Source: Streptomyces antibioticus (GTDB lineage: Bacteria > Actinomycetota > Actinomycetes > Streptomycetales > Streptomycetaceae). Taken from it: 64,000 nt of DNA. The stretch covers positions 1,064,314 to 1,128,313 of the forward strand of contig NZ_KQ948423.1 in the NCBI RefSeq assembly GCF_001514065.1, in the 5' to 3' direction. Shown piece after piece: positions 1-64,000 of the stretch (its first letter is position 1; every line of letters starts with the position of its first letter). The position numbers and the translations under genes are program-made. The notes under the pieces are model-generated. The model saw nothing but the letters and a program-made list of their open reading frames with translations, made no database searches and had not been told where the DNA came from.

Positions 1-2238
1 AAACCGGCCATCGAGGCGGACGCTGCCACGGGCGTGATGTCCTCGTACAACCTCGTCAACGGCCGTCCCAACACGGTGAACCCGGACCTGGACGACCTCG
101 TCCGCGGCTGGTCCTCCCGCGACCTCATGAACGTCACCGACGCCGGCGGCCCCGGCAACCTCCACGGCGACCAGAAGTACTACCCGAGCGTGGTCGAGGG
201 CGACGCGGCCGCGATCAAGGCCGGCATCGACAGCTTCACGGACAACGACGCGAACTCCTCGGTGACCACCGGCGCCGTCAAGTCGGCCCTGGACCAAGGC
301 CTGCTGAAGGAAGCGGACGTGAACGAGGCGGCCGGGCACATCCTGTCCGTCCGCGTCCGCCTCGGAGAGTTCGACCCGGGCGGCGGCAGGTACGGCTCGA
401 TCGACAAGTCCGTCATCAACAGCCCCGCCCACCAGCAGCTGGCCCGCAAGGCGGCGGCCGAGGGCGCGGTGCTGCTCAAGAACCAGTCGGGCACGCTGCC
501 GCTGAAGAAGTCGGAGAAGGACGTGGCCGTGGTCGGCCCGCTCGCCGACACCCTCTACACCGACTGGTACTCCGGCACCCTCCCCTACGCGGTCACCCCG
601 GCCGAGGGCATCGCGGCGAAACTCGGCACCGACGTGGCGACCAGCGAAGGCGCCGACCGCATCGCGCTGAAGAACACGGCGACCGGGAAGTACATCACCA
701 CGGGTGACGCCCTGCTGAAGGAGACCGCCCAAACCCCGTCCGCACAAGCGCAGTTCGACGTCCTCGACTGGGGCGGCGGAGTGGTGACCCTGCGCGCGGC
801 GGTCAGCGGCAAGTACGTCGGCTACAACTGGTCCGGCTTCGCCGACGACCAGGCGCAGCCCGGCGGCTGGTTCGTCCAGCAGCAGTTCAAGCTGGAGCAG
901 CAGAGCGACGGCACCTACCTCCTCCGGTACGCGGGCTACGAGACCGAGGAGTCCTGGTGGGGCAACCCGGTCTACGTCGGCCCGACCGGCACGGACGGCA
1001 CCCTCGGCCTGGTGTCCAAGGAGCAGGCCGCCCACTACACGAAGGACATCGTCCGCAGCGGTGCCGACGAGGCCGTGGCCGCCGTGCGGGGCAAGGACGC
1101 GGCGGTCGTCGTGGTCGGCTCCAACCCGTCGATCAACGGCCGCGAGGGCCACGACCGCACCGACATGGGCCTGGCCCCGGCACAGGAAGCCCTGGTCAAG
1201 GCGGTCCGCAAGGCCAACCCGAAGACGGTCGTGATCGTCGAGAACAGCTACCCGACCACCCTCGGCGCCCTCCAGCAGGAGGTCCCGTCCCTCCTGTGGA
1301 CGTCCCACGCGGGCCAGGAGACCGGCAACGCCCTGGCGGACCTGCTGTACGGCGACGCCAACCCCTCCGGCCGCCTCACCCAGACCTGGTACCGCTCCGA
1401 GGCCGACCTCCCGTCGATCCTCGACTACGACATCATCAAGTCCGACCGCACCTACCAGTACTTCAAGGGCCAGGCCCTCTACCCGTTCGGCTACGGCCTC
1501 TCCTACACGTCCTTCCGCTACGGCGACCTGCGCAGGACGGCCGACGGCTTCGAGGTGAAGGTCACCAACACCGGCGGCCGGGCGGGCGACGAGGTCGTCC
1601 AGCTCTACACCCACCAGCGCGTCTCCCGTGACAAGCAGCCGCTGAAGCAGCTCAAGGCCTTCCAGCGGGTCGCGCTGAAGCCGGGCCAGACCAGGACGGT
1701 CCACCTGAAGCTGTCGCCGAAGGACCTCGCCCACTGGGACGTCACCCGCTCCAAGTGGGTCACGGAGAAGGGTACTTACGACGTCCTGGCCGGCGCCTCC
1801 TCCGCCGACATCCGCACCCGCACCACCTGGAAGGTCGCCGGCGAGACCATCCCGGCCCGCGACCTCACCCGCACGACCCGCGCCGAGAACTTCGACGACT
1901 ACGCCGGCACCCACCTCGTCGACGAGTCCAAGGAGCGCGGTACGGCGGTGTCGGCGGCGTCCGACGGGGCGTGGCTGAAGTTCGCCGACGCCCGACTCGG
2001 CGCCGGTGCAGCCAAGTTCACGGCTAGCGTGGCTGGTCCGTCCGGCACGGTCGAGGTACGGCTCGGCTCCCCGACCGGCACCCTCGCCGGCACGGCGACC
2101 TTCGGCGGCACCGCCTCGCCGTACACCTACGAGACGGTGACCGCCGACCTGTCCCGGGCGGCTGCGAAGGGCCGTACGGACGTCTATCTGGTGCTGAAGG
2201 GGACGGGCCTGCGCCTGTCGACGTTCAGTCTGCGCTGA
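1..2238 (+). CDS. Secreted-type beta-glucosidase/beta-xylosidase, GH3 family (5' truncated)
   Basis: At least 745 residues are present and the start lies before the window. GH3 enzymes hydrolyse beta-glucosidic or beta-xylosidic bonds from the non-reducing end. The catalytic (alpha/beta)8 domain is cut; its nucleophile is probably the Asp of VTDAGGPGNL (codon 139-141). The GH3 C-terminal sandwich domain follows (LPLKKSEKDVAVVGPLAD onwards) and is interrupted around 640-1010 by an insert resembling a beta-trefoil/fascin-like or PA14-like module (ALKNTATGKYITTGD). A fibronectin-III-like domain (VKVTNTGGRAGDEVVQLY, from 1558) and a CBM6-like C-terminus (from about 1880) come next. The multidomain layout fits a secreted polysaccharide-degrading enzyme. 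It converges with the next gene with only 13 bp between stops. The family is secure; the substrate and the identity of the insert are inference. Confidence 0.88.
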   Translation, partial: KPAIEADAATGVMSSYNLVNGRPNTVNPDLDDLVRGWSSRDLMNVTDAGGPGNLHGDQKYYPSVVEGDAAAIKAGIDSFTDNDANSSVTTGAVKSALDQGLLKEADVNEAAGHILSVRVRLGEFDPGGGRYGSIDKSVINSPAHQQLARKAAAEGAVLLKNQSGTLPLKKSEKDVAVVGPLADTLYTDWYSGTLPYAVTPAEGIAAKLGTDVATSEGADRIALKNTATGKYITTGDALLKETAQTPSAQAQFDVLDWGGGVVTLRAAVSGKYVGYNWSGFADDQAQPGGWFVQQQFKLEQQSDGTYLLRYAGYETEESWWGNPVYVGPTGTDGTLGLVSKEQAAHYTKDIVRSGADEAVAAVRGKDAAVVVVGSNPSINGREGHDRTDMGLAPAQEALVKAVRKANPKTVVIVENSYPTTLGALQQEVPSLLWTSHAGQETGNALADLLYGDANPSGRLTQTWYRSEADLPSILDYDIIKSDRTYQYFKGQALYPFGYGLSYTSFRYGDLRRTADGFEVKVTNTGGRAGDEVVQLYTHQRVSRDKQPLKQLKAFQRVALKPGQTRTVHLKLSPKDLAHWDVTRSKWVTEKGTYDVLAGASSADIRTRTTWKVAGETIPARDLTRTTRAENFDDYAGTHLVDESKERGTAVSAASDGAWLKFADARLGAGAAKFTASVAGPSGTVEVRLGSPTGTLAGTATFGGTASPYTYETVTADLSRAAAKGRTDVYLVLKGTGLRLSTFSLR

Positions 2239-2251
2239 GACCGCGCGGCGC

Positions 2252-3808
2252 TCAGCAGAGCACGGGCTTGCGCCATGCGCACTCCAGGTCGCCGCCCCGG
2301 GCCGTCTTCGGCCCGACCAGGGTGGCGGCCTGTGCCGTCGACTTCGCGAGCGTCACCACGATGGCGTCCTCCAACGGCTTCACGGAGGACGCCAAGTAGT
2401 TGTTGAGGACGATGCTGAAGACCAGTTCACGGCCGTCGGCGCCCGTCACGTACCCGGAGAGCCCGGACGCCCCCGTCAACGACCCCGTCTTCGCGCGGGC
2501 GTTGAGAGCGGCGGGCGTCCCGCACATCCGCGACCGCAGGGTGCCGCCGACGAACCGGTCCGGATCACAGGCCACCGGCAACGAGCGCTTCCACTCCGGG
2601 TACCAGGGCTCGGCGCGCACGGCGAGCAGCAGCTTCACGAACTGCCCGGCGGGGAAGTTGTCCCTGCGCGACAGCCCCGACCCGTCGACCTGTCGCAGCT
2701 TGGTCACGTCGACGCCGACGCCCTTGAGGTATCCGGCGATCGCGGCGAGCCCGGCGCTCCAGGTCCCCTGCTTCGACACCTCGTACCCCATGGCCTTGGT
2801 GAGGATCTCCGCGTGCATGTTGTTGGAGAGCTTCAGGAACGGGATGAGCAGGTCCTTGAGCGGCATGGAGTCGTGCGTCGCCAACCGCTCGGCGGTGGCC
2901 GGGGTCCGGCGTCCCAGCCGGGTCGGCCCGGTGACCTCGACGCCGTGGTCGGCGAGCGCGGCGCGGAAGACGTCGGCCGCGTATCCGGTCGGCTCCCACA
3001 CCGTCGACCACTGCTTGGTACCGGCGCCGCCCACGGGCGTCGTACCGCTGACGACGATGTCATTGGTGCCGTGCGCCCGTTCGACGCTGAGGTCGTTCGC
3101 GCCGCCGGCGGCGACGGTCGTGGCCCGCACATGGATGTCGACGTAGTCGGTGTCGGGCGTGACGGTGACGACGGGCTTGTCCCCCGCCGCCGCGCCCGGC
3201 GCGACCGTCACGATGACGGTCCCGGTGTCGTAGTCGGTGTCCGGCGCCACACTGAGCGCGCTGATCTGCGCCGCGTAGTAGTACGGCTCGTCGTCGTTGG
3301 CCCAGTCGCTTCCGAGCCGCTGGGCGTCGAACCGGGTGTCGTCGGCGAGCAGCCGGCCCTCGACGCGGGTGATCCCGGCGGCGGCGACCTGGGCCGCGAG
3401 CCGGTCGTAGTCGGCGGCGAGCAGGGTCGGGTCGCCGGTGCCGCGCAGATACAGGTCCCCGCGGAGCACGGACCCGTGGCGCCGTCCGCCGGACAGCACG
3501 TCGGTGGTGAACCGGTAGTCGGGGCCGAGGATCTCCATCGCCGCGGCCGAGGTGGCCAGCTTGGTGTTGGAGGCGGGCATCAGCCGGGTGGTCGGCTGGC
3601 GCTGGTACAGCAGCTCACCGCTGTCGGCATCGGCGACGACGACACTCGCGACACCGCCCTCCATCCGGGGATCACTCAGAACGGTGTCGATGGCCTCGGA
3701 CAGGCCGGAGCGGTCGGAGTCCGCCCCGGCCTGCGCACCCGGGCCGAGAACGGCCGCGACGAGCACGCACGCCACGGCCCAAGTCCACTTACCTCTATGG
3801 AAGTTCAT
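2252..3808 (-). CDS. dacB: D-alanyl-D-alanine carboxypeptidase/endopeptidase, PBP4 family
   Basis: 518 residues. Low-molecular-mass class C penicillin-binding protein, which trims or cleaves D-Ala cross-links of peptidoglycan outside the membrane. The three active-site motifs are visible: S80-N-T-K83 in MPASNTKLA, S328-N-N in LSNNMHAEIL, and K440-T-G in KTGSLTGASG. A large insert between the first two is typical of PBP4. The N-terminus has a basic segment and hydrophobic core (WAVACVLVAAVLGPGAQA), a signal peptide. The ATG at 3808 was chosen over upstream starts because the signal peptide begins there. The family is clear; whether carboxypeptidase or endopeptidase activity dominates cannot be told from sequence. 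Confidence 0.9.
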   Translation of the reverse strand: MNFHRGKWTWAVACVLVAAVLGPGAQAGADSDRSGLSEAIDTVLSDPRMEGGVASVVVADADSGELLYQRQPTTRLMPASNTKLATSAAAMEILGPDYRFTTDVLSGGRRHGSVLRGDLYLRGTGDPTLLAADYDRLAAQVAAAGITRVEGRLLADDTRFDAQRLGSDWANDDEPYYYAAQISALSVAPDTDYDTGTVIVTVAPGAAAGDKPVVTVTPDTDYVDIHVRATTVAAGGANDLSVERAHGTNDIVVSGTTPVGGAGTKQWSTVWEPTGYAADVFRAALADHGVEVTGPTRLGRRTPATAERLATHDSMPLKDLLIPFLKLSNNMHAEILTKAMGYEVSKQGTWSAGLAAIAGYLKGVGVDVTKLRQVDGSGLSRRDNFPAGQFVKLLLAVRAEPWYPEWKRSLPVACDPDRFVGGTLRSRMCGTPAALNARAKTGSLTGASGLSGYVTGADGRELVFSIVLNNYLASSVKPLEDAIVVTLAKSTAQAATLVGPKTARGGDLECAWRKPVLC

Positions 3809-3854
3809 ACCGGCCGAGCATTCCGGATGCCGACGCCCGTCACCAGAACGCCTC

Positions 3855-4820
3855 TCAGCCTCCCAGCCCCCACGCGGCACCCATCCGATACGCGGCGCAG
3901 AGGTTCACGTCGAGGAGGTAGGCCCCGGCGGTCCCGCACTGCCCGCTCCCGCTCCCCGGGTCGACGGGCTGCCCGTGCCCCATCCCGGTGATGCTGTACG
4001 TCTCGACGACGGGGGTACCGCCCGCGTTCCGGTACGTCTGGTGCGGATACCCGGCGACGGTGTCGCTGACGTCCGCCGTCTGGTCGGCGCCCTGCACGTC
4101 GGTCCACTGCTTGACCAGGTCGGTCATGTTGACGGGCTTCACCGTGTAGTCGGCGGTCCCCTGGAAGGCGACGAGAGTCGGCCAGGGCCCGGTGTACCCG
4201 GGGCGCGCGGCCCGCACCCGGTCACCCCACTGCGCGGCGGTCTGCGTGGCGCCGACGTACATGCACACGTACGGCGACCCGGCGGCCTGCGCACACCCGT
4301 ACGGCAGCCCGGCGACGATCCCGCCCGCCGTGAACTTCTCCGGGTACGCGGCCATCAGCACGGCGGCCATCCCGCCCCCGGCGGACAGCCCGGTGACGTA
4401 CACCCGCCCGCCGGAGACGTCCGCGACCTGCCGGTCCACCATCTGCGCGACGGACGCGGCCTCGCCCTGGCCGCGCGTGATGTCACCGCTCTGGAACCAG
4501 TCGAAGCACAGCGAGGAGTTGTTCGCGCTCTGCTGCTGCGGCAGCACGACGGAGAACCCCCACCGGTCGGCGAGCTGCGTCCACCCGCTGCCGGTGCCGT
4601 ACCCGGAGGCGTTCTGTGTGCACCCGTGCAGGGCGACGACGACCGGCCGCCCGGCCGGCAGCCCGTCGGGCACGTACCGGAACATCCGCAGCGCCCCCGG
4701 GTTGGTCCCGAACCCGGTGACCTCCTGGAGGGACGCGGCGGACGCCGGCACGGGAGTGAGGAGGACGGCGAGGAGCGCCGTGAGGACGGCGAGAAGGCTT
4801 GCGGCTCTGGTGTGTGTCAT
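3855..4820 (-). CDS. Secreted PHB depolymerase-family esterase (LpqC-like)
   Basis: 321 residues. Alpha/beta-hydrolase of the esterase/poly(3-hydroxybutyrate) depolymerase family. A signal peptide ends near PVPASA. The oxyanion-hole motif HGCTQNASGYGTGSG, the lipase box G-L-S146-A-G and C-terminal acid/histidine candidates (GTADYTV, MGHGQPV) are visible, so the catalytic triad looks complete. Several cysteines suggest disulfides, consistent with export. The ATG at 4820 begins MTHTRAAS, directly ahead of the hydrophobic core; an upstream in-frame ATG at 4868 would add an unlikely leader. It lies 46 bp before the PBP4 gene on the same strand. True substrates could equally be feruloyl or acetyl-xylan esters, since this family contains several secreted esterases. 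Confidence 0.85.
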   Translation of the reverse strand: MTHTRAASLLAVLTALLAVLLTPVPASAASLQEVTGFGTNPGALRMFRYVPDGLPAGRPVVVALHGCTQNASGYGTGSGWTQLADRWGFSVVLPQQQSANNSSLCFDWFQSGDITRGQGEAASVAQMVDRQVADVSGGRVYVTGLSAGGGMAAVLMAAYPEKFTAGGIVAGLPYGCAQAAGSPYVCMYVGATQTAAQWGDRVRAARPGYTGPWPTLVAFQGTADYTVKPVNMTDLVKQWTDVQGADQTADVSDTVAGYPHQTYRNAGGTPVVETYSITGMGHGQPVDPGSGSGQCGTAGAYLLDVNLCAAYRMGAAWGLGG

Positions 4821-4904
4821 GGGCAGGGACCGTAGAAGCGTGAACGACCCCTTGATATGGGGCCGCACACCACAACGGGCCGATGCGCCATGGTGGTTGG
4901 CGGC

Positions 4905-5831
4905 TCAGCGGGAGGACGGCTCGTCCGGCTCCCAGGGCCCGACGCCGAGCTTCCCGGTCGTCCCGAGGTCCAGTTCGGGGATCACCATCACGGGGGCGGC
5001 GCCCGGCTTCGGGCGGACGCGGACGTACGGGGCGTTCACGGCGTCGCCGGCTTGGGTCGTGTTCCGCCACGCGAGCGTCGTCCGCGCGGCCTCGCCCGGC
5101 TTCAGCACCACCGGCCGTGGGCTGCCTCCGCCGCCCGCGCCGGTGCTGATCGCGTCGGTGCCGTGCAGGATCCGCACGCCGTCGACCTTCTCGTGGTCCT
5201 CGTCGAGGAGTTCGAGCCCGGGGTAGCCGTTGAGCCGGTAGGGGGCGGTACCGCAGTTGACGAGGTGCAGGCCGACCACGCGCAGGCCCATGGCGGCGTC
5301 GCCCTCATCGGCGTAGACGTGCACCCCGGACGCCGGGCAGGGGCCGGAGGCGGACGACGCCTCGGCGGTGGGCACGCTGCGCATCTTGACGACCTTCACG
5401 CCCGTCACCTCGGGCGCGCTGCCGACCGACTGCGCCCTGACGACGGTCCCCTTGACGGTCCGCCCCGGCGCGACCGCCTCCACGGTCCGCTCGACGTTGT
5501 CCACCGAGCCACCGGACGCGGACAGGAATCCGAAGGTGACCGTGTAGGTCGTCCTGCTGGTCCCCTGGTTGGTGAGTTCGAAGGCGGCGGAGTAATCGGC
5601 GCACTCGTTCCCCACCTTCCGGCCATACAGCCCGGTGATCCTCACGCCGTCCTCACCGGGCCCGTCGGCGGAGGGCACCGGAAAGGACCGGCACGACGAC
5701 TCGGCGCCGGCGGATGACTCAGGGGCCCCCTCGGCCCGCTCGGCTCCCGTTGAGGCGTTCTCGGAACCGCAGGCGGCAAGGAACAGGACGGCACCGGCGA
5801 GTGCGGGAAGGACACGTATGACGGCAGGCAT
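4905..5831 (-). CDS. Lipoprotein with DUF4232-type domain
   Basis: 308 residues. The N-terminus MPAVIRVLPALAG leads into a lipobox LAAC, so the protein should be lipidated and face outward from the membrane. The C-terminal half (from about GPCPASGVHVYADEG to GAAPVMVIPELD) matches the DUF4232 beta-sandwich pattern common in actinobacterial lipoproteins; the N-terminal half resembles a second beta-rich domain with an NECADYSAAFELTNQG stretch. Four cysteines outside the lipobox may form disulfides. ATG 5831 was chosen because it places the lipobox at residue 20. No function is known for the family. It is the last gene before the tmRNA terminator on this strand. Confidence 0.8.
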   Translation of the reverse strand: MPAVIRVLPALAGAVLFLAACGSENASTGAERAEGAPESSAGAESSCRSFPVPSADGPGEDGVRITGLYGRKVGNECADYSAAFELTNQGTSRTTYTVTFGFLSASGGSVDNVERTVEAVAPGRTVKGTVVRAQSVGSAPEVTGVKVVKMRSVPTAEASSASGPCPASGVHVYADEGDAAMGLRVVGLHLVNCGTAPYRLNGYPGLELLDEDHEKVDGVRILHGTDAISTGAGGGGSPRPVVLKPGEAARTTLAWRNTTQAGDAVNAPYVRVRPKPGAAPVMVIPELDLGTTGKLGVGPWEPDEPSSR

Positions 5832-5866
5832 CCGCCCACCCCACCAGATCAAGACCCGCACGACAA

Positions 5867-5894
5867 AGCCCCGCTGCTCAGGAGCAGCGGGGCT
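5867..5894 (-). terminator. Terminator hairpin of ssrA
   Basis: A perfect 13-bp stem (5867-5879 with 5882-5894) with a 2-nt apex lies 35 bp beyond the tmRNA 3' end on the minus strand and is followed there by a short T run. It is placed to end ssrA transcription before the DUF4232 gene. Confidence 0.75.
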
Positions 5895-5928
5895 GAGCCC
5901 ACATGGGGTGCCCATCGGTCTGGGCGAG

Positions 5929-6313
5929 TGGAGATGGCGGGAATCGAACCCGCGTCCAACGGTGCTGAATCAGGGCTTCTCCGTGTGCAGTTCGCTGTGA
6001 TTTTCTCGGCCCCGGCAATCACGCGAACAAGTCGCCGACGGGCCCAGTCACTGTTTGATTTCCCATCCGACCCCGTGACCGGGCCGAATGGTTTAGTCCC
6101 CTAGATTATGCCAGGGTCCGGGTCGGGAACACCCCCGGTCTGACACCCGTTAAGGGCCTTCACTCACTGCTTATTAGGCAGCGAGGGCGAAGGCGCGGGA
6201 ATCGCTCTTGGAATTGGCGATTATTGGTTGCGACATATGGTTTACGAGATCATTGCCGCTTCCTCGACACGCTTCCCCTGCTTCGACAGCCGCTGTCGAA
6301 ACCGATCATCCCC
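5929..6313 (-). ncRNA. ssrA: Transfer-messenger RNA (tmRNA)
   Basis: About 385 nt. On the minus strand the RNA begins GGGGATGATCGGTTTCGACA, the conserved tmRNA 5' end, and finishes with the T-arm GGGTTCGAATCCCGCC and CATCTCC. The first seven bases pair with the last seven before the discriminator, including one G-U pair, forming the tRNA-like acceptor. The terminal CCA is not encoded. Between them lie the tag reading frame and pseudoknot-like GC stems. tmRNA with SmpB rescues ribosomes stalled on broken mRNAs and tags the product for proteolysis. It lies 98 bp downstream of smpB on the same strand, so the partners are adjacent and may be partly co-transcribed. Confidence 0.95.
6171..6218 (-). 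other. tmRNA proteolysis-tag reading frame
   Basis: Within ssrA, starting at a GCC resume codon, the frame encodes A-N-S-K-S-D-S-R-A-F-A-L-A-A followed by two TAA stops. The ALAA ending is the classical ClpXP-type degron. The central residues differ from other tags I recall. Confidence 0.92.
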
Positions 6314-6411
6314 ATGTTGTGTTTTCAATGTGCGCACCGACCGGGGCCGGTGCTGATGCCATCGTACGTGACCAACGCACGCCGATGCCACCGTATTCCC
6401 GGGGGCTCGCC

Positions 6412-6969
6412 CTACTGCCCCCGCTGCTTCCGCTTGGCGGCCGCGATCGCCCGGTCCGACTCCCTCCGGTCCTGCTTCTCCCGCAGGGTCTGGCGCTTGT
6501 CGTACTCCTTCTTGCCTCGCGCGAGCGCGATCTCGGCCTTCGCCCGGCCGTCCTTGAAGTAGAGGGCGAGGGGCACGATCGTGTGCCCCGTCTCCTGGGC
6601 CTTCGACTCCAGCTTGTCGATCTCCTCGCGGTGCAGGAGCAGCTTGCGCTTGCGGCGCGCGGAGTGGTTGGTCCAGCTGCCCTGGTGATACTCCGGGATG
6701 TGGGCGTTGTGCAGCCACGCCTCGCCCCCGTCGATCTGGACGAAGCCGTCGGTCAGCGAGGTCCGACCCTCCCGCAGCGACTTGACCTCGGTGCCCATGA
6801 GGACCAGACCGGCCTCGAAGGTGTCGATGATCGCGTAGTCGTGCCGGGCCTTCTTGTTCTGGGCGACGATCTTCTTCTTGCCGCCCTTCTCGCCGTCCCT
6901 GGCCTTGGCGGCGGCCGTCCCGCCCTGCTTGGGCTGGGACTCCTTCGGTACGTACATTCCCTTGCTCAT
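6412..6969 (-). CDS. smpB: SsrA-binding protein SmpB
   Basis: 185 residues. SmpB binds the tRNA-like domain of tmRNA and brings it to the stalled ribosome A site. The conserved core is obvious: [47 protein letters not shown], and the basic C-terminal tail [13 protein letters not shown] that enters the mRNA channel. The first 35 residues are a Gly/Lys-rich extension. The start is uncertain among ATGs at 6981, 6969 and 6957; 6969 is used because a weak GGAC lies about 8 nt upstream. It sits between the S41 protease gene and ssrA, all on the minus strand. Confidence 0.94.
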
Positions 6970-7038
6970 AGTGCCGTCCATTTTCGCACTACGGAGGGGG
7001 TGCGTGGAAAGCCGTTTACCGTGGGGGACGCAGGTCGG

Positions 7039-8208
7039 CTACGACTCGGGGGCGAGCCCGCTCAGCACGGTCTCCGCCCGTTCCAGCACCTGCGCGTCGG
7101 CCTCCAGGTCCGGGGTGATGCCCTTGCCGTCGACGCCCCGGCCGGAGGGGGTGCGGTAGTGGCCGACGGTCAGCTCGGCGACCGACCCGTCGGGCAGCCG
7201 GCTCGGCATCTGCACCGAGCCCTTGCCGAAGGTCCGGGAGCCCACGACCACGGCCCGGCCCCGGTCCTGCAAGGCGCCCGTGAGCAGTTCGGCCGCGCTC
7301 ATGGTGCCGCCGTCGACGAGTGCGACGAGGGGGCTGGTGGTGTCGCCGCCGGGGTCGGCGTGCAGGACCTGCTGCTCGCCGTCGACGTCGTAGGTGGCGA
7401 CGAGACCGCCGTCGAGGAAGGCGGAGGCGGCGGTGACGGCCTCGGTGACGAGTCCGCCGGAGTTGCCGCGCAGGTCGAGGACGATCCCGGCACCGGCGGG
7501 CGCCTGCCGCACGGCGGTCCGCACGACGTCACCCGAGCCCTTCGTAAAGGAGTCGATCTTGATGACGGTGATCCCGTCGGCGAGCCTGCGCACGGTGACC
7601 GAGTCGGTGGACAGCCGCGCGCGCCGCAGGGTCTCGGTCCACACGCGCGTACCGCGCTCAAGGCCGAGGGTGACGGCCGTCCCGGCGGCCGCGTCCTTGG
7701 CGTCACCGCGCAGTAAGGAGACGACCTCGGTGACGGGCCGGCCCCCGACATCGGCCCCGTCGACACTGCGCAACAGGTCCCCGGAGCGAATCCCGGCCCC
7801 GGCGGCGGGCGACCCGGCCCGTACCTTGGTCACCTCGATCCGGCCGTCCCGCTCCCGCCGCGCCCACAGCCCGACGCCGGTGTACTCACCGTCGAGGGCC
7901 TCCTCGAACTCCTCGTACTCCCCGCGGGAGTACACCGCCCCCCACCGGTCCCCGCTACGGCTGACGGCCCGCTCGGCGGCCTCCATGGGCGACTTGCCGT
8001 CGGCCATGGCCTCCTCGGCGGCCTTCGCCACGTCCTGGTGATGTCCGGCGGGCGCGGCCGAACGGGCCGCGTCGGGCGGGGATTTCCGGTCGGGCCCCGG
8101 CAACGACCCCGTCGCCGCCCCCGCGACCAGCACACTCGCGAACACCAACGTCAGAGCCGCCCCGCGGCCGATACGGCGGGGCTGACAGAACAGCTCACGG
8201 CCTGACAT
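7039..8208 (-). CDS. ctpA: Exported PDZ-domain S41 (C-terminal processing) protease
   Basis: 389 residues. S41 proteases use a Ser-Lys dyad to degrade or mature exported proteins. An N-terminal hydrophobic segment (GAALTLVFASVLVAGAATG) acts as signal or anchor, followed by a PDZ domain (VTKVRAGSPAAGAGIRSGD) and the S41 core (GIVLDLRGNSGG). Catalytic Ser304 is in TMSAAELL and Lys329 in TFGKGSVQ, with the 25-residue spacing usual for the family. The ATG at 8208 precedes the signal sequence; 160 upstream in-frame codons look non-coding. Codon 165 (plus-strand 7714-7716) is TTA, the only in-frame TTA I found in the window, suggesting dependence on the bldA tRNA. A TnpB element lies between this gene and ftsX. 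Confidence 0.88.
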   Translation of the reverse strand: MSGRELFCQPRRIGRGAALTLVFASVLVAGAATGSLPGPDRKSPPDAARSAAPAGHHQDVAKAAEEAMADGKSPMEAAERAVSRSGDRWGAVYSRGEYEEFEEALDGEYTGVGLWARRERDGRIEVTKVRAGSPAAGAGIRSGDLLRSVDGADVGGRPVTEVVSLLRGDAKDAAAGTAVTLGLERGTRVWTETLRRARLSTDSVTVRRLADGITVIKIDSFTKGSGDVVRTAVRQAPAGAGIVLDLRGNSGGLVTEAVTAASAFLDGGLVATYDVDGEQQVLHADPGGDTTSPLVALVDGGTMSAAELLTGALQDRGRAVVVGSRTFGKGSVQMPSRLPDGSVAELTVGHYRTPSGRGVDGKGITPDLEADAQVLERAETVLSGLAPES

Positions 8209-8427
8209 GCGGGTGAGTCTAGGACAACGCGAAGGGCCGCACGGTCGGTTGACCGGACGCCTCCCGTGGGATGCGTCACCGATGCATCTGGTGCAGGACG
8301 TGCCGAGATCGACAAGGGGCGAACGCCAGTGCCCACGCTCACCTCTTGGCGTGACGGTGGGGCGACAGAGTCCGGGCATTCGAGTTTCGTGCGTACGGTC
8401 GGAACAGTCGAGGCAGAGAACGGCAGG

Positions 8428-9636
8428 ATGCAGGGGGACGACTTGGTTGCCACAGCCGAAGCCAGGCACGTCCGGTACACCTACCGGCTGCGTGTCCCCC
8501 CGGGCGCACGGGCAGCGCTGCTGGCCGAGTGGGACCGCTGCCGATGGCTGTGGAACGAGTGCGTGTCGCGCTCGCAGAAGGCCTACCGCGACGGGCAGAA
8601 GTGCGGTCCGGCGCGTCTGGACAAGATGCTGACTCAGGCCCGCGCCATGACACCTTGGCTGGCCGCAGGCTCCTCCGTGCCCCAACAACAGCTCATCCGG
8701 GACTTCGGCGCGTCACGCGCGAAGGCTCTGAAGGACATCAAGGAGCGATTGTCCGCCGAGCGGCGGGCCGGGATGCCTCGGTACAAGAGGAAACGTGAGG
8801 CGGATCCGACGCTGAACTACACCCGCCGGGGATTCCGACTCAAGGACGGGCGGCTGCGTCTGGCGGGCGGGATCGCCGTCTCGGTTGTGTGGTCCCGGGA
8901 TCTGCCCGCGGAGCCGTCGAGTGTGCGGGTCTACCGGGACAGTGTCGGCCACTGGCACGCCTCGTTCGTCGTTCCCGCCGCACCCGAGCCGCTCGCTGCC
9001 ACCGGTGCGGTGATCGGTATCGACTGGGGCGTGCGGGAGATCGCGACGACCACCTCGGACGCCCACGACCTCCCGCACTCCGAGTTCGGCGAGAAGACCA
9101 GGGAGAGGCTGACCCGTTACGACCGAATGATGGGCCGCCGCGAACCGAAGAAGGGCCAGGCCGCCTCCAAGGGGTACCGCCGAGCGAAGCAGTGGCGGGC
9201 GAAGACCCACCAGAAGATCGCCCGGCAGCGGCGCGACCGTGCTCGCAAGTGGGCCAAGAAAGTCGTACGCGACCACGATGTGATCGCCGTGGAGGACTTC
9301 AAGCCGAGGTTCCTCTCCAGAACCACCATGGCCCGCAAAGCGGCCGACGCCGCGATCGGTGCCACCAAGCAGGCCCTGCTGGAGATGGGCCGCAAACACG
9401 CACGGGACGTACGACTTGTCCATCCCGCGCACACCACCATGGACTGCGGCAAGTGCGGAGCGAGAGCCAAGCACGCCCTGCCACTGTCGGAACGCACCTA
9501 CACCTGCACCGCGTGCGGGCTTGTGTCCCCCAGAGACAAGAACTCCGCGCGCGTGATGCTCGTCCGGGCAGGTCTGAACCCGGCTGGTGACGACGGCGTA
9601 GGACCTCCCGGAGCGCCGCTCCGGGAGGCGGCCTGA
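8428..9636 (+). CDS. tnpB: TnpB, RNA-guided RuvC nuclease of an IS605-type element
   Basis: About 402 residues. TnpB proteins are omegaRNA-guided DNA endonucleases ancestral to Cas12 and help retain the transposon at its donor site. The split RuvC site looks intact: D199 in IGIDWG, E289 in VIAVEDFK and D370 in SPRDKNSARV. A zinc ribbon with two CxxC pairs (CGKCGARA and CTACG) lies between the last two acidic residues. The N-terminus shows the family opening YTYRLRVPPG and WLWNECVSRS. The start is ATG 8428 or, with a better ribosome site (GGGGGAC), TTG 8443; in-frame codons upstream to 8266 do not resemble TnpB. It lies opposite to the flanking ftsX and ctpA genes. Its C-terminal codons overlap the presumed omegaRNA. 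Confidence 0.9.
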   Translation: MQGDDLVATAEARHVRYTYRLRVPPGARAALLAEWDRCRWLWNECVSRSQKAYRDGQKCGPARLDKMLTQARAMTPWLAAGSSVPQQQLIRDFGASRAKALKDIKERLSAERRAGMPRYKRKREADPTLNYTRRGFRLKDGRLRLAGGIAVSVVWSRDLPAEPSSVRVYRDSVGHWHASFVVPAAPEPLAATGAVIGIDWGVREIATTTSDAHDLPHSEFGEKTRERLTRYDRMMGRREPKKGQAASKGYRRAKQWRAKTHQKIARQRRDRARKWAKKVVRDHDVIAVEDFKPRFLSRTTMARKAADAAIGATKQALLEMGRKHARDVRLVHPAHTTMDCGKCGARAKHALPLSERTYTCTACGLVSPRDKNSARVMLVRAGLNPAGDDGVGPPGAPLREAA

Positions 9637-9675
9637 GCCAGGAATCCCCTCCCTTCGCGGGAGGGGAGCGGTCAA
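9560..9675 (+). ncRNA. Putative omegaRNA (reRNA) scaffold at the right end of the TnpB element
   Basis: Two strong hairpins occur here: an 11-bp stem with a 3-nt loop at 9604-9628, overlapping the last tnpB codons, and an 8-bp stem with loop TTCGC at 9646-9666, followed by AGCGGTCAA. TnpB guide RNAs are known to span the 3' end of tnpB and end at the transposon boundary, with the flanking DNA supplying the guide. The 5' limit is a guess. The implied guide begins at 9676. Confidence 0.55.
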
Positions 9676-10589
9676 ACCTTGAGGTACTTGCGCAGCGCGA
9701 AGAACGCCGCCAGTGCCGGCATCAGCAGGCTGGTCGCGAGGATGAGCGGGAGCTTCGTCAGGACCGCGTCCCAGCCGATGAAGTTGATCAGGTTCAGCTT
9801 CTCGGACAGGGCCAGGCCGTGGTCGATGATGAAGTAACGCGAGACCACCAGGAACGCGCAGGCGACGCCGCCGCCGATCAGGCCGGCCACCGCGGCCTCC
9901 ATGATGAACGGGGCCTGGATGTAGAAGCCCGAGGCGCCGACCAGGCGCATGATGCCGGTCTCGCGCCGTCGGCTGAACGCGGAGACGCGCACGGTGTTGA
10001 CGATCAGCATCAGGGCGACGACCAGCATCAGGGCCATGACCGCGCGCGCGGCCCAGTTCATGCCGTTGAGGAGACCGAAGAGGTTGTCGAGGATGCCCTT
10101 CTGGTCCTGCACCGACTGCACGCCGTCCCGGCCGTCGAAGGCGGTCGCGACGACCTGGTACTTCTCCGGGTCCTTCAGCTTGATCCGGTACGACTCCTGC
10201 ATCTGGTCCGGCGTGAGGGAGGCCGCCAGCGGGGAGTCGCCGAACTGCTCCTTGTAGTGCTTGTACGCCTGGTCCTGGGACTCGTACGTGACCTTCTCGA
10301 CGACCGACATCTTGTCCAGGTCGGCGAGGATCTGCTTCTTCTGGTCGTCGGTCACGGCGCCCTTGGCGCAGTTGGGGTCGGACTCGGCGTCGCTCTTGTT
10401 GCAGAGGAAGACGGAGACGTTGACCTTGTCGTACCAGTAGCCCTTCATGGTGCTGACCTGGTCGCTCATCAGGAGCGAGGCGCCGAACAGGGCCAGCGAC
10501 AGGGCGACGGAGACGATGACGGCGAACGTCATCGTCAGGTTGCGGCGGAGACCGACACCGATCTCGGAGAGTACGAACTGGGCGCGCAT
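9672..10589 (-). CDS. ftsX: Cell-division ABC transporter permease FtsX
   Basis: 305 residues. FtsX is the membrane partner of FtsE; the complex activates peptidoglycan hydrolases at division or growth sites. Visible features are an N-terminal cytoplasmic stretch and TM1 (TFAVIVSVALSLALFGAS), an extracellular loop of about 125 residues with an NKSDAESDPNCAKG patch, then three further helices (AVMALMLVVALMLIV, AAVAGLIGGGVACAFLV, LILATSLLMPALAAFFAL). It starts 36 bp after ftsE. The last codons, before TGA, lie directly on the right end of the TnpB element, whose terminal TCAA supplies the stop. Confidence 0.94.
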   Translation of the reverse strand: MRAQFVLSEIGVGLRRNLTMTFAVIVSVALSLALFGASLLMSDQVSTMKGYWYDKVNVSVFLCNKSDAESDPNCAKGAVTDDQKKQILADLDKMSVVEKVTYESQDQAYKHYKEQFGDSPLAASLTPDQMQESYRIKLKDPEKYQVVATAFDGRDGVQSVQDQKGILDNLFGLLNGMNWAARAVMALMLVVALMLIVNTVRVSAFSRRRETGIMRLVGASGFYIQAPFIMEAAVAGLIGGGVACAFLVVSRYFIIDHGLALSEKLNLINFIGWDAVLTKLPLILATSLLMPALAAFFALRKYLKV

Positions 10590-10625
10590 GGCGGGAAGAT
10601 CAGGCCTTTCCGTGGACGGTCGCGG

Positions 10626-11315
10626 TCAGTGCTGGTAGCCGTAGACGCCGCGCGCCTGGTCACGGACGAGGCGGCCCTGCTCCAGCTCGATGACGCGCTT
10701 GCGCATCTGGTCCACGATGTTCTGGTCGTGCGTCGCCATCACCACGGTGGTGCCCGTCCGGTTGATCCGGTCGAGCAGCTTCATGATGCCGACGGAGGTC
10801 TGCGGGTCCAGGTTGCCCGTGGGCTCGTCGCAGATCAGCAGCTTGGGGCGGTTGACGAAGGCCCGTGCGATGGCCACGCGCTGCTGCTCACCACCGGAGA
10901 GCTCGCCCGGCATCCGCTCCTCCTTGCCGCCGAGCCCGACGAGGTCGAGCACCTGCGGCACGGACTTGCGGATCTCGCCCTTGGACTTGCCGATGACCTC
11001 CTGCGCGAAGGCCACGTTCTCCGCGACCGTCTTGTTGGGCAGGAGCCGGAAGTCCTGGAAGACCGTCCCCAGCTGGCGCCGGATCTGCGGCACCTTCCAG
11101 TTGGAGACGCGGGCGAGGTCCTTGCCCAGGACGTGCACCTGCCCGTGGCTGCATCGCTCCTCGCGGAGGATCAACCGCAGGAAGGTGGACTTTCCGGAGC
11201 CGGAGGACCCGACGAGGAAGACGAACTCACCCTTCTCCACTTCCAGGGAGACATCCCTGAGTGCGGGGCGGGTCTGCTTGGGGTAGACCTTGGAGACGTT
11301 GTCGAATCGGATCAC
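10626..11315 (-). CDS. ftsE: Cell-division ATP-binding protein FtsE
   Basis: 229 residues, the normal FtsE length. It is the ABC ATPase that drives FtsX. Walker [10 protein letters not shown] is at 36-44, signature [13 protein letters not shown] and Walker [13 protein letters not shown] follow, then the H-loop MATHD. The start is a GTG at 11315 giving M-I-R-F-D-N-V-S-K, the standard FtsE opening; upstream in-frame codons are not conserved-looking. First gene of the ftsE-ftsX pair; the S41 protease, smpB and ssrA lie further along the same strand beyond the inserted TnpB element. Confidence 0.95.
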
Positions 11316-11535
11316 GGATGCACCACGGGTCGCCGGGGGTAGATGAGCGTGACCATACGCGAAGCGGGTGTGTGAGCGCAGGCACAGGTTGCGGTTGCGC
11401 GCCTGTTGTGCCTTTTGTGCCCACCCATCCGACAGCGCCCGAGCCGAATCCGAGGGAACCTGGCACAGTGGAGGGGGAACGTTCTCCGCCCCGGGAGCGT
11501 TCTGTGGAGAGAACCGGTATGAGGAGGGCGAGCGC

Positions 11536-11727
11536 ATGACGTACGACCGGCTGGTGTGCGCGAACTGCGCGGCGCCCGTCAATGAGGGCCGCTGCCCCGT
11601 GTGCCGCGCCAACCGCGAGCGGCTCTCGCAGGAGAACCCGTTCGCGCAGCTCAACCCCATGACGCTGATCGCCCTGCTCGCGGTGCTGATCGCGGCGGTG
11701 GCCCTGCTGGCGCACCAGACCGCGTAG
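11536..11727 (+). CDS. Small zinc-ribbon membrane protein
   Basis: 63 residues. A four-cysteine zinc ribbon ([16 protein letters not shown], residues 8-23) is followed by a charged linker and one C-terminal transmembrane helix ([17 protein letters not shown]). A good ribosome site (GAGGAGGG) lies ahead of ATG 11536. It is divergent from ftsE and followed by a strong hairpin. Tail-anchored zinc-ribbon mini-proteins are common in actinobacteria; no function is assigned. Confidence 0.75.
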
Positions 11728-11746
11728 CGCCGGTACGGAACGCCCG

Positions 11747-11781
11747 AGAGGCCCGGAGCGAGTCCTTCGCTCCGGGCCTCT
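11747..11781. terminator. Bidirectional terminator hairpin
   Basis: A perfect 15-bp stem with a 5-nt loop sits 20 bp after the small zinc-ribbon gene and between it and the convergent LAETG protein gene. It could stop transcription from both sides. There is no long T run, as is common in Streptomyces. Confidence 0.75.
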
Positions 11782-11847
11782 AGTCGTATGACAGGGCGTA
11801 CGACGGGGCGTACGCCTGGCACACGCTGCGCGTGCGTACGGCTACCG

Positions 11848-12471
11848 TCAGGCGACAGCGCCGCCGCGGCCGCCCATCAGGCGCGGCAGGACGCGGAAAC
11901 CGATACCGCCGGCGATCATCGTGGCGGCACCCACCAGCAGGAAGGCGGTCTGGCCGGCGCCGGTCTCGGCGAGCTCGTCGCCACCGCCCTGGGCGGTGGT
12001 GTCGGAGCCGGTGTCGGTGAGGGCGGAGGTGCCCTCCTCCTGCGCGGAGGTGCCGGAGCCGCCATCGGGGTCGGCGTTGTTGCCGCCGCCGCCGTTGCCG
12101 TTGCCGCCGCCGTTGCCGCCGTCGTCGGTCGGGTCCTCGGAGGGCTCGTCCGTCGGGTCCTCGGTCGGGTCCTGGGTGGGCTCCTCGGTGGGCTCGGTGG
12201 GCTCCTCGGTGGGCTCCGTCGGCTCCTCCGTCGGCTCCTCGGTGGGCGGGTCCGTCGGGAGGTCGGTGGGCGGGTCGGTCGGCAGCTCGGTCGGCGGGTC
12301 CGTCGGGTCGTCGCCGAGGCCGGTGTCGACGTTGACGCCGACCCCGCTCTCGTCCACGTTCACGCCGATGTCCAGCGCGGAAGCGGCGCCGGCGGCGGTC
12401 AGCGAGGCACCGGCCGCGATCACGGCACCGGCGGCTATCCGCGCGATCCGGATCCGCGTCTTCTTGGTCAT
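11848..12471 (-). CDS. LAETG-motif cell-wall-anchored protein with Pro/Thr/Glu repeats
   Basis: 207 residues. The signal peptide ([22 protein letters not shown]) is followed by a short [16 protein letters not shown] repeat, then residues 54-116 of degenerate (D/E)PT tandem repeats, a Gly/Asn-rich spacer, and the sorting signal L167-A-E-T-G171, a hydrophobic helix ([17 protein letters not shown]) and a basic tail. LAxTG is the class E sortase signal of high-GC actinobacteria, so the protein is likely linked to peptidoglycan. An LTDTG sequence at 151-155 may be a degenerate second signal. The repeat region should be an extended stalk. No sortase gene lies in the window. Confidence 0.83.
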
Positions 12472-12781
12472 AAGGTTGCTACCCCCAGTAGCTCATCGTC
12501 AGTGAGGCGGCGCCCGGGACCGTGATCAACGGGGGTGGCGGTACTCAACTCTCCCCCGGTTCACATGCGCCCCAGAGATACGCATGCCACGCTTTACCCT
12601 TCCCATTTTTCAAAGCAACGTCAAGGCCGTTGCGTACGCGATGTCCAGGTACGGGTTCTTTGCCGGGGGATGGAGCCTGTGAGTGTGATGTAAAACCCAG
12701 ACATCCGGCCACAGAAAAGGCAACTGCCGCCTCGGGGGCGGCAGTTGCCTTGTCGACAAATCTCTGTCGGGTCTGTGCGGG
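12472..12781. other. Intergenic region between the LAETG gene and prfB
   Basis: 310 bp. It holds the presumed promoter of the LAETG gene (a GGGGG ribosome site lies just upstream of its ATG) and the prfB terminator at 12717-12751. I see no further gene. Confidence 0.6.
12717..12751 (-). terminator. Rho-independent terminator of prfB
   Basis: A perfect 15-bp stem with a 5-nt loop, followed on the minus strand by TTTTCTG, lies 31 bp after the prfB stop codon. It is one of the few in the window with a proper T tract. Confidence 0.85.
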
Positions 12782-13885
<1,104 letters not shown>

Positions 13886-13996
13886 GCCTCCAGCCTAACG
13901 GCTGTGGCAACCGACCTCGGCCGGGCATTACCGGGTCGCACTTCGCAGGGCGCCCGCCCGCATCTCTCAGCCCGGGCGCGCACCCCCACCCGCCCC

Positions 13997-15238
13997 TCAA
14001 GGCGAGACCGGCGCCGAGTTCTTCGTGTCCTGCGGAGTCGCCCCCGAGTCGTCCCCCGAGACCGCCGCCCACGTACCGACCCCGGCCGCGGCCACCAGCA
14101 CCACCGCCGCCACGCTCACCACCACCCGGCGCCGGCGCGTGGCCGCCCGGTTGCGCGCGGAGCCGGGCCGCGGCGCTCCGGCCGCCCTCGGCACCCGTGC
14201 GGTGCCGTGCGCGCCCCCCGCCAGCTCGTCCGGTGCCGGCACCCTCATCGACGTATGGGTGTCACGGTTGGAGTCGGCGGGCTTCGCGCCCGGGACCAGG
14301 GGAACGGCGCCCCGCCGTACCGGACGCGCGGACACCGGCTCCTCCGCGGACGACGGGAACTCCTCGGGCTCCTCCTCGTCCGCGTCCGGCTCGTCCACGT
14401 CCAGCGGCGGCATCCCGGCCAGCATCGGCAGCAGCTCCCGCAGCCGTGCCGCCAGCTCGGAGGCGCGCAGCCGGGAGGCGGGTGCCTTGGCGAGGCACTG
14501 CACGATCAGCTGCCACAGTTCGTCGGGGATGCCGGGGAGCGGGGCGACCGTCTCCGTCACGTGGCGGCGCAGCACCGCGCCCGGGTGCCCGCCGCCGAAC
14601 GGCGTGAAGCCCGCAAGGAGCTCGTACAGCACCGTCGCCAGCGCGTAGATGTCCACCGCCGCGCGCGGGGGCAGCCCCTCGACGATCTCGGGCGCCAGAT
14701 AGTCCGGCGTGCCGATGATCTTCGTGGCCCGGGTCCGGCGCGGGGTGTCGATCAGCTTCGCGACGCCGAAGTCGGTGAGCAGCGCGCGGTGCGAGCCGCC
14801 GGGGCCGAGCGGGCCCTGCATGTCGAGGAGGACGTTCTCCGGCTTGACGTCCCGGTGCACGACGCCCGCCGCGTGCGCGGCCGCGAGCCCGTCGGCGACG
14901 TCGGCGACGATCGCCACCGCGGCCTCGGGCGCGAGCCGCCGGTCGCGGTCGAGGCGGGTGCGCAGATCGGTGCCGCGGACGAGGTCCATGACGAGCGCGA
15001 GGTCGTTGCCGTCGACCACCAGGTCGCGGACGGACACGACGTTGGGGTGCTCCAGGCCGAGCAGCGCCGTGCGCTCCTGCACGAACCGTCCGACGAGCTC
15101 CTCGTCGGACGCGAGGTCCTCGCGCAGCAGCTTGATGGCGACGGGCCCCTCGGGCCCCTCACCCAGCCACACCGTGCCGGCGCTGCCCCGCCCCAGGATC
15201 TGGTGGGCGGTGTACCGGCTGCCGATCTTCCGTGCCAA
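13997..15238 (-). CDS. pkaB: Membrane-anchored Ser/Thr protein kinase, PkaB type
   Basis: 413 residues. Hanks-type kinase: glycine loop LGRGSAGTVW, ATP lysine K36 in VAIKLL, catalytic loop HRDVKPENVL, DFGVAKL and a YLAPEIVEG activation segment. An acidic and basic linker leads to one transmembrane helix near the C-terminus (VVVSVAAVVLVAAAGVGTW) and a short external tail without PASTA domains. The start is a TTG at 15238 preceded by AGGAG, giving M-A-R-K-I-G-S-R-Y; the ATG 26 codons upstream lacks a ribosome site. It lies 123 bp after a second kinase gene, the arrangement of pkaA-pkaB in S. coelicolor. The length agrees with PkaB as I remember it (about 417). Confidence 0.9.
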   Translation of the reverse strand: MARKIGSRYTAHQILGRGSAGTVWLGEGPEGPVAIKLLREDLASDEELVGRFVQERTALLGLEHPNVVSVRDLVVDGNDLALVMDLVRGTDLRTRLDRDRRLAPEAAVAIVADVADGLAAAHAAGVVHRDVKPENVLLDMQGPLGPGGSHRALLTDFGVAKLIDTPRRTRATKIIGTPDYLAPEIVEGLPPRAAVDIYALATVLYELLAGFTPFGGGHPGAVLRRHVTETVAPLPGIPDELWQLIVQCLAKAPASRLRASELAARLRELLPMLAGMPPLDVDEPDADEEEPEEFPSSAEEPVSARPVRRGAVPLVPGAKPADSNRDTHTSMRVPAPDELAGGAHGTARVPRAAGAPRPGSARNRAATRRRRVVVSVAAVVLVAAAGVGTWAAVSGDDSGATPQDTKNSAPVSP

Positions 15239-15361
15239 GGCTGCTCCTACCGACGCGACTTGGCGACAAAAATACGCGTCCGAAGAGCCGACCTTCACCG
15301 CGGAGGCCGAAATCACCCGCCGGGTGTCGACAAATCAACAGACTCACGTCGGCTGATACCG

Positions 15362-17017
15362 CTACTGCCCGGACGAACCGCCCCCGAGGTCACCGATCCA
15401 CCCGGACACCGTCCCGATCCAGTCCCCGATCTGCTGCCAGTAGCTCTTGCCGGTGCCGATCCAGTCCTGGAGCGGGCTCAGTTCCCAGATCAGCCAGCCC
15501 GCGACGAACAGGATGACGATCGTGAACAGACAGCCCTTGAGGCACCCGAGCCCGGGGATCCTCATCGGGTTGGCGCTGCGCTGCCGCGGCTGCCGGGGCT
15601 CGCGCTGCGGCTGCTGGGGCTGCTGGGGCTGCGGCGGCGCGTACCGCTGCGGAGGCTGCTGGGGCTGCGGCTGCGGGGCGTACCGCTGCGGCTGCTGCGG
15701 TTGCTGCTGCGGATAGCCGTAGCCCTGCGGGGGCTGCTGGGGCTGCGGGCGCTGCTGGGGGCGCGGCTGCTGCTGCGGGCGGGCGACCTGCCGCTGGGGG
15801 CGGCGGCGCAGCGGGTCCTGGTTCGGGTCGAGGTACTGGACCTGCGTCTGTTCGTTGCGGTCCCGGGCGGCGCGCAGCTGGTTCTGCCAGGGGTGCGGAT
15901 CCTCGGGGCCGGGTCCGCCGGGCTGGCCCGGGGGCACCGGCGGCATGACGGCCGTCGGGTCGGCCGCGCCGCGGTTGGGGAGCACGGCAGTGGGGTCGGC
16001 GGCGCCCACGTGCGGCAGCACGTTGGTGGCGGCGTTCGGGTCGTACGCCCCCGCGCCGTGCGGCAGCACCTGGGTGGGGTCGGCGGAGCCCGGTACGGCG
16101 GCCGGGGCCGGGTCGGGCGCGAGGAGTGCGGCGACGTTCTCGGCCGCGGCGATCTGCGCGGAGTTCGCGTGCACCCCGATGCCCTCGGCGACGACGCGGA
16201 GGCCGCGCGCGAGGTTCTCGGCGCTGGGCCGGTCGTCGGGGTTCTTGCGCAGGCAGCGCTCGATCACCGTCCACAGGGGGTCGGGGACCGTGGACGGGCG
16301 GCGCGGCTCCGAGCTGAGGTGCTGGTGGAGGACTTCCAGGGCCGAGCCGCCGGAGAACGGGGGACGGCCGGTGACCAGCTCGTACAGCAGGATGCCGGCG
16401 CCGTAGATGTCGACGGCGGAGGTCTGGGGGCGGCCCTCGGCGGACTCGGGGGCGACGTACGCGGGCGTGCCGACGAACTCGTGCGTCCGGGTCAGGCCGG
16501 GTGAATCGGCCAGACGGGCGATGCCGAAGTCGGTCAGCAGCGGGTGCATCTGGCCGCCGCGCTGCTGGAGCAGGACGTTGGCGGGCTTCAGGTCGCGGTG
16601 GACGACGCCGTCGGCATGGCTGGCGGCGAGCGCGTCGGCGATCTGCGCGGTGAGCAGGGCGGCGCCGACGGGGCTGAAGGGGCCGTTCTCGCGCAGGTAC
16701 CGGTGCAGGTCGGGACCCTCGACCAGGTCCATGACCAGGGCCAGCAGATCGCCCTCGACGACCAGGTCGCGGACCCGGACGATGTTGGGGTGGGTGAGCC
16801 GGAGCAGGACGGAGCGCTCCCGCAGGAACCGCATCACGATGTCCGGGTCGCTCGCGAGCTCCTCCTTGAGGACCTTGATCGCGACGGTCTCACCGGGCTG
16901 CCCCTGGACGGCCGCCTCGGCGCCCGCGGCCTCGCGCTGCCGGGCGCGCCACACGGTGCCCGTGGCGCCGCGTCCGAGCGGCTCCTCGAGGAGGTACTTG
17001 CTGCCTACCGGCCGCAC
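15362..17017 (-). CDS. pkaA: Ser/Thr protein kinase with Pro/Gln-rich linker, PkaA type
   Basis: 551 residues. Kinase domain at about 1-280: LGRGATGTVW, K48 in VAIKVL, HRDLKPANVLL, DFGIARL and YVAPESAEG. A disordered linker rich in Pro, Gln and Tyr (about 395-485) contains repeated P-Q-Q and R-Y-A-P units. One hydrophobic helix (GCLFTIVILFVAGWLIW, about 500-517) follows, with a short tail. PkaA of S. coelicolor is similar in size and adjacent to PkaB. The gene is divergent, with 356 bp between starts, from the FHA-domain ATPase gene. The Pro/Gln linker is encoded by purine-biased short repeats (15590-15780) that could vary between strains. Confidence 0.9.
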   Translation of the reverse strand: MRPVGSKYLLEEPLGRGATGTVWRARQREAAGAEAAVQGQPGETVAIKVLKEELASDPDIVMRFLRERSVLLRLTHPNIVRVRDLVVEGDLLALVMDLVEGPDLHRYLRENGPFSPVGAALLTAQIADALAASHADGVVHRDLKPANVLLQQRGGQMHPLLTDFGIARLADSPGLTRTHEFVGTPAYVAPESAEGRPQTSAVDIYGAGILLYELVTGRPPFSGGSALEVLHQHLSSEPRRPSTVPDPLWTVIERCLRKNPDDRPSAENLARGLRVVAEGIGVHANSAQIAAAENVAALLAPDPAPAAVPGSADPTQVLPHGAGAYDPNAATNVLPHVGAADPTAVLPNRGAADPTAVMPPVPPGQPGGPGPEDPHPWQNQLRAARDRNEQTQVQYLDPNQDPLRRRPQRQVARPQQQPRPQQRPQPQQPPQGYGYPQQQPQQPQRYAPQPQPQQPPQRYAPPQPQQPQQPQREPRQPRQRSANPMRIPGLGCLKGCLFTIVILFVAGWLIWELSPLQDWIGTGKSYWQQIGDWIGTVSGWIGDLGGGSSGQ

Positions 17018-17373
17018 GTCATGCGCTCCCTGCTTGCTTGCGTATGTTCCGACCCACTGTAGTGCCGCCTCCCGTAGGAGCAGCCTGTCGTCTTTCTGTG
17101 CGTCTTACGTACCGGTTCCCGTGGTTGTTCGAAGGAAAGACGCTCGACCCGGTCGACCGGTTGCCACAGTCGTACGTGACCGATCTCAAGTGATCACCGG
17201 CGCGGCCTTGGTCAGGCACTTTTGGGGGCAGAGCTGACCAATCAAGATCACTTGCCGCCGGGGGGCGGGCAGACTGTCAGTGGCAGGTGCGAGGATGCCT
17301 GCTAGTACTGGCCGATGTGCTCGTGTGGGGTGGGGGACTGTCCGCGCCCGGGCAGAAGGGACCGCTGACGGCG
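17018..17373. promoter_or_regulatory. Divergent promoter region with a spaced 9-bp inverted repeat
   Basis: 356 bp between pkaA and the FHA/FtsK-like gene. CAAGTGATC (17187-17195) and its exact reverse complement GATCACTTG (17246-17254) are 50 bp apart. They may be two half-sites of a DNA-binding protein able to loop the region. No gene is seen here. Confidence 0.4.
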
Positions 17374-20300
17374 ATGCAGATCCGGCTGACCGTCGTAGAC
17401 CCGCTGGCCCCGCCCGCCGAGGCGGCCCGGGGCCGCACCCCGAGCCGCGACGTGCTGGTCACGGCCCCTGCGGGGACGGCCCTGGCGGCGATAACCTCCG
17501 CGCTCGCCTCCGCGGTCTCCGGCGACGGCGCCCCCGGCTCCGGCCAGCCCGTGCTCTACGCCGGAGCCGAGCGGCTCGACGCCCAGCGCTGCACCCTCGG
17601 CGAGCCCCCGCTGACCGACGGCGCGGTGCTGTCCCTCGGCGCCCCCACCGACCCCGAGCCGCACCCCGAGGTCGACGACGCCCCGGCCCGCCTCGACGTG
17701 GTCGCCGGTCCGGACGCGGGCGGGGTCCATCTCCTGCACGGCGGCCGGGTCGAGATCGGCCGCTCCGCCGACGCCGACGTCCCGCTCGACGACCCGGACG
17801 TCTCCCGGCTGCACTGCGCGGTCACGGTCGCCGGCGACGGCCGCGTCTCGGTCGCCGACCTCGACTCCACGAACGGCACGGTCCTGGACGGCACCCGCGT
17901 GGGCACCCGCCCGGTCCGCTTCCCCCCGGGTACCCTGCTGCGCATCGGCGAGTCGGCCCTCCGCCTGGCCCCGCCCGGCGGCCCCGGCGCGAGGCTGCGG
18001 ACCGCCCCGGACGGCGAGGGCCACGTGCGCGTGCCGGCGTCGCCGGACGAGGACACGGCCGGGGGCGACGCGGCCCCCTCCGCCCCGACCCGGCACACCA
18101 CCGGCAAGGCCGCCTGGGCCGCACCGGGCCAGGGCAGCACCGGCACCGAAGCTCCCGTCGTACCGGGCCAGGGCGGGGCACCCCGGATCGAGAGCCAGAC
18201 CCCCGGGGCGCACGGGACGCGCGGCACCGGTTCCCGGCGCCGGGTGTCCGACGTGGCGGGGGCGGCACGCGCCGGCACGGATGCCGCCCGGCCGGACGCG
18301 GAGGACAGCGGACGGACGCACGGCGGACGGCTGGGCGCGGGGGAGGCGTACGCACACGGCGAGCCCTCACGCGGCGCGGACATCGGCGGTACGCGAGGAA
18401 GTCACGCCCTCTCCGGCAACACCCCGGCGTCCGGCGGGCCTTCATCCAGCCCGGCCGACAACGCCTCGGCCCATGGCGGGACCTCCGGCCGCCGCCTGGA
18501 CAGCGGGGCCGCGCAGGGCGCCCCCGCCGACAACAGCTCGGCCTACCGCGGGGCTACCGGCCACCGCCCAGGCAGTGGACTCACGCACGGCGCCCCCTCG
18601 GGCGGCCCGGCCCAGGGTGGCCCCTTCGTCAGCCCCGCCCAGGGCACCCCTGACGACAGCGCCTCCCGCCACGACGCCGGCTCCGCCGAGCACACGCGCA
18701 CCGCTGACGGACTCGACGCCACGGACGCCCCCGGCACCGGCCGCCGCAAAGGCACCCCCCTGCGCGGCACCGACGTACCGCAGGGCCTGCGCAAGCGGGG
18801 TGGGCTCGGTGCGTGGGCGCGGCGGCTGGCCGGCGGACGCGGTGAACAGGACGCGGCGGCGGACCGGAGCGAGGCGTACGACGAGGGGACGGCCGCCCCG
18901 GTGCCGGAAGCCGCGGCCGGTGCGTCCCAGCTGCCGGAGACCTGGCCGGACCCGGCGGCGCTGCTGCTGACGGCGCTGGGCCCCGGGCCCCGGCTGTGGG
19001 AGCGCGGGCCGGGGCATCCGGAGGCGCTGACGGTGCGGCTGGGCACCGCCGACCGGGCGGCGCCCGACGGCTCGGGGCTGCTGCCCGCGGTCCCGGTCAC
19101 CGCGGATCTGCGCGAGGTCGGCTCGCTGGGGCTGACCGGCCCCCGCGCGCGGCTCGCCGGACTGGCCCGCGCGGTGCTGGCCCAGCTCGCCGCGCTGCAC
19201 TCCCCCGACGCCCTGGAGATGGTCCTGCTCAGCGCGGACCGCTCCCGCCCGGCCGCGGAGCGCACCGCCGAGTGGTCCTGGCTCGGCTGGCTCCCGCATC
19301 TGCGCCCGGGCCACGGCCAGGACTGCCGTCTCCTCCTCGCCTACGACCGCGAACAGGCGACGGCGCGCACGGAGGAGCTGCTCAGAAGGCTGGAGGACGC
19401 ACCCGCACAGCCCGCCGCGGTGGCGCCCCGGCGCCCCTCCTGGGCGCAGGACGACGACACCGCCGACGCGAGCGCCTTCGCGGGGCCGTACACCGTCCTC
19501 GTCGTGGACGGCGACCCCGGCGGCGCCGATGTGCGCGAGGCCGTGGCGCGGCTGGCGTGGGAGGGGCCGCGGGCCGGGATCCATGTGCTGTGTCTCGCCG
19601 AGACGTCACCGGCCTCGCCCGCGTCGCCGGTGACGGAGACGTACGAGGCGGCGTGCACGGCGGCGCCGACGTTCCGCGCGTGCGGCGCGGTCGCGCTGCT
19701 CAGCGGCGATGTCGCGACGGCCCTGCGGCTGCTGCGGGTCGCGCGGGCCACCGGCGACCACGCCTCCGCCGGCGTCGGCGAGCCTCCGGCCGGCCCCGTG
19801 GGCCATGGCACCGTCGCCGCCGTCGACGCCGTCTCCCCCGCCTGGGCGGAGCGGTTCGCGCGGGCGCTCGCGCCACTGCGCACGGACGGGGTCGGACCGG
19901 AGCGGCACGCGCGTGTGTCCGCGCCGCTGCCCCAGATGGCGCGGCTGCTGGACGAGTTGGGGCTGGCCAGGGCCACCCCGGCGTCGCTGATGGCCCGCTG
20001 GGCGGCCGCGGCGGACGACCCCGAGGCGCTCGGCGGACGGGCCTGGGCCGTGCTCGGCGCCGGACCGCGCGGCCCGGTCGGCGCGGACCTGGTGGCGGAC
20101 GGCCCGCACCTGCTGATCGAGGGACCGGCGGGCAGCGGCCGTACGGAACTGCTGCGGGCGGTCGTCGCCTCGCTGGCGGCGGCCGAGCGTCCCGACCGGC
20201 TGAGCATCGTCCTGATGGACGGCCGGGACAGCGTCAGCGCGGGCGCGGCGCACGGGGAAGGGCTGCGGGTCTGTACCGACGTACCGCATGTGACCACCCA

Positions 20301-21054
20301 CCTCGCCGCCAACGACCCGGTCCGGATGCGGGAGTTCGCGCAGTCCCTGAGCGCCGAGCTGAAGCGGCGGGCGGAGCTGCTGGGCCGGTCCGACTTCGCC
20401 GAGTGGCACACCGGCCGTGAGCTGTCGGGCCGTATGGTCGCCCAGCGCGGCGCCGCCGGCAGCGGCGACCTGGACAGCCCGCCCAGCTCCACCATGCGCC
20501 TGCGCCCGGGCGCGGCCCGTCAACGCACCGAGCCCGCGCCCCCGTTGCCCCGCCTCGTGGTCGTCGTCGACGACCTGGACGCGTTGGTCTCGCCCCCGCT
20601 GGGCTCCCCCGGCAGACCGTCGGCGGGCTCGGTGATGCGGGCCCTCGAAGCCGTCGCGCGGGAGGGCGAGCGGCTCGGCGTCCATCTGGTCGCGGCGGCG
20701 GCCTCCGGCGGCCGTACGGCGGAGTCGGAACCGGCGCGGCGGGCGTCCCTGCGGGTCGTGCTGGACGCGGTGACGGCGGGGCCGGACGAACCGGCGCCGG
20801 GCCGTGGGCGGTTGACCTGGGCGGACGGTCGTACGACCGCGTTCCAGGGCGGGCGGGTCACCGGCCGCATCCCGCGCACGGCGACGCTGCGGCCGACGGT
20901 GGTCCCGTTGGACTGGGAGCGGATGGGCGACCCACCGGCCCGCCGCCCGGTGCGCGAGTTGGGGAACGGCCCGACGGATCTGGCCCTGCTGGCCAGCGCG
21001 TTGGAGCGGGCGGCCCGTGAGGTCGCGGCCACGGAGGTGCCGTCCCTCCTCTAG
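17374..21054 (+). CDS. FHA-domain, EccC/EssC-like FtsK-family ATPase
   Basis: 1226 residues. The N-terminal 95 residues resemble a YukD/ubiquitin-like fold; an FHA domain follows (VEIGRSADADVPL, VSRLHCAV, DLDSTNGTVLDG; about 105-200), a family that binds phosphothreonine. Residues about 230-515 are low-complexity Gly/Ala/Ser/Thr-rich linker. The region after LLLTALGPGPRLWERGPGHP, including LARAVLAQLAALHSPDALEM, matches the segment before the first ATPase of type VII secretion EccC/EssC proteins. One P-loop ATPase follows (Walker A GPAGSGRTEL near 917, Walker B LVVVVDDLD near 1062). Unlike EccC it has no visible transmembrane helices and only one canonical ATPase. The start MQIRLTVVD at 17374 was chosen on domain grounds. 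No EsxA/EsxB-like gene is nearby, so a role in secretion is unproven. Confidence 0.78.
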   Translation: MQIRLTVVDPLAPPAEAARGRTPSRDVLVTAPAGTALAAITSALASAVSGDGAPGSGQPVLYAGAERLDAQRCTLGEPPLTDGAVLSLGAPTDPEPHPEVDDAPARLDVVAGPDAGGVHLLHGGRVEIGRSADADVPLDDPDVSRLHCAVTVAGDGRVSVADLDSTNGTVLDGTRVGTRPVRFPPGTLLRIGESALRLAPPGGPGARLRTAPDGEGHVRVPASPDEDTAGGDAAPSAPTRHTTGKAAWAAPGQGSTGTEAPVVPGQGGAPRIESQTPGAHGTRGTGSRRRVSDVAGAARAGTDAARPDAEDSGRTHGGRLGAGEAYAHGEPSRGADIGGTRGSHALSGNTPASGGPSSSPADNASAHGGTSGRRLDSGAAQGAPADNSSAYRGATGHRPGSGLTHGAPSGGPAQGGPFVSPAQGTPDDSASRHDAGSAEHTRTADGLDATDAPGTGRRKGTPLRGTDVPQGLRKRGGLGAWARRLAGGRGEQDAAADRSEAYDEGTAAPVPEAAAGASQLPETWPDPAALLLTALGPGPRLWERGPGHPEALTVRLGTADRAAPDGSGLLPAVPVTADLREVGSLGLTGPRARLAGLARAVLAQLAALHSPDALEMVLLSADRSRPAAERTAEWSWLGWLPHLRPGHGQDCRLLLAYDREQATARTEELLRRLEDAPAQPAAVAPRRPSWAQDDDTADASAFAGPYTVLVVDGDPGGADVREAVARLAWEGPRAGIHVLCLAETSPASPASPVTETYEAACTAAPTFRACGAVALLSGDVATALRLLRVARATGDHASAGVGEPPAGPVGHGTVAAVDAVSPAWAERFARALAPLRTDGVGPERHARVSAPLPQMARLLDELGLARATPASLMARWAAAADDPEALGGRAWAVLGAGPRGPVGADLVADGPHLLIEGPAGSGRTELLRAVVASLAAAERPDRLSIVLMDGRDSVSAGAAHGEGLRVCTDVPHVTTHLAANDPVRMREFAQSLSAELKRRAELLGRSDFAEWHTGRELSGRMVAQRGAAGSGDLDSPPSSTMRLRPGAARQRTEPAPPLPRLVVVVDDLDALVSPPLGSPGRPSAGSVMRALEAVAREGERLGVHLVAAAASGGRTAESEPARRASLRVVLDAVTAGPDEPAPGRGRLTWADGRTTAFQGGRVTGRIPRTATLRPTVVPLDWERMGDPPARRPVRELGNGPTDLALLASALERAAREVAATEVPSLL

Positions 21055-21213
21055 CTCCCCCCTCTAGCCCTCCTCGAAGAACGCCGCGTTACGACGCCGC
21101 AACGATCTCCCGCTTGACACCGCACGCGGTCTTGCCGACCCCATGCCCCCGGCGTAGACCAGAGCCCACGGGACAGCGCTCGACGTTCGACGAGGACGAA
21201 GAACGGGGCAGTG

Positions 21214-22584
21214 ATGCACAGCACGAGCACATACCGGACACGCAGGGCCGCCGCGGCAACCGCCGCCCTCCTCGCGGGAGCACTCGTGCTCACCGCGTGC
21301 GGCGGAGACGACGACAAGGCAAGTGACAACGAGAGCAAGGGCACGGGGACCGACGCCTCCGTCACCCTCCCCAAGCTCGACGGCCAGACTCTGGAGGTCG
21401 CCGCCGTCTGGACCGGAGCCGAACAGGAGAACTTCACCAAGGTCCTCGACGAGTTCACCAAGCGCACCGGCGCCAAGGTGAAGTTCGTACCGACCGGCAA
21501 CAACACCTCCACCTTCCTCGGCGCCAAGATCGAAGGCGGCCAGCCGCCGGACGTGGCGTTCCTGCCGCAGGTCGGTGTGTTGAAACAGTTCGCGCAGAAG
21601 AAATGGCTCAAGCCCCTCGGGGCGGAGGCCAAGGCCCAGTTGGACAAGAACTTCTCGCAGGGCTGGCGGGATCTCGGGGCGGTCGACGGCCAGCAGTACG
21701 GCGTGTACGCGAAGGCCGCCAACAAGTCGCTGATCTGGTACAACACCGCGGCCTTCGACGCGGCCGGGATCACCGAGACCCCCAAGACCTGGAAGGACTT
21801 CCTCGCCACCGCGCAGACCCTGTCCGACGCCGGCTCACCGGCCGTGTCGGTCGGCGGCGCGGACGGCTGGACGCTGACGGACTGGTTCGAGAACGTGTAT
21901 CTGTCCCAGGCCGGTCCGGAGAAGTACGACCAGCTGGCCCAGCACAAGCTCAAGTGGACGGACCCGTCCGTCAAGCAGGCCCTCACCACGCTCGCCGAGC
22001 TGTGGGGCAAGGACGAGCTGCTCGCGGGCGGCCGCAAGGGCGCGCTGGACACGGACTTCCCGAAGTCGGTCACCCAGGCCTTCACCGGTGACACCCCGGC
22101 CGCGATGGTCTACGAGGGCGACTTCGTGACCGCGAACATCAACGCCGACACCAAGGCGAAGGTGGGCACGGACGCCAAGGTCTTCCCGTTCCCGGCGGTG
22201 GGCACCGACTCCCCGGTGGTCAGCGGCGGTGACGTGGCCGTCGCGCTGAAGGACGGCAAGGGCGCGCAGGCGCTGCTGACGTTCCTCGCCTCGACGGACG
22301 CGGCGGAGATCTGGGCGGCGCAGGGCGGCATCCTCTCCCCCAACAAGGAGATGGACCAGAGCAAGTACAAGGACGACGTGACCCGGCAGATCGCCAAGGC
22401 GCTGATCGACGCCGGTGACAACTTCCGGTTCGACATGTCCGACCAGGCCCCGGCGGCCTTCGGTGGCACGCAGGGCACCGGCGAGTGGAAGGACCTCCAG
22501 GACTTCCTGAGCAACCCGAGCGATGTCGCGGGCGCCCAGCGGAAGCTGGAGGCCGACGCGGCCAAGGCCTACGGGTCGAGCTGA
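21214..22584 (+). CDS. Sugar ABC transporter solute-binding lipoprotein
   Basis: 456 residues. Family 1 extracellular solute-binding protein. A signal peptide with lipobox LTAC anchors it outside the membrane; EVAAVWTGAEQENFTKVLDEF and the WYNTAAFDAAGI region are typical of the fold. It is the first gene of a three-gene importer operon, with the first permease starting 5 bp after its stop. A GTG at 21211 directly precedes ATG 21214 and either may be used. The substrate is probably an oligosaccharide but cannot be specified. Confidence 0.88.
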   Translation: MHSTSTYRTRRAAAATAALLAGALVLTACGGDDDKASDNESKGTGTDASVTLPKLDGQTLEVAAVWTGAEQENFTKVLDEFTKRTGAKVKFVPTGNNTSTFLGAKIEGGQPPDVAFLPQVGVLKQFAQKKWLKPLGAEAKAQLDKNFSQGWRDLGAVDGQQYGVYAKAANKSLIWYNTAAFDAAGITETPKTWKDFLATAQTLSDAGSPAVSVGGADGWTLTDWFENVYLSQAGPEKYDQLAQHKLKWTDPSVKQALTTLAELWGKDELLAGGRKGALDTDFPKSVTQAFTGDTPAAMVYEGDFVTANINADTKAKVGTDAKVFPFPAVGTDSPVVSGGDVAVALKDGKGAQALLTFLASTDAAEIWAAQGGILSPNKEMDQSKYKDDVTRQIAKALIDAGDNFRFDMSDQAPAAFGGTQGTGEWKDLQDFLSNPSDVAGAQRKLEADAAKAYGSS

Positions 22585-22589
22585 CGCCG

Positions 22590-23942
22590 ATGGCCTCGGT
22601 GGCGAACTCGGCGGAGGGCGCCGGCGCACTGCCGACGCCCTCCGCGTCTCCGCGCAAGAGCGTGACGAGGACCAGACTGTGGGTGGCGGTGCTGTTCCTG
22701 CTGCCCGCGCTGGTCCTCCTCGGCGCGCTCGTGGTCTACCCGATCGGGTACTCGATCTGGCGCAGCCTCTACGACGCCGACGGCTCGAAGTTCGTCGGTC
22801 TGGGCAACTACGGCGACATCTTCAGCAACGACGCGACCCTGACGGCCGTACGCAACACGGCGATCTGGGTCGCGGTCGCCCCGGCCGTGGTCACCGCGCT
22901 CGGCCTGATCTTCGCGGTGCTCACCGAACGGGTGCGCTGGGGCACGGCGTTCAAGCTGATCGTCTTCATGCCGATGGCGATCTCGATGCTGGCGGCGGGC
23001 ATCATCTTCCGGCTGGTGTACGCGGCGGACCCGGACCAGGGCGTCGCGAACGCGGTGGTGACGAGCGTGCATGACGCGTTCGTGGACTCCTCGGTCTATC
23101 CGAAGGCCCGGCCCAACGCGGCGGTGAGCGATCTGAAGCCCTCGGGCGGCGGCTCGTTCACGTCGACCGGCACCGTGCACGCGGGCACCCCGGCCCTGCT
23201 GCCGCTGGTCGGCATCGCCCCGACCAAGCTCCCCGGCAGCCCCGAGGACGCCAAGCCGGCCACCGGCGAGGGCATCGACGGCACGGTGTGGCTGGACTTC
23301 AAGCTGGGCGGCGGCGGCACGAAGGGTCAGATCGACGCCGGTGAGAAGGCGTTGAAGGGCGTGAAGATCGAGGCCGTGAAGGACGGCGAGGTCGTCGCCT
23401 CGACGACGAGCGGCGCCGACGGCACCTTCCATCTGCCCGGCGAGGCGGACGGGGCCCAACTGAGGCTGCCCGGTTCGAACTTCGCGGCGCCCTACAACGG
23501 CATCGACTGGCTCGGCCCGACGCTGGTCACCCCGGCGATCATCGGGGCGTACGTATGGATGTGGGCGGGCTTCGCGATGATCCTGATCGCGGCCGGTCTC
23601 GCGGGCGTGGACCGCAATCTGCTGGAGGCGGCCCGGGTGGACGGTGCCAACGAATGGCAGGTGTTCCGCAAGGTCACGGTGCCGATGCTGGCCCCGGTCC
23701 TGGTCGTCGTCCTCGTCACGCTGATGATCAACGTGATGAAGATCTTCGACCTGGTCTACATCATCGCCCCGCAGCCCACCATGGACGACGCCAACGTGCT
23801 GGCGCTCCAGCTGTTCCAGTCGTCCTTCGGCGGCGGCGCGAGCTACGGCATCGGCAGCGCGATCGGCGTCATCCTGCTGCTGCTCGTCCTGCCGGTGATG
23901 TGGGTCAATCTGCGTCGGCTGCGGAAGGAGCGTGAGCGGTGA
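22590..23942 (+). CDS. Sugar ABC transporter permease (MalF-like) with large extracytoplasmic insert
   Basis: 450 residues, against about 300 for most such permeases. TM1 is at about 31-52, TM2 and TM3 in 88-145, and TM4 onward begins near 311. The EAA loop EAARVDGANEWQVFRKV (346-362) contacts the ATPase. Between the third and fourth helices, residues 150-305 form a soluble insert; part of it (GTVWLDFKLGG, GVKIEAVKDGEVVAST, GADGTFHLPG) reads as a Cna-B or carboxypeptidase-regulatory-like beta-sandwich. MalF carries its P2 domain, which contacts the binding protein, at the same topological place. The start ATG 22590 is 5 bp after the binding-protein stop. The next permease overlaps by 4 bp (GTGA). 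Confidence 0.88.
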   Translation: MASVANSAEGAGALPTPSASPRKSVTRTRLWVAVLFLLPALVLLGALVVYPIGYSIWRSLYDADGSKFVGLGNYGDIFSNDATLTAVRNTAIWVAVAPAVVTALGLIFAVLTERVRWGTAFKLIVFMPMAISMLAAGIIFRLVYAADPDQGVANAVVTSVHDAFVDSSVYPKARPNAAVSDLKPSGGGSFTSTGTVHAGTPALLPLVGIAPTKLPGSPEDAKPATGEGIDGTVWLDFKLGGGGTKGQIDAGEKALKGVKIEAVKDGEVVASTTSGADGTFHLPGEADGAQLRLPGSNFAAPYNGIDWLGPTLVTPAIIGAYVWMWAGFAMILIAAGLAGVDRNLLEAARVDGANEWQVFRKVTVPMLAPVLVVVLVTLMINVMKIFDLVYIIAPQPTMDDANVLALQLFQSSFGGGASYGIGSAIGVILLLLVLPVMWVNLRRLRKERER

Positions 23943-24820
23943 CCACTCTCGACACGACCGTGCGCGCCAAGCGCTCCCTCGCCTCCCGGGTGGCGAGCGG
24001 GGCCGCCGGCGGCGCCCTGCGGATCTTCCTGATCTGCATCGCGCTGGTCTGGCTGGTGCCGACCTTCGGGCTGCTGGTCTCGTCGTTCCGCGACCCGACC
24101 GACATCGCCGCCTCCGGCTGGTGGAAGGTGTTCAGCGCACCGGGCCAGCTGACCGCGCACAGCTACGAGACGCTCCTCAAGAACGAGACGATCACCGACT
24201 CCCTGTTCAACACCGTGTGGATCACGGTCCCGGCGACCCTGCTGGTGGTGCTCATCGGCGCGATGGCGGGCTACGCCTTCGCGTGGATGGACTTCAAGGG
24301 CCGCGACACCTGGTTCATGGTCGTGGTGGGGCTGCTGGTGGTGCCGGTGCAGGTGGCGCTGATCCCGCTGACCGTGCTGTTCCGGGAGCTCGGGATCTTC
24401 GGCGACATCATCGCCGCGGTCCTGTTCCATGTCGGCTTCGGACTGCCGTTCGCGATCTTCCTGTTGCGTAACTTCTTCGCGGAGATCCCTCGGGAGCTCC
24501 TGGAGGCGGCGCGCCTGGACGGGGCGGGCGAGGCGCGGCTGTTCGCCACCGTCGTCCTCCCGCTCGCCGCACCCGCACTCGCCTCGCTGGGCATCTTCCA
24601 GTTCCTGTGGGTGTGGAACGACATGCTGGTGGCGCTGGTGTTCACCAACGCCGACTCGCAGCCGCTGACGGTCGCCCTGCAACAGCAGGTACGGCAGTTC
24701 GGCAGCAACATCGAGATCCTGGCGACCGGCGCCTTCATCTCGATGGTCGTCCCGCTGATCGTGTTCTTCGCGTTCCAGCGGCAGTTCGTGTCCGGCGTCA
24801 TGGCGGGCGCGGTCAAGTAG
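23939..24820 (+). CDS. Sugar ABC transporter permease (MalG-like)
   Basis: 293 residues, normal length for the family. Six hydrophobic helices are visible, beginning LRIFLICIALVWLVPTFGLL, with the EAA loop ELLEAARLDGAGEARLF. The GTG start overlaps the preceding TGA and has AAGGAG upstream, implying translational coupling. No ATP-binding subunit follows; Streptomyces sugar importers of this class commonly share the ATPase MsiK encoded elsewhere, and that is my inference here. Confidence 0.92.
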   Translation: MTTLDTTVRAKRSLASRVASGAAGGALRIFLICIALVWLVPTFGLLVSSFRDPTDIAASGWWKVFSAPGQLTAHSYETLLKNETITDSLFNTVWITVPATLLVVLIGAMAGYAFAWMDFKGRDTWFMVVVGLLVVPVQVALIPLTVLFRELGIFGDIIAAVLFHVGFGLPFAIFLLRNFFAEIPRELLEAARLDGAGEARLFATVVLPLAAPALASLGIFQFLWVWNDMLVALVFTNADSQPLTVALQQQVRQFGSNIEILATGAFISMVVPLIVFFAFQRQFVSGVMAGAVK

Positions 24821-24851
24821 CGCGTACGACACGGAGGTTGACGACTCCGAG

Positions 24852-24877
24852 GGGGCGGGCCGGCAGCGGTCCGCCCC
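24852..24877 (+). terminator. Hairpin after the sugar ABC operon
   Basis: A 7-bp GC stem (24852-24858 with 24871-24877) lies 31 bp after the last permease gene, positioned as the operon terminator. There is no T run. Confidence 0.5.
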
Positions 24878-24986
24878 TTCGCGTTCCCCCGGAATCCCCC
24901 GTATGCCGCAAGGGACGTAACCAAGTCGCCGCACCGGCCGTTCCCGGGCCGAACGCCCGCGCCGACTCCTCCCCCATGGATGTGCC

Positions 24987-27242
24987 TTGCCCAGGTTCAG
25001 TGTCATCGTCCCCGCGTACCAGGTTCAGGCGTATCTGCACGAGTGTCTGGAGTCGGTGCTCTCGCAGTCGTACCCCGATCTGGAACTGATCGCCGTCGAC
25101 GACCGCTCGCCGGACGCCTGCGGGGAGATCGTCGACGAGTTCGCGGCCCGCGACCCTCGCGTGCGGCCGGTGCACCTCGCCGAGAACCGGGGGCCCGGCC
25201 CGGCGCGCAACGCCGGCCTCGCGGCGGCGACGGGTGACTACGTGGTGTTCCTGGACGGCAACGACACCCTCGCCCCGGACGCGCTCCGGGCGGTCTCCGA
25301 CCGGCTGAAGGAGACGGGCGAGCCGGACGTGCTGGTCTGCGGCCACGCGCTCACCGACTGGCGGGGCGGGACCGCCCGCACGGCGCCGACGCTCCTGCTC
25401 ACCGAGCAGGGTCCGGCGCCATTCCGCCTGGAGGACCGTCCCGGACTGCTGGGGGCGGGGACGGTGGTGTGGGACAAGGTGTACCGCCGGGAGTTCGTGG
25501 AGCGCGAGGGCTTCCGCTTCCCGCCGGGCCGCTACGAGGACACGCCCTGGACGTATCCGGTCCTGATGACGGCGGAGACGCTCGCGACGCTGGACCGGGT
25601 GTGTGTGCTCCACCGGCAGCGCAGGCGCCAACGGCACGCCACCATGGGCTGCTTCGACCTCTTCGACCAGTACGACCGGCTCTTCGCGTTCCTCGACCAG
25701 CACCCCGAACTCGGCCGGTGGCGGCCGGTGTTGTTCCGCCGCATGGTCGACCGGCTGACGGCGGCGTTCACCGACCGGCACCGGCTGCCGCGGGCCGCTC
25801 GCGCCGAGTTCCTGGGCCGGGCCCGCGACCACTACCGCCGCTACCGCGCCCCGGGCCACCGGGTGCCGTGGCGTGCCCGCGTGCGCCACACCCTGGTCCG
25901 GCTGAACCTGCACCGCGCCTACCGCGCACTGGAGTTGGCGAAGCGGCTCGGCCACCGGACCACGGCCCGCGCCGCCCGCCTGGCCGGCGCCCTGCGCACC
26001 GTGTCCCTCCGGCTCCACTACCGCGTCCAGCTCCGCCTCCCGCTGCACGCGGACCGCGCGGTCTTCTCTGCGTACGGGGACCGCGGCCACGGCGGCGACC
26101 CGGGCGCCCTGGAGTCGGCGTTCCGCGAGTTCGCCCCGCACCTCCGCACGGCCTGGATCGCCGCCCCCGAGCACCACCACACGATCCCGACCGCCACCCG
26201 CCGGCTGCGCCCCGGCACCGCCGCCTACTGGACGGCGCTCGCCCGCTCCAAGTACCTCGTCGGCAACGCCGAGTTCGACCCCCGCCTGCGCAAGCGCCCC
26301 GGTCAGGTCCTCGTCCAGACCCGGCGCGGCACGCCCCTCAAGCACATGGGCCTGGACCTCCTCGAACACCCCGCCGCCGCACGGGACATGGACGTCACGG
26401 CCCTCCTCGACGACGTCGACAAGTGGGACTACGTCCTGTCCGCCAACCGCCACTCCACCCTGACCTGGGAACGGGTCCTCCCCGGCGGCTACACCACCCT
26501 CCCGTACGGGAGTCCCCGCAACGACGTGTTCCAGCGGGCCACTTCGCAGGACGTGCGACGGCTGCGCGAGCAGCTCGGCATCCCGGAGGGCACGGTCGCG
26601 ATCCTGTACGCGCCGACCCACCGCGACTACCGCCGCACCCAGCGCGCCACTCTCGACCTGGACCGCGTCCTGCGCCGCCTGGGCCCCCGCTTCGTCGTGC
26701 TGGCCCGCGCCCACCACCGCTACGAGGGCCCGCTGGCCGCCGAGTCGGCCCGGGTCCTCGACGTCACCGGTCATCCGAGCGTGGAGGCCCTCTGTCTGGC
26801 CTCGGACGCCCTGGTCACCGACTACTCGTCCCTGATGTTCGACTACGCCAATCTCGACCGGCCGATCGTGATCCACACCGACGACTGGGAAGCGTACGAA
26901 GCCGCCCGCGGCACCTACTTCGACCTGCGCTCCTTCCCGCCGGGCGCGGTCGCGCGCAGCGAGGACGAGCTGATCGACATCTTCGCCACCGGCCACTGGC
27001 GCGGCTCCCGCTCCACCCAGCTGCGCTCGGCGTTCCGCGAGCGTTTCTGCCCGTACGACGACGGCCGGGCCGCCGAGCGGGTCGTACGCCGTGTCGTGCT
27101 GGGCGAGAGCGAGCTGCCGCCGGTGGTGCCGCTCGCCGAGCGGTATCCGGTGCCGTCCGCGGCGGCGGAGCTGGGGCACTCCCCGCTGACGACGCTGCCG
27201 CGGCCGGCGTCGCGCGCCGGCGCGCTCACCGAGAACATCTGA
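24987..27242 (+). CDS. Bifunctional GT2 glycosyltransferase / TagF-like CDP-glycerol glycerophosphotransferase
   Basis: 751 residues. The N-terminal GT-A domain (FSVIVPAYQVQAYLHECL, DLELIAVDDRSPD, GPGPARNAG, VVFLDGNDT) is family 2. After a basic middle region, residues about 390-735 form a CDP-glycerol:poly(glycerophosphate) glycerophosphotransferase domain (VQTRRGTPLKHMG, VLSANRHST, PYGSPRNDV, VTDYSSLMFDY). Such fusions make wall teichoic-acid-like polymers on the cytoplasmic face. The start appears to be TTG at 24987, giving M-P-R-F-S-V-I-V; the nearby ATGs (24976, 24980) are out of frame. It stands alone; TagGH-like exporter genes lie 5.5 kb downstream. The donor and acceptor are not determinable. 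Confidence 0.87.
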   Translation: MPRFSVIVPAYQVQAYLHECLESVLSQSYPDLELIAVDDRSPDACGEIVDEFAARDPRVRPVHLAENRGPGPARNAGLAAATGDYVVFLDGNDTLAPDALRAVSDRLKETGEPDVLVCGHALTDWRGGTARTAPTLLLTEQGPAPFRLEDRPGLLGAGTVVWDKVYRREFVEREGFRFPPGRYEDTPWTYPVLMTAETLATLDRVCVLHRQRRRQRHATMGCFDLFDQYDRLFAFLDQHPELGRWRPVLFRRMVDRLTAAFTDRHRLPRAARAEFLGRARDHYRRYRAPGHRVPWRARVRHTLVRLNLHRAYRALELAKRLGHRTTARAARLAGALRTVSLRLHYRVQLRLPLHADRAVFSAYGDRGHGGDPGALESAFREFAPHLRTAWIAAPEHHHTIPTATRRLRPGTAAYWTALARSKYLVGNAEFDPRLRKRPGQVLVQTRRGTPLKHMGLDLLEHPAAARDMDVTALLDDVDKWDYVLSANRHSTLTWERVLPGGYTTLPYGSPRNDVFQRATSQDVRRLREQLGIPEGTVAILYAPTHRDYRRTQRATLDLDRVLRRLGPRFVVLARAHHRYEGPLAAESARVLDVTGHPSVEALCLASDALVTDYSSLMFDYANLDRPIVIHTDDWEAYEAARGTYFDLRSFPPGAVARSEDELIDIFATGHWRGSRSTQLRSAFRERFCPYDDGRAAERVVRRVVLGESELPPVVPLAERYPVPSAAAELGHSPLTTLPRPASRAGALTENI

Positions 27243-27351
27243 CCGACCCTCGCCACCGGAGTCCGTATGCCGTCCAGCCCGTCCCGGCCCACCCCGACCC
27301 GGCCGTCCACCTGGCGTCCGGCCGGGCGCCCCGGCCGCTGAGAGAACGCGA

Positions 27352-27378
27352 AGGGCCGGTGCGGTCAGCACCGGCCCT
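27352..27378. terminator. Bidirectional hairpin between the TagF-like gene and ohr
   Basis: A perfect 11-bp stem with a 5-nt loop (27352-27362 with 27368-27378) lies between two convergent genes, 28 bp from the ohr stop. Confidence 0.75.
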
Positions 27379-27405
27379 CACGCATGCCCAAGAACTACAG
27401 GACGA

Positions 27406-27819
27406 CTACTCGATGACGAGGTCGACCTCGATGTTGCCACGAGTGGCGTTGGAGTACGGGCAGACCTGGTGGGCGGTCTCGACGAGCTTGCGGCCGGTGG
27501 CCTCGTCGACGCTGTCGGGCAGCTCGACGCGGAGCGTCACCTGGAGGGCGAAGCCCTCGCCCTGCTTGCCTATGCCGACCTCGGCGGTCACCGCGGCGTC
27601 GCTGACGTCGACCTTGGCCTGGCGGCCGACGAGACCGAGAGCGCTGCCGAAGCAGGCGGCGTAACCGGCGGCGAAGAGCTGCTCCGGGTTGGTGCCCTCG
27701 CCGTTGCCGCCCAGCTCCACCGGCGGCGCCAGCTTGAGGTCGATCTTGCCGTCGTTGGAGACGGCGCGACCCTCGCGGCCGTGGGTGGCGGTGGCGACAG
27801 CGGTGTAGAGCGCGTCCAT
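27406..27819 (-). CDS. ohr: Organic hydroperoxide resistance protein Ohr (OsmC superfamily)
   Basis: 137 residues. Thiol peroxidase that reduces organic hydroperoxides. The two redox cysteines are C56 (AACFGSAL) and C120 (QVCPYSNAT), in standard Ohr positions. The start MDALYTAVATATHGREG is typical; ATG 27819 was chosen over an upstream in-frame start that runs through the operator. It is divergent from the MarR-family ohrR, with a shared palindrome between, so induction by organic peroxide through OhrR is the obvious model. Confidence 0.95.
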   Translation of the reverse strand: MDALYTAVATATHGREGRAVSNDGKIDLKLAPPVELGGNGEGTNPEQLFAAGYAACFGSALGLVGRQAKVDVSDAAVTAEVGIGKQGEGFALQVTLRVELPDSVDEATGRKLVETAHQVCPYSNATRGNIEVDLVIE

Positions 27820-27870
27820 GGAAAACCAGTCCTCTCGGAGGTCGTGAACCGATGACGTAAGTAGAGCACA

Positions 27871-27896
27871 CAATTCAGTTGTGCACAACTAAATTG
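27871..27896. promoter_or_regulatory. OhrR operator palindrome
   Basis: Two 13-bp arms meet around GTG/CAC and differ at a single position. The core AGTTGTGCACAACT (27877-27890) is perfect, and the outer CAATT/AATTG resembles known OhrR boxes. It lies 52 bp upstream of ohr and 24 bp upstream of ohrR, suited to control both genes. Confidence 0.85.
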
Positions 27897-27919
27897 CCTC
27901 CACGAGCTATCCTGGGAAC

Positions 27920-28381
27920 ATGACCACGCCCACGAGCGACTGGCTCCGCCTCGACCAGCAGATCTGCTTCTCCCTGAACGCCGCGTCCCGCGCCTTCAAC
28001 GGCGTCTACCGCGTGATCCTCAAGGACCTGGGGCTCACGTACCCCCAGTACCTGGTGATGCTGGTCCTGTGGGAGCGGGGCGACCTGCCGGTCAAGAAGC
28101 TGGGCGAGCATCTGCGCCTCGACTCCGGCACGCTCTCGCCGCTGCTCAAGCGGCTGGAGGCGGCCGGCCTGGTCCGCCGGGAGCGCAGCGCGCGCGACGA
28201 GCGGTCGGTGGAGGTCCGGCTCACCGAGGAGGGCACGGCCCTGCGCGAGTCCGCCCTCCAGGTGCCCCGCCGCATCGCCGCCGCGACCGGCTGTGACGTC
28301 GAGGAGATCCGGGCCCTGCGGACCCGGCTGGACGAGCTGACGGCGGCACTGGACGCGGCGACGCTGGAAGAGAAGGCTTGA
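27920..28381 (+). CDS. ohrR: MarR-family organic-peroxide-sensing repressor OhrR
   Basis: 153 residues. Winged-helix repressor. The peroxide-sensing cysteine C16 ([14 protein letters not shown]) is in the position known from Bacillus and Xanthomonas OhrR. The recognition-helix region [20 protein letters not shown] and the wing [14 protein letters not shown] are classic. Divergent from ohr, with the operator between. Oxidation of C16 is expected to release the DNA and derepress ohr, and possibly ohrR itself. Confidence 0.94.
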
Positions 28382-28441
28382 GCCCCATAAAGGCATGTAT
28401 GGGCGCTGATACGGCATTCGCACGGCTTACGATCCGCCGTG

Positions 28442-29701
28442 ATGAACCGCCACCCCCTGCTCCTGCCGGGCGCCACCTGGCTCACCACCCGCGCCCTGAT
28501 GCTGTGGCTGCTCGCCCACGACTCGCTGCCGCTGCTGGGCGGCGGTGGCGTCGCCCGTGAGGTGTGGCGGCTGTACGGCCACTGGTACGGCGTCCTGTCC
28601 GCCGGCGCGTTCCCCGCGGACGACCCGCTGTGGCAGTACCCGCCGGGCGCGGCCCCGGTCCTGCTGTCGCCGGCCCTGCTGCCGGGCCTGACGTACTTCC
28701 GGGCGTTCGTGGCCCTGACGCTCCTCGCCGACGCGGTGATCATGTGCGCGCTGTCCCGCGCGGGCACGCGTCCGGGGCGCAGCCTGCGCGGCGCGGCCCT
28801 GTGGACCGGCGGCCTCCCGCTCCTCCTCCACGTCCCGCTCGCCCGCTACGACGTGCAGGTCACCGCCCTGGCCGTCATCGCGCTGCTGACGTTGCCGCGC
28901 TCCACGCGTGCGTGCGGCGCGTTCGCGGCGCTGGGCACGCTGGTGAAGGTGTGGCCGGTGCTGGTGCTGCTGGGCGTGGAGCGGGGCCGGGCGACGCGGT
29001 CGGTGTGGCGGTGGGCGGCACTGACGGGAGCGGCGGCCCTCGCTGTCCTGGTGACTCTCTTCGACAACCCCCTCTCTTTTGTGCGTCAGCAGGGCGGCCG
29101 GGGCGTGCAGATCGAGTCGCTGGGCGGCACGGCCCTCGGCCTCGCGACTCACGCCGGCTGGCCGGGCACGGTCCGCTATCAGTACGGGGCGCTGGAGTAC
29201 ACGGGCCCGTACGTGCCCCTCGTCGCCCACGCCTCGCTGGGCGCCACGGCGGTCGCGTGCGGCCTCCTGCTGTGGTGGCGGGCAAGGGCACGACACTGGA
29301 CCCCCGCAACGCCCTTCGACGCGGCGCTCACGGCCGTGCTCCTGTTCACGGTGACCAGCCGGGTGATCAGCCCGCAGTACATGATCTGGCTGCTGGGCCT
29401 GGCCGCCGTGTGCCTGACCTCGCGGCACACCGCCCAGCGGCCGGTCGCCGCGCTGATCGTGGCGGCGACGGCGGTCAGCGCGGCGGTGTACCCGGTGCTG
29501 TACGCCGAGGTGGAGGCGGCGAGCTGGACGGGCTGCGCGCTGATGGTCGCCCGCAACGGCCTGCTGGTGTGGGCGGCGGCACTGTCGTACACCCGCCTGT
29601 GGCGCAGCACGACCGCCGGACGGGCACCGCTGCCCGCGCCCGCTCGTTCACAGGGCAGGTCCACGGGCGTCTCGGGCGGAGTGCCGCGCCTGGTTGACTG
29701 A
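28442..29701 (+). CDS. GT87/DUF2029-type integral membrane glycosyltransferase
   Basis: 419 residues with about nine to ten hydrophobic helices. An early extracellular loop has the pattern [20 protein letters not shown] and WQYPPGAAP, like the polyprenyl-phosphate-sugar-dependent GT-C mannosyltransferases of GT87. A GTG at 28439 and ATG 28442 overlap; ATG is preferred. It lies 60 bp after ohrR and 43 bp before galE on the same strand and may form an operon with galE. An envelope glycan role is likely; the acceptor is unknown. Confidence 0.7.
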
Positions 29702-29744
29702 CCGCAGCTCCACCATGCTCCACCTGACGAGGGGACGGCCGTAC

Positions 29745-30725
29745 ATGACCTGGCTGATCACCGGCGGCGCCGGATACATCGGGGCGCACGTCGTGCGCGC
29801 GATGACCGAGGCGGGCGAGCACACGGTGGTGTACGACGACCTGTCGACGGGGATCGCCGAGCGGGTACCCGACGGGGTGCCGCTGGTGGTCGGCTCCACG
29901 CTGGACGCCGAGCGGGTTGCGCGCGCCCTGACCGACCACGCGATCACCGGGGTGGTCCATCTGGCGGCGAAGAAGCAGGTCGGCGAGTCGGTCGCGCTGC
30001 CACTGCACTACTACCGGGAGAACGTGGAGGGCCTGCGCATCCTGCTGGAGCAGGTCACCGCGGCCGGGGTGCCGTCGTTCGTGTTCTCCTCCTCGGCGGC
30101 GGTGTACGGCATGCCGGACGTGGAGCTGGTGACGGAGGAGACGCCGTGCGTGCCGATGTCGCCGTACGGCGAGACGAAACTGGCGGGCGAGTGGCTGGTC
30201 CGCGCGACGGGCAGGGCGACGGGCCTCGCCACCGCCTCCCTTCGCTACTTCAACGTGGCCGGCGCGGCGGCCCCCGCCCTCGCCGACACGGGCGTCTTCA
30301 ACCTCGTCCCGATGGTCTTCGAGAAGCTCACGGAGAACGCGCCCCCGCGCATCTTCGGCGACGACTACCCGACGCCGGACGGCACCTGCGTCCGCGACTA
30401 CATCCACGTGGTCGACCTGGCCGAGGCCCACGTGGCGGCGGCCCGCGCCCTGCGCTCCGCCCCCGGCCGCGCCCTCACCCTCAACATCGGCCGCGGCGAG
30501 GGCGTCTCCGTCCGCGAGATGATCGACCACATCAACGCCGTGACGGGCCACCACCGCCCCCCGACCATTCATCCCCGCCGCCCCGGCGACCCGGCCCGCG
30601 TGGTCGCCTCCGCCGACCGCATCACGACGGAACTCGGCTGGAAGGCGAAGCACGACGTCCTGGACATGATCACCTCGGCCTGGGAGGGCTGGGTACGACT
30701 CCATCCGGAGACGGCACGCGACTGA
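29745..30725 (+). CDS. galE: UDP-glucose 4-epimerase
   Basis: 326 residues. Extended short-chain dehydrogenase interconverting UDP-glucose and UDP-galactose. The NAD motif G7-G-A-G-Y-I-G13, the serine run in VFSSSAAVYG and the catalytic Y141-x3-K145 (SPYGETKLAGE) are present. GAGGGGA lies upstream of ATG 29745, which also gives the canonical beta-strand opening TWLITGGAGY. Location after a membrane glycosyltransferase gene suggests supply of UDP-galactose for envelope glycans. Paralogues acting on other nucleotide sugars exist, so the exact substrate is less sure than the family. Confidence 0.9.
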   Translation: MTWLITGGAGYIGAHVVRAMTEAGEHTVVYDDLSTGIAERVPDGVPLVVGSTLDAERVARALTDHAITGVVHLAAKKQVGESVALPLHYYRENVEGLRILLEQVTAAGVPSFVFSSSAAVYGMPDVELVTEETPCVPMSPYGETKLAGEWLVRATGRATGLATASLRYFNVAGAAAPALADTGVFNLVPMVFEKLTENAPPRIFGDDYPTPDGTCVRDYIHVVDLAEAHVAAARALRSAPGRALTLNIGRGEGVSVREMIDHINAVTGHHRPPTIHPRRPGDPARVVASADRITTELGWKAKHDVLDMITSAWEGWVRLHPETARD

Positions 30726-30739
30726 ACACGGCGGCCGGC

Positions 30740-30858
30740 CTCCCAGCCCTGGCGGCCAGACTCTCGGCCCTGGCGACCCGCCTCCCAGCCCTGGCAGCCG
30801 GCCTCTCGGCCCTGGCGGCTGCGCTGCCGGCCCCAGCGGCTGACCTCCCAAGCCCCGG
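30740..30858 (+). repeat. 21-bp tandem repeat, about 5.7 copies
   Basis: Units begin at 30740, 30761, 30782, 30803, 30824 and (partial) 30845. The consensus starts CTCCCAGCCCTGGC and alternates with CTCTCGGCCCTGGC variants. The array fills most of the gap between galE and the next gene. In one plus-strand frame each unit encodes a seven-residue L-x-A-L-A-A-x motif. Confidence 0.85.
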
Positions 30859-30907
30859 CTTCCAGCCCGCCGGCCCAGGCGACCGGCCTCCCGGCTAGCC
30901 TGCCCGG

Positions 30908-31996
30908 ATGACCGACCCCGGCGAGACCGCCCGCGACCGCGCTCCCGATCACGCCCCGGACCACGTCCCCGCTGGCACCCTCGATCACGCCTCCGACCGC
31001 CCTCTCGACCGCACCTCCGAGCGCCCCCTCGATCCCGCCCTCGACCGCGCCCTCGGCTCCGTCATCGGCTCGGCCGTCGGTGACGCGCTGGGCGCGCCCT
31101 TCGAGTTCGGCCCCGAGGGCGCCTTCTCGGCGCGTTTCCCGCGGCCGGGGCACGGGGGCGAGATGTGCGGGGGCGGCGGCTGGGACCCGGGCGAGGCCAC
31201 GGACGACACGCAGATGGCCGTCCTGACGGCGGAGTCGCTGCTGGAGTGCGGCGGCCTCGACCTGCCGGACGTGTTCCGCCGGTTCCGGCGCTGGGCGGCT
31301 GCGGAACCGAAGGACATCGGCCTCCAGACGGAGGCCGTGCTGACGAGCGGCGACCCCTGGGACCTGGCCGCCGCCCTGCACTTCCAGACGAACCAGCGGG
31401 CGGCCGGAAACGGGGCGCTGATGCGCGCCGCCCCCTCCGCCGTGTACTTCGCGCGCCAGGGACGGGACGCCACCATGGCCGCCGCCCGCCGGCTCTCCGC
31501 CCTCACCCACGGCGACCGCGCCGCCTGGGAAGGCACCGCCGTCCTGCACGAGTCGATCCGCGTCGCCCTCTCCGGCGCCGACCCGCTGACCGCCATCCCG
31601 GCCACCCTCGCCGCCGTCCACCCCGGCCACCGCGCCCGCTACGCCACCGTCCTCGCCCCCGACTGGCACCCCGACCGGGCGACGGAGTTCAACGGCGCCG
31701 TCTGGCCCTGCCTCGGCTCGGCCGTCTGGGCCCTGCGCACCACCTCGTCCTACGAGGACGCAGTACGCGCCGCGATCGACCTCGGCGGCGACACGGACAC
31801 CGTCGCCGCGGTGACCGGGGCCCTGGCGGGAGCCGTGCACGGACTGGGCGCCGTTCCCGCACGCTGGACCGAGGCGCTCCACGTCCCGCTGCCCGGCTTC
31901 GGCGGACGAATCCTGCGCACACCGGACCTGACGGAACTCACACAGCGGCTCTGGCGCGGCCGGACACCACCGGCACCGCGACCTACAGCGCCTTGA
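30908..31996 (+). CDS. ADP-ribosylglycohydrolase family protein (DraG-like)
   Basis: 362 residues. ADP-ribosylhydrolases remove ADP-ribose from proteins or nucleic acids using two metal ions. Metal-binding motifs are present: GSAVGDALG, D99-D-T-Q-M, and LGGDTDTVAAVTGALAGA near 295. The first 48 residues are an unusual Asp/Pro/Arg/His-rich run of short units (DHAPDH, SDRPLDR, SERPLD), absent from typical members. The ATG at 30908 follows directly on the 21-bp repeat array. The 3' end overlaps the convergent TetR gene by 14 bp. No ADP-ribosyltransferase is adjacent, so the target is unknown. Confidence 0.85.
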   Translation: MTDPGETARDRAPDHAPDHVPAGTLDHASDRPLDRTSERPLDPALDRALGSVIGSAVGDALGAPFEFGPEGAFSARFPRPGHGGEMCGGGGWDPGEATDDTQMAVLTAESLLECGGLDLPDVFRRFRRWAAAEPKDIGLQTEAVLTSGDPWDLAAALHFQTNQRAAGNGALMRAAPSAVYFARQGRDATMAAARRLSALTHGDRAAWEGTAVLHESIRVALSGADPLTAIPATLAAVHPGHRARYATVLAPDWHPDRATEFNGAVWPCLGSAVWALRTTSSYEDAVRAAIDLGGDTDTVAAVTGALAGAVHGLGAVPARWTEALHVPLPGFGGRILRTPDLTELTQRLWRGRTPPAPRPTAP

Positions 31997-32621
31997 TCGC
32001 CGCTGCTGTCGACCGCGCCAGCGCGTCCAGGTAGCCCTTCGGGAGCTTCGGGCTGCGGATCACGACCGAGCGCCAGTACAGCGGTCCGGAGATCAGGTCG
32101 AGGGCCAGTTCGTCGTCGGGACCCACCCGGATCTCGCCACGCTGCTCCGCCGCCACGATGATCTTGCTGGCGACGCCCTCCTGCCCGTCCCGCAGCGCCT
32201 TCTGCACGGCTTCCGCGATCTCGGGATTGCGGGCCGCCTCCGCCTGGAGGTCCGGCAGGATCTGCGAGGCCACGGGGTGCCGAAGGGCACGGGACGTCAG
32301 CTCGTACAGCAGCCGCAGGTCGCTCTCCAGCGCGCCCGTGTCCGGCGCCGGCAGCCCCTGCACGGCGAGCGCCGACACCACGTCCAGCACCAGGTGCAGC
32401 TTGGAACGCCAGCGACGGTAGACCGCCGTCTTGCCCACGCCCGCCCGCCGCGCGATCCCCTCGATGGACATCCGCGCGTAGCCGACCGCCGCGAGCTCCT
32501 CGAAGACGGCCGCCCGGATGGCTTCCGTCACGTCCTCCCGCAGGACGGCCGCCCCGGCGGGGGCCCGGCGGCGCGGACGCGTCTGAGGCTCGTCGGCGTT
32601 GGTCGTCATGCCGTCCAGCAT
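31983..32621 (-). CDS. TetR-family transcriptional regulator
   Basis: 212 residues. N-terminal helix-turn-helix AIRAAVFEELAAVGYARMS, IEGIARRAGVGKTAVYRRW, then a C-terminal TetR_C-like ligand domain. The start is ATG 32621 or 32609; neither has a good ribosome site. It is divergent from the TagG-like permease, and two 25-bp repeats lie in the 158-bp gap (32631-32655 and 32679-32703), the likely operators. It probably represses itself and possibly the exporter operon. The ligand is unknown. Confidence 0.88.
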   Translation of the reverse strand: MLDGMTTNADEPQTRPRRRAPAGAAVLREDVTEAIRAAVFEELAAVGYARMSIEGIARRAGVGKTAVYRRWRSKLHLVLDVVSALAVQGLPAPDTGALESDLRLLYELTSRALRHPVASQILPDLQAEAARNPEIAEAVQKALRDGQEGVASKIIVAAEQRGEIRVGPDDELALDLISGPLYWRSVVIRSPKLPKGYLDALARSTAAAIKAL

Positions 32622-32630
32622 AGGGCGTTA

Positions 32631-32703
32631 CGACGAAACGGTTGCGTTCCGACGTCGAATCGGCCTACGCTCACGTTGCGACGATACGGTCCCGTCCCGA
32701 CGT
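32631..32703. promoter_or_regulatory. Paired 25-bp operator-like direct repeats
   Basis: Copies at 32631-32655 and 32679-32703 share 21 of 25 bases (CGACGA-n-ACGGT-nn-CGT-n-CCGACGT), start to start 48 bp. Each copy has internal ACG...CGT dyad symmetry, like TetR operators. The first lies 10 bp from the TetR start codon. Confidence 0.7.
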
Positions 32704-32779
32704 AAGAGAACGCAAAGAGAAGCGTAAGGAAACGCCGGGCGCCGACCCCTTCCGTACCCCCCAAGTGAAAGCAGCGGAT

Positions 32780-33700
32780 GTGAGCCAGGTTCTCCACACA
32801 CCGCCCTCGGCACCGGCACCCCCGGTCGAGGCCGACCTCGCGGCCCTCGCCGCCCGCCACGGCCTCTCGGTCAGCGGTGCCCGCCCGACCCTGCCCGAGT
32901 ACATCCGGCAGCTGTGGGCCCGGCGCCACTTCATCACCGCGTTCTCCACCGCCAAGCTCACCGCCCAGTACAGCCAGGCGAAGCTCGGCCAGGTCTGGCA
33001 GGTGATGAACCCGCTGCTCAACGCGGCGGTCTACTTCCTCATCTTCGGTGTGCTGCTCGGCACCAAGAAGGGCGTGCCGGACTACGTCCCGTTCCTGGTG
33101 ACGGGCGTGTTCATCTGGACGTTCACGCAGAGCTCGATCCTGGCGGGCACCCGCGCGATCTCCGGCAACCTCGGCCTGGTGCGCGCCCTGCACTTCCCGC
33201 GGGCCGCGCTGCCGATCTCGTTCTGCCTCCAGCAGCTCCAGCAGCTGCTGTTCTCCATGTGCGCCCTGGTCGTGATCCTGCTCTGCTTCGGGGTGCCGGT
33301 GGCGGTGTCCTGGGTGCTGGCGGTCCCGGCGCTGGCCCTCCAGTTCGTGTTCAACGCCGGCGTCTCGATGGTCATGGCCCGGCTCGGCGCCAAGACCCCG
33401 GACATCGCGCAGCTGATGCCGTTCGTCCTGCGCACCTGGATGTATGTCTCGGGCGTCATGTGGAGCATCGAGCACCTGGCCAGCAAGCACAGCGACTGGC
33501 CGTCGTGGGTGGTCCCCGTCCTCCAGGCCAACCCGGCCGCGATCTACATCGACCTGATGCGCTTCGCGCTGATCGACAGCTTCCACTCCAGCCAGCTGCC
33601 CGCCCACGTGTGGCTGATCGCGACGGGCTGGGCCCTGCTCGCCGGAGTCGGCGGCTTCATCTACTTCTGGAAGGCTGAGGAGACGTACGGCCGTGGCTGA
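32780..33700 (+). CDS. Polysaccharide/teichoic-acid ABC exporter permease (TagG/Wzm-like)
   Basis: 306 residues. ABC-2 type permease: a cytoplasmic N-terminus with the family motif YSQAKLGQVWQVMNPLLN at the first interface helix, then six hydrophobic segments (AAVYFLIFGVLLG, VTGVFIWTFTQSS, LLFSMCALVVILLCF and others). It works with the TagH-like ATPase encoded next (8-bp overlap). The start is uncertain: GTG 32780 gives M-S-Q-V-L-H, GTG 32765 adds five residues, and still earlier starts would run through the operator repeats. Likely exports a lipid-linked teichoic-acid-like polymer, perhaps that made by the TagF-like enzyme 5.5 kb upstream. Confidence 0.87.
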   Translation: MSQVLHTPPSAPAPPVEADLAALAARHGLSVSGARPTLPEYIRQLWARRHFITAFSTAKLTAQYSQAKLGQVWQVMNPLLNAAVYFLIFGVLLGTKKGVPDYVPFLVTGVFIWTFTQSSILAGTRAISGNLGLVRALHFPRAALPISFCLQQLQQLLFSMCALVVILLCFGVPVAVSWVLAVPALALQFVFNAGVSMVMARLGAKTPDIAQLMPFVLRTWMYVSGVMWSIEHLASKHSDWPSWVVPVLQANPAAIYIDLMRFALIDSFHSSQLPAHVWLIATGWALLAGVGGFIYFWKAEETYGRG

Positions 33701-34547
33701 GCAGACCTACGAGAACGCCCCGGGCGTCGACGCGAACGCCCCCACCGTCATCGCCGACAACGTCGACATCGTCTACCGCGTCAACGGCACCGGCGCCGGC
33801 AAGGGCTCCGCGACCGCCGCCCTCAACCGCATCCTGCGCCGCGAGAAGACCGAGAAGGCGTCCGGCGTCCGCAAGGTGCACGCGGTGAAGAAGGTGTCGT
33901 TCGTCGCCTACAAGGGCGAGGCCATCGGGCTCATCGGCACCAACGGCTCCGGCAAGTCGACCCTGCTGAAGGCGGTCGCGGGCCTGCTCCCCGTGGAGAG
34001 CGGCGCCATCTACACCGACGGCCAGCCCTCCCTGCTCGGCGTCAACGCGGCCCTGATGGGCGACCTCACCGGCGAGCGCAACGTCTACCTCGGCGGCCTC
34101 GCGATGGGCATGTCCCGGGAGCAGATCAAGGAGCGCTACCAGGAGATCGTCGACTTCTCCGGCATCAACGAGAAGGGCGACTTCATCACCCTGCCCATGC
34201 GCACCTACTCCTCCGGCATGGGCGCCCGGCTCCGCTTCTCCATCGCCGCCGCCAAGGACCACGACGTCCTGCTCATCGACGAGGCCCTCGCCACCGGCGA
34301 CCGCTCCTTCCAGAAGCGCTCCGAGCAGCGCATCCGCGAGCTGCGCAAGCACGCCGGCACGGTGTTCCTGGTCAGCCACAACAACAAGTCGATCCGCGAC
34401 ACCTGCGACCGGGTGCTGTGGCTGGAGCGCGGCGAGCTGCGCATGGACGGACCCACCGAGGACGTCCTGAAGGAGTACGAGGCCTTCACCGGCGACAAGA
34501 CGACCACGAAGCCCAAGGCCAAGCCGAAGCCGAAGGCCGCCGTCTAG
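33693..34547 (+). CDS. Polysaccharide/teichoic-acid ABC exporter ATPase (TagH/Wzt-like)
   Basis: 284 residues. Walker A IGTNGSGKST (81-90), signature TYSSGMGARLRFSIA and Walker B VLLIDEALATGD, typical of the O-antigen/teichoic-acid exporter ATPases. A Lys/Pro-rich tail replaces the carbohydrate-binding C-terminal domain of some Wzt proteins. GTG start at 33693 overlaps the permease stop, with GAGGAGA upstream. The stop overlaps the convergent GtrA gene by 4 bp. Confidence 0.9.
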   Translation: MAEQTYENAPGVDANAPTVIADNVDIVYRVNGTGAGKGSATAALNRILRREKTEKASGVRKVHAVKKVSFVAYKGEAIGLIGTNGSGKSTLLKAVAGLLPVESGAIYTDGQPSLLGVNAALMGDLTGERNVYLGGLAMGMSREQIKERYQEIVDFSGINEKGDFITLPMRTYSSGMGARLRFSIAAAKDHDVLLIDEALATGDRSFQKRSEQRIRELRKHAGTVFLVSHNNKSIRDTCDRVLWLERGELRMDGPTEDVLKEYEAFTGDKTTTKPKAKPKPKAAV

Positions 34548-34933
34548 GACCGGCTGAGCGCTTCCTGCGGCACCGACCACGTGCGGCGGACCAGGAACCG
34601 GAAAGCCGACGCCAGCACGAGGGACACGGCCTTCACGGCGTTCGACCCGAGCGGTCCGTGAAGGCCGAGGCCGTGATAGCCGACGTAGAACAGGCCGCTC
34701 TCCATCACCACCCCGATCCCGCGGAAGGCGAAGAACAGGGTGGGCCCCTCGCCGATCCCCGCCGCGTGGTCGCGGTGGGCGAGGAGGCGCAGGCCCAGGT
34801 AGTTCGTGAACACGGCGATGACACTCGCGAGCACCGTCGCCACCAGGGCTTCCCGGTCGAGCCCGTGCAGCAGCACATTGAAGACGACGAAATTCATCAC
34901 GGCACCGCTGCCGCCGGCAACCCACGCGTTCAC
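34544..34933 (-). CDS. GtrA-family membrane protein
   Basis: 129 residues, four transmembrane helices (VAGGSGAVMNFVVFNVLL, VLASVIAVFTNYLGLRLLA, LFFAFRGIGVVMESGLFYV, AVSLVLASAFRFLV). GtrA proteins are thought to help move lipid-linked sugars across the membrane. The start is GTG 34933. It converges on the TagH-like gene, again in an envelope-polysaccharide context. Confidence 0.85.
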   Translation of the reverse strand: MNAWVAGGSGAVMNFVVFNVLLHGLDREALVATVLASVIAVFTNYLGLRLLAHRDHAAGIGEGPTLFFAFRGIGVVMESGLFYVGYHGLGLHGPLGSNAVKAVSLVLASAFRFLVRRTWSVPQEALSRS

Positions 34934-35001
34934 GTCACAACTCTTAGCGGGAAACGGTAATTCGTGGCCCTCCCCTTTGCCTAAAGCAAGCCAAGAAAAG
35001 A

Positions 35002-35034
35002 AGCGCCCCGAGCCGATTCCCGGCCCGGGGCGCT
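35002..35034 (-). terminator. Terminator of the NAD-GDH gene
   Basis: A 9-bp GC stem (35002-35010 with 35026-35034), extendable by three pairs past a bulge, lies 35 bp after the stop and is followed on the minus strand by TTCTTTTCTTGG. Confidence 0.8.
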
Positions 35035-35068
35035 CTGTTGCTCGTACCGCACTACGAGCTCGTACGGC

Positions 35069-38000
35069 CTACGAATGCGTTCGCAGCAGCGTGCGCATGG
35101 TCCGCATGGCCACCGACAGGTTGGCGAGGTCGAACGTCTCCGAACTCTGGATCTCCTCCAGGGTGGTGCGCGCCCGGCCGAGGATCGCCGCGTTCTTCTC
35201 CTCCCACGCCTTGAAGCGCTGCTCGGGAGTGGAGGTGCCGTTGCCGACCGCGAGGACGTCGGCGGTCAGCGCCGAGTGGGCCGCGTAGAGGTCCTCGCGG
35301 ATGGAGGCGCGGGCCATGGACTGCCAGCGGTCCGCACGGGGCAGCTCGATGATGCGGTCCATGAGCTGCGTGATGTGCAGCCGGTCGGCGAGGTCGTAGT
35401 AGACCTCGGCGACGTCCAGCGGCTTCTTGCCGCCCCGGTCGGCCACCGAGACGATGTCGAGCGTGGGGAAGGCGGAGGAGAACCCGGCCACGCGCGTGGC
35501 GAGTTCGTCCGGGACGCCGGCGCCCGACAGCTCGTCGTAGATCCGCTGGTACCACTCCAGGTCCGCGCCCCGCAGCAGCTTCGGCAGCTGCGACCACACC
35601 TGTTCGACCCGCTCACCGAAGAACTCGACGGTCTCGGCGAGCTGGAGCGGCTGCGGCCGGTTGTTGAGCAGCCAGCGCGTGCCGCGCTCGACGAGGCGGC
35701 GCGAGTGCAGCCGGATACGGGTCTGCACGGCGGCCTCGACCTTGTTGTCGAGGGCCTCCACCCCGTCCCACACGGCGGCCGAGCGGAAGATCGCGCGGGC
35801 CGCGGTCTGCGCCCGGACGATCTCCTCCAGGGAGGCCCCGGTCTCCTCGCGCAGGCGGTGCAGGTACGTCGTACCGCCCGTGTTGACCGTGTCGTTGACG
35901 AGGACGGTCGTGATGATCTCGCGGGCCAGCGGGTGGCTGTGCATCTGGTCGGCGAACTTCTCGTGCAGCGCGGTCGGGAAGTACGCGTCGAGCAGGGTGC
36001 GCAGATACGGGTCGTCCGGCAGCGAGGTGTGCAGCAGCTCGTCGGAGACCGTGATCTTCGTGTATGCCAGCAGCACGGCCGTCTCCGGGCCGGTCAGGCC
36101 CTGGCCGTTGGAGAGGCGCTCGCGGATCTGGCGGTCGGTGGGCAGGAACTCCAGGGCCCGGTCGAGGTGACCCTCCCTGACCAGGTGGCGCATGAAGCGC
36201 TGCTGGGCGTGGAGCATGTCCTTGGACTGGGCGAGCGCGTTGGCGATCGCGGTGTTCTGCGCGTAGTTGTTGCGCAGGACCAGGCGGCCGACCTCGTCGG
36301 TCATCTCGGCGAGCAGCTTGTTGCGCTGCTTGACCGTCATGTCGCCCTCGGTGACCAGGCCGTTGAGCAGGATCTTGATGTTCACCTCGTGGTCGGAGGT
36401 GTCCACGCCCGCGCTGTTGTCGATGGCATCGGTGTTGATCTTGCCGCCGTGCAGGGCGAACTCGATCCGGCCGAGCTGGGTCAGGCCCAGGTTGCCGCCC
36501 TCGCCGACGACCTTGACGCGCAGATCGGCGCCGTCGACGCGGATCGGGTCGTTGGCCTTGTCGCCGACGTCCGCGTGCGACTCGGCGCTCGACTTCACGT
36601 ATGTGCCGATGCCGCCGTTCCACAGCAGGTCGACCGGCGCCTGGAGGATCGCCTTCATCAGGTCGGCCGGCGTCATCTTGGAGACCTTGCCCTCGATGCC
36701 GAGGGCCTCGCGGATGTGCGCGTTGAGCGGGATGGCCTTGGCGGTACGCGGGAACACGCCGCCGCCGGCCGAGATCAGCTCGGCGTTGTAGTCGGCCCAG
36801 CTGGAGCGCGGCAGCTCGAAGACGCGGCGCCGCTCGGCGTAGGAGGTCGCCGAGTCCGGGTTCGGGTCGATGAAGATGTGCCGGTGGTCGAAGGCGGCGA
36901 CCAGGCGGATGTGCTCGCTGAGCAGCATGCCGTTGCCGAACACGTCACCGGACATGTCACCGATGCCGACGACCGTGAAGTCCTCGGTCTGGGTGTCGAC
37001 GCCCAGCTCCCGGAAGTGCCGCTTGACGGACTCCCAGGCGCCGCGCGCGGTGATGCCCATGCCCTTGTGGTCGTAACCGGCCGAGCCGCCGGAGGCGAAG
37101 GCGTCGCCGAGCCAGAAGTTGTACGACTCCGCGACCCCGTTGGCGATGTCGGAGAACGTGGCGGTGCCCTTGTCGGCGGCGACGACGAGGTAGGTGTCGT
37201 CCTCGTCGTGCCGGACGACGTCGGCGGGCGGGACGACTTCACCGGCGACCATGTTGTCGGTGATGTCGAGCAGCGCCGAGATGAACACCTTGTAGCTGGC
37301 GATGCCCTCGGCCAGCCACGCCTCCCGGTCCACGCTCGGGTCGGGCAGCTGCTTGGCGACGAAGCCGCCCTTGGCGCCGACCGGCACGATGACGGTGTTC
37401 TTCACCATCTGCGCCTTCACCAGGCCGAGGATCTCGGTCCGGAAGTCCTCACGCCGGTCGGACCAGCGCAGACCGCCGCGCGCGACCTTGCCGAAGCGCA
37501 GGTGCACGCCCTCGACGCGCGGGGAGTAGACCCAGATCTCGAACGCCGGGCGCGGAGCCGGCAGGTCCGGGATGGCCTGCGGGTCGAACTTCATGGAGAC
37601 GTACTCGTGCGGCTTGCCGCCCGCGGCCTCCTGGAAGAAGTTCGTACGGAGCGTCGCCTTGATGACGGTCAGGAAGGACCGCAGGATGCGGTCCTCGTCG
37701 AGGCTGGCCACCTGGTCGAGCGCCGCGTCGACCTCTTCGAGGAGGGCGTCGACGATCTCGTGGCCCGCGCGCTGCCGGTCCGGCGACATCCGCGCCTCGA
37801 AGAGCGAGACGAGCAGCCGGGTGGTGTGGACGTTGTTGCGAAGGGTGTCCTCCATGTAGTCCTGCGAGAACGTCGAGCCCGCCTGGCGCAGGTACTTGGC
37901 GTACGCCCGCAGCACCATCGCCTGCCGCCAGCCGAGCCCTGCGCTCAGCACGAGGGCGTTGAAGCCGTCGTTCTCCGCCTTGCCCGTCCAGGTCGCGGCG

Positions 38001-40009
38001 AAGGCCTCCTGGAAGCGCTCACGGCCGTCGTCGCCGAGGTAGTCCCCGGCGCCGTTCTGCGACTTGGGCATCCGCAGACCGAAGTCGTAGATCCAGGCGG
38101 TCGTACGGTCCGAGCAGCGCAGTTCGTACGGCCGCTCGTCGGTGACCTCGACGCCGAGGCGGCTGAGGACCGGCAGGACGGCGGACAGCGAGACCGCCTC
38201 GCCCTTGCGGTAGATCTTGAAGCGGCGCTCCTCGGGGGCCGAGCCGACCGGCTCGTACAGGCTCAGGGCGAAGTTGTTCTCCTCGCTGAGCTGCTCCAGG
38301 TTGCACAGGTCGGCGACGGCCGCGCGCGGGGTGTGGTCGGCCTTGTAGCCCTCGGGGAAGGCGCTGCCGTAGCGGCGCAGCAGCTCGGCGGCGCGCTCCT
38401 CGCCCAGCTCGCCGGTGAGCGCCTCGGCGAACCCGTCGGCCCAGGAGCGGGCGGCCTCGACGAGGCGGGCCTCGATGCGCTCCTTGTCGCCGTCGCTGAG
38501 CTCCGGCAGCTCGGTGCCCTGCGGGACGCGGACCACGAAGTGCAGCCGGGACAGGATCGACTCGGTGTTCCAGGCGGTGAAGTCGACGCTGGTGCCGCCG
38601 AGCTCCTCCTTCAGGATGTCGATGATCCGGAGCCGGACGCCGGTGGTGTACCGGTCGCGGGGCAGGTAGACGAGGGCGGAGTAGTAGCGGCCGTACTCGT
38701 CCTGGCGCAGGTACAGCCGCAGCCGGCGCCGCTCCTGGAGGTAGAGGACGCTCGTGACGATGGACTGGAGCTCGTCGGCCGGGGTCTGGAAGAGCTCGTC
38801 ACGCGGGTAGGTCTCCAGGATCTGGAGCAGGTCGCGCCCGTCGTGGCTGTTGGGCGAGAACCCGGCGCGCTGGAGCACCTCGTCCACCTTGCGGCGGATC
38901 ACGGGAACCCGGCGCACGGACTCGGTGTAGGCGGCGGACGAGAACAGCCCGAGGAAACGCCGCTCCCCGACGACATTGCCCTCGGCGTCGAACTTCTTCA
39001 CCCCGATGTAGTCGAGGTACGACGGCCGGTGCACGGTCGCGCGGCTGTTGGCCTTGGTCAGCACCAGCAGCCGGTGCTCGCGGGCCTTGGCCCGGGCGTC
39101 GGCGGGCAGCCGCTCGAAGGAGGGGCTGACGGGGTGGCTCTCGTCGTCCGCGTGGTGCGGGTCGGCGCGCAGGATGCCGAGCCCGGTGCCCGGCACGGCG
39201 GCGAGGGAGTCGTCGTCGCGGAGCTGGTACTCGCGGTAGCCGAGGAAGGTGAAGTGGTCGGCGGCCAGCCAGCGCAGCAGCTCACGGGCCTCCTCGACCT
39301 CCTGCCCGGGCAGGTCGGAGGCGGTGGGCTCGACGGGCAGGTCCTCGGCGATGCGCAGCGCCGCCTCGCGCATCTTCTCCCAGTCCTCGACCGTCTCCCG
39401 GACGTCCGACAGCACCCGCAGCAGATCGGCGGTGATCTGCTTGAGGTCGGCGCGGTCGGTCTCGCGGTCGATCTCCACATGGATCCACGACTCGGTGTGC
39501 GCGTCGTGCGGAAGCTCGCTGCGGTCGCCGGCGGGGCGCTGCGGGAGCACCTCGATGAGCTGTCCGGTCACATCACGCCGGACGACGACCTGCGGGTGGA
39601 TGACGACATGGATGCCGCGCCCCTGCCGGGTCAGCTCGTTGGTGACCGAGTCGACGAGGAAGGGCATGTCGTCGGTGACGACCTCGACGATCGAATGGCT
39701 GCACGCCCAGCCGTTCTCTTCCACCGTGGGCGTGAGGACCCGCACATTGGCCGTGCCCTGTGGCCGGTTCTCGGCCAGCCGGTAATGCGAAAGGGCGGCT
39801 CCGAAGACATCGACCGGGTCGCGGCCGGTGAGGTCCTCCGGGGCGGTGTGCAGGTAGTAGCGCTGGAGGAACGCGAGCACGGATTCCCGGTCGGGGGTGC
39901 CCTTGTCCGTCGTCCCGGTCGGTAGGCGCCCCCCGACCGGGCTGTTCTCAGCTACCCGGGCAGCCCTTTCGAGCAGCTCGGCCTTGGCTTCGTCCAGCTT
40001 GGTCTGCAT
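35069..40009 (-). CDS. gdh: NAD-specific glutamate dehydrogenase, large (180-kDa class)
   Basis: 1646 residues, the standard length of the large NAD-GDH class first described in Streptomyces clavuligerus. It oxidatively deaminates glutamate to 2-oxoglutarate and ammonium. Long N-terminal regulatory domains (ACT-like) precede the catalytic core: VRGGLRWSDRREDFRTE-like segment, VPVGAKGGFVAKQLPDP with the substrate lysine, VGIGDMSGDVFGNGML in the nucleotide-binding fold and FIDPNPD, and a helical C-terminal domain. ATG 40009 has GAGGAC upstream. A terminator follows directly. It is single-copy here and likely used when amino acids are carbon sources. Confidence 0.96.
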   Translation of the reverse strand: MQTKLDEAKAELLERAARVAENSPVGGRLPTGTTDKGTPDRESVLAFLQRYYLHTAPEDLTGRDPVDVFGAALSHYRLAENRPQGTANVRVLTPTVEENGWACSHSIVEVVTDDMPFLVDSVTNELTRQGRGIHVVIHPQVVVRRDVTGQLIEVLPQRPAGDRSELPHDAHTESWIHVEIDRETDRADLKQITADLLRVLSDVRETVEDWEKMREAALRIAEDLPVEPTASDLPGQEVEEARELLRWLAADHFTFLGYREYQLRDDDSLAAVPGTGLGILRADPHHADDESHPVSPSFERLPADARAKAREHRLLVLTKANSRATVHRPSYLDYIGVKKFDAEGNVVGERRFLGLFSSAAYTESVRRVPVIRRKVDEVLQRAGFSPNSHDGRDLLQILETYPRDELFQTPADELQSIVTSVLYLQERRRLRLYLRQDEYGRYYSALVYLPRDRYTTGVRLRIIDILKEELGGTSVDFTAWNTESILSRLHFVVRVPQGTELPELSDGDKERIEARLVEAARSWADGFAEALTGELGEERAAELLRRYGSAFPEGYKADHTPRAAVADLCNLEQLSEENNFALSLYEPVGSAPEERRFKIYRKGEAVSLSAVLPVLSRLGVEVTDERPYELRCSDRTTAWIYDFGLRMPKSQNGAGDYLGDDGRERFQEAFAATWTGKAENDGFNALVLSAGLGWRQAMVLRAYAKYLRQAGSTFSQDYMEDTLRNNVHTTRLLVSLFEARMSPDRQRAGHEIVDALLEEVDAALDQVASLDEDRILRSFLTVIKATLRTNFFQEAAGGKPHEYVSMKFDPQAIPDLPAPRPAFEIWVYSPRVEGVHLRFGKVARGGLRWSDRREDFRTEILGLVKAQMVKNTVIVPVGAKGGFVAKQLPDPSVDREAWLAEGIASYKVFISALLDITDNMVAGEVVPPADVVRHDEDDTYLVVAADKGTATFSDIANGVAESYNFWLGDAFASGGSAGYDHKGMGITARGAWESVKRHFRELGVDTQTEDFTVVGIGDMSGDVFGNGMLLSEHIRLVAAFDHRHIFIDPNPDSATSYAERRRVFELPRSSWADYNAELISAGGGVFPRTAKAIPLNAHIREALGIEGKVSKMTPADLMKAILQAPVDLLWNGGIGTYVKSSAESHADVGDKANDPIRVDGADLRVKVVGEGGNLGLTQLGRIEFALHGGKINTDAIDNSAGVDTSDHEVNIKILLNGLVTEGDMTVKQRNKLLAEMTDEVGRLVLRNNYAQNTAIANALAQSKDMLHAQQRFMRHLVREGHLDRALEFLPTDRQIRERLSNGQGLTGPETAVLLAYTKITVSDELLHTSLPDDPYLRTLLDAYFPTALHEKFADQMHSHPLAREIITTVLVNDTVNTGGTTYLHRLREETGASLEEIVRAQTAARAIFRSAAVWDGVEALDNKVEAAVQTRIRLHSRRLVERGTRWLLNNRPQPLQLAETVEFFGERVEQVWSQLPKLLRGADLEWYQRIYDELSGAGVPDELATRVAGFSSAFPTLDIVSVADRGGKKPLDVAEVYYDLADRLHITQLMDRIIELPRADRWQSMARASIREDLYAAHSALTADVLAVGNGTSTPEQRFKAWEEKNAAILGRARTTLEEIQSSETFDLANLSVAMRTMRTLLRTHS

Positions 40010-40494
40010 TGTCCTCTGGCTCCTGTCGCGCGCCGTTGCGTGACGTAGAAGGAAGTACGGTCTCTTCCCTCTGCGGCCCTACGCCACGGCCCGGGGTGTC
40101 CGGTCCGCTCCGACGCTATGCCGCGAGGTGAGATGGGCGGAGTGATATCAGCCAATGTCGACGCCCTCGAAAGGTGTGACGCTGATCTCCGGGAGGCCCT
40201 GTCACGAGGTGTGCGCGGCGCCCTGGAGGGTTCCGCACCTCCGTCCCGCCCGCGCGGACCAGCGACTGACGCCCGGACACGGATGTCGTCCGTGCTCACC
40301 GGGCGCAGGGCAGGGGCAACGGTGCCCCCGCGAACTATCGCGCTGATCACGCCACCAAGGCTATCGCTCCTTACAGGGGCCCCGTCATGAGCCGTATGTG
40401 TACAAAACCGGGGGTCGAATTTTGACGTTCTGCACAGTCCCCGAACAGTCCCCGACCTCTTGCCAAGTGTCCGTTTCGCATGCACGTTGCCGAC
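40010..40494. promoter_or_regulatory. Divergent promoter region between gdh and the PfpI-like gene
   Basis: 485 bp without a supportable gene. An 11-bp unit ACAGTCCCCGA is repeated in tandem without gap at 40434-40444 and 40445-40455, 40 bp before the PfpI-like start. GTGATATCAGCC (about 40142) and its diverged complement near 40339-40350 form a distant imperfect inverted repeat. Confidence 0.4.
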
Positions 40495-41061
40495 ATGACA
40501 GCCAAAATCCTGATCGTCACCGGTGACGCGGCGGAGTCGCTCGAGGTCCTGTACCCCTACCAGCGCCTCCGCGAGGAGGGCTACGACGTCCACATCGCGG
40601 CCCCGACCCGCAAGAAGCTGCAGTTCGTCGTCCATGACTTCGAACCCGGCTTCGACACCTACACCGAGAAGCCCGGCTACACCTGGCCGGCCGACCTCGC
40701 CTTCGCCGACGTCGACCCCGGCGAGTACGTCGCGGTCGTCATCCCCGGCGGCCGGGCCCCGGAGTACCTCCGCAACGACCCGGAACTCCGCAAGATCCTG
40801 AAGTCCTTCTTCGACGCCGACAAGCCGGTCGCCCAGATCTGCCACGGCCCCCTGCTCACCGCCGCGATCGACGGCCTCCGCGGCCGCCGCGTCACGGCGT
40901 ACCCGGCCCTGGAACCCGACATGCAGTCGGCGGGCGCCACCTTCCAGGACACGGAGGCGGTCGTCGACGGCACGCTGGTGTCATCACGGGCCTGGCCGGA
41001 CCACTCGGCGTGGATGAGGGAGTTCTTGACGGTACTGCGGGCCAAGGCGCCGGTGACGTAG
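40495..41061 (+). CDS. DJ-1/PfpI-family protein
   Basis: 188 residues. Class I glutamine-amidotransferase-like fold: AKILIVTGDAAESLEV opening, VVIPGGRAPEYL with the conserved Glu of the family, and the nucleophile elbow C116-H117 in AQICHGPLL. Members act as proteases, glyoxalases or deglycases; the exact reaction cannot be assigned. ATG 40495 was chosen as it begins the first beta-strand; an ATG five codons upstream is possible. Divergent from gdh. Confidence 0.87.
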   Translation: MTAKILIVTGDAAESLEVLYPYQRLREEGYDVHIAAPTRKKLQFVVHDFEPGFDTYTEKPGYTWPADLAFADVDPGEYVAVVIPGGRAPEYLRNDPELRKILKSFFDADKPVAQICHGPLLTAAIDGLRGRRVTAYPALEPDMQSAGATFQDTEAVVDGTLVSSRAWPDHSAWMREFLTVLRAKAPVT

Positions 41062-41371
41062 GACGACCTTGCCCACGGCTGCCCGCGTCCCGCACAGCTG
41101 CGGGCAGCCATGGCCTCACTGCCTGCGCTGTCTGGGTAGCTGCGGGCAGTCGTGTCGCTCGGGCGGCCCCCACCCGACAGCGGCGGCCAGCCGCCTCTGG
41201 CGTAGCTGCGGGCAGTCGTGCCGCTGGGGCGGCACGGGTGGGCGCAGCGGCACCCCGCAAGCGCGGGCGAGCGAAAACCCCGCGACAGCACGCCTACGCC
41301 GGGCAACCGGTCAGCACGCGGGACCTACGCAGGACAACCACTCAGCACGCGCCCCGCATCACGGCATCACG
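41062..41371. repeat. Intergenic repeat region with AGCTGCGGGCAG copies
   Basis: 310 bp without a gene. AGCTGCGGGCAG occurs at 41096-41107, 41138-41149 and 41204-41215; the last two copies continue with TCGTG-n-CGCT-n-GGGCGGC. A 10-bp inverted repeat at 41077-41086 and 41100-41109 may also terminate the PfpI-like gene. The pattern looks like a dispersed intergenic repeat family. Confidence 0.6.
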
Positions 41372-42037
41372 TCACGCCGCTATGCGCTCCGCCTCCGCCA
41401 CAGCCTCGGCCAAGGTGTCCACAACCGGAACGCCGACCTCCTCCAGGCTGGCCCGACCATGCGACCCCCCGGTGTACAGAACGGCCCGCGCCCCCACATG
41501 CAACGCCGCCACCGCGTCATCGGCAGCGTCCCCGATCACCACCGTACGAGCCGGATCCACCCCGGCAAGCGCCGCAACATGCCGCTCCATGTGCTCCGCC
41601 TTGCTCCCCCCGGACGGCCCGACCCGCCCGTCCACCCGCACGAAGTGCGCCTCGATCCCGAACCCCCGCACCAACGGCACCAGCTCGTCATGCCCGTACA
41701 TGCTCAGGATCGACTGGCTGCGCCCGGCCGACCGCCACCCCGCGAGCAACTCCGCCGCCCCGACCGCAAGCCCGCACCCCACCCGGTGCTCGCTGTAGTA
41801 CCGATGGAAGGTCTCATCCATGACCAGCCACTCGGCCTCGGTCGGCAACCGCCCCATCAACCGCTCGTAGAACTTCGGCACCGGCACGCAGTACAGCGCC
41901 CGGTACTGCTCCATCGTGATCGGCGCGAGCCCCAGCTCCGCGAACGCCGCGTTCGTCGCCCCGATGATCGCGTCGTTGTCGTGGAACAGCGTCCCGTTCC
42001 AGTCCCAGACGATGTGCGCGCCCATGTGCATCCCCAT
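41372..42037 (-). CDS. HAD-superfamily hydrolase
   Basis: 221 residues. Cap-bearing HAD fold: motif I D12-W-N14-G-T in VWDWNGTLFHD, motif II around LSMYGH, motif III lysine in GGSKAEHM, motif IV VVIGDAADD. The second motif I aspartate, the usual general acid, is asparagine here, which recurs in some actinobacterial HAD proteins. Start candidates are ATG 42037, 42025 and 42067; 42037 is used. Substrate unknown. Confidence 0.82.
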   Translation of the reverse strand: MGMHMGAHIVWDWNGTLFHDNDAIIGATNAAFAELGLAPITMEQYRALYCVPVPKFYERLMGRLPTEAEWLVMDETFHRYYSEHRVGCGLAVGAAELLAGWRSAGRSQSILSMYGHDELVPLVRGFGIEAHFVRVDGRVGPSGGSKAEHMERHVAALAGVDPARTVVIGDAADDAVAALHVGARAVLYTGGSHGRASLEEVGVPVVDTLAEAVAEAERIAA

Positions 42038-42121
42038 GCCCAAAAACGTACCCGCCCCCACTGACAATCAAGAGACCCCCAGCTCAGAGGGCACAACCAG
42101 CACGCGCAGGCAGCCCCGGCC

Positions 42122-42637
42122 TCAGCCGTCCAGTCCCACCAGATGGGGGATCTCCTGCGTGGCGTACCAGAGCAGCTCGTGGTCCTCGGTCCCGTCCACG
42201 ACGAACTGAGCGTCATCGTCCCCGGCGTCCGCCGCCGCCAGCGCCTCCGCCCCCGCGGCCACATCCGCCTCCGCGTCATCCGCGTCGACATGCACAGCGG
42301 CCGCCTTGGCCAGCGCCACGCCCCCGGCGACCCGCACCTCACCGAGCGCCGCCGGATCGAGCCCCCGGTCGGGGTCGGCGACCGCCGCACCGTCGGGCAC
42401 GTCGACCGCGACCACCACCCGGCGCCGTACCGCGTCGGCGTCCGCCGCCAGCAGCCGCAGCGAGGCGAGCGCGGCCCGGTTGAGCGCCGCGTACTCGAGT
42501 TCCTCGATGTCGTCGGAGACGTACCACTCGCGCAACGCGGGCGTCACGGCGTAGGCGACGAGCGGGTCGGGCCCCAACTCGCCCGTCTTGTACGCCTCGG
42601 CGAGACCGGAGAGGGTCAGGGGGACGTAGACGCGCAT
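42122..42637 (-). CDS. Conserved actinobacterial protein (DUF6912-like)
   Basis: 171 residues. It opens MRVYVPLTLSGLAEAYKTGE and has the pattern AYAVTPALREWYVSDDIEELEYAALNRAA, which I associate with a conserved actinobacterial family of unknown function; the C-terminal half is Ala/Asp-rich and acidic, with an EDHELLWYATQEIPHLV ending. No signal peptide, transmembrane helix or catalytic motif is apparent. It lies 84 bp before the HAD gene on the same strand. Confidence 0.75.
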   Translation of the reverse strand: MRVYVPLTLSGLAEAYKTGELGPDPLVAYAVTPALREWYVSDDIEELEYAALNRAALASLRLLAADADAVRRRVVVAVDVPDGAAVADPDRGLDPAALGEVRVAGGVALAKAAAVHVDADDAEADVAAGAEALAAADAGDDDAQFVVDGTEDHELLWYATQEIPHLVGLDG

Positions 42638-43023
42638 GGTTGCCGCTTTCGTGGTCGGAGAGCGTGGACAAGGGCTCCGCGGAGGTTCCCGGCAGAGCGG
42701 TGACGACCTCCCGAAGAGCCTTCAGGATACGTGCGGGCGTCCCCTTTCGAGTCCCTGCCCGGCCCGTCGGAGGCGTCCACCCACGTCCGGAAACTCACCC
42801 GGCACGCCCCCGCGGGCACGGGCTTCCGGCACCGCGGATCACCCGGATAAGCGAACATTCCGCGCCCTCGCCGCACCCCTCGCGCTTCCTTGCCGCCGTC
42901 GCCCGCGACCCCGTACAAGATCCCCAACCACCGAAGTTACCGCCCGGTACTCAGCGCACTCCATTGCACGGCACCGCACTGCACCGCACCGCACCGCTCC
43001 GGGCTCCACGAACGGGGATCTCC
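42638..43023. other. Intergenic region with CACCGCAC-rich run
   Basis: 386 bp between divergent genes. No supportable ORF. A CACCGCAC-rich stretch (about 42970-43000) precedes the Rv3235-like gene; otherwise only promoter space is evident. Confidence 0.4.
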
Positions 43024-43728
43024 ATGAACAAGGTCATGACCAGGTCGCAGCTCCGCCCCAGCACCCGCCCGCCGGCGCGCCGCGACTCCCGCCGCCCCGG
43101 CGGCACCCCGCCCCGCACCCCGGTCACCGGAACGCCCCGCGCCACCGCCGACGACGGCCGCCCGCCGGGCTCCCCGAACGGCACCTCCCGCACCGGGCCC
43201 ACGGACAACCGCCCACCGACGGCCACAGCACCCCCCACGGCCGCCGCGACCACCCGCATCGGCACCCGGCCAGGCAAGTCCGGCGGCACCGCCCCGGAGC
43301 CCCGCACAGCCGCCGCGCCCGCTCACCCCCGGACCGGCACCAACGCCTCGCCGGCCCCGGCCCAGACGCCCCGCAGCCCCGTCCCCCAGCTCCACCCCAC
43401 CGACCACATCGCCGAACTCCTCGTGCTGGTCCTCAGCGGTCAGCGCCCCGTCCACTCGATGCTCCGGCACACCGTCGGCCGCGCCTACGACGAACTCGCC
43501 TCGCTCGCCGAACGCGGCCCCCTCCGCGCCCGCGGCACCCGCCCCGTGGTCCGCGACATCGGCTACTACGTCCCACGCCCCGGCGCCTTCGAGGCCTTCG
43601 CCCGCATCGGCGCCGGCGACCAGCTGCGCGCCATGGCCTTCCGCGTGGAACAAGGCCGGGACCGCCGCTGGCGCTGCACCGCGGTGGAACTGGGCGGCCC
43701 CCGCGACCACCTCACGGGCCACCACTGA
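43024..43728 (+). CDS. Rv3235-family protein
   Basis: 234 residues. The N-terminal 120 residues are Pro/Thr/Arg-rich and probably disordered. The C-terminal domain (HIAELLVLVLSGQRPVHSMLRHTVGRAYDEL..., ending RWRCTAVELGG) matches the pattern of the Rv3235 family, found next to secA in mycobacteria and streptomycetes. ATG 43024 has a purine-rich ribosome site (GGGGAT). Earlier in-frame codons are non-coding in character. Convergent with secA and separated by a strong hairpin. No function is known; the conserved secA neighbourhood hints at an export or envelope link. Confidence 0.8.
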   Translation: MNKVMTRSQLRPSTRPPARRDSRRPGGTPPRTPVTGTPRATADDGRPPGSPNGTSRTGPTDNRPPTATAPPTAAATTRIGTRPGKSGGTAPEPRTAAAPAHPRTGTNASPAPAQTPRSPVPQLHPTDHIAELLVLVLSGQRPVHSMLRHTVGRAYDELASLAERGPLRARGTRPVVRDIGYYVPRPGAFEAFARIGAGDQLRAMAFRVEQGRDRRWRCTAVELGGPRDHLTGHH

Positions 43729-43746
43729 CTCCCCCACCGGTACGCC

Positions 43747-43781
43747 GAAGGGCCGGGCCACCCCAGGTGACCCGGCCCTTC
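43747..43781. terminator. Bidirectional terminator between Rv3235-like gene and secA
   Basis: 15-bp arms with one mismatch and a 5-nt loop lie 18 bp from one stop and 26 bp from the other. It should serve both convergent genes. Confidence 0.82.
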
Positions 43782-43807
43782 AACCGGCTACAGCGTCGCA
43801 GACACCG

Positions 43808-46648
<2,841 letters not shown>

Positions 46649-46918
46649 GGGGGTTGGTCTCCTTGCCGGTCGGGCCTGGGACGGTCGGTTTCCATTGGAC
46701 TTGACTGAGCAACGGCCATCGTAAGCGAGGACATGGCCACGCCGGGAGCCTGCCGGGGACGCCGACCGTCCGCTGCTTCAAATCTCCGTCAAAGGGGACA
46801 ACGGCCGGGGGTCGTGGATGGTGCCGCGTTCCACCGACGAATTGCGCGAAAGGTGACGGCGCGCTCACACACCGCAAAAAGATGGCGCTCGTCGTGAGTC
46901 CCCGAGCAGAATCGGCCG

Positions 46919-47500
46919 ATGGAACCCGTCACGCTCACCACCGGCCGCCTCGTGATGCGCACGGTCGGCCCGCCGGACACCGACGCCGTGTACGAGGCCG
47001 CCCAGGACCCCGAGATCCAGCGCTGGACGACCATCCCCTCGCCCTATCTGCGCGAGCACGCCGAGAGCTTCACGGACCAGCTCGTCCCCGACGGCTGGAC
47101 GAACGGCTCCATGTTCACGTGGGGCCTCTTCCTCCCCGAAGGGGAGGAACTCGTGGGCATGCTCGGGCTGTCCATGCGCTCCATGAGCGCGGCCGAGGTC
47201 GGCTTCTGGGGCACGAAGGAGCACCGCGGCAAGGGGTACGTCACCGAGGCCGTCCTCGCCGCGTCCCGCTGGGCCTTCACCCGGCTGTCCATCGACCGCG
47301 TGGAATGGCGCGCAGAGGTCGGCAACCGGCCCTCGCGGGCGGTGGCGGAGCGCTGCGGCTTCACCGTCGAGGGCGTCCTGCGCTCCGGGATCGTGCACCA
47401 GGGCGTACGCCGGGACTGCTGGGTGGGTTCCCTGCTCCCGTCGGACCTGGGGCTGCCGTCGACGGCGCCGTATCTGCCGGCGCGCGTGGAGCTGTCGTAG
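46919..47500 (+). CDS. GNAT-family N-acetyltransferase (RimJ/RimL type)
   Basis: 193 residues. The acetyl-CoA-binding loop W-G-T-K-E-H-R-G-K-G-Y and the RimJ/L-type ending NRPSRAVAERCGFTVEGVLRS are present. Substrate unknown; such enzymes acetylate protein N-termini, antibiotics or small amines. The ATG at 46919 has little ribosome site. Followed after 52 bp by the YcaQ-like gene on the same strand. Confidence 0.88.
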   Translation: MEPVTLTTGRLVMRTVGPPDTDAVYEAAQDPEIQRWTTIPSPYLREHAESFTDQLVPDGWTNGSMFTWGLFLPEGEELVGMLGLSMRSMSAAEVGFWGTKEHRGKGYVTEAVLAASRWAFTRLSIDRVEWRAEVGNRPSRAVAERCGFTVEGVLRSGIVHQGVRRDCWVGSLLPSDLGLPSTAPYLPARVELS

Positions 47501-47552
47501 TGATCGCGCAGCTCAGGCCCCGTTGTCAGTGCCACCGCCTATCGTCCCCCGT

Positions 47553-48719
47553 ATGACGAGCCCGCGTCCCTCGACCGAACTGACCGCCGACGAAGCCCGC
47601 CGCATCGCCCTGCGCGCCCAGGGCTTCCTCGGCACCCCCGACCGCCGGGCCGGTGTCCGCGGCGTCCTGCGCCACCTCGGCGCGGTCCAGCTCGACACCA
47701 TCTCGGTCCTCGCCCGCTCCCACGAGCTCATCCCGTACGCCCGCCTGGGAGCGGTCGGCCGCAAGACCGTCGAGAACGCCTACTGGACCGAGACCCACGC
47801 CTTCGAGTACTGGTCCCACGCGGCCTGCATCCTCCCCATCGAGGAGTGGCCGCACTTCGCGTTCCGCCGCCGCGCCTACCGCGACCGCCCGCACTGGCAC
47901 CACGACCTCCCCGAGGGCACCTACGAACAGGTCATCAAGCAGCTCCGCGCCGAAGGCCCCCTGACGGCCACGGAGCTGGGCGGCGCGAAGAAGACCAGCG
48001 AGTGGTGGGACTGGTCGGGCACCAAGGTCGCCGTGGAGCGCGCGCTCATGTACGGCGAGGTCGTCTGCGTGGAGCGCCGCGGCTGGAAGCGGGTGTACGA
48101 CCTCGCGGAGCGCGCCGTCCCCCAGGCGCTGCTGCACGACGAGCTGGACGACGCCGAGTGCCTGCGCCGTCTGGTCCGCCTCGCCGGTCAGTCCCTCGGC
48201 GTCGGCACGCGTGCGGACATCGCCGACTACCACCGCCTCAAGGCCGAGCAGGTCGACGCGGTGATCGCCGACTCCGGCCTGGTCCCGGTCACGGTCGAGG
48301 GCTGGGGCAAGCCCGCCTGGGCCGACCCGGAGGCCCTGGCGACTCCGCCGCGCGGCCGCCACCGTACGACACTGCTGTCGCCGTTCGACTCCCTGATCTG
48401 GGAACGCGCGCGGACGGAGCGGATCTTCGGCTTCACCCACCGCCTGGAGGCCTACGTCCCCAAGCCGAAGCGGATCCACGGCTACTTCGCGATGCCGGTC
48501 CTGGCCGGCGGCCGTCTCGTCGGCCGCGTGGACCCCGCGCGGGAGGGCCGCACCCTGGTGGCCCGGCAGGTCACGCTGGACGGCCCGAAGGCGGTCCCGG
48601 CGGTCGCCCAGGCCCTGGTCGAGGCGGCGAGCTGGGTGGACTGCACGGACGTCCGCGTGGAGCGGGTGGACGCGCCCGAACTGCGCGCACCCCTGACCAA
48701 GGCGCTAGCGGATCTCTAG
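47553..48719 (+). CDS. YcaQ/AlkX-family DNA glycosylase (HTH_42 winged-helix protein)
   Basis: 388 residues. The family unhooks bulky DNA adducts and interstrand crosslinks; E. coli YcaQ carries a QxD catalytic motif, matched here by Q-L-D in GAVQLDTISVLARSH. Other family landmarks are EYWSHAACILP, GTKVAVERALMYGEV and LLSPFDSLIWERART. The start is ATG 47553 (MTSPRPSTEL). The 3' end overlaps the convergent response-regulator gene by 15 bp. Related proteins protect producers of DNA alkylators, but no biosynthetic cluster is next to it. Confidence 0.87.
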   Translation: MTSPRPSTELTADEARRIALRAQGFLGTPDRRAGVRGVLRHLGAVQLDTISVLARSHELIPYARLGAVGRKTVENAYWTETHAFEYWSHAACILPIEEWPHFAFRRRAYRDRPHWHHDLPEGTYEQVIKQLRAEGPLTATELGGAKKTSEWWDWSGTKVAVERALMYGEVVCVERRGWKRVYDLAERAVPQALLHDELDDAECLRRLVRLAGQSLGVGTRADIADYHRLKAEQVDAVIADSGLVPVTVEGWGKPAWADPEALATPPRGRHRTTLLSPFDSLIWERARTERIFGFTHRLEAYVPKPKRIHGYFAMPVLAGGRLVGRVDPAREGRTLVARQVTLDGPKAVPAVAQALVEAASWVDCTDVRVERVDAPELRAPLTKALADL

Positions 48720-49451
48720 GATCTTCTCCCGCATCGCGTAGACGACGGCCTCCATCCTGGAGTGCAGCTGAAGCTTCTCCAGGATGTTGCGCACGTGGTT
48801 CTTCACGGTGTTCTCGGAGATGAACAACTCCTTGGCGATATCGCGGTTGTTCATTCCGGTGGCGACGAGTTTGAGCACCTCCAGCTCGCGGTCGGTGAGC
48901 CGCGGCGCGGGCACGAGCCGCCGCTCGTCCGTCCGCTGGATCATCGACTTGAACTCGGTGAGCAGCTTCGACGCCATGGACGGGCTGATCTGCGACTGCC
49001 CGTCGGCGACCGCGCGAATGGCGGTGGCCACCTCGTCCGTGGAGATCTCCTTGAGGAGATAACCGGTCGCGCCCGCCTTGATCGCCTCGTAGAGGTCGGC
49101 CTCCTCGTCGCTGATCGTCAGCATGATGATCTTCGCGCTGGGAGCCACCTCCTTGATGGAGGTGCAGGCCTCGATACCGCCTCGCTTGGGCATCCGTACG
49201 TCCATCAGGACGATGTCGGGCAGCAGGTCGGCGGCCTTGTCGACGGCCTCGGCGCCGTCGCCCGCCTCGCCCACGACCTGGATGTCCTCCTCGGCCGCGA
49301 GCACGATCTCCAGTCCCCGCCGAAAGAGGGCATGGTCGTCCACGACCAGGACACGGATCGGCTCCTTGCGTGGTGAGCCGGTGTCCGGGCCCAAGTCGGT
49401 GACGCCGTCGCCGGCATCTCCGTCCTGCATCGGTCCGAAGCTGTCCGCCAT
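48705..49451 (-). CDS. NarL/FixJ-family response regulator (orphan)
   Basis: 248 residues. Receiver domain with phosphoacceptor D84 (VLMDVRMPKRGG), Lys in TGYLLKE, and a C-terminal LuxR helix-turn-helix (LTDRELEVLKLVATGMNNRDIAKELFISENTVKNHV). A Gly/Asp-rich 30-residue leader precedes the receiver. The ATG at 49451 has an excellent ribosome site (GGGGGAGGAACG). No histidine kinase gene is adjacent. The 3' end overlaps the YcaQ-like gene by 15 bp. Regulon unknown. Confidence 0.92.
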   Translation of the reverse strand: MADSFGPMQDGDAGDGVTDLGPDTGSPRKEPIRVLVVDDHALFRRGLEIVLAAEEDIQVVGEAGDGAEAVDKAADLLPDIVLMDVRMPKRGGIEACTSIKEVAPSAKIIMLTISDEEADLYEAIKAGATGYLLKEISTDEVATAIRAVADGQSQISPSMASKLLTEFKSMIQRTDERRLVPAPRLTDRELEVLKLVATGMNNRDIAKELFISENTVKNHVRNILEKLQLHSRMEAVVYAMREKILEIR

Positions 49452-49591
49452 CGTTCCTCCCCCTGAAGGCTGTGGCTGGTCCTGTGCCATCGCCAACCCA
49501 AGGCAACGGCCCAGCGGTTGGGCCGGTGCGGCCATGATTTCATGCCCGGACGACAGCGCGGTGACCGAGCGGGGCGCGAAGTGGTCGCACA

Positions 49592-49632
49592 CCGGTGCCC
49601 CTGGGGGCGCACACGCGCTCCAGGGGCACCGG
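49592..49632 (-). terminator. Terminator of hpf
   Basis: A perfect 13-bp stem (49592-49604 with 49620-49632) with a 15-nt loop lies 20 bp after the hpf stop, ahead of the response-regulator gene on the same strand. Confidence 0.75.
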
Positions 49633-49652
49633 CTCAGCCGTCAACAGGGCGG

Positions 49653-50345
49653 TCAGCCACCCAGCGTGCCACCGGCCGCGGGGGGCTGCGCCTGGGCGAC
49701 CATCGGGTCCGTGCTGAGGTGGATCACGCCGTAGTCGTAGGCGTGCCGTCGGTAGACGACACTCGGTTCCTTCGTCTCGGAGTCGACGAACAGATAGAAG
49801 TCGTGGCCGACCAGCTCCATCTCGTACAGAGCCTGGTCGAGGGTCATCGGGGAGGCGACGTGGGTCTTCTCGCGGACGATGAGGGGGCCTTCGCCCTTCA
49901 CTTCCAGCGAGCCGATCTTCTTGGTGGGGACGCCGTCCGGCTCTTCGTCATGGACGGGCACGCCGTTGCCGTTGAGGGTGGCCGCGCCCGGGACGTGGTC
50001 GGCGACCTCGGCTGCCGAGATCCGGCGGGCACCGCGGCGTGAGTAACGCTTGTCGTGCTGCTTGCGAAGGCGGGCGTCCAGCTTTTCCGCCGCCAGGTCC
50101 AGCGCCGCGTACGGATCGCTTGCCGCCGCCTCCGCCCGGATCACCGGACCGCGGGAGCGGAGCGTGATCTCCACTCGGTCACAGCGGTCGGCTTGTCGGG
50201 GGTTGGGCTCCTTGGACACCTCGACGTCGAGGCTGATCACCTTGCCGTCGAGCTTCTGGATCTTCTCCAGCTTCAGCTTCTCGGCCACGTGCTTGCGGAA
50301 CCGCTCGGGCACCTCGGTCTTGCGGCCCTTGACGACGATGTCCAC
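49653..50345 (-). CDS. hpf: Ribosome hibernation promoting factor, long form
   Basis: 230 residues, long-HPF class. The N-terminal ribosome-binding domain (IVVKGRKTEVPERFRKHV, VEITLRSRGPVIRAEA, DPYAALDLAAEKLDARL) is linked to the C-terminal dimerisation domain (PMTLDQALYEMELVGHDFYLFVDSET, YRRHAYDYGVIHL) that forms 100S ribosome pairs. The start is GTG 50345 with GGAG upstream, giving M-D-I-V-V-K-G; longer frames upstream look non-coding. The promoter region is the 311-bp gap before comF. Confidence 0.93.
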   Translation of the reverse strand: MDIVVKGRKTEVPERFRKHVAEKLKLEKIQKLDGKVISLDVEVSKEPNPRQADRCDRVEITLRSRGPVIRAEAAASDPYAALDLAAEKLDARLRKQHDKRYSRRGARRISAAEVADHVPGAATLNGNGVPVHDEEPDGVPTKKIGSLEVKGEGPLIVREKTHVASPMTLDQALYEMELVGHDFYLFVDSETKEPSVVYRRHAYDYGVIHLSTDPMVAQAQPPAAGGTLGG

Positions 50346-50656
50346 GCAGAACTCCGTTCCCGGATCGCTCCGCTGCGACGGCGGAGCATCTCCCTTTTGC
50401 ACCAGGCTCCGGTGAGTCCCGGAACCTCGGACTCGGTGACTTCCACCTCCTCCCCCGCGGGCAAGATCTCCACTCCACCAGCGCGGGTGATTGTGAAAAA
50501 CCCGCAGCACGGCAATCGGATATGAGAGGCGTGGCCTGGGCCTTTCCTCACAACCGAACATATCTCGCCCGGACGGATGTCGTCACCCTCTACCGCGGCG
50601 TACCTCCGTTCAGGTGAATTGGTTCTCTCATTACCTGCAACGATGCAAGTTCACTG
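50346..50656. other. Intergenic region upstream of hpf
   Basis: 311 bp between the comF stop and the hpf start, both minus strand. It must hold the hpf promoter. I see no clear palindrome or further gene. Confidence 0.4.
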
Positions 50657-51922
50657 TCAGTTCCGGTTTATTTCGAAGGCATCCGGCGACGCGGCGACCA
50701 CGGCCGCGCAGATGACGTCACCGAGACCCGCACCCCGCATTCCCGCCGGTCCTGCCTGCTCATCCACTCTCTCCGCCACCGATCCGCCCCCTCCCCCTCT
50801 GCCTTCCCGACCCACAGCCCCGTACACGGCAGTCACACCACTTCCACACCCGTCCACCCCTCTGCCCCGACCCCGCACAACCGCCTCTCCCCCATACGCG
50901 CGCCTCCCCCCGAACCCCTCAACCACCCCGGCATCCGACTCGGCCACCACCGCACGCACGGCCCGCGCGGCCTCCGCAAGTGAGGCCCCCGTCGTCATGA
51001 CGTCGTCGACGAGCACGACCGGGCCCCCGAGCAACAGCCGCCCACCGCCGGGAACGACCGAGAGCGCGCCGGCGAGATTGTCCAGCCGCTCCCGGGAGTT
51101 GAGCCCCGCCTGGTCGGCCACTCCGCGCCGCTGCCGCAGCACCGAGAGGACCCGCGCCGGCACCCCGCCCCGCCGCAGCTCCGCAGCCGCCGCCAGCGCG
51201 ATCCGCCGCGCCGGGTCATGCCCGCGCGCCGCCACGGCCGTACGCGAGGACGGAACGGGCACAAGCAGTACCACCCCTGCCGCGGCCCCCACCCCTTCGG
51301 CAGCCCCGTCCCCCGCGCCACCGCCTGCCCTCGCCGCTGCACCGACGGCGTCCCCCTCGCCCGGGCCCCCACCCGGCCTCGCGAGGCCCTTGCCGACGCT
51401 TCCTGGAAGCCCACCAGGCGCACCAGGGACCATCGCTGCCGAAACGTCCCTGGGCACCCCATCGCCCCAGCGCCCACGACCCTCCCCACCAGGACGCACC
51501 GAGGCCCCACCATCGCCTCCGGGCAGGCGGATCTCAGCCTCCGCACCGCACCCGGCCGGACGCCCGCCATCCCGCCCGGCCAAACCCTCTCCAGGCCCCT
51601 CCCAAGGCCCCTGCCCCCGCGTCTGCGCCGCCCGCAGCCCCGCCCGGACCGATCCCGCCAGAGCCGCTCCCAAAGGCCCCGCAAGCGCCAGCGCGCCGCG
51701 TTCCTTGTGGGCCAGCAGCACCGCCCGCACCGCGTCGGCATACGGCGCCGCCGCATGCACCGCCGGCAACCCCGCCGGCTCCGGCACCGGTCTCACCCGG
51801 CGCGGTGCGTTCCCGGTCAGGACGGTGCGGCACTCCGGGCAGAGCACCGCGCGAGGCGTCCCGCAGCCCCCGCACTCGGCCGGCAGCACCAGATCCTTGA
51901 GGTCCCGCCACCACCCCCGCAT
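50657..51922 (-). CDS. comF: ComF-family phosphoribosyltransferase-like protein with low-complexity insertion
   Basis: 421 residues, against about 240 for usual ComF. An N-terminal four-cysteine zinc finger (CGGC at 17-20, CPEC at 28-31) precedes a ComF segment to about residue 100, then about 115 residues of Gly/Ala/Pro/Arg-rich insertion, then the phosphoribosyltransferase core (LVPVPSSRTAVAARG, VVLVDDVMTTGASLAEA at 302-318). A Gly-rich stretch precedes the conserved-looking tail DAFEINRN. ComF proteins are associated with DNA uptake or maintenance; function in Streptomyces is unknown. The start ATG 51922 begins the domain; upstream in-frame starts add a non-conserved leader. Confidence 0.82.
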   Translation of the reverse strand: MRGWWRDLKDLVLPAECGGCGTPRAVLCPECRTVLTGNAPRRVRPVPEPAGLPAVHAAAPYADAVRAVLLAHKERGALALAGPLGAALAGSVRAGLRAAQTRGQGPWEGPGEGLAGRDGGRPAGCGAEAEIRLPGGDGGASVRPGGEGRGRWGDGVPRDVSAAMVPGAPGGLPGSVGKGLARPGGGPGEGDAVGAAARAGGGAGDGAAEGVGAAAGVVLLVPVPSSRTAVAARGHDPARRIALAAAAELRRGGVPARVLSVLRQRRGVADQAGLNSRERLDNLAGALSVVPGGGRLLLGGPVVLVDDVMTTGASLAEAARAVRAVVAESDAGVVEGFGGRRAYGGEAVVRGRGRGVDGCGSGVTAVYGAVGREGRGGGGGSVAERVDEQAGPAGMRGAGLGDVICAAVVAASPDAFEINRN

Positions 51923-52020
51923 GCCCACCACTGTGCCAACGCCCGAACCCTCCGACCACCCCTGTGGATAACTCACTGTGGACAACCCGCCACGGCGCGC
52001 ACAGGCACGTCAGATCAGCA

Positions 52021-52040
52021 GGTCGGGTCGGGTCGGGTCA
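52021..52040. repeat. Pentanucleotide tandem repeat (GGTCG)4
   Basis: Three perfect GGTCG units and one GGTCA follow each other between comF and lpqB. It could vary by slippage. Confidence 0.7.
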
Positions 52041-52084
52041 GGCCAAGGCCAGGCAACGCTTCTGCGCACCCGGCCCCTCCCCCG

Positions 52085-53929
52085 CTACCCGGGATAAACC
52101 GGCGCCGTCCCGTCCTTGACCACCTGCTGCCACTTCGACCCCGACGACAGCCGGACGATGCCGTCCTCGTCGGAGTACGCCACCAGCGGCAGCTGCTCCT
52201 CCTCGGACGCGGCGAGGGCCTTCACCCCCGTCAGCGCGGCGGGCGGCGCCCCCACCGGAGTGGAGCCGTCGACCTGGACGTACGCCATCTGCTGCACGCC
52301 GCCGCGCTCGCGCCCGACCAGCACCAGGCGGCTGTCACCCGCCCAGGACATCGCGGTGACCTCCTCCAACTGCGGTGTGACGGAACGCGGTTCGACCACG
52401 GACACGGCACCCTCGTCCGTCTTGTCGTCCCGTTCGACGCGCCCGATGTAGAGGGATTTCTTGCCGTCCTTCTCCACAATGAGCGCGACCCGCACGCCGT
52501 CGGCGGCCAGCCGCACCGCGTCGACACGCCCGTCCAGCCCCGGAGTCGAGACCTCGATCGGCTCGCCCGCGCCGTCCTTCAGGAACAGCAGCCGGGGCCG
52601 GTCGGGATCACGGTCCGCCACCCACAGGTTGCCGTCGCCGTCCCAGCTGGGCGTGGTGAGACGGTCCTTCTGCGTCTTGCCGTCGCTGTGCAGCACCGGA
52701 TCGCCGAGGGAGGCACCCGACACCAGCGACCCGACGTACAGCTCACTGCCGTCGAGCGTGACCCCGGCCGCCATCCGCTCGTCCCGCGACACCGCGGCCG
52801 AGCGCAGTTCCTTGGCCCCCTCGCCCAGCGCACCGGGCACCGGCGTCACGTCCGGACTGGTGCTCTCGCTCGGCAGCCGCACGAGCCGGTGCTTGCCGTC
52901 GAGGAAGTACTGGTACTCGTTCTTGCCCACCCCGTGCACCACGGCGTTCTCGGCGTCGCTCGCCGTGGCCGTGCACAGCTGTGTGCCGTCGGAACCCTGG
53001 AGGGCGACCTCGTCCACGCCCGTGGGAGTCAGATCCCGCAGCGTGAACAGGAGTTGCGCGGCCATCTCCTGGCACCTGCCCGCACCGACCCGGTTCGCCC
53101 TGGCGTTCAGCGGCACCGTCAGTCTGTTCTGCTCGTCGGGCGTCAGCGAGGTGACGCCCTTGCGCAGCTCCAGCTCCGTCCCCGTGGGGAAGCTCGACCT
53201 GACGACCTGGTCGAGCCAGCGCGAGGGACCCGCGAGCAGCAGCCGTACCGTCTGCGTCATCGGGTCGACCTTCTTGCGGATGTACACGGGGTCGGCGACG
53301 GCCACCGGCTGCCCGCCCGTGGCGGACGGCGTGTTCGAGGCAAAGTAGTACTTGTTGACCGACGTGTAGTTGCGCAGGAAGTCCGACTTGCCCATGACGA
53401 CACCGGGCGGCGGCGCGTCGATGCGCCACTGATGGCTCTTCTTCTCCCGGATGAGGTGCAGCGGCTTGTCGTAGGTGCCCGCGGCGGGCGCGTACGTCTG
53501 CTCGCCGTCCACGGTGGCGACCTTGTCGCCGTACAGCCGGAACGAGGACTCGGACTGCGTGTCCCGGCCGTTCACTCCCTCCGGAGTCGCCCCCGGCCCC
53601 TCCTCCAGCACCGTGAGCGACGCCTCGGGCTTCCACAGCTTCGCGGCGTCGCCGGTCAGATACTTCCTCGCCGTCTCGAAATGGGGATCGTCGCTGGTTA
53701 GCGCCTCAAGAAAGCCGTCCACGATCTCCCTGGCCCCGGCGTTCTCCCGGGGCTCCTGCGCGAAGACCCGCACCTGAGTGTCCTGCCGGGGCGTGGACTC
53801 CACGTCGCGCAGATCCCCGCTGTCCGGCATCGAGGCGCACCCCGCCAGCAGTACGGCACCGCAGACGGCGTACGCCACCGTGCGCTCCGGCTTCCGCCGC
53901 CGGCCGCCCCCCACACGGTCAGCGCCCAC
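52085..53929 (-). CDS. lpqB: LpqB-family lipoprotein of the MtrAB system
   Basis: 614 residues. The signal sequence ends in lipobox LLAGC (C31). The N-terminal domain (REIVDGFLEALTSDD, AKLWKPEA), a GerMN-like middle (VRLLLAGPSRWLDQVVRSSFP, CQEMAAQLLFTLRDL) and a C-terminal beta-propeller-like region are those of LpqB, known to interact with MtrB and modulate MtrAB signalling. The start overlaps the mtrB stop by 11 bp, giving the order mtrA-mtrB-lpqB in one operon. Extracytoplasmic, membrane-anchored. Confidence 0.95.
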   Translation of the reverse strand: MGADRVGGGRRRKPERTVAYAVCGAVLLAGCASMPDSGDLRDVESTPRQDTQVRVFAQEPRENAGAREIVDGFLEALTSDDPHFETARKYLTGDAAKLWKPEASLTVLEEGPGATPEGVNGRDTQSESSFRLYGDKVATVDGEQTYAPAAGTYDKPLHLIREKKSHQWRIDAPPPGVVMGKSDFLRNYTSVNKYYFASNTPSATGGQPVAVADPVYIRKKVDPMTQTVRLLLAGPSRWLDQVVRSSFPTGTELELRKGVTSLTPDEQNRLTVPLNARANRVGAGRCQEMAAQLLFTLRDLTPTGVDEVALQGSDGTQLCTATASDAENAVVHGVGKNEYQYFLDGKHRLVRLPSESTSPDVTPVPGALGEGAKELRSAAVSRDERMAAGVTLDGSELYVGSLVSGASLGDPVLHSDGKTQKDRLTTPSWDGDGNLWVADRDPDRPRLLFLKDGAGEPIEVSTPGLDGRVDAVRLAADGVRVALIVEKDGKKSLYIGRVERDDKTDEGAVSVVEPRSVTPQLEEVTAMSWAGDSRLVLVGRERGGVQQMAYVQVDGSTPVGAPPAALTGVKALAASEEEQLPLVAYSDEDGIVRLSSGSKWQQVVKDGTAPVYPG

Positions 53930-56015
53930 GGCTGGCCTCCCCTTGCTTGCTGCGGTCCTCCGACCCGGTCTTCCGGGCCTCGGGCGATGGCGCGTCCGCC
54001 GAGGACGCCTCCTGCGGGGGCGCTTCCGGGCCGCCCGCGCTGTCGTCCGCCGGGCGTGCGCCCCCGGTGGGCCGCGGCACCACGCGCGCGCCGTTGCCCG
54101 GCAGCGCGGTGGGGTCGGCGGTGGGGGGAGCGGCGTTCAGCCGGGGCGCGAGCGGCGACCGCGCGGGCGCCTGTTCGCCCGCCGGCTGCACCGGTACGGT
54201 GGCGCGCTTCTCCCCGTCGCCCGCCCCGCGCGGCAATCCGGCGTCATTAAGTCCACGGTTACGACGTGAGTCCTTGGGTTCCAGCGGTATCGGCGAGCCC
54301 CTGAGCGGCTCGTCCGCGGTCCGCGGCAGCGTCAGCCGGAACTGCGATCCACCGCCGGGCTCACCCCAGGCCTGGAGCCAGCCGCCGTGCAGCCGCGCGT
54401 CCTCCAGGGCGATGGACAGCCCCAGACCCGTACCGCCGGTGGTACGCGCGCGTGCCGGGTCGGCCCGCCAGAAGCGGCTGAACACGCGCGTGGCCTCGCC
54501 GGGCTTGAGCCCGACGCCGTAGTCGCGCACCGCGACCGCGACCGCCCCGCCCGCCGAGGCGAGCTTGACGACGACGTCCTTGCCCTCGCCGTGCTCGACG
54601 GCGTTGACGACGAGGTTGCGCAGCACCCGCTCCACGCGGCGGGCGTCGGCCTCGGCGACGACGGGCTGCTGGTCGCCCAGCACCTGTATCCGCGTGCCCT
54701 TGCGCTCGGCGAGCGGCGCCGCACCGCTGACGACCCGCTGCACGACCTCCCGCAGATCGATCGGCTCCGCCTCCAGCGCCGCCGCGCCCGCATCGAACCG
54801 GCTGATCTCCAGCAGGTCGGCGAGCAGCGACTCGAACCGGTCCAGCTGGTCGGCGAGCAGCTCCGCGGAACGCGCGGTCACCGGATCGAAGTCCTCGCGC
54901 GCGTCATGGATGACGTCCGCGGCCATCCGTACGGTGGTCAGCGGCGTCCGCAGCTCGTGCGACACGTCGGAGACGAACCGCCGCTGCATCCGCGACAGGT
55001 CCTCCAGCTGCTGGATCTTCAGCTGAAGGTTCTGCGCCATCTTGTTGAAGGCCTCACCCAGGCGGGCGATGTCGTCCTCACCGGTGACCTTCATACGTTC
55101 CTGCAGGCGCCCCGCGGAGAGCCGCTCGGCGATCCCGGCCGCCATCCGCACCGGCGTGACGACCTGCCGCACCACGAGCCAGGCGATGGCCCCGAGAAGG
55201 ACGACGACGAAGAGCCCGGCGGTCGCGAGCGTCCCCTTGACCAGGCTCAGCGACTTCTCCTCCTGCGTGAGCGGGAAGAGGTAGTAGAGCTGGTACGGGT
55301 CGTCGTTCGGGTCGTCGACCTGCTTGCCGATGATCAGCGCCGGCTGCGACTCGTCGCCGTTGGTGTAGTGGATGCGGGTGTACTTCTGGGCCGCCAGGCT
55401 GCTGTCGCTGTCGACGCGTTCCCGCAGGTCCTCGGGGACGCTGGCGGTGGGGTCGACCCCACCGGAGGCACGCGAGCCGCGACCGCCGCTGTCGTCGCCG
55501 ACGGCGGGCAGCGTGACGACGTCGAAGGCGCCCTGGCCGCCGCTGGAGAGCGACTCCACCAGGTCGCCCATCCATGAGCTGACGTTCTGGTTGGCGCGGT
55601 CGTCCGCGCCGTCGTCCCCGCCAGCGGTGAACGCCGTGTCGGCCTTCTGCTTGGCCGACGCGAAACCGCCGGTGGCCTGGCTCTGCGAGGCCTTCACCTT
55701 CGCGTCCAGCAGGCCGTTGCGCACCTGGCCGATGACGACGAATCCGAGCAGCAGGACGACACCGAGCGACATCAGCAGGGTCGTGGCGACGACCTTGAGC
55801 TGGATGTTGCGCCGCCACAGCCGCATGACGGGCAGCAGCGGCCGCCGCACCCAGCGCATGAACAACCGCAGGACAGGGCTGCCCTGGACGCCGCCCTGGA
55901 GCAGCCCGCCCTCGAAGAAGCGCTCCCACCGGGAGCCTCCCGGCTTGCCCCCGACAGGCCGCCCCGTACTCGCCCCGGTCCGTCCGGGCGACGAAGCGGC
56001 ACTGTCTCCGGACAT
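53919..56015 (-). CDS. mtrB: Sensor histidine kinase MtrB
   Basis: 698 residues. Two transmembrane helices (KVVATTLLMSLGVVLLLGFV and GLFVVVLLGAIAWLVV) bracket an extracellular sensor domain; HAMP, the HisKA dimerisation domain with H353 in SDVSHELRTPL, and the ATP-binding domain (FSRFWRADPARARTTGGTG, GLGLSIALEDA) follow. A Pro/Ala/Ser-rich C-terminal extension of about 120 residues is longer than in mycobacteria. ATG 56015 is one base after the mtrA stop. It phosphorylates MtrA and links development, cell-wall growth and secondary metabolism in Streptomyces. Confidence 0.95.
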   Translation of the reverse strand: MSGDSAASSPGRTGASTGRPVGGKPGGSRWERFFEGGLLQGGVQGSPVLRLFMRWVRRPLLPVMRLWRRNIQLKVVATTLLMSLGVVLLLGFVVIGQVRNGLLDAKVKASQSQATGGFASAKQKADTAFTAGGDDGADDRANQNVSSWMGDLVESLSSGGQGAFDVVTLPAVGDDSGGRGSRASGGVDPTASVPEDLRERVDSDSSLAAQKYTRIHYTNGDESQPALIIGKQVDDPNDDPYQLYYLFPLTQEEKSLSLVKGTLATAGLFVVVLLGAIAWLVVRQVVTPVRMAAGIAERLSAGRLQERMKVTGEDDIARLGEAFNKMAQNLQLKIQQLEDLSRMQRRFVSDVSHELRTPLTTVRMAADVIHDAREDFDPVTARSAELLADQLDRFESLLADLLEISRFDAGAAALEAEPIDLREVVQRVVSGAAPLAERKGTRIQVLGDQQPVVAEADARRVERVLRNLVVNAVEHGEGKDVVVKLASAGGAVAVAVRDYGVGLKPGEATRVFSRFWRADPARARTTGGTGLGLSIALEDARLHGGWLQAWGEPGGGSQFRLTLPRTADEPLRGSPIPLEPKDSRRNRGLNDAGLPRGAGDGEKRATVPVQPAGEQAPARSPLAPRLNAAPPTADPTALPGNGARVVPRPTGGARPADDSAGGPEAPPQEASSADAPSPEARKTGSEDRSKQGEASRGR

Positions 56016-56016
56016 G

Positions 56017-56706
56017 TCAGCTGGGTCCTGCCTTGTATCCCACACCACGGACGGTCACCACGATCTCCGGCCGCTCCGGGTCCTTCTCGACCTTGGAGCG
56101 AAGCCGCTGCACGTGCACATTCACAAGCCGGGTGTCGGCGGCGTGCCGGTATCCCCACACCTGCTCGAGCAGCACCTCGCGCGTGAACACCTGCCACGGC
56201 TTGCGCGCGAGCGCGACCAGCAGGTCGAACTCCAGCGGCGTCAGCGCGATCGACTGCCCGTCCCGCTTCACGGAGTGCCCGGCCACGTCGATGACCAGGT
56301 CACCGATGGCGAGCTGCTCCGGTGCCGGCTCCTCCGACCTCCGCAGCCGCGCCCGGATCCGGGCGACCAGCTCCTTCGGCTTGAACGGCTTCACGATGTA
56401 GTCGTCGGCGCCGGACTCAAGCCCGACCACCACGTCGACGGTGTCGCTCTTGGCCGTCAGCATCACGATCGGCACGCCCGACTCGGCCCTGATCAGCCGG
56501 CACACCTCGATGCCGTCCCGCCCGGGCAGCATCAGGTCCAGCAGCACGAGATCGGGTTTGCTCTCCCGGAACGCGGCCAGCGCCTTGTCGCCGTCAGCTA
56601 CGAAAGACGGCTCAAAACCTTCACCACGCAGCACAATGCCGAGCATCTCGGCCAGTGCGGTGTCGTCGTCGACGACAAGGACTCGTCCCTTCATAAACGA
56701 CATCAT
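56017..56706 (-). CDS. mtrA: OmpR-family response regulator MtrA
   Basis: 229 residues. Receiver domain with D57 (LVLLDLMLPGRDG) and a winged-helix output domain (LTPLEFDLLVALARKPWQVFTREVLLEQVWGY, VQRLRSKVEKDPERPEIV). Possible starts are ATG 56706, 56703 or 56694; 56706 gives the MMSFMKGRVLVVDDD opening I remember for S. coelicolor MtrA. Upstream lies a 16-bp palindrome. MtrA is a master regulator of development and nitrogen or antibiotic genes in the genus. Confidence 0.96.
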   Translation of the reverse strand: MMSFMKGRVLVVDDDTALAEMLGIVLRGEGFEPSFVADGDKALAAFRESKPDLVLLDLMLPGRDGIEVCRLIRAESGVPIVMLTAKSDTVDVVVGLESGADDYIVKPFKPKELVARIRARLRRSEEPAPEQLAIGDLVIDVAGHSVKRDGQSIALTPLEFDLLVALARKPWQVFTREVLLEQVWGYRHAADTRLVNVHVQRLRSKVEKDPERPEIVVTVRGVGYKAGPS

Positions 56707-56735
56707 CCCATTCTCATAACAGTGGCGAAGGCAGT

Positions 56736-56751
56736 GGTGAGATAGCTCACC
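56736..56751. promoter_or_regulatory. Palindrome upstream of mtrA
   Basis: GGTGAG-ATAG-CTCACC, perfect arms, lies 30 bp before the mtrA start. A related GGCCAGTGA / CCGGCCACTCACTG pair follows within 50 bp. A candidate operator, perhaps for autoregulation. Confidence 0.45.
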
Positions 56752-56813
56752 GGCCAGTGACCTTAGTCGTACCGGCCACTCACTGTCTGCCCACGCTGCG
56801 AGTGATCGCCCGG

Positions 56814-56984
56814 CTACCCGCCGAGAGCCTCCACGAGGAACACGAACACACCCGCACCGAGCACGGCGAGAACGACGAGCGCCACCACCAGCAGCGAGCA
56901 GCACGAGGCGAGCACCACCATGCCCCAGGCCCCGCGTACCGCCCGCCGGTACTCACTGTCGTCGTCCCAGCCCCGCTCCGCCAC
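56814..56984 (-). CDS. Small single-helix membrane protein
   Basis: 56 residues: a charged N-terminus (VAERGWDDDSEYRRAVRGAW) and one long hydrophobic helix (VVLASCCSLLVVALVVLAVL, continuing). The GTG start at 56984 is preceded by GGGGGAGG at good spacing. It sits between mtnA and mtrA on the same strand. No function is known. Confidence 0.65.
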   Translation of the reverse strand: MAERGWDDDSEYRRAVRGAWGMVVLASCCSLLVVALVVLAVLGAGVFVFLVEALGG

Positions 56985-57042
56985 GCGCCTCCCCCTCACG
57001 CCCAAAACCCCCGCCCCCGCTGAAAGGGGAAATCGGCCCCTC

Positions 57043-58185
57043 TCAGCCGATCGTCACCTGCCGTGCCCTCCCGCACAGCTCCGCCAACGCCTCGGCCGTC
57101 ACCGGCGACACCGTGCCCTCCTCCGTGACGATCGCCGTCACCAGCTCGGGCGGCGTCACATCGAACGCCGGGTTGTACGCCTGCGTCCCCAGCGGCGCCA
57201 CCGGCACTCCGCCGCCCGCGCCCGTCACCGGCGCGTGCGGCACCGCGACCTCGGTCACCTCGAACCCGGGCCGCTGCTCCACCTCGATGGACGCCCCGTC
57301 CGGCGTGTCCGTATCCACCGTCGTCAACGGCGCCACCACGATGAACGGCACATGGTGGTACCGCGCCAGCACCGCCAGTGGATAGCTCCCCACCTTGTTC
57401 GCCACCGACCCGTCGGCCGCGATCCGGTCCGCCCCGATCAGCACCGCGTCCACCTCCCCCGCCGCGAACAGCGAGCCCGCCGCGTTGTCGGTGAGCAACG
57501 TGTACGCCATACCGGTGCGCGCCGCCTCGTACGCCGTCAGCCGGGCGCCCTGCAGCAGCGGCCGTGTCTCGTCCACCCACAGCCGCCTGAGCCGCCCCGC
57601 CCGCTGCGCGGCCAGCGCCACCGCGAACGCCGTCCCCTCACCGCCCGACACCAGCGAACCGGTGTTGCAGTGCGTGAGAATCCGGTGCCCGCCGCCGGGC
57701 AACAGCTCGTCCAGCAGCGCCAGCCCACGCTCCGCCATCCGCGCACTGGCCTCGGCGTCCTCCCGGTGCAGCGCCCGCGCCGCGACCAGCGCCGCCACCG
57801 CGGCCTCCCCGGCGTCCCCGCTCCTGGCCAGCCCGGCCCGGTACGCGGCCTGCGCCCGGCGCACGCCGACCGCCAGATTCACCGCGGTGGGCCGGGCCCC
57901 CGCGAGCGCGTTCGCGGCGTCGTCCACGTCGAAACCGCGCGCGGCGGCGAGCGCGACCCCGTACGCGCCCGCGATCCCGAGCAGCGGCGCCCCGCGCACG
58001 GCGAGCGACCGGATCGCCTCCACCAGCGCCGGCGCATCCGTACAGACCAGTTCGACCTCCTCTGCCGGCAGCCTCGTCTGGTCCAACAGGACCAGCACGG
58101 GCCCCTCTGGTGGCTCCTCCCAGCGGATCGCCGGTATCCCGGTCGGCCGGTTGTCCTCGCCGGATTGCGCGTACTGATCAGCCAT
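57043..58185 (-). CDS. mtnA: S-methyl-5-thioribose-1-phosphate isomerase
   Basis: 380 residues. Methionine-salvage enzyme converting methylthioribose-1-phosphate to methylthioribulose-1-phosphate. Family motifs: RGAPLLGIAGAYG, catalytic C172 in ILTHCNTGSLVSGG, and D252 in LIGADRIAADG followed by VANKVGSYPLA. ATG 58185 gives the full-length protein; longer frames upstream are non-coding. Other mtn genes are not in the window. Divergent from the membrane-protein operon. Confidence 0.94.
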   Translation of the reverse strand: MADQYAQSGEDNRPTGIPAIRWEEPPEGPVLVLLDQTRLPAEEVELVCTDAPALVEAIRSLAVRGAPLLGIAGAYGVALAAARGFDVDDAANALAGARPTAVNLAVGVRRAQAAYRAGLARSGDAGEAAVAALVAARALHREDAEASARMAERGLALLDELLPGGGHRILTHCNTGSLVSGGEGTAFAVALAAQRAGRLRRLWVDETRPLLQGARLTAYEAARTGMAYTLLTDNAAGSLFAAGEVDAVLIGADRIAADGSVANKVGSYPLAVLARYHHVPFIVVAPLTTVDTDTPDGASIEVEQRPGFEVTEVAVPHAPVTGAGGGVPVAPLGTQAYNPAFDVTPPELVTAIVTEEGTVSPVTAEALAELCGRARQVTIG

Positions 58186-58325
58186 GCGATCAGTCTGCCC
58201 CGTATCCGGCGGACAATTGAAGGTGTGCAGCCGATACCGCGGCCGGTCCCCCGGTGACCACCCCATGGCACGATGGCTGCCAACCTGCCGCCGCGACCGC
58301 GGACGGGCACCGTGAAGGAGCGACG

Positions 58326-59648
58326 ATGAAAGACACTCCGGGCTGGGCCTCGCCCGGATCTGCCCCGTCCGACGGGCAGGAGCCCGGTGCCTCCGGCCCT
58401 GCCGACCCGGCGGACCGCCCCGACCCCGCGCAGCAGCCGGGCCAGGACCCGCAGGGCTCGAAGTGGTCCAAGGAGCAGCCGCCCCCCGCGCAGTGGTCCG
58501 CCCCGACCGGCCCCCCGGCCCCCGGCCAGACCCCGCCACCCCCACCGCCCGGCCCGGGCTGGGGCAACCGCCCCCCGTCCGGCCCCAACGGCCCCGGCGG
58601 ATACGGCGGTTACGGCGCCCCCGGCGGCGGCTGGGGCAGCGGCTGGGGCGGTCCGCCGCCCGCGGCCAAGCCCGGCGTGATCCCGCTGCGCCCCCTCGGC
58701 GTCGGCGAGATCCTCGACGGCGCGGTCTCCACCATGCGCACCCACTGGCGCACCGTCCTGGGCATCTCCCTGACCGTCGCGGTCGTCACGCAGATCCTCG
58801 TCATCCTCCTCGAGGGCCTGGTCTTCAACGACGCCAGCACCGAAGCCCTCGACGACCCCAGCGCCACCCTCGACGAACTCACCCGGGCCATGGGCGACGC
58901 CATGCTCAGCTCCGGAGTCGTCTTCCTGATCTCGCTGATCGGCACGGTCGCCGCGACCGCCCTGCTCACGACCGTCACCAGCCGCGCGGTCCTCGGCAAG
59001 TCGGTGACCACCGGCGAAGCCTGGCGCGACGCCCGCCCGCAGGTGGCCAAGCTGTTCGGCCTGATCCTCCTGCTGCTGCTCATCGCCCTCGGCGTCGTCG
59101 CGGTCGGGATCCTGCCCGGCATCCTCGTGGCCATCGCCGGATCGGGTGACGCGGGAGCCGCCCTCGCGGGTCTCGGCGGCCTCGGCGCCGGCTTCGTCGC
59201 CCTGTGGCTGATGATCCGCCTCTCCCTCGCCTCGCCCGCGCTGATGCTGGAGAAGCAGGGCATCGTCAAGTCGCTGAGCCGGTCCAACAAGCTGGTCCGC
59301 GGCTCCTGGTGGCGCGTCTTCGGCATTCAGCTGCTCGCCACGATCATCGCCAACGTCGTCGCGTCGATCGTCGTCATCCCCTTCACCTTCCTCGCCGCCG
59401 CCCTCAGCGGAGACGGCTTCACCGGATTCCTCAACAGCGGCGGCGACCTCGGCTGGACGTTCCTCGTCGTCAGCGGGATCGGCTCGGTGATCGGCGCCAT
59501 GATCACCTTCCCGATCACGGCCGGCGTCACGGTGCTCCTCTACATCGACCAGCGCATCCGCCGAGAGGCCCTCGACCTCGAACTGGCCCGCGCGGCCGGC
59601 GTCCAGGACTACGGCTCCGGCACCCCCGGCCCCACCGCCGGAGGCTGA
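58326..59648 (+). CDS. Multi-pass membrane protein with Pro/Gly-rich N-terminus
   Basis: 440 residues. The first 115 residues are disordered Pro/Gly/Gln-rich sequence (PAPGQTPPPPPPGPGWG). After VIPLRPLGVGEILDGAVSTMR, about six hydrophobic helices follow, an arrangement like the glycerophosphoryl-diester phosphodiesterase membrane domain family. GAAGGAG precedes ATG 58326. First gene of a five-gene operon with DUF4129, DUF4350, MoxR and DUF58 proteins. No enzymatic motif is visible. Confidence 0.8.
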   Translation: MKDTPGWASPGSAPSDGQEPGASGPADPADRPDPAQQPGQDPQGSKWSKEQPPPAQWSAPTGPPAPGQTPPPPPPGPGWGNRPPSGPNGPGGYGGYGAPGGGWGSGWGGPPPAAKPGVIPLRPLGVGEILDGAVSTMRTHWRTVLGISLTVAVVTQILVILLEGLVFNDASTEALDDPSATLDELTRAMGDAMLSSGVVFLISLIGTVAATALLTTVTSRAVLGKSVTTGEAWRDARPQVAKLFGLILLLLLIALGVVAVGILPGILVAIAGSGDAGAALAGLGGLGAGFVALWLMIRLSLASPALMLEKQGIVKSLSRSNKLVRGSWWRVFGIQLLATIIANVVASIVVIPFTFLAAALSGDGFTGFLNSGGDLGWTFLVVSGIGSVIGAMITFPITAGVTVLLYIDQRIRREALDLELARAAGVQDYGSGTPGPTAGG

Positions 59649-59652
59649 TGCG

Positions 59653-60414
59653 GTGAGCCTGACGGGGGGAGTTCTCACATCGGTACCGCTGCTGTCCCGC
59701 ACGGTCCTGCGCGTCGGCGACACCGTCATGCTGTCGTCGGCGCGCTCCGGCGACGAACCGCCGGTGACCGTCCCGCGTGACCCCGCGCGCGAGACGGCTC
59801 GACGCGAGCTGTCCAAGCGCATGTACCACGAGAACGACCCCAGTTGGTTCCAGCGCGCCCTCAACGCCTTCTGGAAGTGGGTAGGCGAGCTGTTCGACAC
59901 GGCCGCGACCGCGACCCCCGGCGGAGCGCTCGGCCTGGTCGTCATCGTCCTGGCCGTCCTCGCGGTCCTGGGCGCCCTGTGGTGGCGCCTGGGCACCCCA
60001 CGCCGCGAACCCACCTCCGCCGCCGCCCTGTTCGACGACCGCCCCCGCAGCGCCGCCGAACACCGCGCGGCCGCCGAGGCACACGCCGCCCAGGGCCACT
60101 GGAACCAGGCCGTCCAGGAACGCATGCGCGCCATCGTCCGCGCCCTGGAGGAACGCGCCCTCCTCGACGTCCGCCCCGGCCGCACCGCCGACGAGGCCGC
60201 CGCGGAAGCGGGCCGCGCCCTGCCGTCCCACACCGACCGACTGCGCGCCGCCGCCGGGGACTTCGACGACGTCACATACGGCGGCCGCAGGGCGAGCGAG
60301 CAGTCGTACCGACGCATCACCGAACTCGACCGCGACCTCGAACGCACCAGGCCCCAGCTCACGAGCAGCATCCCCAGCGCGGCCCACAACACCCGCCAGG
60401 GAGCCGCCGAATGA
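59653..60414 (+). CDS. DUF4129-domain membrane protein
   Basis: 253 residues. One central transmembrane helix (LGLVVIVLAVLAVLGALWW, about 96-115) separates an N-terminal segment with RRELSKRMYHENDPSWFQR from a cytoplasmic DUF4129 domain (HWNQAVQERMRAIVRALEERALLDVRPGRTADE-type pattern, ending in a YRRITELDRDLE helix). GTG start 4 bp after the previous stop; the next gene overlaps by 4 bp (ATGA). DUF4129 commonly accompanies MoxR-DUF58 modules. Confidence 0.85.
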   Translation: MSLTGGVLTSVPLLSRTVLRVGDTVMLSSARSGDEPPVTVPRDPARETARRELSKRMYHENDPSWFQRALNAFWKWVGELFDTAATATPGGALGLVVIVLAVLAVLGALWWRLGTPRREPTSAAALFDDRPRSAAEHRAAAEAHAAQGHWNQAVQERMRAIVRALEERALLDVRPGRTADEAAAEAGRALPSHTDRLRAAAGDFDDVTYGGRRASEQSYRRITELDRDLERTRPQLTSSIPSAAHNTRQGAAE

Positions 60415-61604
60415 CCACCGAGGCCACGCTCCCGCCCACCTCGGTCTCGCCCACCGCACGCCAGGTCTGGACCCGCTCGCGAGGCATCGCGCTCGCCGCC
60501 GTCCTCCTCGTGGCCGCGGCCGTCACCATCGCCGTGATCCGCTCCGACGCCCGCCACGGCACCCTCGACCCGCGCTCCGTCGACGAGCTCGGCAGCCGCG
60601 CCGTCGCTGAACTCCTCGCCGACCGAGGAGTGTCCACGCGCGTGGTCACCACCCTGGACGAGGCACGCACCGCCGCCGGCCCGGACACCACGCTCCTGGT
60701 CGCCGTCCCCGACCTGTTGACGCACCGTCAACAGACCCTGCTCCACTCGTCGACCACCACCTCCGGCGGCCGAACCGTCCTCGTCGCCCCCGGCAGCTGG
60801 TCCGTCGGCCGGCTCGCCCCCGACGTCACCGCGGACCCCGCCACCAGCATCAGCTCGACCCTCGATCCGGACTGCGACCTGCCCGCCGCCAGGCGCGCCG
60901 GCGCCGCCGACACCGGCGGCATCCGCTACAGCACCACCCACCTCGAAGCCGACGCCTGCTACCCCAGCGAACGGCTGGCCACCCTGCTGCGCATCCCGGC
61001 GACCGGAGGCGGCGACACCGTCGTCCTCGGCGCGCCCGACATCCTCTACAACGACCGTCTCGACGAGCAGGGCAACGCCTCCCTCGCCCTCCAACTCCTC
61101 GGCTCCCGCCCCCATCTGGTCTGGTACCTCCCCTCACTCTCCGACACGTCGGCCACCGGCGCGGACGACGAACGCGGCTTCTTCGACCTGCTCCCCGCAG
61201 GCTGGAAATGGGGCACACTCCAGCTCTTCATCGCCGCAGCCCTCGCCGCCCTGTGGCGGGCACGCCGACTCGGCCCCCTGGTGCCCGAAAGACTCCCCGT
61301 GGCGATCCGCGCCTCCGAAACCGTCGAAGGCCGCGCCCGCCTCTACCGCAAGGCCAACGCCCGTGACCGCGCGGCCACCGCTCTTCGCTCCACCACCCGC
61401 ACCCGCCTCGCCCCCCTCGTAGGCGTCCCCGTCACCCAGGCGCACGCCCCCGAGGCCCTGCTCCCCGCCCTGTCCGCCCACCTCCGCGGCGACGGACAGA
61501 CCCTGCACGCCCTCCTCTTCGGCCCGCCGCCCAGCGACGACGCCGCCCTCGTCTCCCTCGCCGACCAACTCGACGCCCTCGAAAGAGAGGTACGCCGTCC
61601 ATGA
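60411..61604 (+). CDS. DUF4350-domain membrane protein
   Basis: 397 residues. An N-terminal helix (GIALAAVLLVAAAVTIAVI), an extracytoplasmic DUF4350 domain (DELGSRAVAELLADRGVSTR, TLLVAVPDLLTHRQ) and a second helix near GTLQLFIAAALAALWRARRL with a cytoplasmic tail. ATG overlaps the previous stop and the next gene overlaps by 4 bp, indicating tight translational coupling. The DUF4350 fold resembles the GATase-like domain seen in MoxR-associated proteins. Confidence 0.85.
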   Translation: MTTEATLPPTSVSPTARQVWTRSRGIALAAVLLVAAAVTIAVIRSDARHGTLDPRSVDELGSRAVAELLADRGVSTRVVTTLDEARTAAGPDTTLLVAVPDLLTHRQQTLLHSSTTTSGGRTVLVAPGSWSVGRLAPDVTADPATSISSTLDPDCDLPAARRAGAADTGGIRYSTTHLEADACYPSERLATLLRIPATGGGDTVVLGAPDILYNDRLDEQGNASLALQLLGSRPHLVWYLPSLSDTSATGADDERGFFDLLPAGWKWGTLQLFIAAALAALWRARRLGPLVPERLPVAIRASETVEGRARLYRKANARDRAATALRSTTRTRLAPLVGVPVTQAHAPEALLPALSAHLRGDGQTLHALLFGPPPSDDAALVSLADQLDALEREVRRP

Positions 61605-62593
61605 TGGCCCCGACCACTGACAACGCCGGGTACCCCGGGGACCCGAGCGCCGCCCGGGCCTCCCTGGAGGCCCTGCGCGCCGAGATCGCCAAAGCCGTGG
61701 TCGGCCAGGACCCCGCCGTCACCGGCCTCGTCGTCGCACTCCTGTGCCGCGGACACGTTCTCCTTGAAGGAGTCCCCGGAGTCGCCAAAACGTTGCTCGT
61801 CCGCGCTCTCGCCTCGGCCCTCGAACTCGACACCAAGCGCGTCCAGTTCACCCCCGACCTCATGCCGAGCGACGTGACGGGCTCCCTCGTCTACGACACC
61901 CGCACCGCCGAGTTCTCCTTCCAGCCCGGCCCGGTCTTCACCAACCTCCTCCTCGCGGACGAGATCAACCGCACGCCCCCCAAGACCCAGTCGTCCCTCC
62001 TCGAAGCGATGGAGGAACGCCAGGTCACGGTCGACGGCACCCCCCGCCCGCTCCCCGACCCGTTCCTCGTCGCGGCGACACAGAACCCGGTCGAGTACGA
62101 GGGCACGTACCCCCTCCCCGAAGCCCAGCTGGACCGCTTCCTCCTCAAGCTCACGATCCCCCTCCCCTCCCGCCAGGACGAGATCGACGTCCTCACCCGG
62201 CACGCCGAAGGCTTCAACCCCCGCGACCTGCAAGCCGCCGGCATCCGCCCGGTAGCAGGCCAGGCAGACCTCGAAGCAGCCCGCGCAGCAGTCGCCAAGA
62301 CAACGATCTCCCCGGAGATCACGGCCTACGTCGTCGACATCTGCCGAGCCACCCGTGAATCCCCCTCTCTCACCCTCGGCGTCTCCCCCCGCGGCGCCAC
62401 CGCCCTCCTCGCGACCTCACGCGCGTGGGCGTGGCTCACCGGCCGCGACTACGTCATCCCGGACGACGTGAAGGCCCTCGCCCTCCCCACCCTCCGCCAC
62501 CGCGTACAACTGCGCCCGGAGGCCGAGATGGAAGGCGTGACAGCCGACTCCGTCATCCACGCGATCCTCGCCCACGTCCCCGTCCCCCGCTGA
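61601..62593 (+). CDS. MoxR-family AAA+ ATPase
   Basis: 330 residues. Walker A E-G-V-P-G-V-A-K-T (56-64), Walker B in NLLLADEINRTPPKTQS, sensor 1 ATQNPVEYEGTYPLPEAQLDRF and the C-terminal AAA lid. MoxR ATPases act as chaperones for the DUF58/VWA partner encoded next. ATG overlaps the preceding stop; the DUF58 gene overlaps by 1 bp (TGATG). Confidence 0.93.
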   Translation: MMAPTTDNAGYPGDPSAARASLEALRAEIAKAVVGQDPAVTGLVVALLCRGHVLLEGVPGVAKTLLVRALASALELDTKRVQFTPDLMPSDVTGSLVYDTRTAEFSFQPGPVFTNLLLADEINRTPPKTQSSLLEAMEERQVTVDGTPRPLPDPFLVAATQNPVEYEGTYPLPEAQLDRFLLKLTIPLPSRQDEIDVLTRHAEGFNPRDLQAAGIRPVAGQADLEAARAAVAKTTISPEITAYVVDICRATRESPSLTLGVSPRGATALLATSRAWAWLTGRDYVIPDDVKALALPTLRHRVQLRPEAEMEGVTADSVIHAILAHVPVPR

Positions 62594-63906
62594 TGGCCCT
62601 CACCGGGCGCGCCGCCCTCCTCGCGGCCCTGGGCTCGATCCCCGTAGGCATCTGGGACCCCGGCCTCACGGGCCTCCTCGCCGTGAACGCCCCCCTGGCG
62701 GTGGCCTGCGCCTGCGACTTCGCCCTCGCGGCCCCCGTACGACGCCTGGGCCTGACCCGCTCCGGCGACACCTCCGTAAGGCTGGGCGAGACGGCCGAAG
62801 TGACACTCACCGTCACCAACCCCTCAGACCGCCGTCCGCTCCGCGCCCACCTGCGCGACGCCTGGCCCCCCAGCAGCTGGCTCCCCGGTACCGAGGTCGA
62901 AGCCTCCCGCCACCGCCTCACCGTCCCCCCGGGCGAACGCCGCCGCGTCACGACCCGCCTGCGCCCCACCCGCCGAGGCGACCGCCAGGCGGACCGAGTG
63001 ACGATCCGTTCCTACGGCCCACTGGGCCTCTTCTCCCGCCAGGGCACCCACAAAGTCCCCTGGACGGTACGCGTCCTGCCCCCCTTCACCAGCCGCAAGC
63101 ACCTCCCGTCCAAGCTCGCCCGCCTCCGCGAACTCGACGGCCGCACCAGCGTCCTCACCCGCGGCGAAGGCACAGAATTCGACAGTCTGCGCGAGTACGT
63201 CCCCGGCGACGACACCCGCTCCATCGACTGGCGCGCCACAGCCCGCCAGTCCTCGGTCGCCGTACGCACCTGGCGTCCCGAACGCGACCGCCACATCCTC
63301 GTCGTCCTCGACACCGGCCGCACCTCCGCAGGCCGCGTGGGCGACGCCCCACGCCTCGACGCCTCCATGGACGCGGCCCTGCTGCTGGCAGCGCTCGCCT
63401 CCCGAGCCGGCGACCGCGTCGACCTCCTCGCTTATGACCGCCGCGTCCGCGCCCTGGTCCAGGGCCGCACGGCGAAAGACGTCCTCCCGTCCCTGGTCAA
63501 CGCGATGGCCACACTCGAACCGGAACTGGTCGAAACAGACGCACGCGGTCTTACGGCCACTGCACTCAGGACGGCCCCCCGCCGCTCCCTGATCGTGCTC
63601 CTGACCACTCTCGACGCAGCTCCCGTCGAGGAGGGCCTGCTCCCCGTCCTCTCCCAACTCACCCAACGCCACACGGTTCTCCTGGCATCGGTGGCCGACC
63701 CCTACGTCTCCCGCATGGCGGCTTCACGCGGAAACACCGACGCCGTCTACGAAGCCGCGGCTGCCGCACAGGCACAAAACGAACGTCATCGCACCGCAGA
63801 CCAACTCCGCCGACACGGTGTGACCGTCGTCGACGCGACCCCCGATGATCTGGCGCCGGCACTCGCGGACGCATACCTGGCTCTCAAGACAGCGGGACGC
63901 CTGTAA
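62593..63906 (+). CDS. DUF58-domain (VWA-like) protein
   Basis: 437 residues. Two N-terminal hydrophobic segments, a beta-rich region (VTLTVTNPSDRRPL) and the DUF58 motif EFDSLREYVPGDDTRSIDWRATAR, then a VWA-like domain with D-T-G in LVVLDTGRTSAG. Partner of the MoxR ATPase. Last gene of the operon; two hairpins follow. Confidence 0.92.
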   Translation: MALTGRAALLAALGSIPVGIWDPGLTGLLAVNAPLAVACACDFALAAPVRRLGLTRSGDTSVRLGETAEVTLTVTNPSDRRPLRAHLRDAWPPSSWLPGTEVEASRHRLTVPPGERRRVTTRLRPTRRGDRQADRVTIRSYGPLGLFSRQGTHKVPWTVRVLPPFTSRKHLPSKLARLRELDGRTSVLTRGEGTEFDSLREYVPGDDTRSIDWRATARQSSVAVRTWRPERDRHILVVLDTGRTSAGRVGDAPRLDASMDAALLLAALASRAGDRVDLLAYDRRVRALVQGRTAKDVLPSLVNAMATLEPELVETDARGLTATALRTAPRRSLIVLLTTLDAAPVEEGLLPVLSQLTQRHTVLLASVADPYVSRMAASRGNTDAVYEAAAAAQAQNERHRTADQLRRHGVTVVDATPDDLAPALADAYLALKTAGRL

Positions 63907-63930
63907 TCCAGAACTGAAAGGGACCAAAAA

Positions 63931-63991
63931 GGAGGGCTTCCAGGCCCTCCGGAAACACAAAAAGGCCCACGCCTAATGGCGTGGGCCTTTT
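63931..63991 (+). terminator. Double hairpin terminator after the MoxR-DUF58 operon
   Basis: The first hairpin has a 7-bp stem (63931-63937 with 63944-63950). The second is a perfect 14-bp stem with a TAAT loop (63960-63991) ending in TTTTC. It is the strongest terminator in the window. Confidence 0.9.
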
Positions 63992-64000
63992 CTAAAATTT

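What the first reader, a model, noticed from the sequence alone, without database searches (positions are those of the whole stretch)
8428..9695. Intact solitary TnpB with readable omegaRNA end and an implied guide against the ftsX 3' end
The RuvC triad D199/E289/D370 and zinc ribbon look complete. The right end shows the layout of characterised TnpB guide scaffolds: a hairpin at 9646-9666, then AGCGGTCAA. If the boundary is 9675, the guide would begin ACCTTGAGGTACTTGCGC (9676-9693), which is the last codons of ftsX read antisense. Without tnpA the element cannot move alone, so it may be a domesticated or passively spread nuclease.
Basis: partly seen in the sequence, partly recalled or inferred. 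Interest (0 to 1): 0.75.

Follow-up and report, generated by a model that had tools for sequence, protein, structure and literature searches.

The report
TnpB nuclease stranded at ftsX stop
A transposon-derived RNA-guided DNA cutter in a Streptomyces chromosome has lost the left end that it would need to jump, yet its gene looks intact and conserved, and its built-in guide would point it at chromosomes that lack it.

Summary
Empty ctpA-ftsX sites in 23 same-genus relatives fix the insert at 8280-9675: it follows target motif TCAC, ends in TCAA, and is followed by ACCTTGAGGTACTTGC, the antisense 3' end of ftsX. RuvC residues D199/E289/D370 and four zinc-ribbon cysteines are present. Two guide-scaffold hairpins, one inside tnpB, covary across 58 sequences. 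The element supplies the ftsX stop codon, so FtsX is unchanged.

New point: 65 of 112 compared copies of this tnpB-only family have a recognisable left end; none of the six ftsX copies does. Four ftsX copies share one junction, explicable by deletion between GCGTCAC repeats. Loss of that end, rather than lack of an adjacent tnpA, should strand this copy.

Nevertheless tnpB stays under purifying selection: omega 0.25 and 0.19 in two pairs of such copies, against a median of 0.28 among end-bearing copies. The likeliest use is cleavage of ftsX alleles lacking the insert; cleavage was not testable here. At least two TnpB lineages occupy this exact site. A test for homing tracts failed its control.

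The parts
8276..8279 (+). TCAC target / transposon-associated motif left of the insert (GCGTCAC with 8273-8275)
   Evidence: Empty sites of 23 relatives; the same motif lies just before the left end of most other copies, read outside the model, and at a second site
8280..8427 (+). remaining leader of the element; the canonical left end with its hairpin (about 75 nt) is missing
   Evidence: Alignment with end-bearing copies; left-end model: no hit up to E 1; DNA fold no better than shuffles
8428..9636 (+). tnpB, 402 aa from ATG 8428 (possible TTG start at 8443); RuvC D199/E289/D370, zinc ribbon C340/C343/C360/C363
9604..9628 (+). 11-bp hairpin inside the tnpB 3' coding end, predicted part of the guide-RNA scaffold
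   Evidence: 9 of 11 pairs show changes on both sides in 58 sequences
9645..9667 (+). right-end hairpin (9 bp), scaffold and putative TnpA-binding palindrome
   Evidence: 8 of 9 pairs show changes on both sides; folds
9672..9675 (+). TCAA right end of the element; complement of 9672-9674 is the TGA stop of ftsX
   Evidence: right end recognised in 109 of 112 homologous loci
9676..9691 (+). predicted 16-nt guide ACCTTGAGGTACTTGC, antisense ftsX 3' end
   Evidence: boundary from empty sites; 16-nt length taken from ISDra2 (PMC8612924, passages); only match to motif plus guide within 3 mismatches in the own genome is this flank itself, with TCAA
9672..10589 (-). ftsX; last codon GTG in empty relatives with TCAC, GTT here (both Val), stop supplied by the element
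   Evidence: (FtsX_actino 418 bits)
7039..8208 (-). S41 C-terminal processing peptidase (called ctpA here for short), left neighbour

Best explanation
This is a tnpB-only element of the IS200/IS605 (IS1341-like) kind that inserted 3' of a TCAC motif lying across the stop codon of ftsX (shown by empty sites). Its right end supplies the stop, so FtsX is unchanged (shown). Its left end was then lost, probably by slippage between two GCGTCAC repeats (inferred from sequence), so it should be unable to be excised or moved by a Y1 transposase in trans (inferred). TnpB and the guide-RNA scaffold are intact and under purifying selection (shown from sequence). Most likely mechanism: TnpB bound to an RNA made of the tnpB 3' end, right end and 16 nt of ftsX flank cuts ftsX alleles that lack the insert (TCAC-ACCTTSAGGTACTTGC), in DNA received by conjugation or in mixed chromosomes of multinucleoid hyphae. 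Repair then copies the insert in, or the empty chromosome is lost (all inferred). The resident allele is spared because it carries TCAA instead of TCAC (inferred). It thus persists like a homing nuclease at one address.
For: Boundaries and TCAC/TCAA rule at two sites. Catalytic residues present. Covarying scaffold. No left end in 6 of 6 ftsX copies; 65 of all 112 loci have one at E below 0.01. Omega 0.253 (0.184-0.34) for window vs S. canus and 0.187 (0.118-0.273) for L010 vs L075; median 0.283 over 1015 pairs (dS 0.15-0.75) of 57 of the 65 end-bearing copies. tnpB dS 0.43 close to ctpA 0.40. Same pairs of hosts in TnpB and flank trees. Target conserved: of 22 scored empty sites, 4 match the window guide exactly and 13 with one mismatch; 13 match the S. 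canus guide exactly. No complete Y1 TnpA found in 4 of 6 host genomes. TnpB-driven displacement of insert-free plasmids reported (PMC11870625, abstract and Discussion).
Against: No RNA or cleavage data. The test for shared haplotype tracts around occupied alleles (20/52 near vs 21/135 far, p 0.001) was matched by one of ten control comparisons between empty pairs (21/60 vs 10/93, p 0.0004), so it does not support homing. tnpB dS is two to three times that of ftsX, smpB and ftsE. The flank tree mildly rejects the four shared-junction hosts as one clade (p 0.039), so simple descent from one insertion needs losses or transfers. One ftsX-site copy (G334) has a premature stop. The site is rarely filled: 4 of 392 genomes. 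Left-end loss may have happened more than once, so not all divergence need postdate it.
Confidence: 0.55

Rival explanations
1. A decaying relic: the copy lost mobility and TnpB is intact only because too little time has passed.
For: Left end lost; a copy of another TnpB lineage at the same site, in G334, has a premature stop; tnpB and ctpA dS are similar, as for passive inheritance.
Against: Window and S. canus copies share the left junction and differ at dS 0.43 with omega 0.25; both branches show omega about 0.20-0.29 with four outgroups, one of which (L010) is itself an ftsX copy; omega is not higher than the median of end-bearing copies.
Confidence: 0.2
2. Still mobile: the shortened left end works, or the copy is moved by a Y1 TnpA elsewhere in the genome.
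For: The own genome has one complete Y1 TnpA match, with a related left-end hairpin beside it; related end-bearing copies lack tnpA too.
Against: No left-end model hit up to E 1 and no fold better than shuffles in any of four left ends (35 to 178 of 200 shuffles as good); single copy of this lineage in the genome, other TnpB matches being 34% identical or less; four of six hosts have no complete TnpA.
Confidence: 0.12
3. Domesticated host function: TnpB and its RNA were taken over for a task unrelated to the empty ftsX site, such as regulation of ftsX or defence against incoming DNA.
For: Purifying selection in copies that should be immobile; exaptation of TnpB relatives is known (PMC13418256, passages).
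Against: Nuclease residues intact, unlike TldR; the own genome holds no other match to TCAC plus guide with up to 3 mismatches; rare and patchy. A partner gene was not systematically searched for.
Confidence: 0.13

Closest known systems
IS1341 group of the IS200/IS605 family (tnpB only)
   Same: TnpB alone between IS200/IS605-type ends; about 1.4 kb (more than half of the IS1341 elements in PMC9956272 are 1252-1393 bp; passages); hairpin ends in the relatives
   Different: This copy lacks the left end and is kept at one site; the cited paper's introduction leaves open whether IS1341 elements are autonomous
ISDra2 TnpB-reRNA
   Same: Sequence family, RuvC residues, right-end RNA with about 16 nt of flank, target motif at the left junction (PMC8612924, passages; PDB 8bf8 and 8h1j, that these are ISDra2 is recalled)
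   Different: Motif TCAC instead of TTGAT; no tnpA in the element; activity not tested here
TnpB gene drive on plasmids
   Same: Would act on replicons lacking the insert (PMC11870625, abstract and Discussion)
   Different: Chromosomal, apparently unable to transpose; drive not shown here
TldR nuclease-dead TnpB repressors
   Same: TnpB relatives kept outside transposition (PMC13418256, passages)
   Different: Here the nuclease residues are intact

Membership tests
TnpB (OMEGA nuclease) | RuvC D-E-D and zinc ribbon in a TnpB-length protein | tested here: met
TnpB (OMEGA nuclease) | structured guide-RNA scaffold at the right end, ending at the flank | tested here: met
   predicted structure with covariation, boundary by empty sites; the RNA itself was not seen
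TnpB (OMEGA nuclease) | RNA-guided cleavage next to the target motif | not testable with these tools
   needs an experiment
IS200/IS605, IS1341 group | insertion 3' of a short motif without target duplication; right end with hairpin ending TCAA | tested here: met
IS200/IS605, IS1341 group | left end with subterminal hairpin | tested here: not met
   absent in this copy though found in 65 of 112 homologous loci: a derived, end-less descendant rather than a complete element
IS200/IS605, IS1341 group | no tnpA in the element | tested here: met
   PF01797 matches in the own genome lie on C1 and C4, none in the window on C2; none near the 112 homologous loci
IS607 | IS607-type TnpB with serine recombinase | tested here: inconclusive
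   IS607_TnpB scores 68 bits (cut-off 350) and IS200_TnpB 129 bits (cut-off 425), both below cut-off; a recombinase was not searched for; the single-sided TCAC/TCAA junction speaks against IS607
TldR | inactivated RuvC site | tested here: not met
   D199, E289, D370 present
homing-type selfish nuclease | spread of the occupied allele by recombination | tested here: inconclusive
   tract signal not specific

The most novel reading that the evidence does not exclude
A class of 'site-locked' TnpB: copies stripped of their transposon end that live on as RNA-guided homing nucleases at silent addresses (stop codons of conserved genes), kept by selection to attack insert-free chromosomes in multinucleoid, mating Streptomyces hyphae.
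Probability: 0.25. Interest if true: 0.75.

Novelty: new variant of a known kind. Interest (0 to 1): 0.5.

Why it matters
Why solitary tnpB genes are so common is an open question. Here is a natural case in which transposition and TnpB maintenance seem separated: the end needed for movement is gone, the guide target is known to the base, empty alleles exist in sequenced relatives, and selection on tnpB continues. That makes the question 'does TnpB pay its own way?' directly testable. The family also shows how an insert can be harmless: in 29 of 99 insertions an open frame (at least 60 codons, GC3 at least 0.8) ends exactly at the TCA that the element itself brings, against 9 and 10 in the other two frames.

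Tried and rejected
Rfam search of 8000-9900: no match up to E 1. Ad hoc hairpin finder for left ends: noisy, replaced by a profile. Its six seeds were chosen with TCAC, so the motif was re-read with a model lacking those letters: of 29 hits starting at the model's first three positions, 22 give TCAC directly (6 are seeds); among the 23 non-seeds, 18 are TCAC once two off-by-one hits (L072, L076) are counted; the rest are GCAC, CCAC, TTAC, TCAT and TCCC. All six ftsX copies as one clade: rejected (p-AU 2e-6); the four with the shared junction: not rejected (0.19); the hosts of the same four as one clade in the flank tree: p 0.039. Homing tract test: looked positive, failed its control. Stop-codon count: rows are distinct 30-nt flanks, so several species at one site can count separately (ftsX three times). 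Upstream CGTACGTA-like motif: 36 of 112, not pursued. Structure prediction not run, as sequence matches to solved TnpB were enough. Literature: the searches show no title or abstract start on an end-less TnpB copy kept under selection or on TnpB at ftsX in Streptomyces; each listing shows at most 20 papers (of 2 to 151 found), only an open-licence library was searched, and three wanted papers were not held. PMC10711439 and PMC8987985 were seen in passages only.

Full report
What is there. The ORF 8428-9636 encodes a 402-aa TnpB (NCBIfam guided_TnpB 221 bits, cut-off 100; Pfam OrfB_IS605 and Cas12f1-like_TNB). It aligns with solved TnpB chains 8h1j and 8bf8 (E about 2e-27; an AI-designed relative, 9yyg, scores best, 7e-32). 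D199, E289, D370 and C340/C343/C360/C363 are in place. In 99 aligned copies (window included) all seven positions are invariant except one D370N (of 112 loci, 13 were left out for under 370 aa or internal stops).

Boundaries. Of 24 same-genus relatives searched for the ftsX 3' region, 23 gave the site (L040-L062; G001, 79% complete, gave only an unrelated short match). None of the 23 has the element there. They read TCAC|ACCTT (20), TCAG (2) or TCAT (1). The window reads GCGTCAC|CGATG on the left and GCGGTCAA|ACCTT on the right. The insert is therefore 8280-9675; reading the junction elsewhere would require an extra substitution. A second, unrelated address gives the same rule: TCAC|AGCTTCTCC in 94 of 121 genomes (the pattern also allowed TCAT), TCAA|AGCTTCTCC in four filled loci (L014, L036, L074, L084, of which L014 and L074 have identical proteins and may be one strain). 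At ftsX the last codon changes from GTG to GTT (both Val) and the TGA comes from the element. At the second address CTG would become CTT (both Leu; read).

Family. 112 homologous loci were compared: the window's own, 29, 80 and 2. These are the best or kept hits of larger sets (one search found the family at E below 1e-100 in 96 of 295 genomes), and some may be one strain in two collections (L011/L144, L014/L074, L016/L081). A right end of the same form was recognised in 109; the other three are a contig end (L116), a variant end (L140) and one that the regular expression missed but that reads GTCAA (L084). No Y1 tnpA was found near any of the 112 using four TnpA proteins (69 loci had at least 2.9 kb on both sides; no positive control was put in that database). 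So the family looks tnpB-only. Of six Y1 TnpA places given to the left-end model, five (not L163) have a left-end-like hairpin, about 80-110 nt from tnpA (E 7.5e-5 in the own genome, 1.6e-6 to 4.6e-7 in the others); L002, beside the own-genome TnpA fragment, has none, and the fragment loci L150 and L161 were not given. This fits movement of end-bearing copies in trans, but the motifs before these ends are not clearly TCAC (TTAC in L160), so it remains inference.

Guide RNA. On 58 right-end sequences (57 homologues with a short right end plus the window), two helices were tested: 9604-9628 inside the coding end and 9645-9667. 94.8% of cells pair; 17 of 20 pairs have changes on both sides; 87 such cells against 16.0 in shuffles; 0 of 500 shuffles reach the observed values, and sliding the partners drops pairing to 52-62%. 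The sequences are related, so this is not a probability, but the slid controls share that relatedness. With the 16-nt guide length of ISDra2 (PMC8612924, passages), the guide is 9676-9691. In the own genome the only match to motif plus guide within three mismatches is the insert's own flank, with TCAA in place of TCAC. Whether TCAA protects it is not known.

The missing left end. End-bearing copies read, for example, TCAC|CTGGTCTCTTGCGAGGA..hairpin..AGGAATCGC.., then, about 75 nt in, GAGCGTCRCCG (not in every copy shown there). The four ftsX copies (window, S. canus L069, L010, S. xylophagus L075) read host GCGTCAC joined straight to the sequence that follows GCGTCRC inside other copies. They also share absence of an internal palindrome, which L116 lacks too. 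A profile of the left end hits 65 of 112 loci at E below 0.01 and none of the six ftsX copies even at E 1; 41 other loci also lack a hit at 0.01, so loss or divergence of this end is not unique to ftsX. As single-stranded DNA the four remaining left ends fold no better than shuffles (35 to 178 of 200 as good); the L012 left end does (5 of 200), that of L072 does not (66 of 200). A deletion between direct repeats explains the junction; because the repeats pre-exist, it could have happened more than once.

Selection and descent. Window vs S. canus: tnpB dS 0.43, dN 0.109, omega 0.253 (bootstrap 0.184-0.34); L010 vs L075: 0.187 (0.118-0.273). Neighbouring genes, window vs S. canus: dS ctpA 0.40, ftsX 0.21, smpB 0.21, ftsE 0.13. 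1015 pairs (dS 0.15-0.75) among 57 of the 65 end-bearing copies: median omega 0.283, quartiles 0.25 and 0.316. Assigning changes with four outgroups gives omega 0.22-0.29 on the window branch and 0.20-0.27 on the S. canus branch. So constraint has not visibly relaxed after loss of the end, if the loss is ancestral to each pair. TnpB and flank trees agree on three host pairs. The four shared-junction copies may be one insertion (p-AU 0.19), but all six are not (2e-6): L155/L156, with TnpB 67-71% identical to the window's, represent another arrival at the same base. G334 (L156) carries a premature stop. In 392 genus genomes a strict filled-site pattern found four (own, G068, G224, G334); L069 and L075 came. 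No Y1 match was found in G334, G224 and the L075 host; G068 has a 30-residue fragment; the S. canus host has two; the own genome has one complete match and a fragment (G224 is 88% complete, and the completeness of the L075 host is not told).

How it most likely works. TnpB plus its RNA should cut ftsX alleles without the insert. Because this copy should not be able to leave, the classical role (restoring the donor site after excision, PMC8612924, passages) should not apply; what remains is attack on insert-free alleles arriving from mates or neighbours, as reported for plasmids (PMC11870625, abstract and Discussion). That Streptomyces hyphae are multinucleoid and mate by conjugation is recalled knowledge and would supply the mixed state that such a drive needs. 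I looked for a recombination tract around occupied alleles: sites shared by the two occupied pairs are enriched within 480 nt (20 of 52 vs 21 of 135, p 0.001), with the cut-off chosen after seeing the data. Of ten comparisons between empty pairs one shows as strong a signal (21 of 60 vs 10 of 93, p 0.0004); none of the ten mixed occupied/empty comparisons does. I therefore do not count this as evidence.

Verdict. The element is a known kind (tnpB-only IS200/IS605) in an unusual state: without its left end, fixed at a silent address, and still selected. Function is the open part.

Noticed in passing
L011/L071/L144; L014/L036/L074; L016/L081; L070/L088; L079/L082/L134; L013/L137; L117/L129: Besides ftsX, seven further insertion addresses are shared by two or more loci (L084 and L019 added by eye); some sharers may be one strain held twice (L016/L081 have identical proteins). 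At four of the seven the right end supplies the stop of an antisense frame. At two (L013/L137 and L014/L036/L084) the occupants fall on different TnpB branches.
   Followed up: partly
99 distinct insertions among the 112 homologous loci: 29 right ends supply the stop codon of an open, GC3-rich reading frame on the other strand; 9 and 10 in the other two frames.
   Followed up: partly
L156 (G334): The ftsX-site copy of G334 has a premature stop in tnpB, while its sister copy in G224 has an open frame.
   Followed up: no
L120, L122, L124, L126, L130-L132, L138, L143, L147 and L112-L115, L118: Streptomyces sp. NBC_01446 carries at least 15 copies in two subfamilies, none with a Y1 tnpA found beside it: apparently a recently active tnpB-only family.
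   Followed up: no
one of 99 aligned TnpB proteins: A single homologue has D370N, a possible nuclease-dead copy; its locus was not identified.
   Followed up: no
window 8388-8400 and upstream of homologues: A motif like CGTGCGTACGGTC lies upstream of tnpB in 36 of 112 copies and the window sequence fits it; possible promoter or operator kept after loss of the left end.
   Followed up: no
L005, L008, L009 (own genome): The own genome has further, distant TnpB matches (30-34% identity); these three carry an in-frame TGA (L008 and L009 overlap).
   Followed up: no
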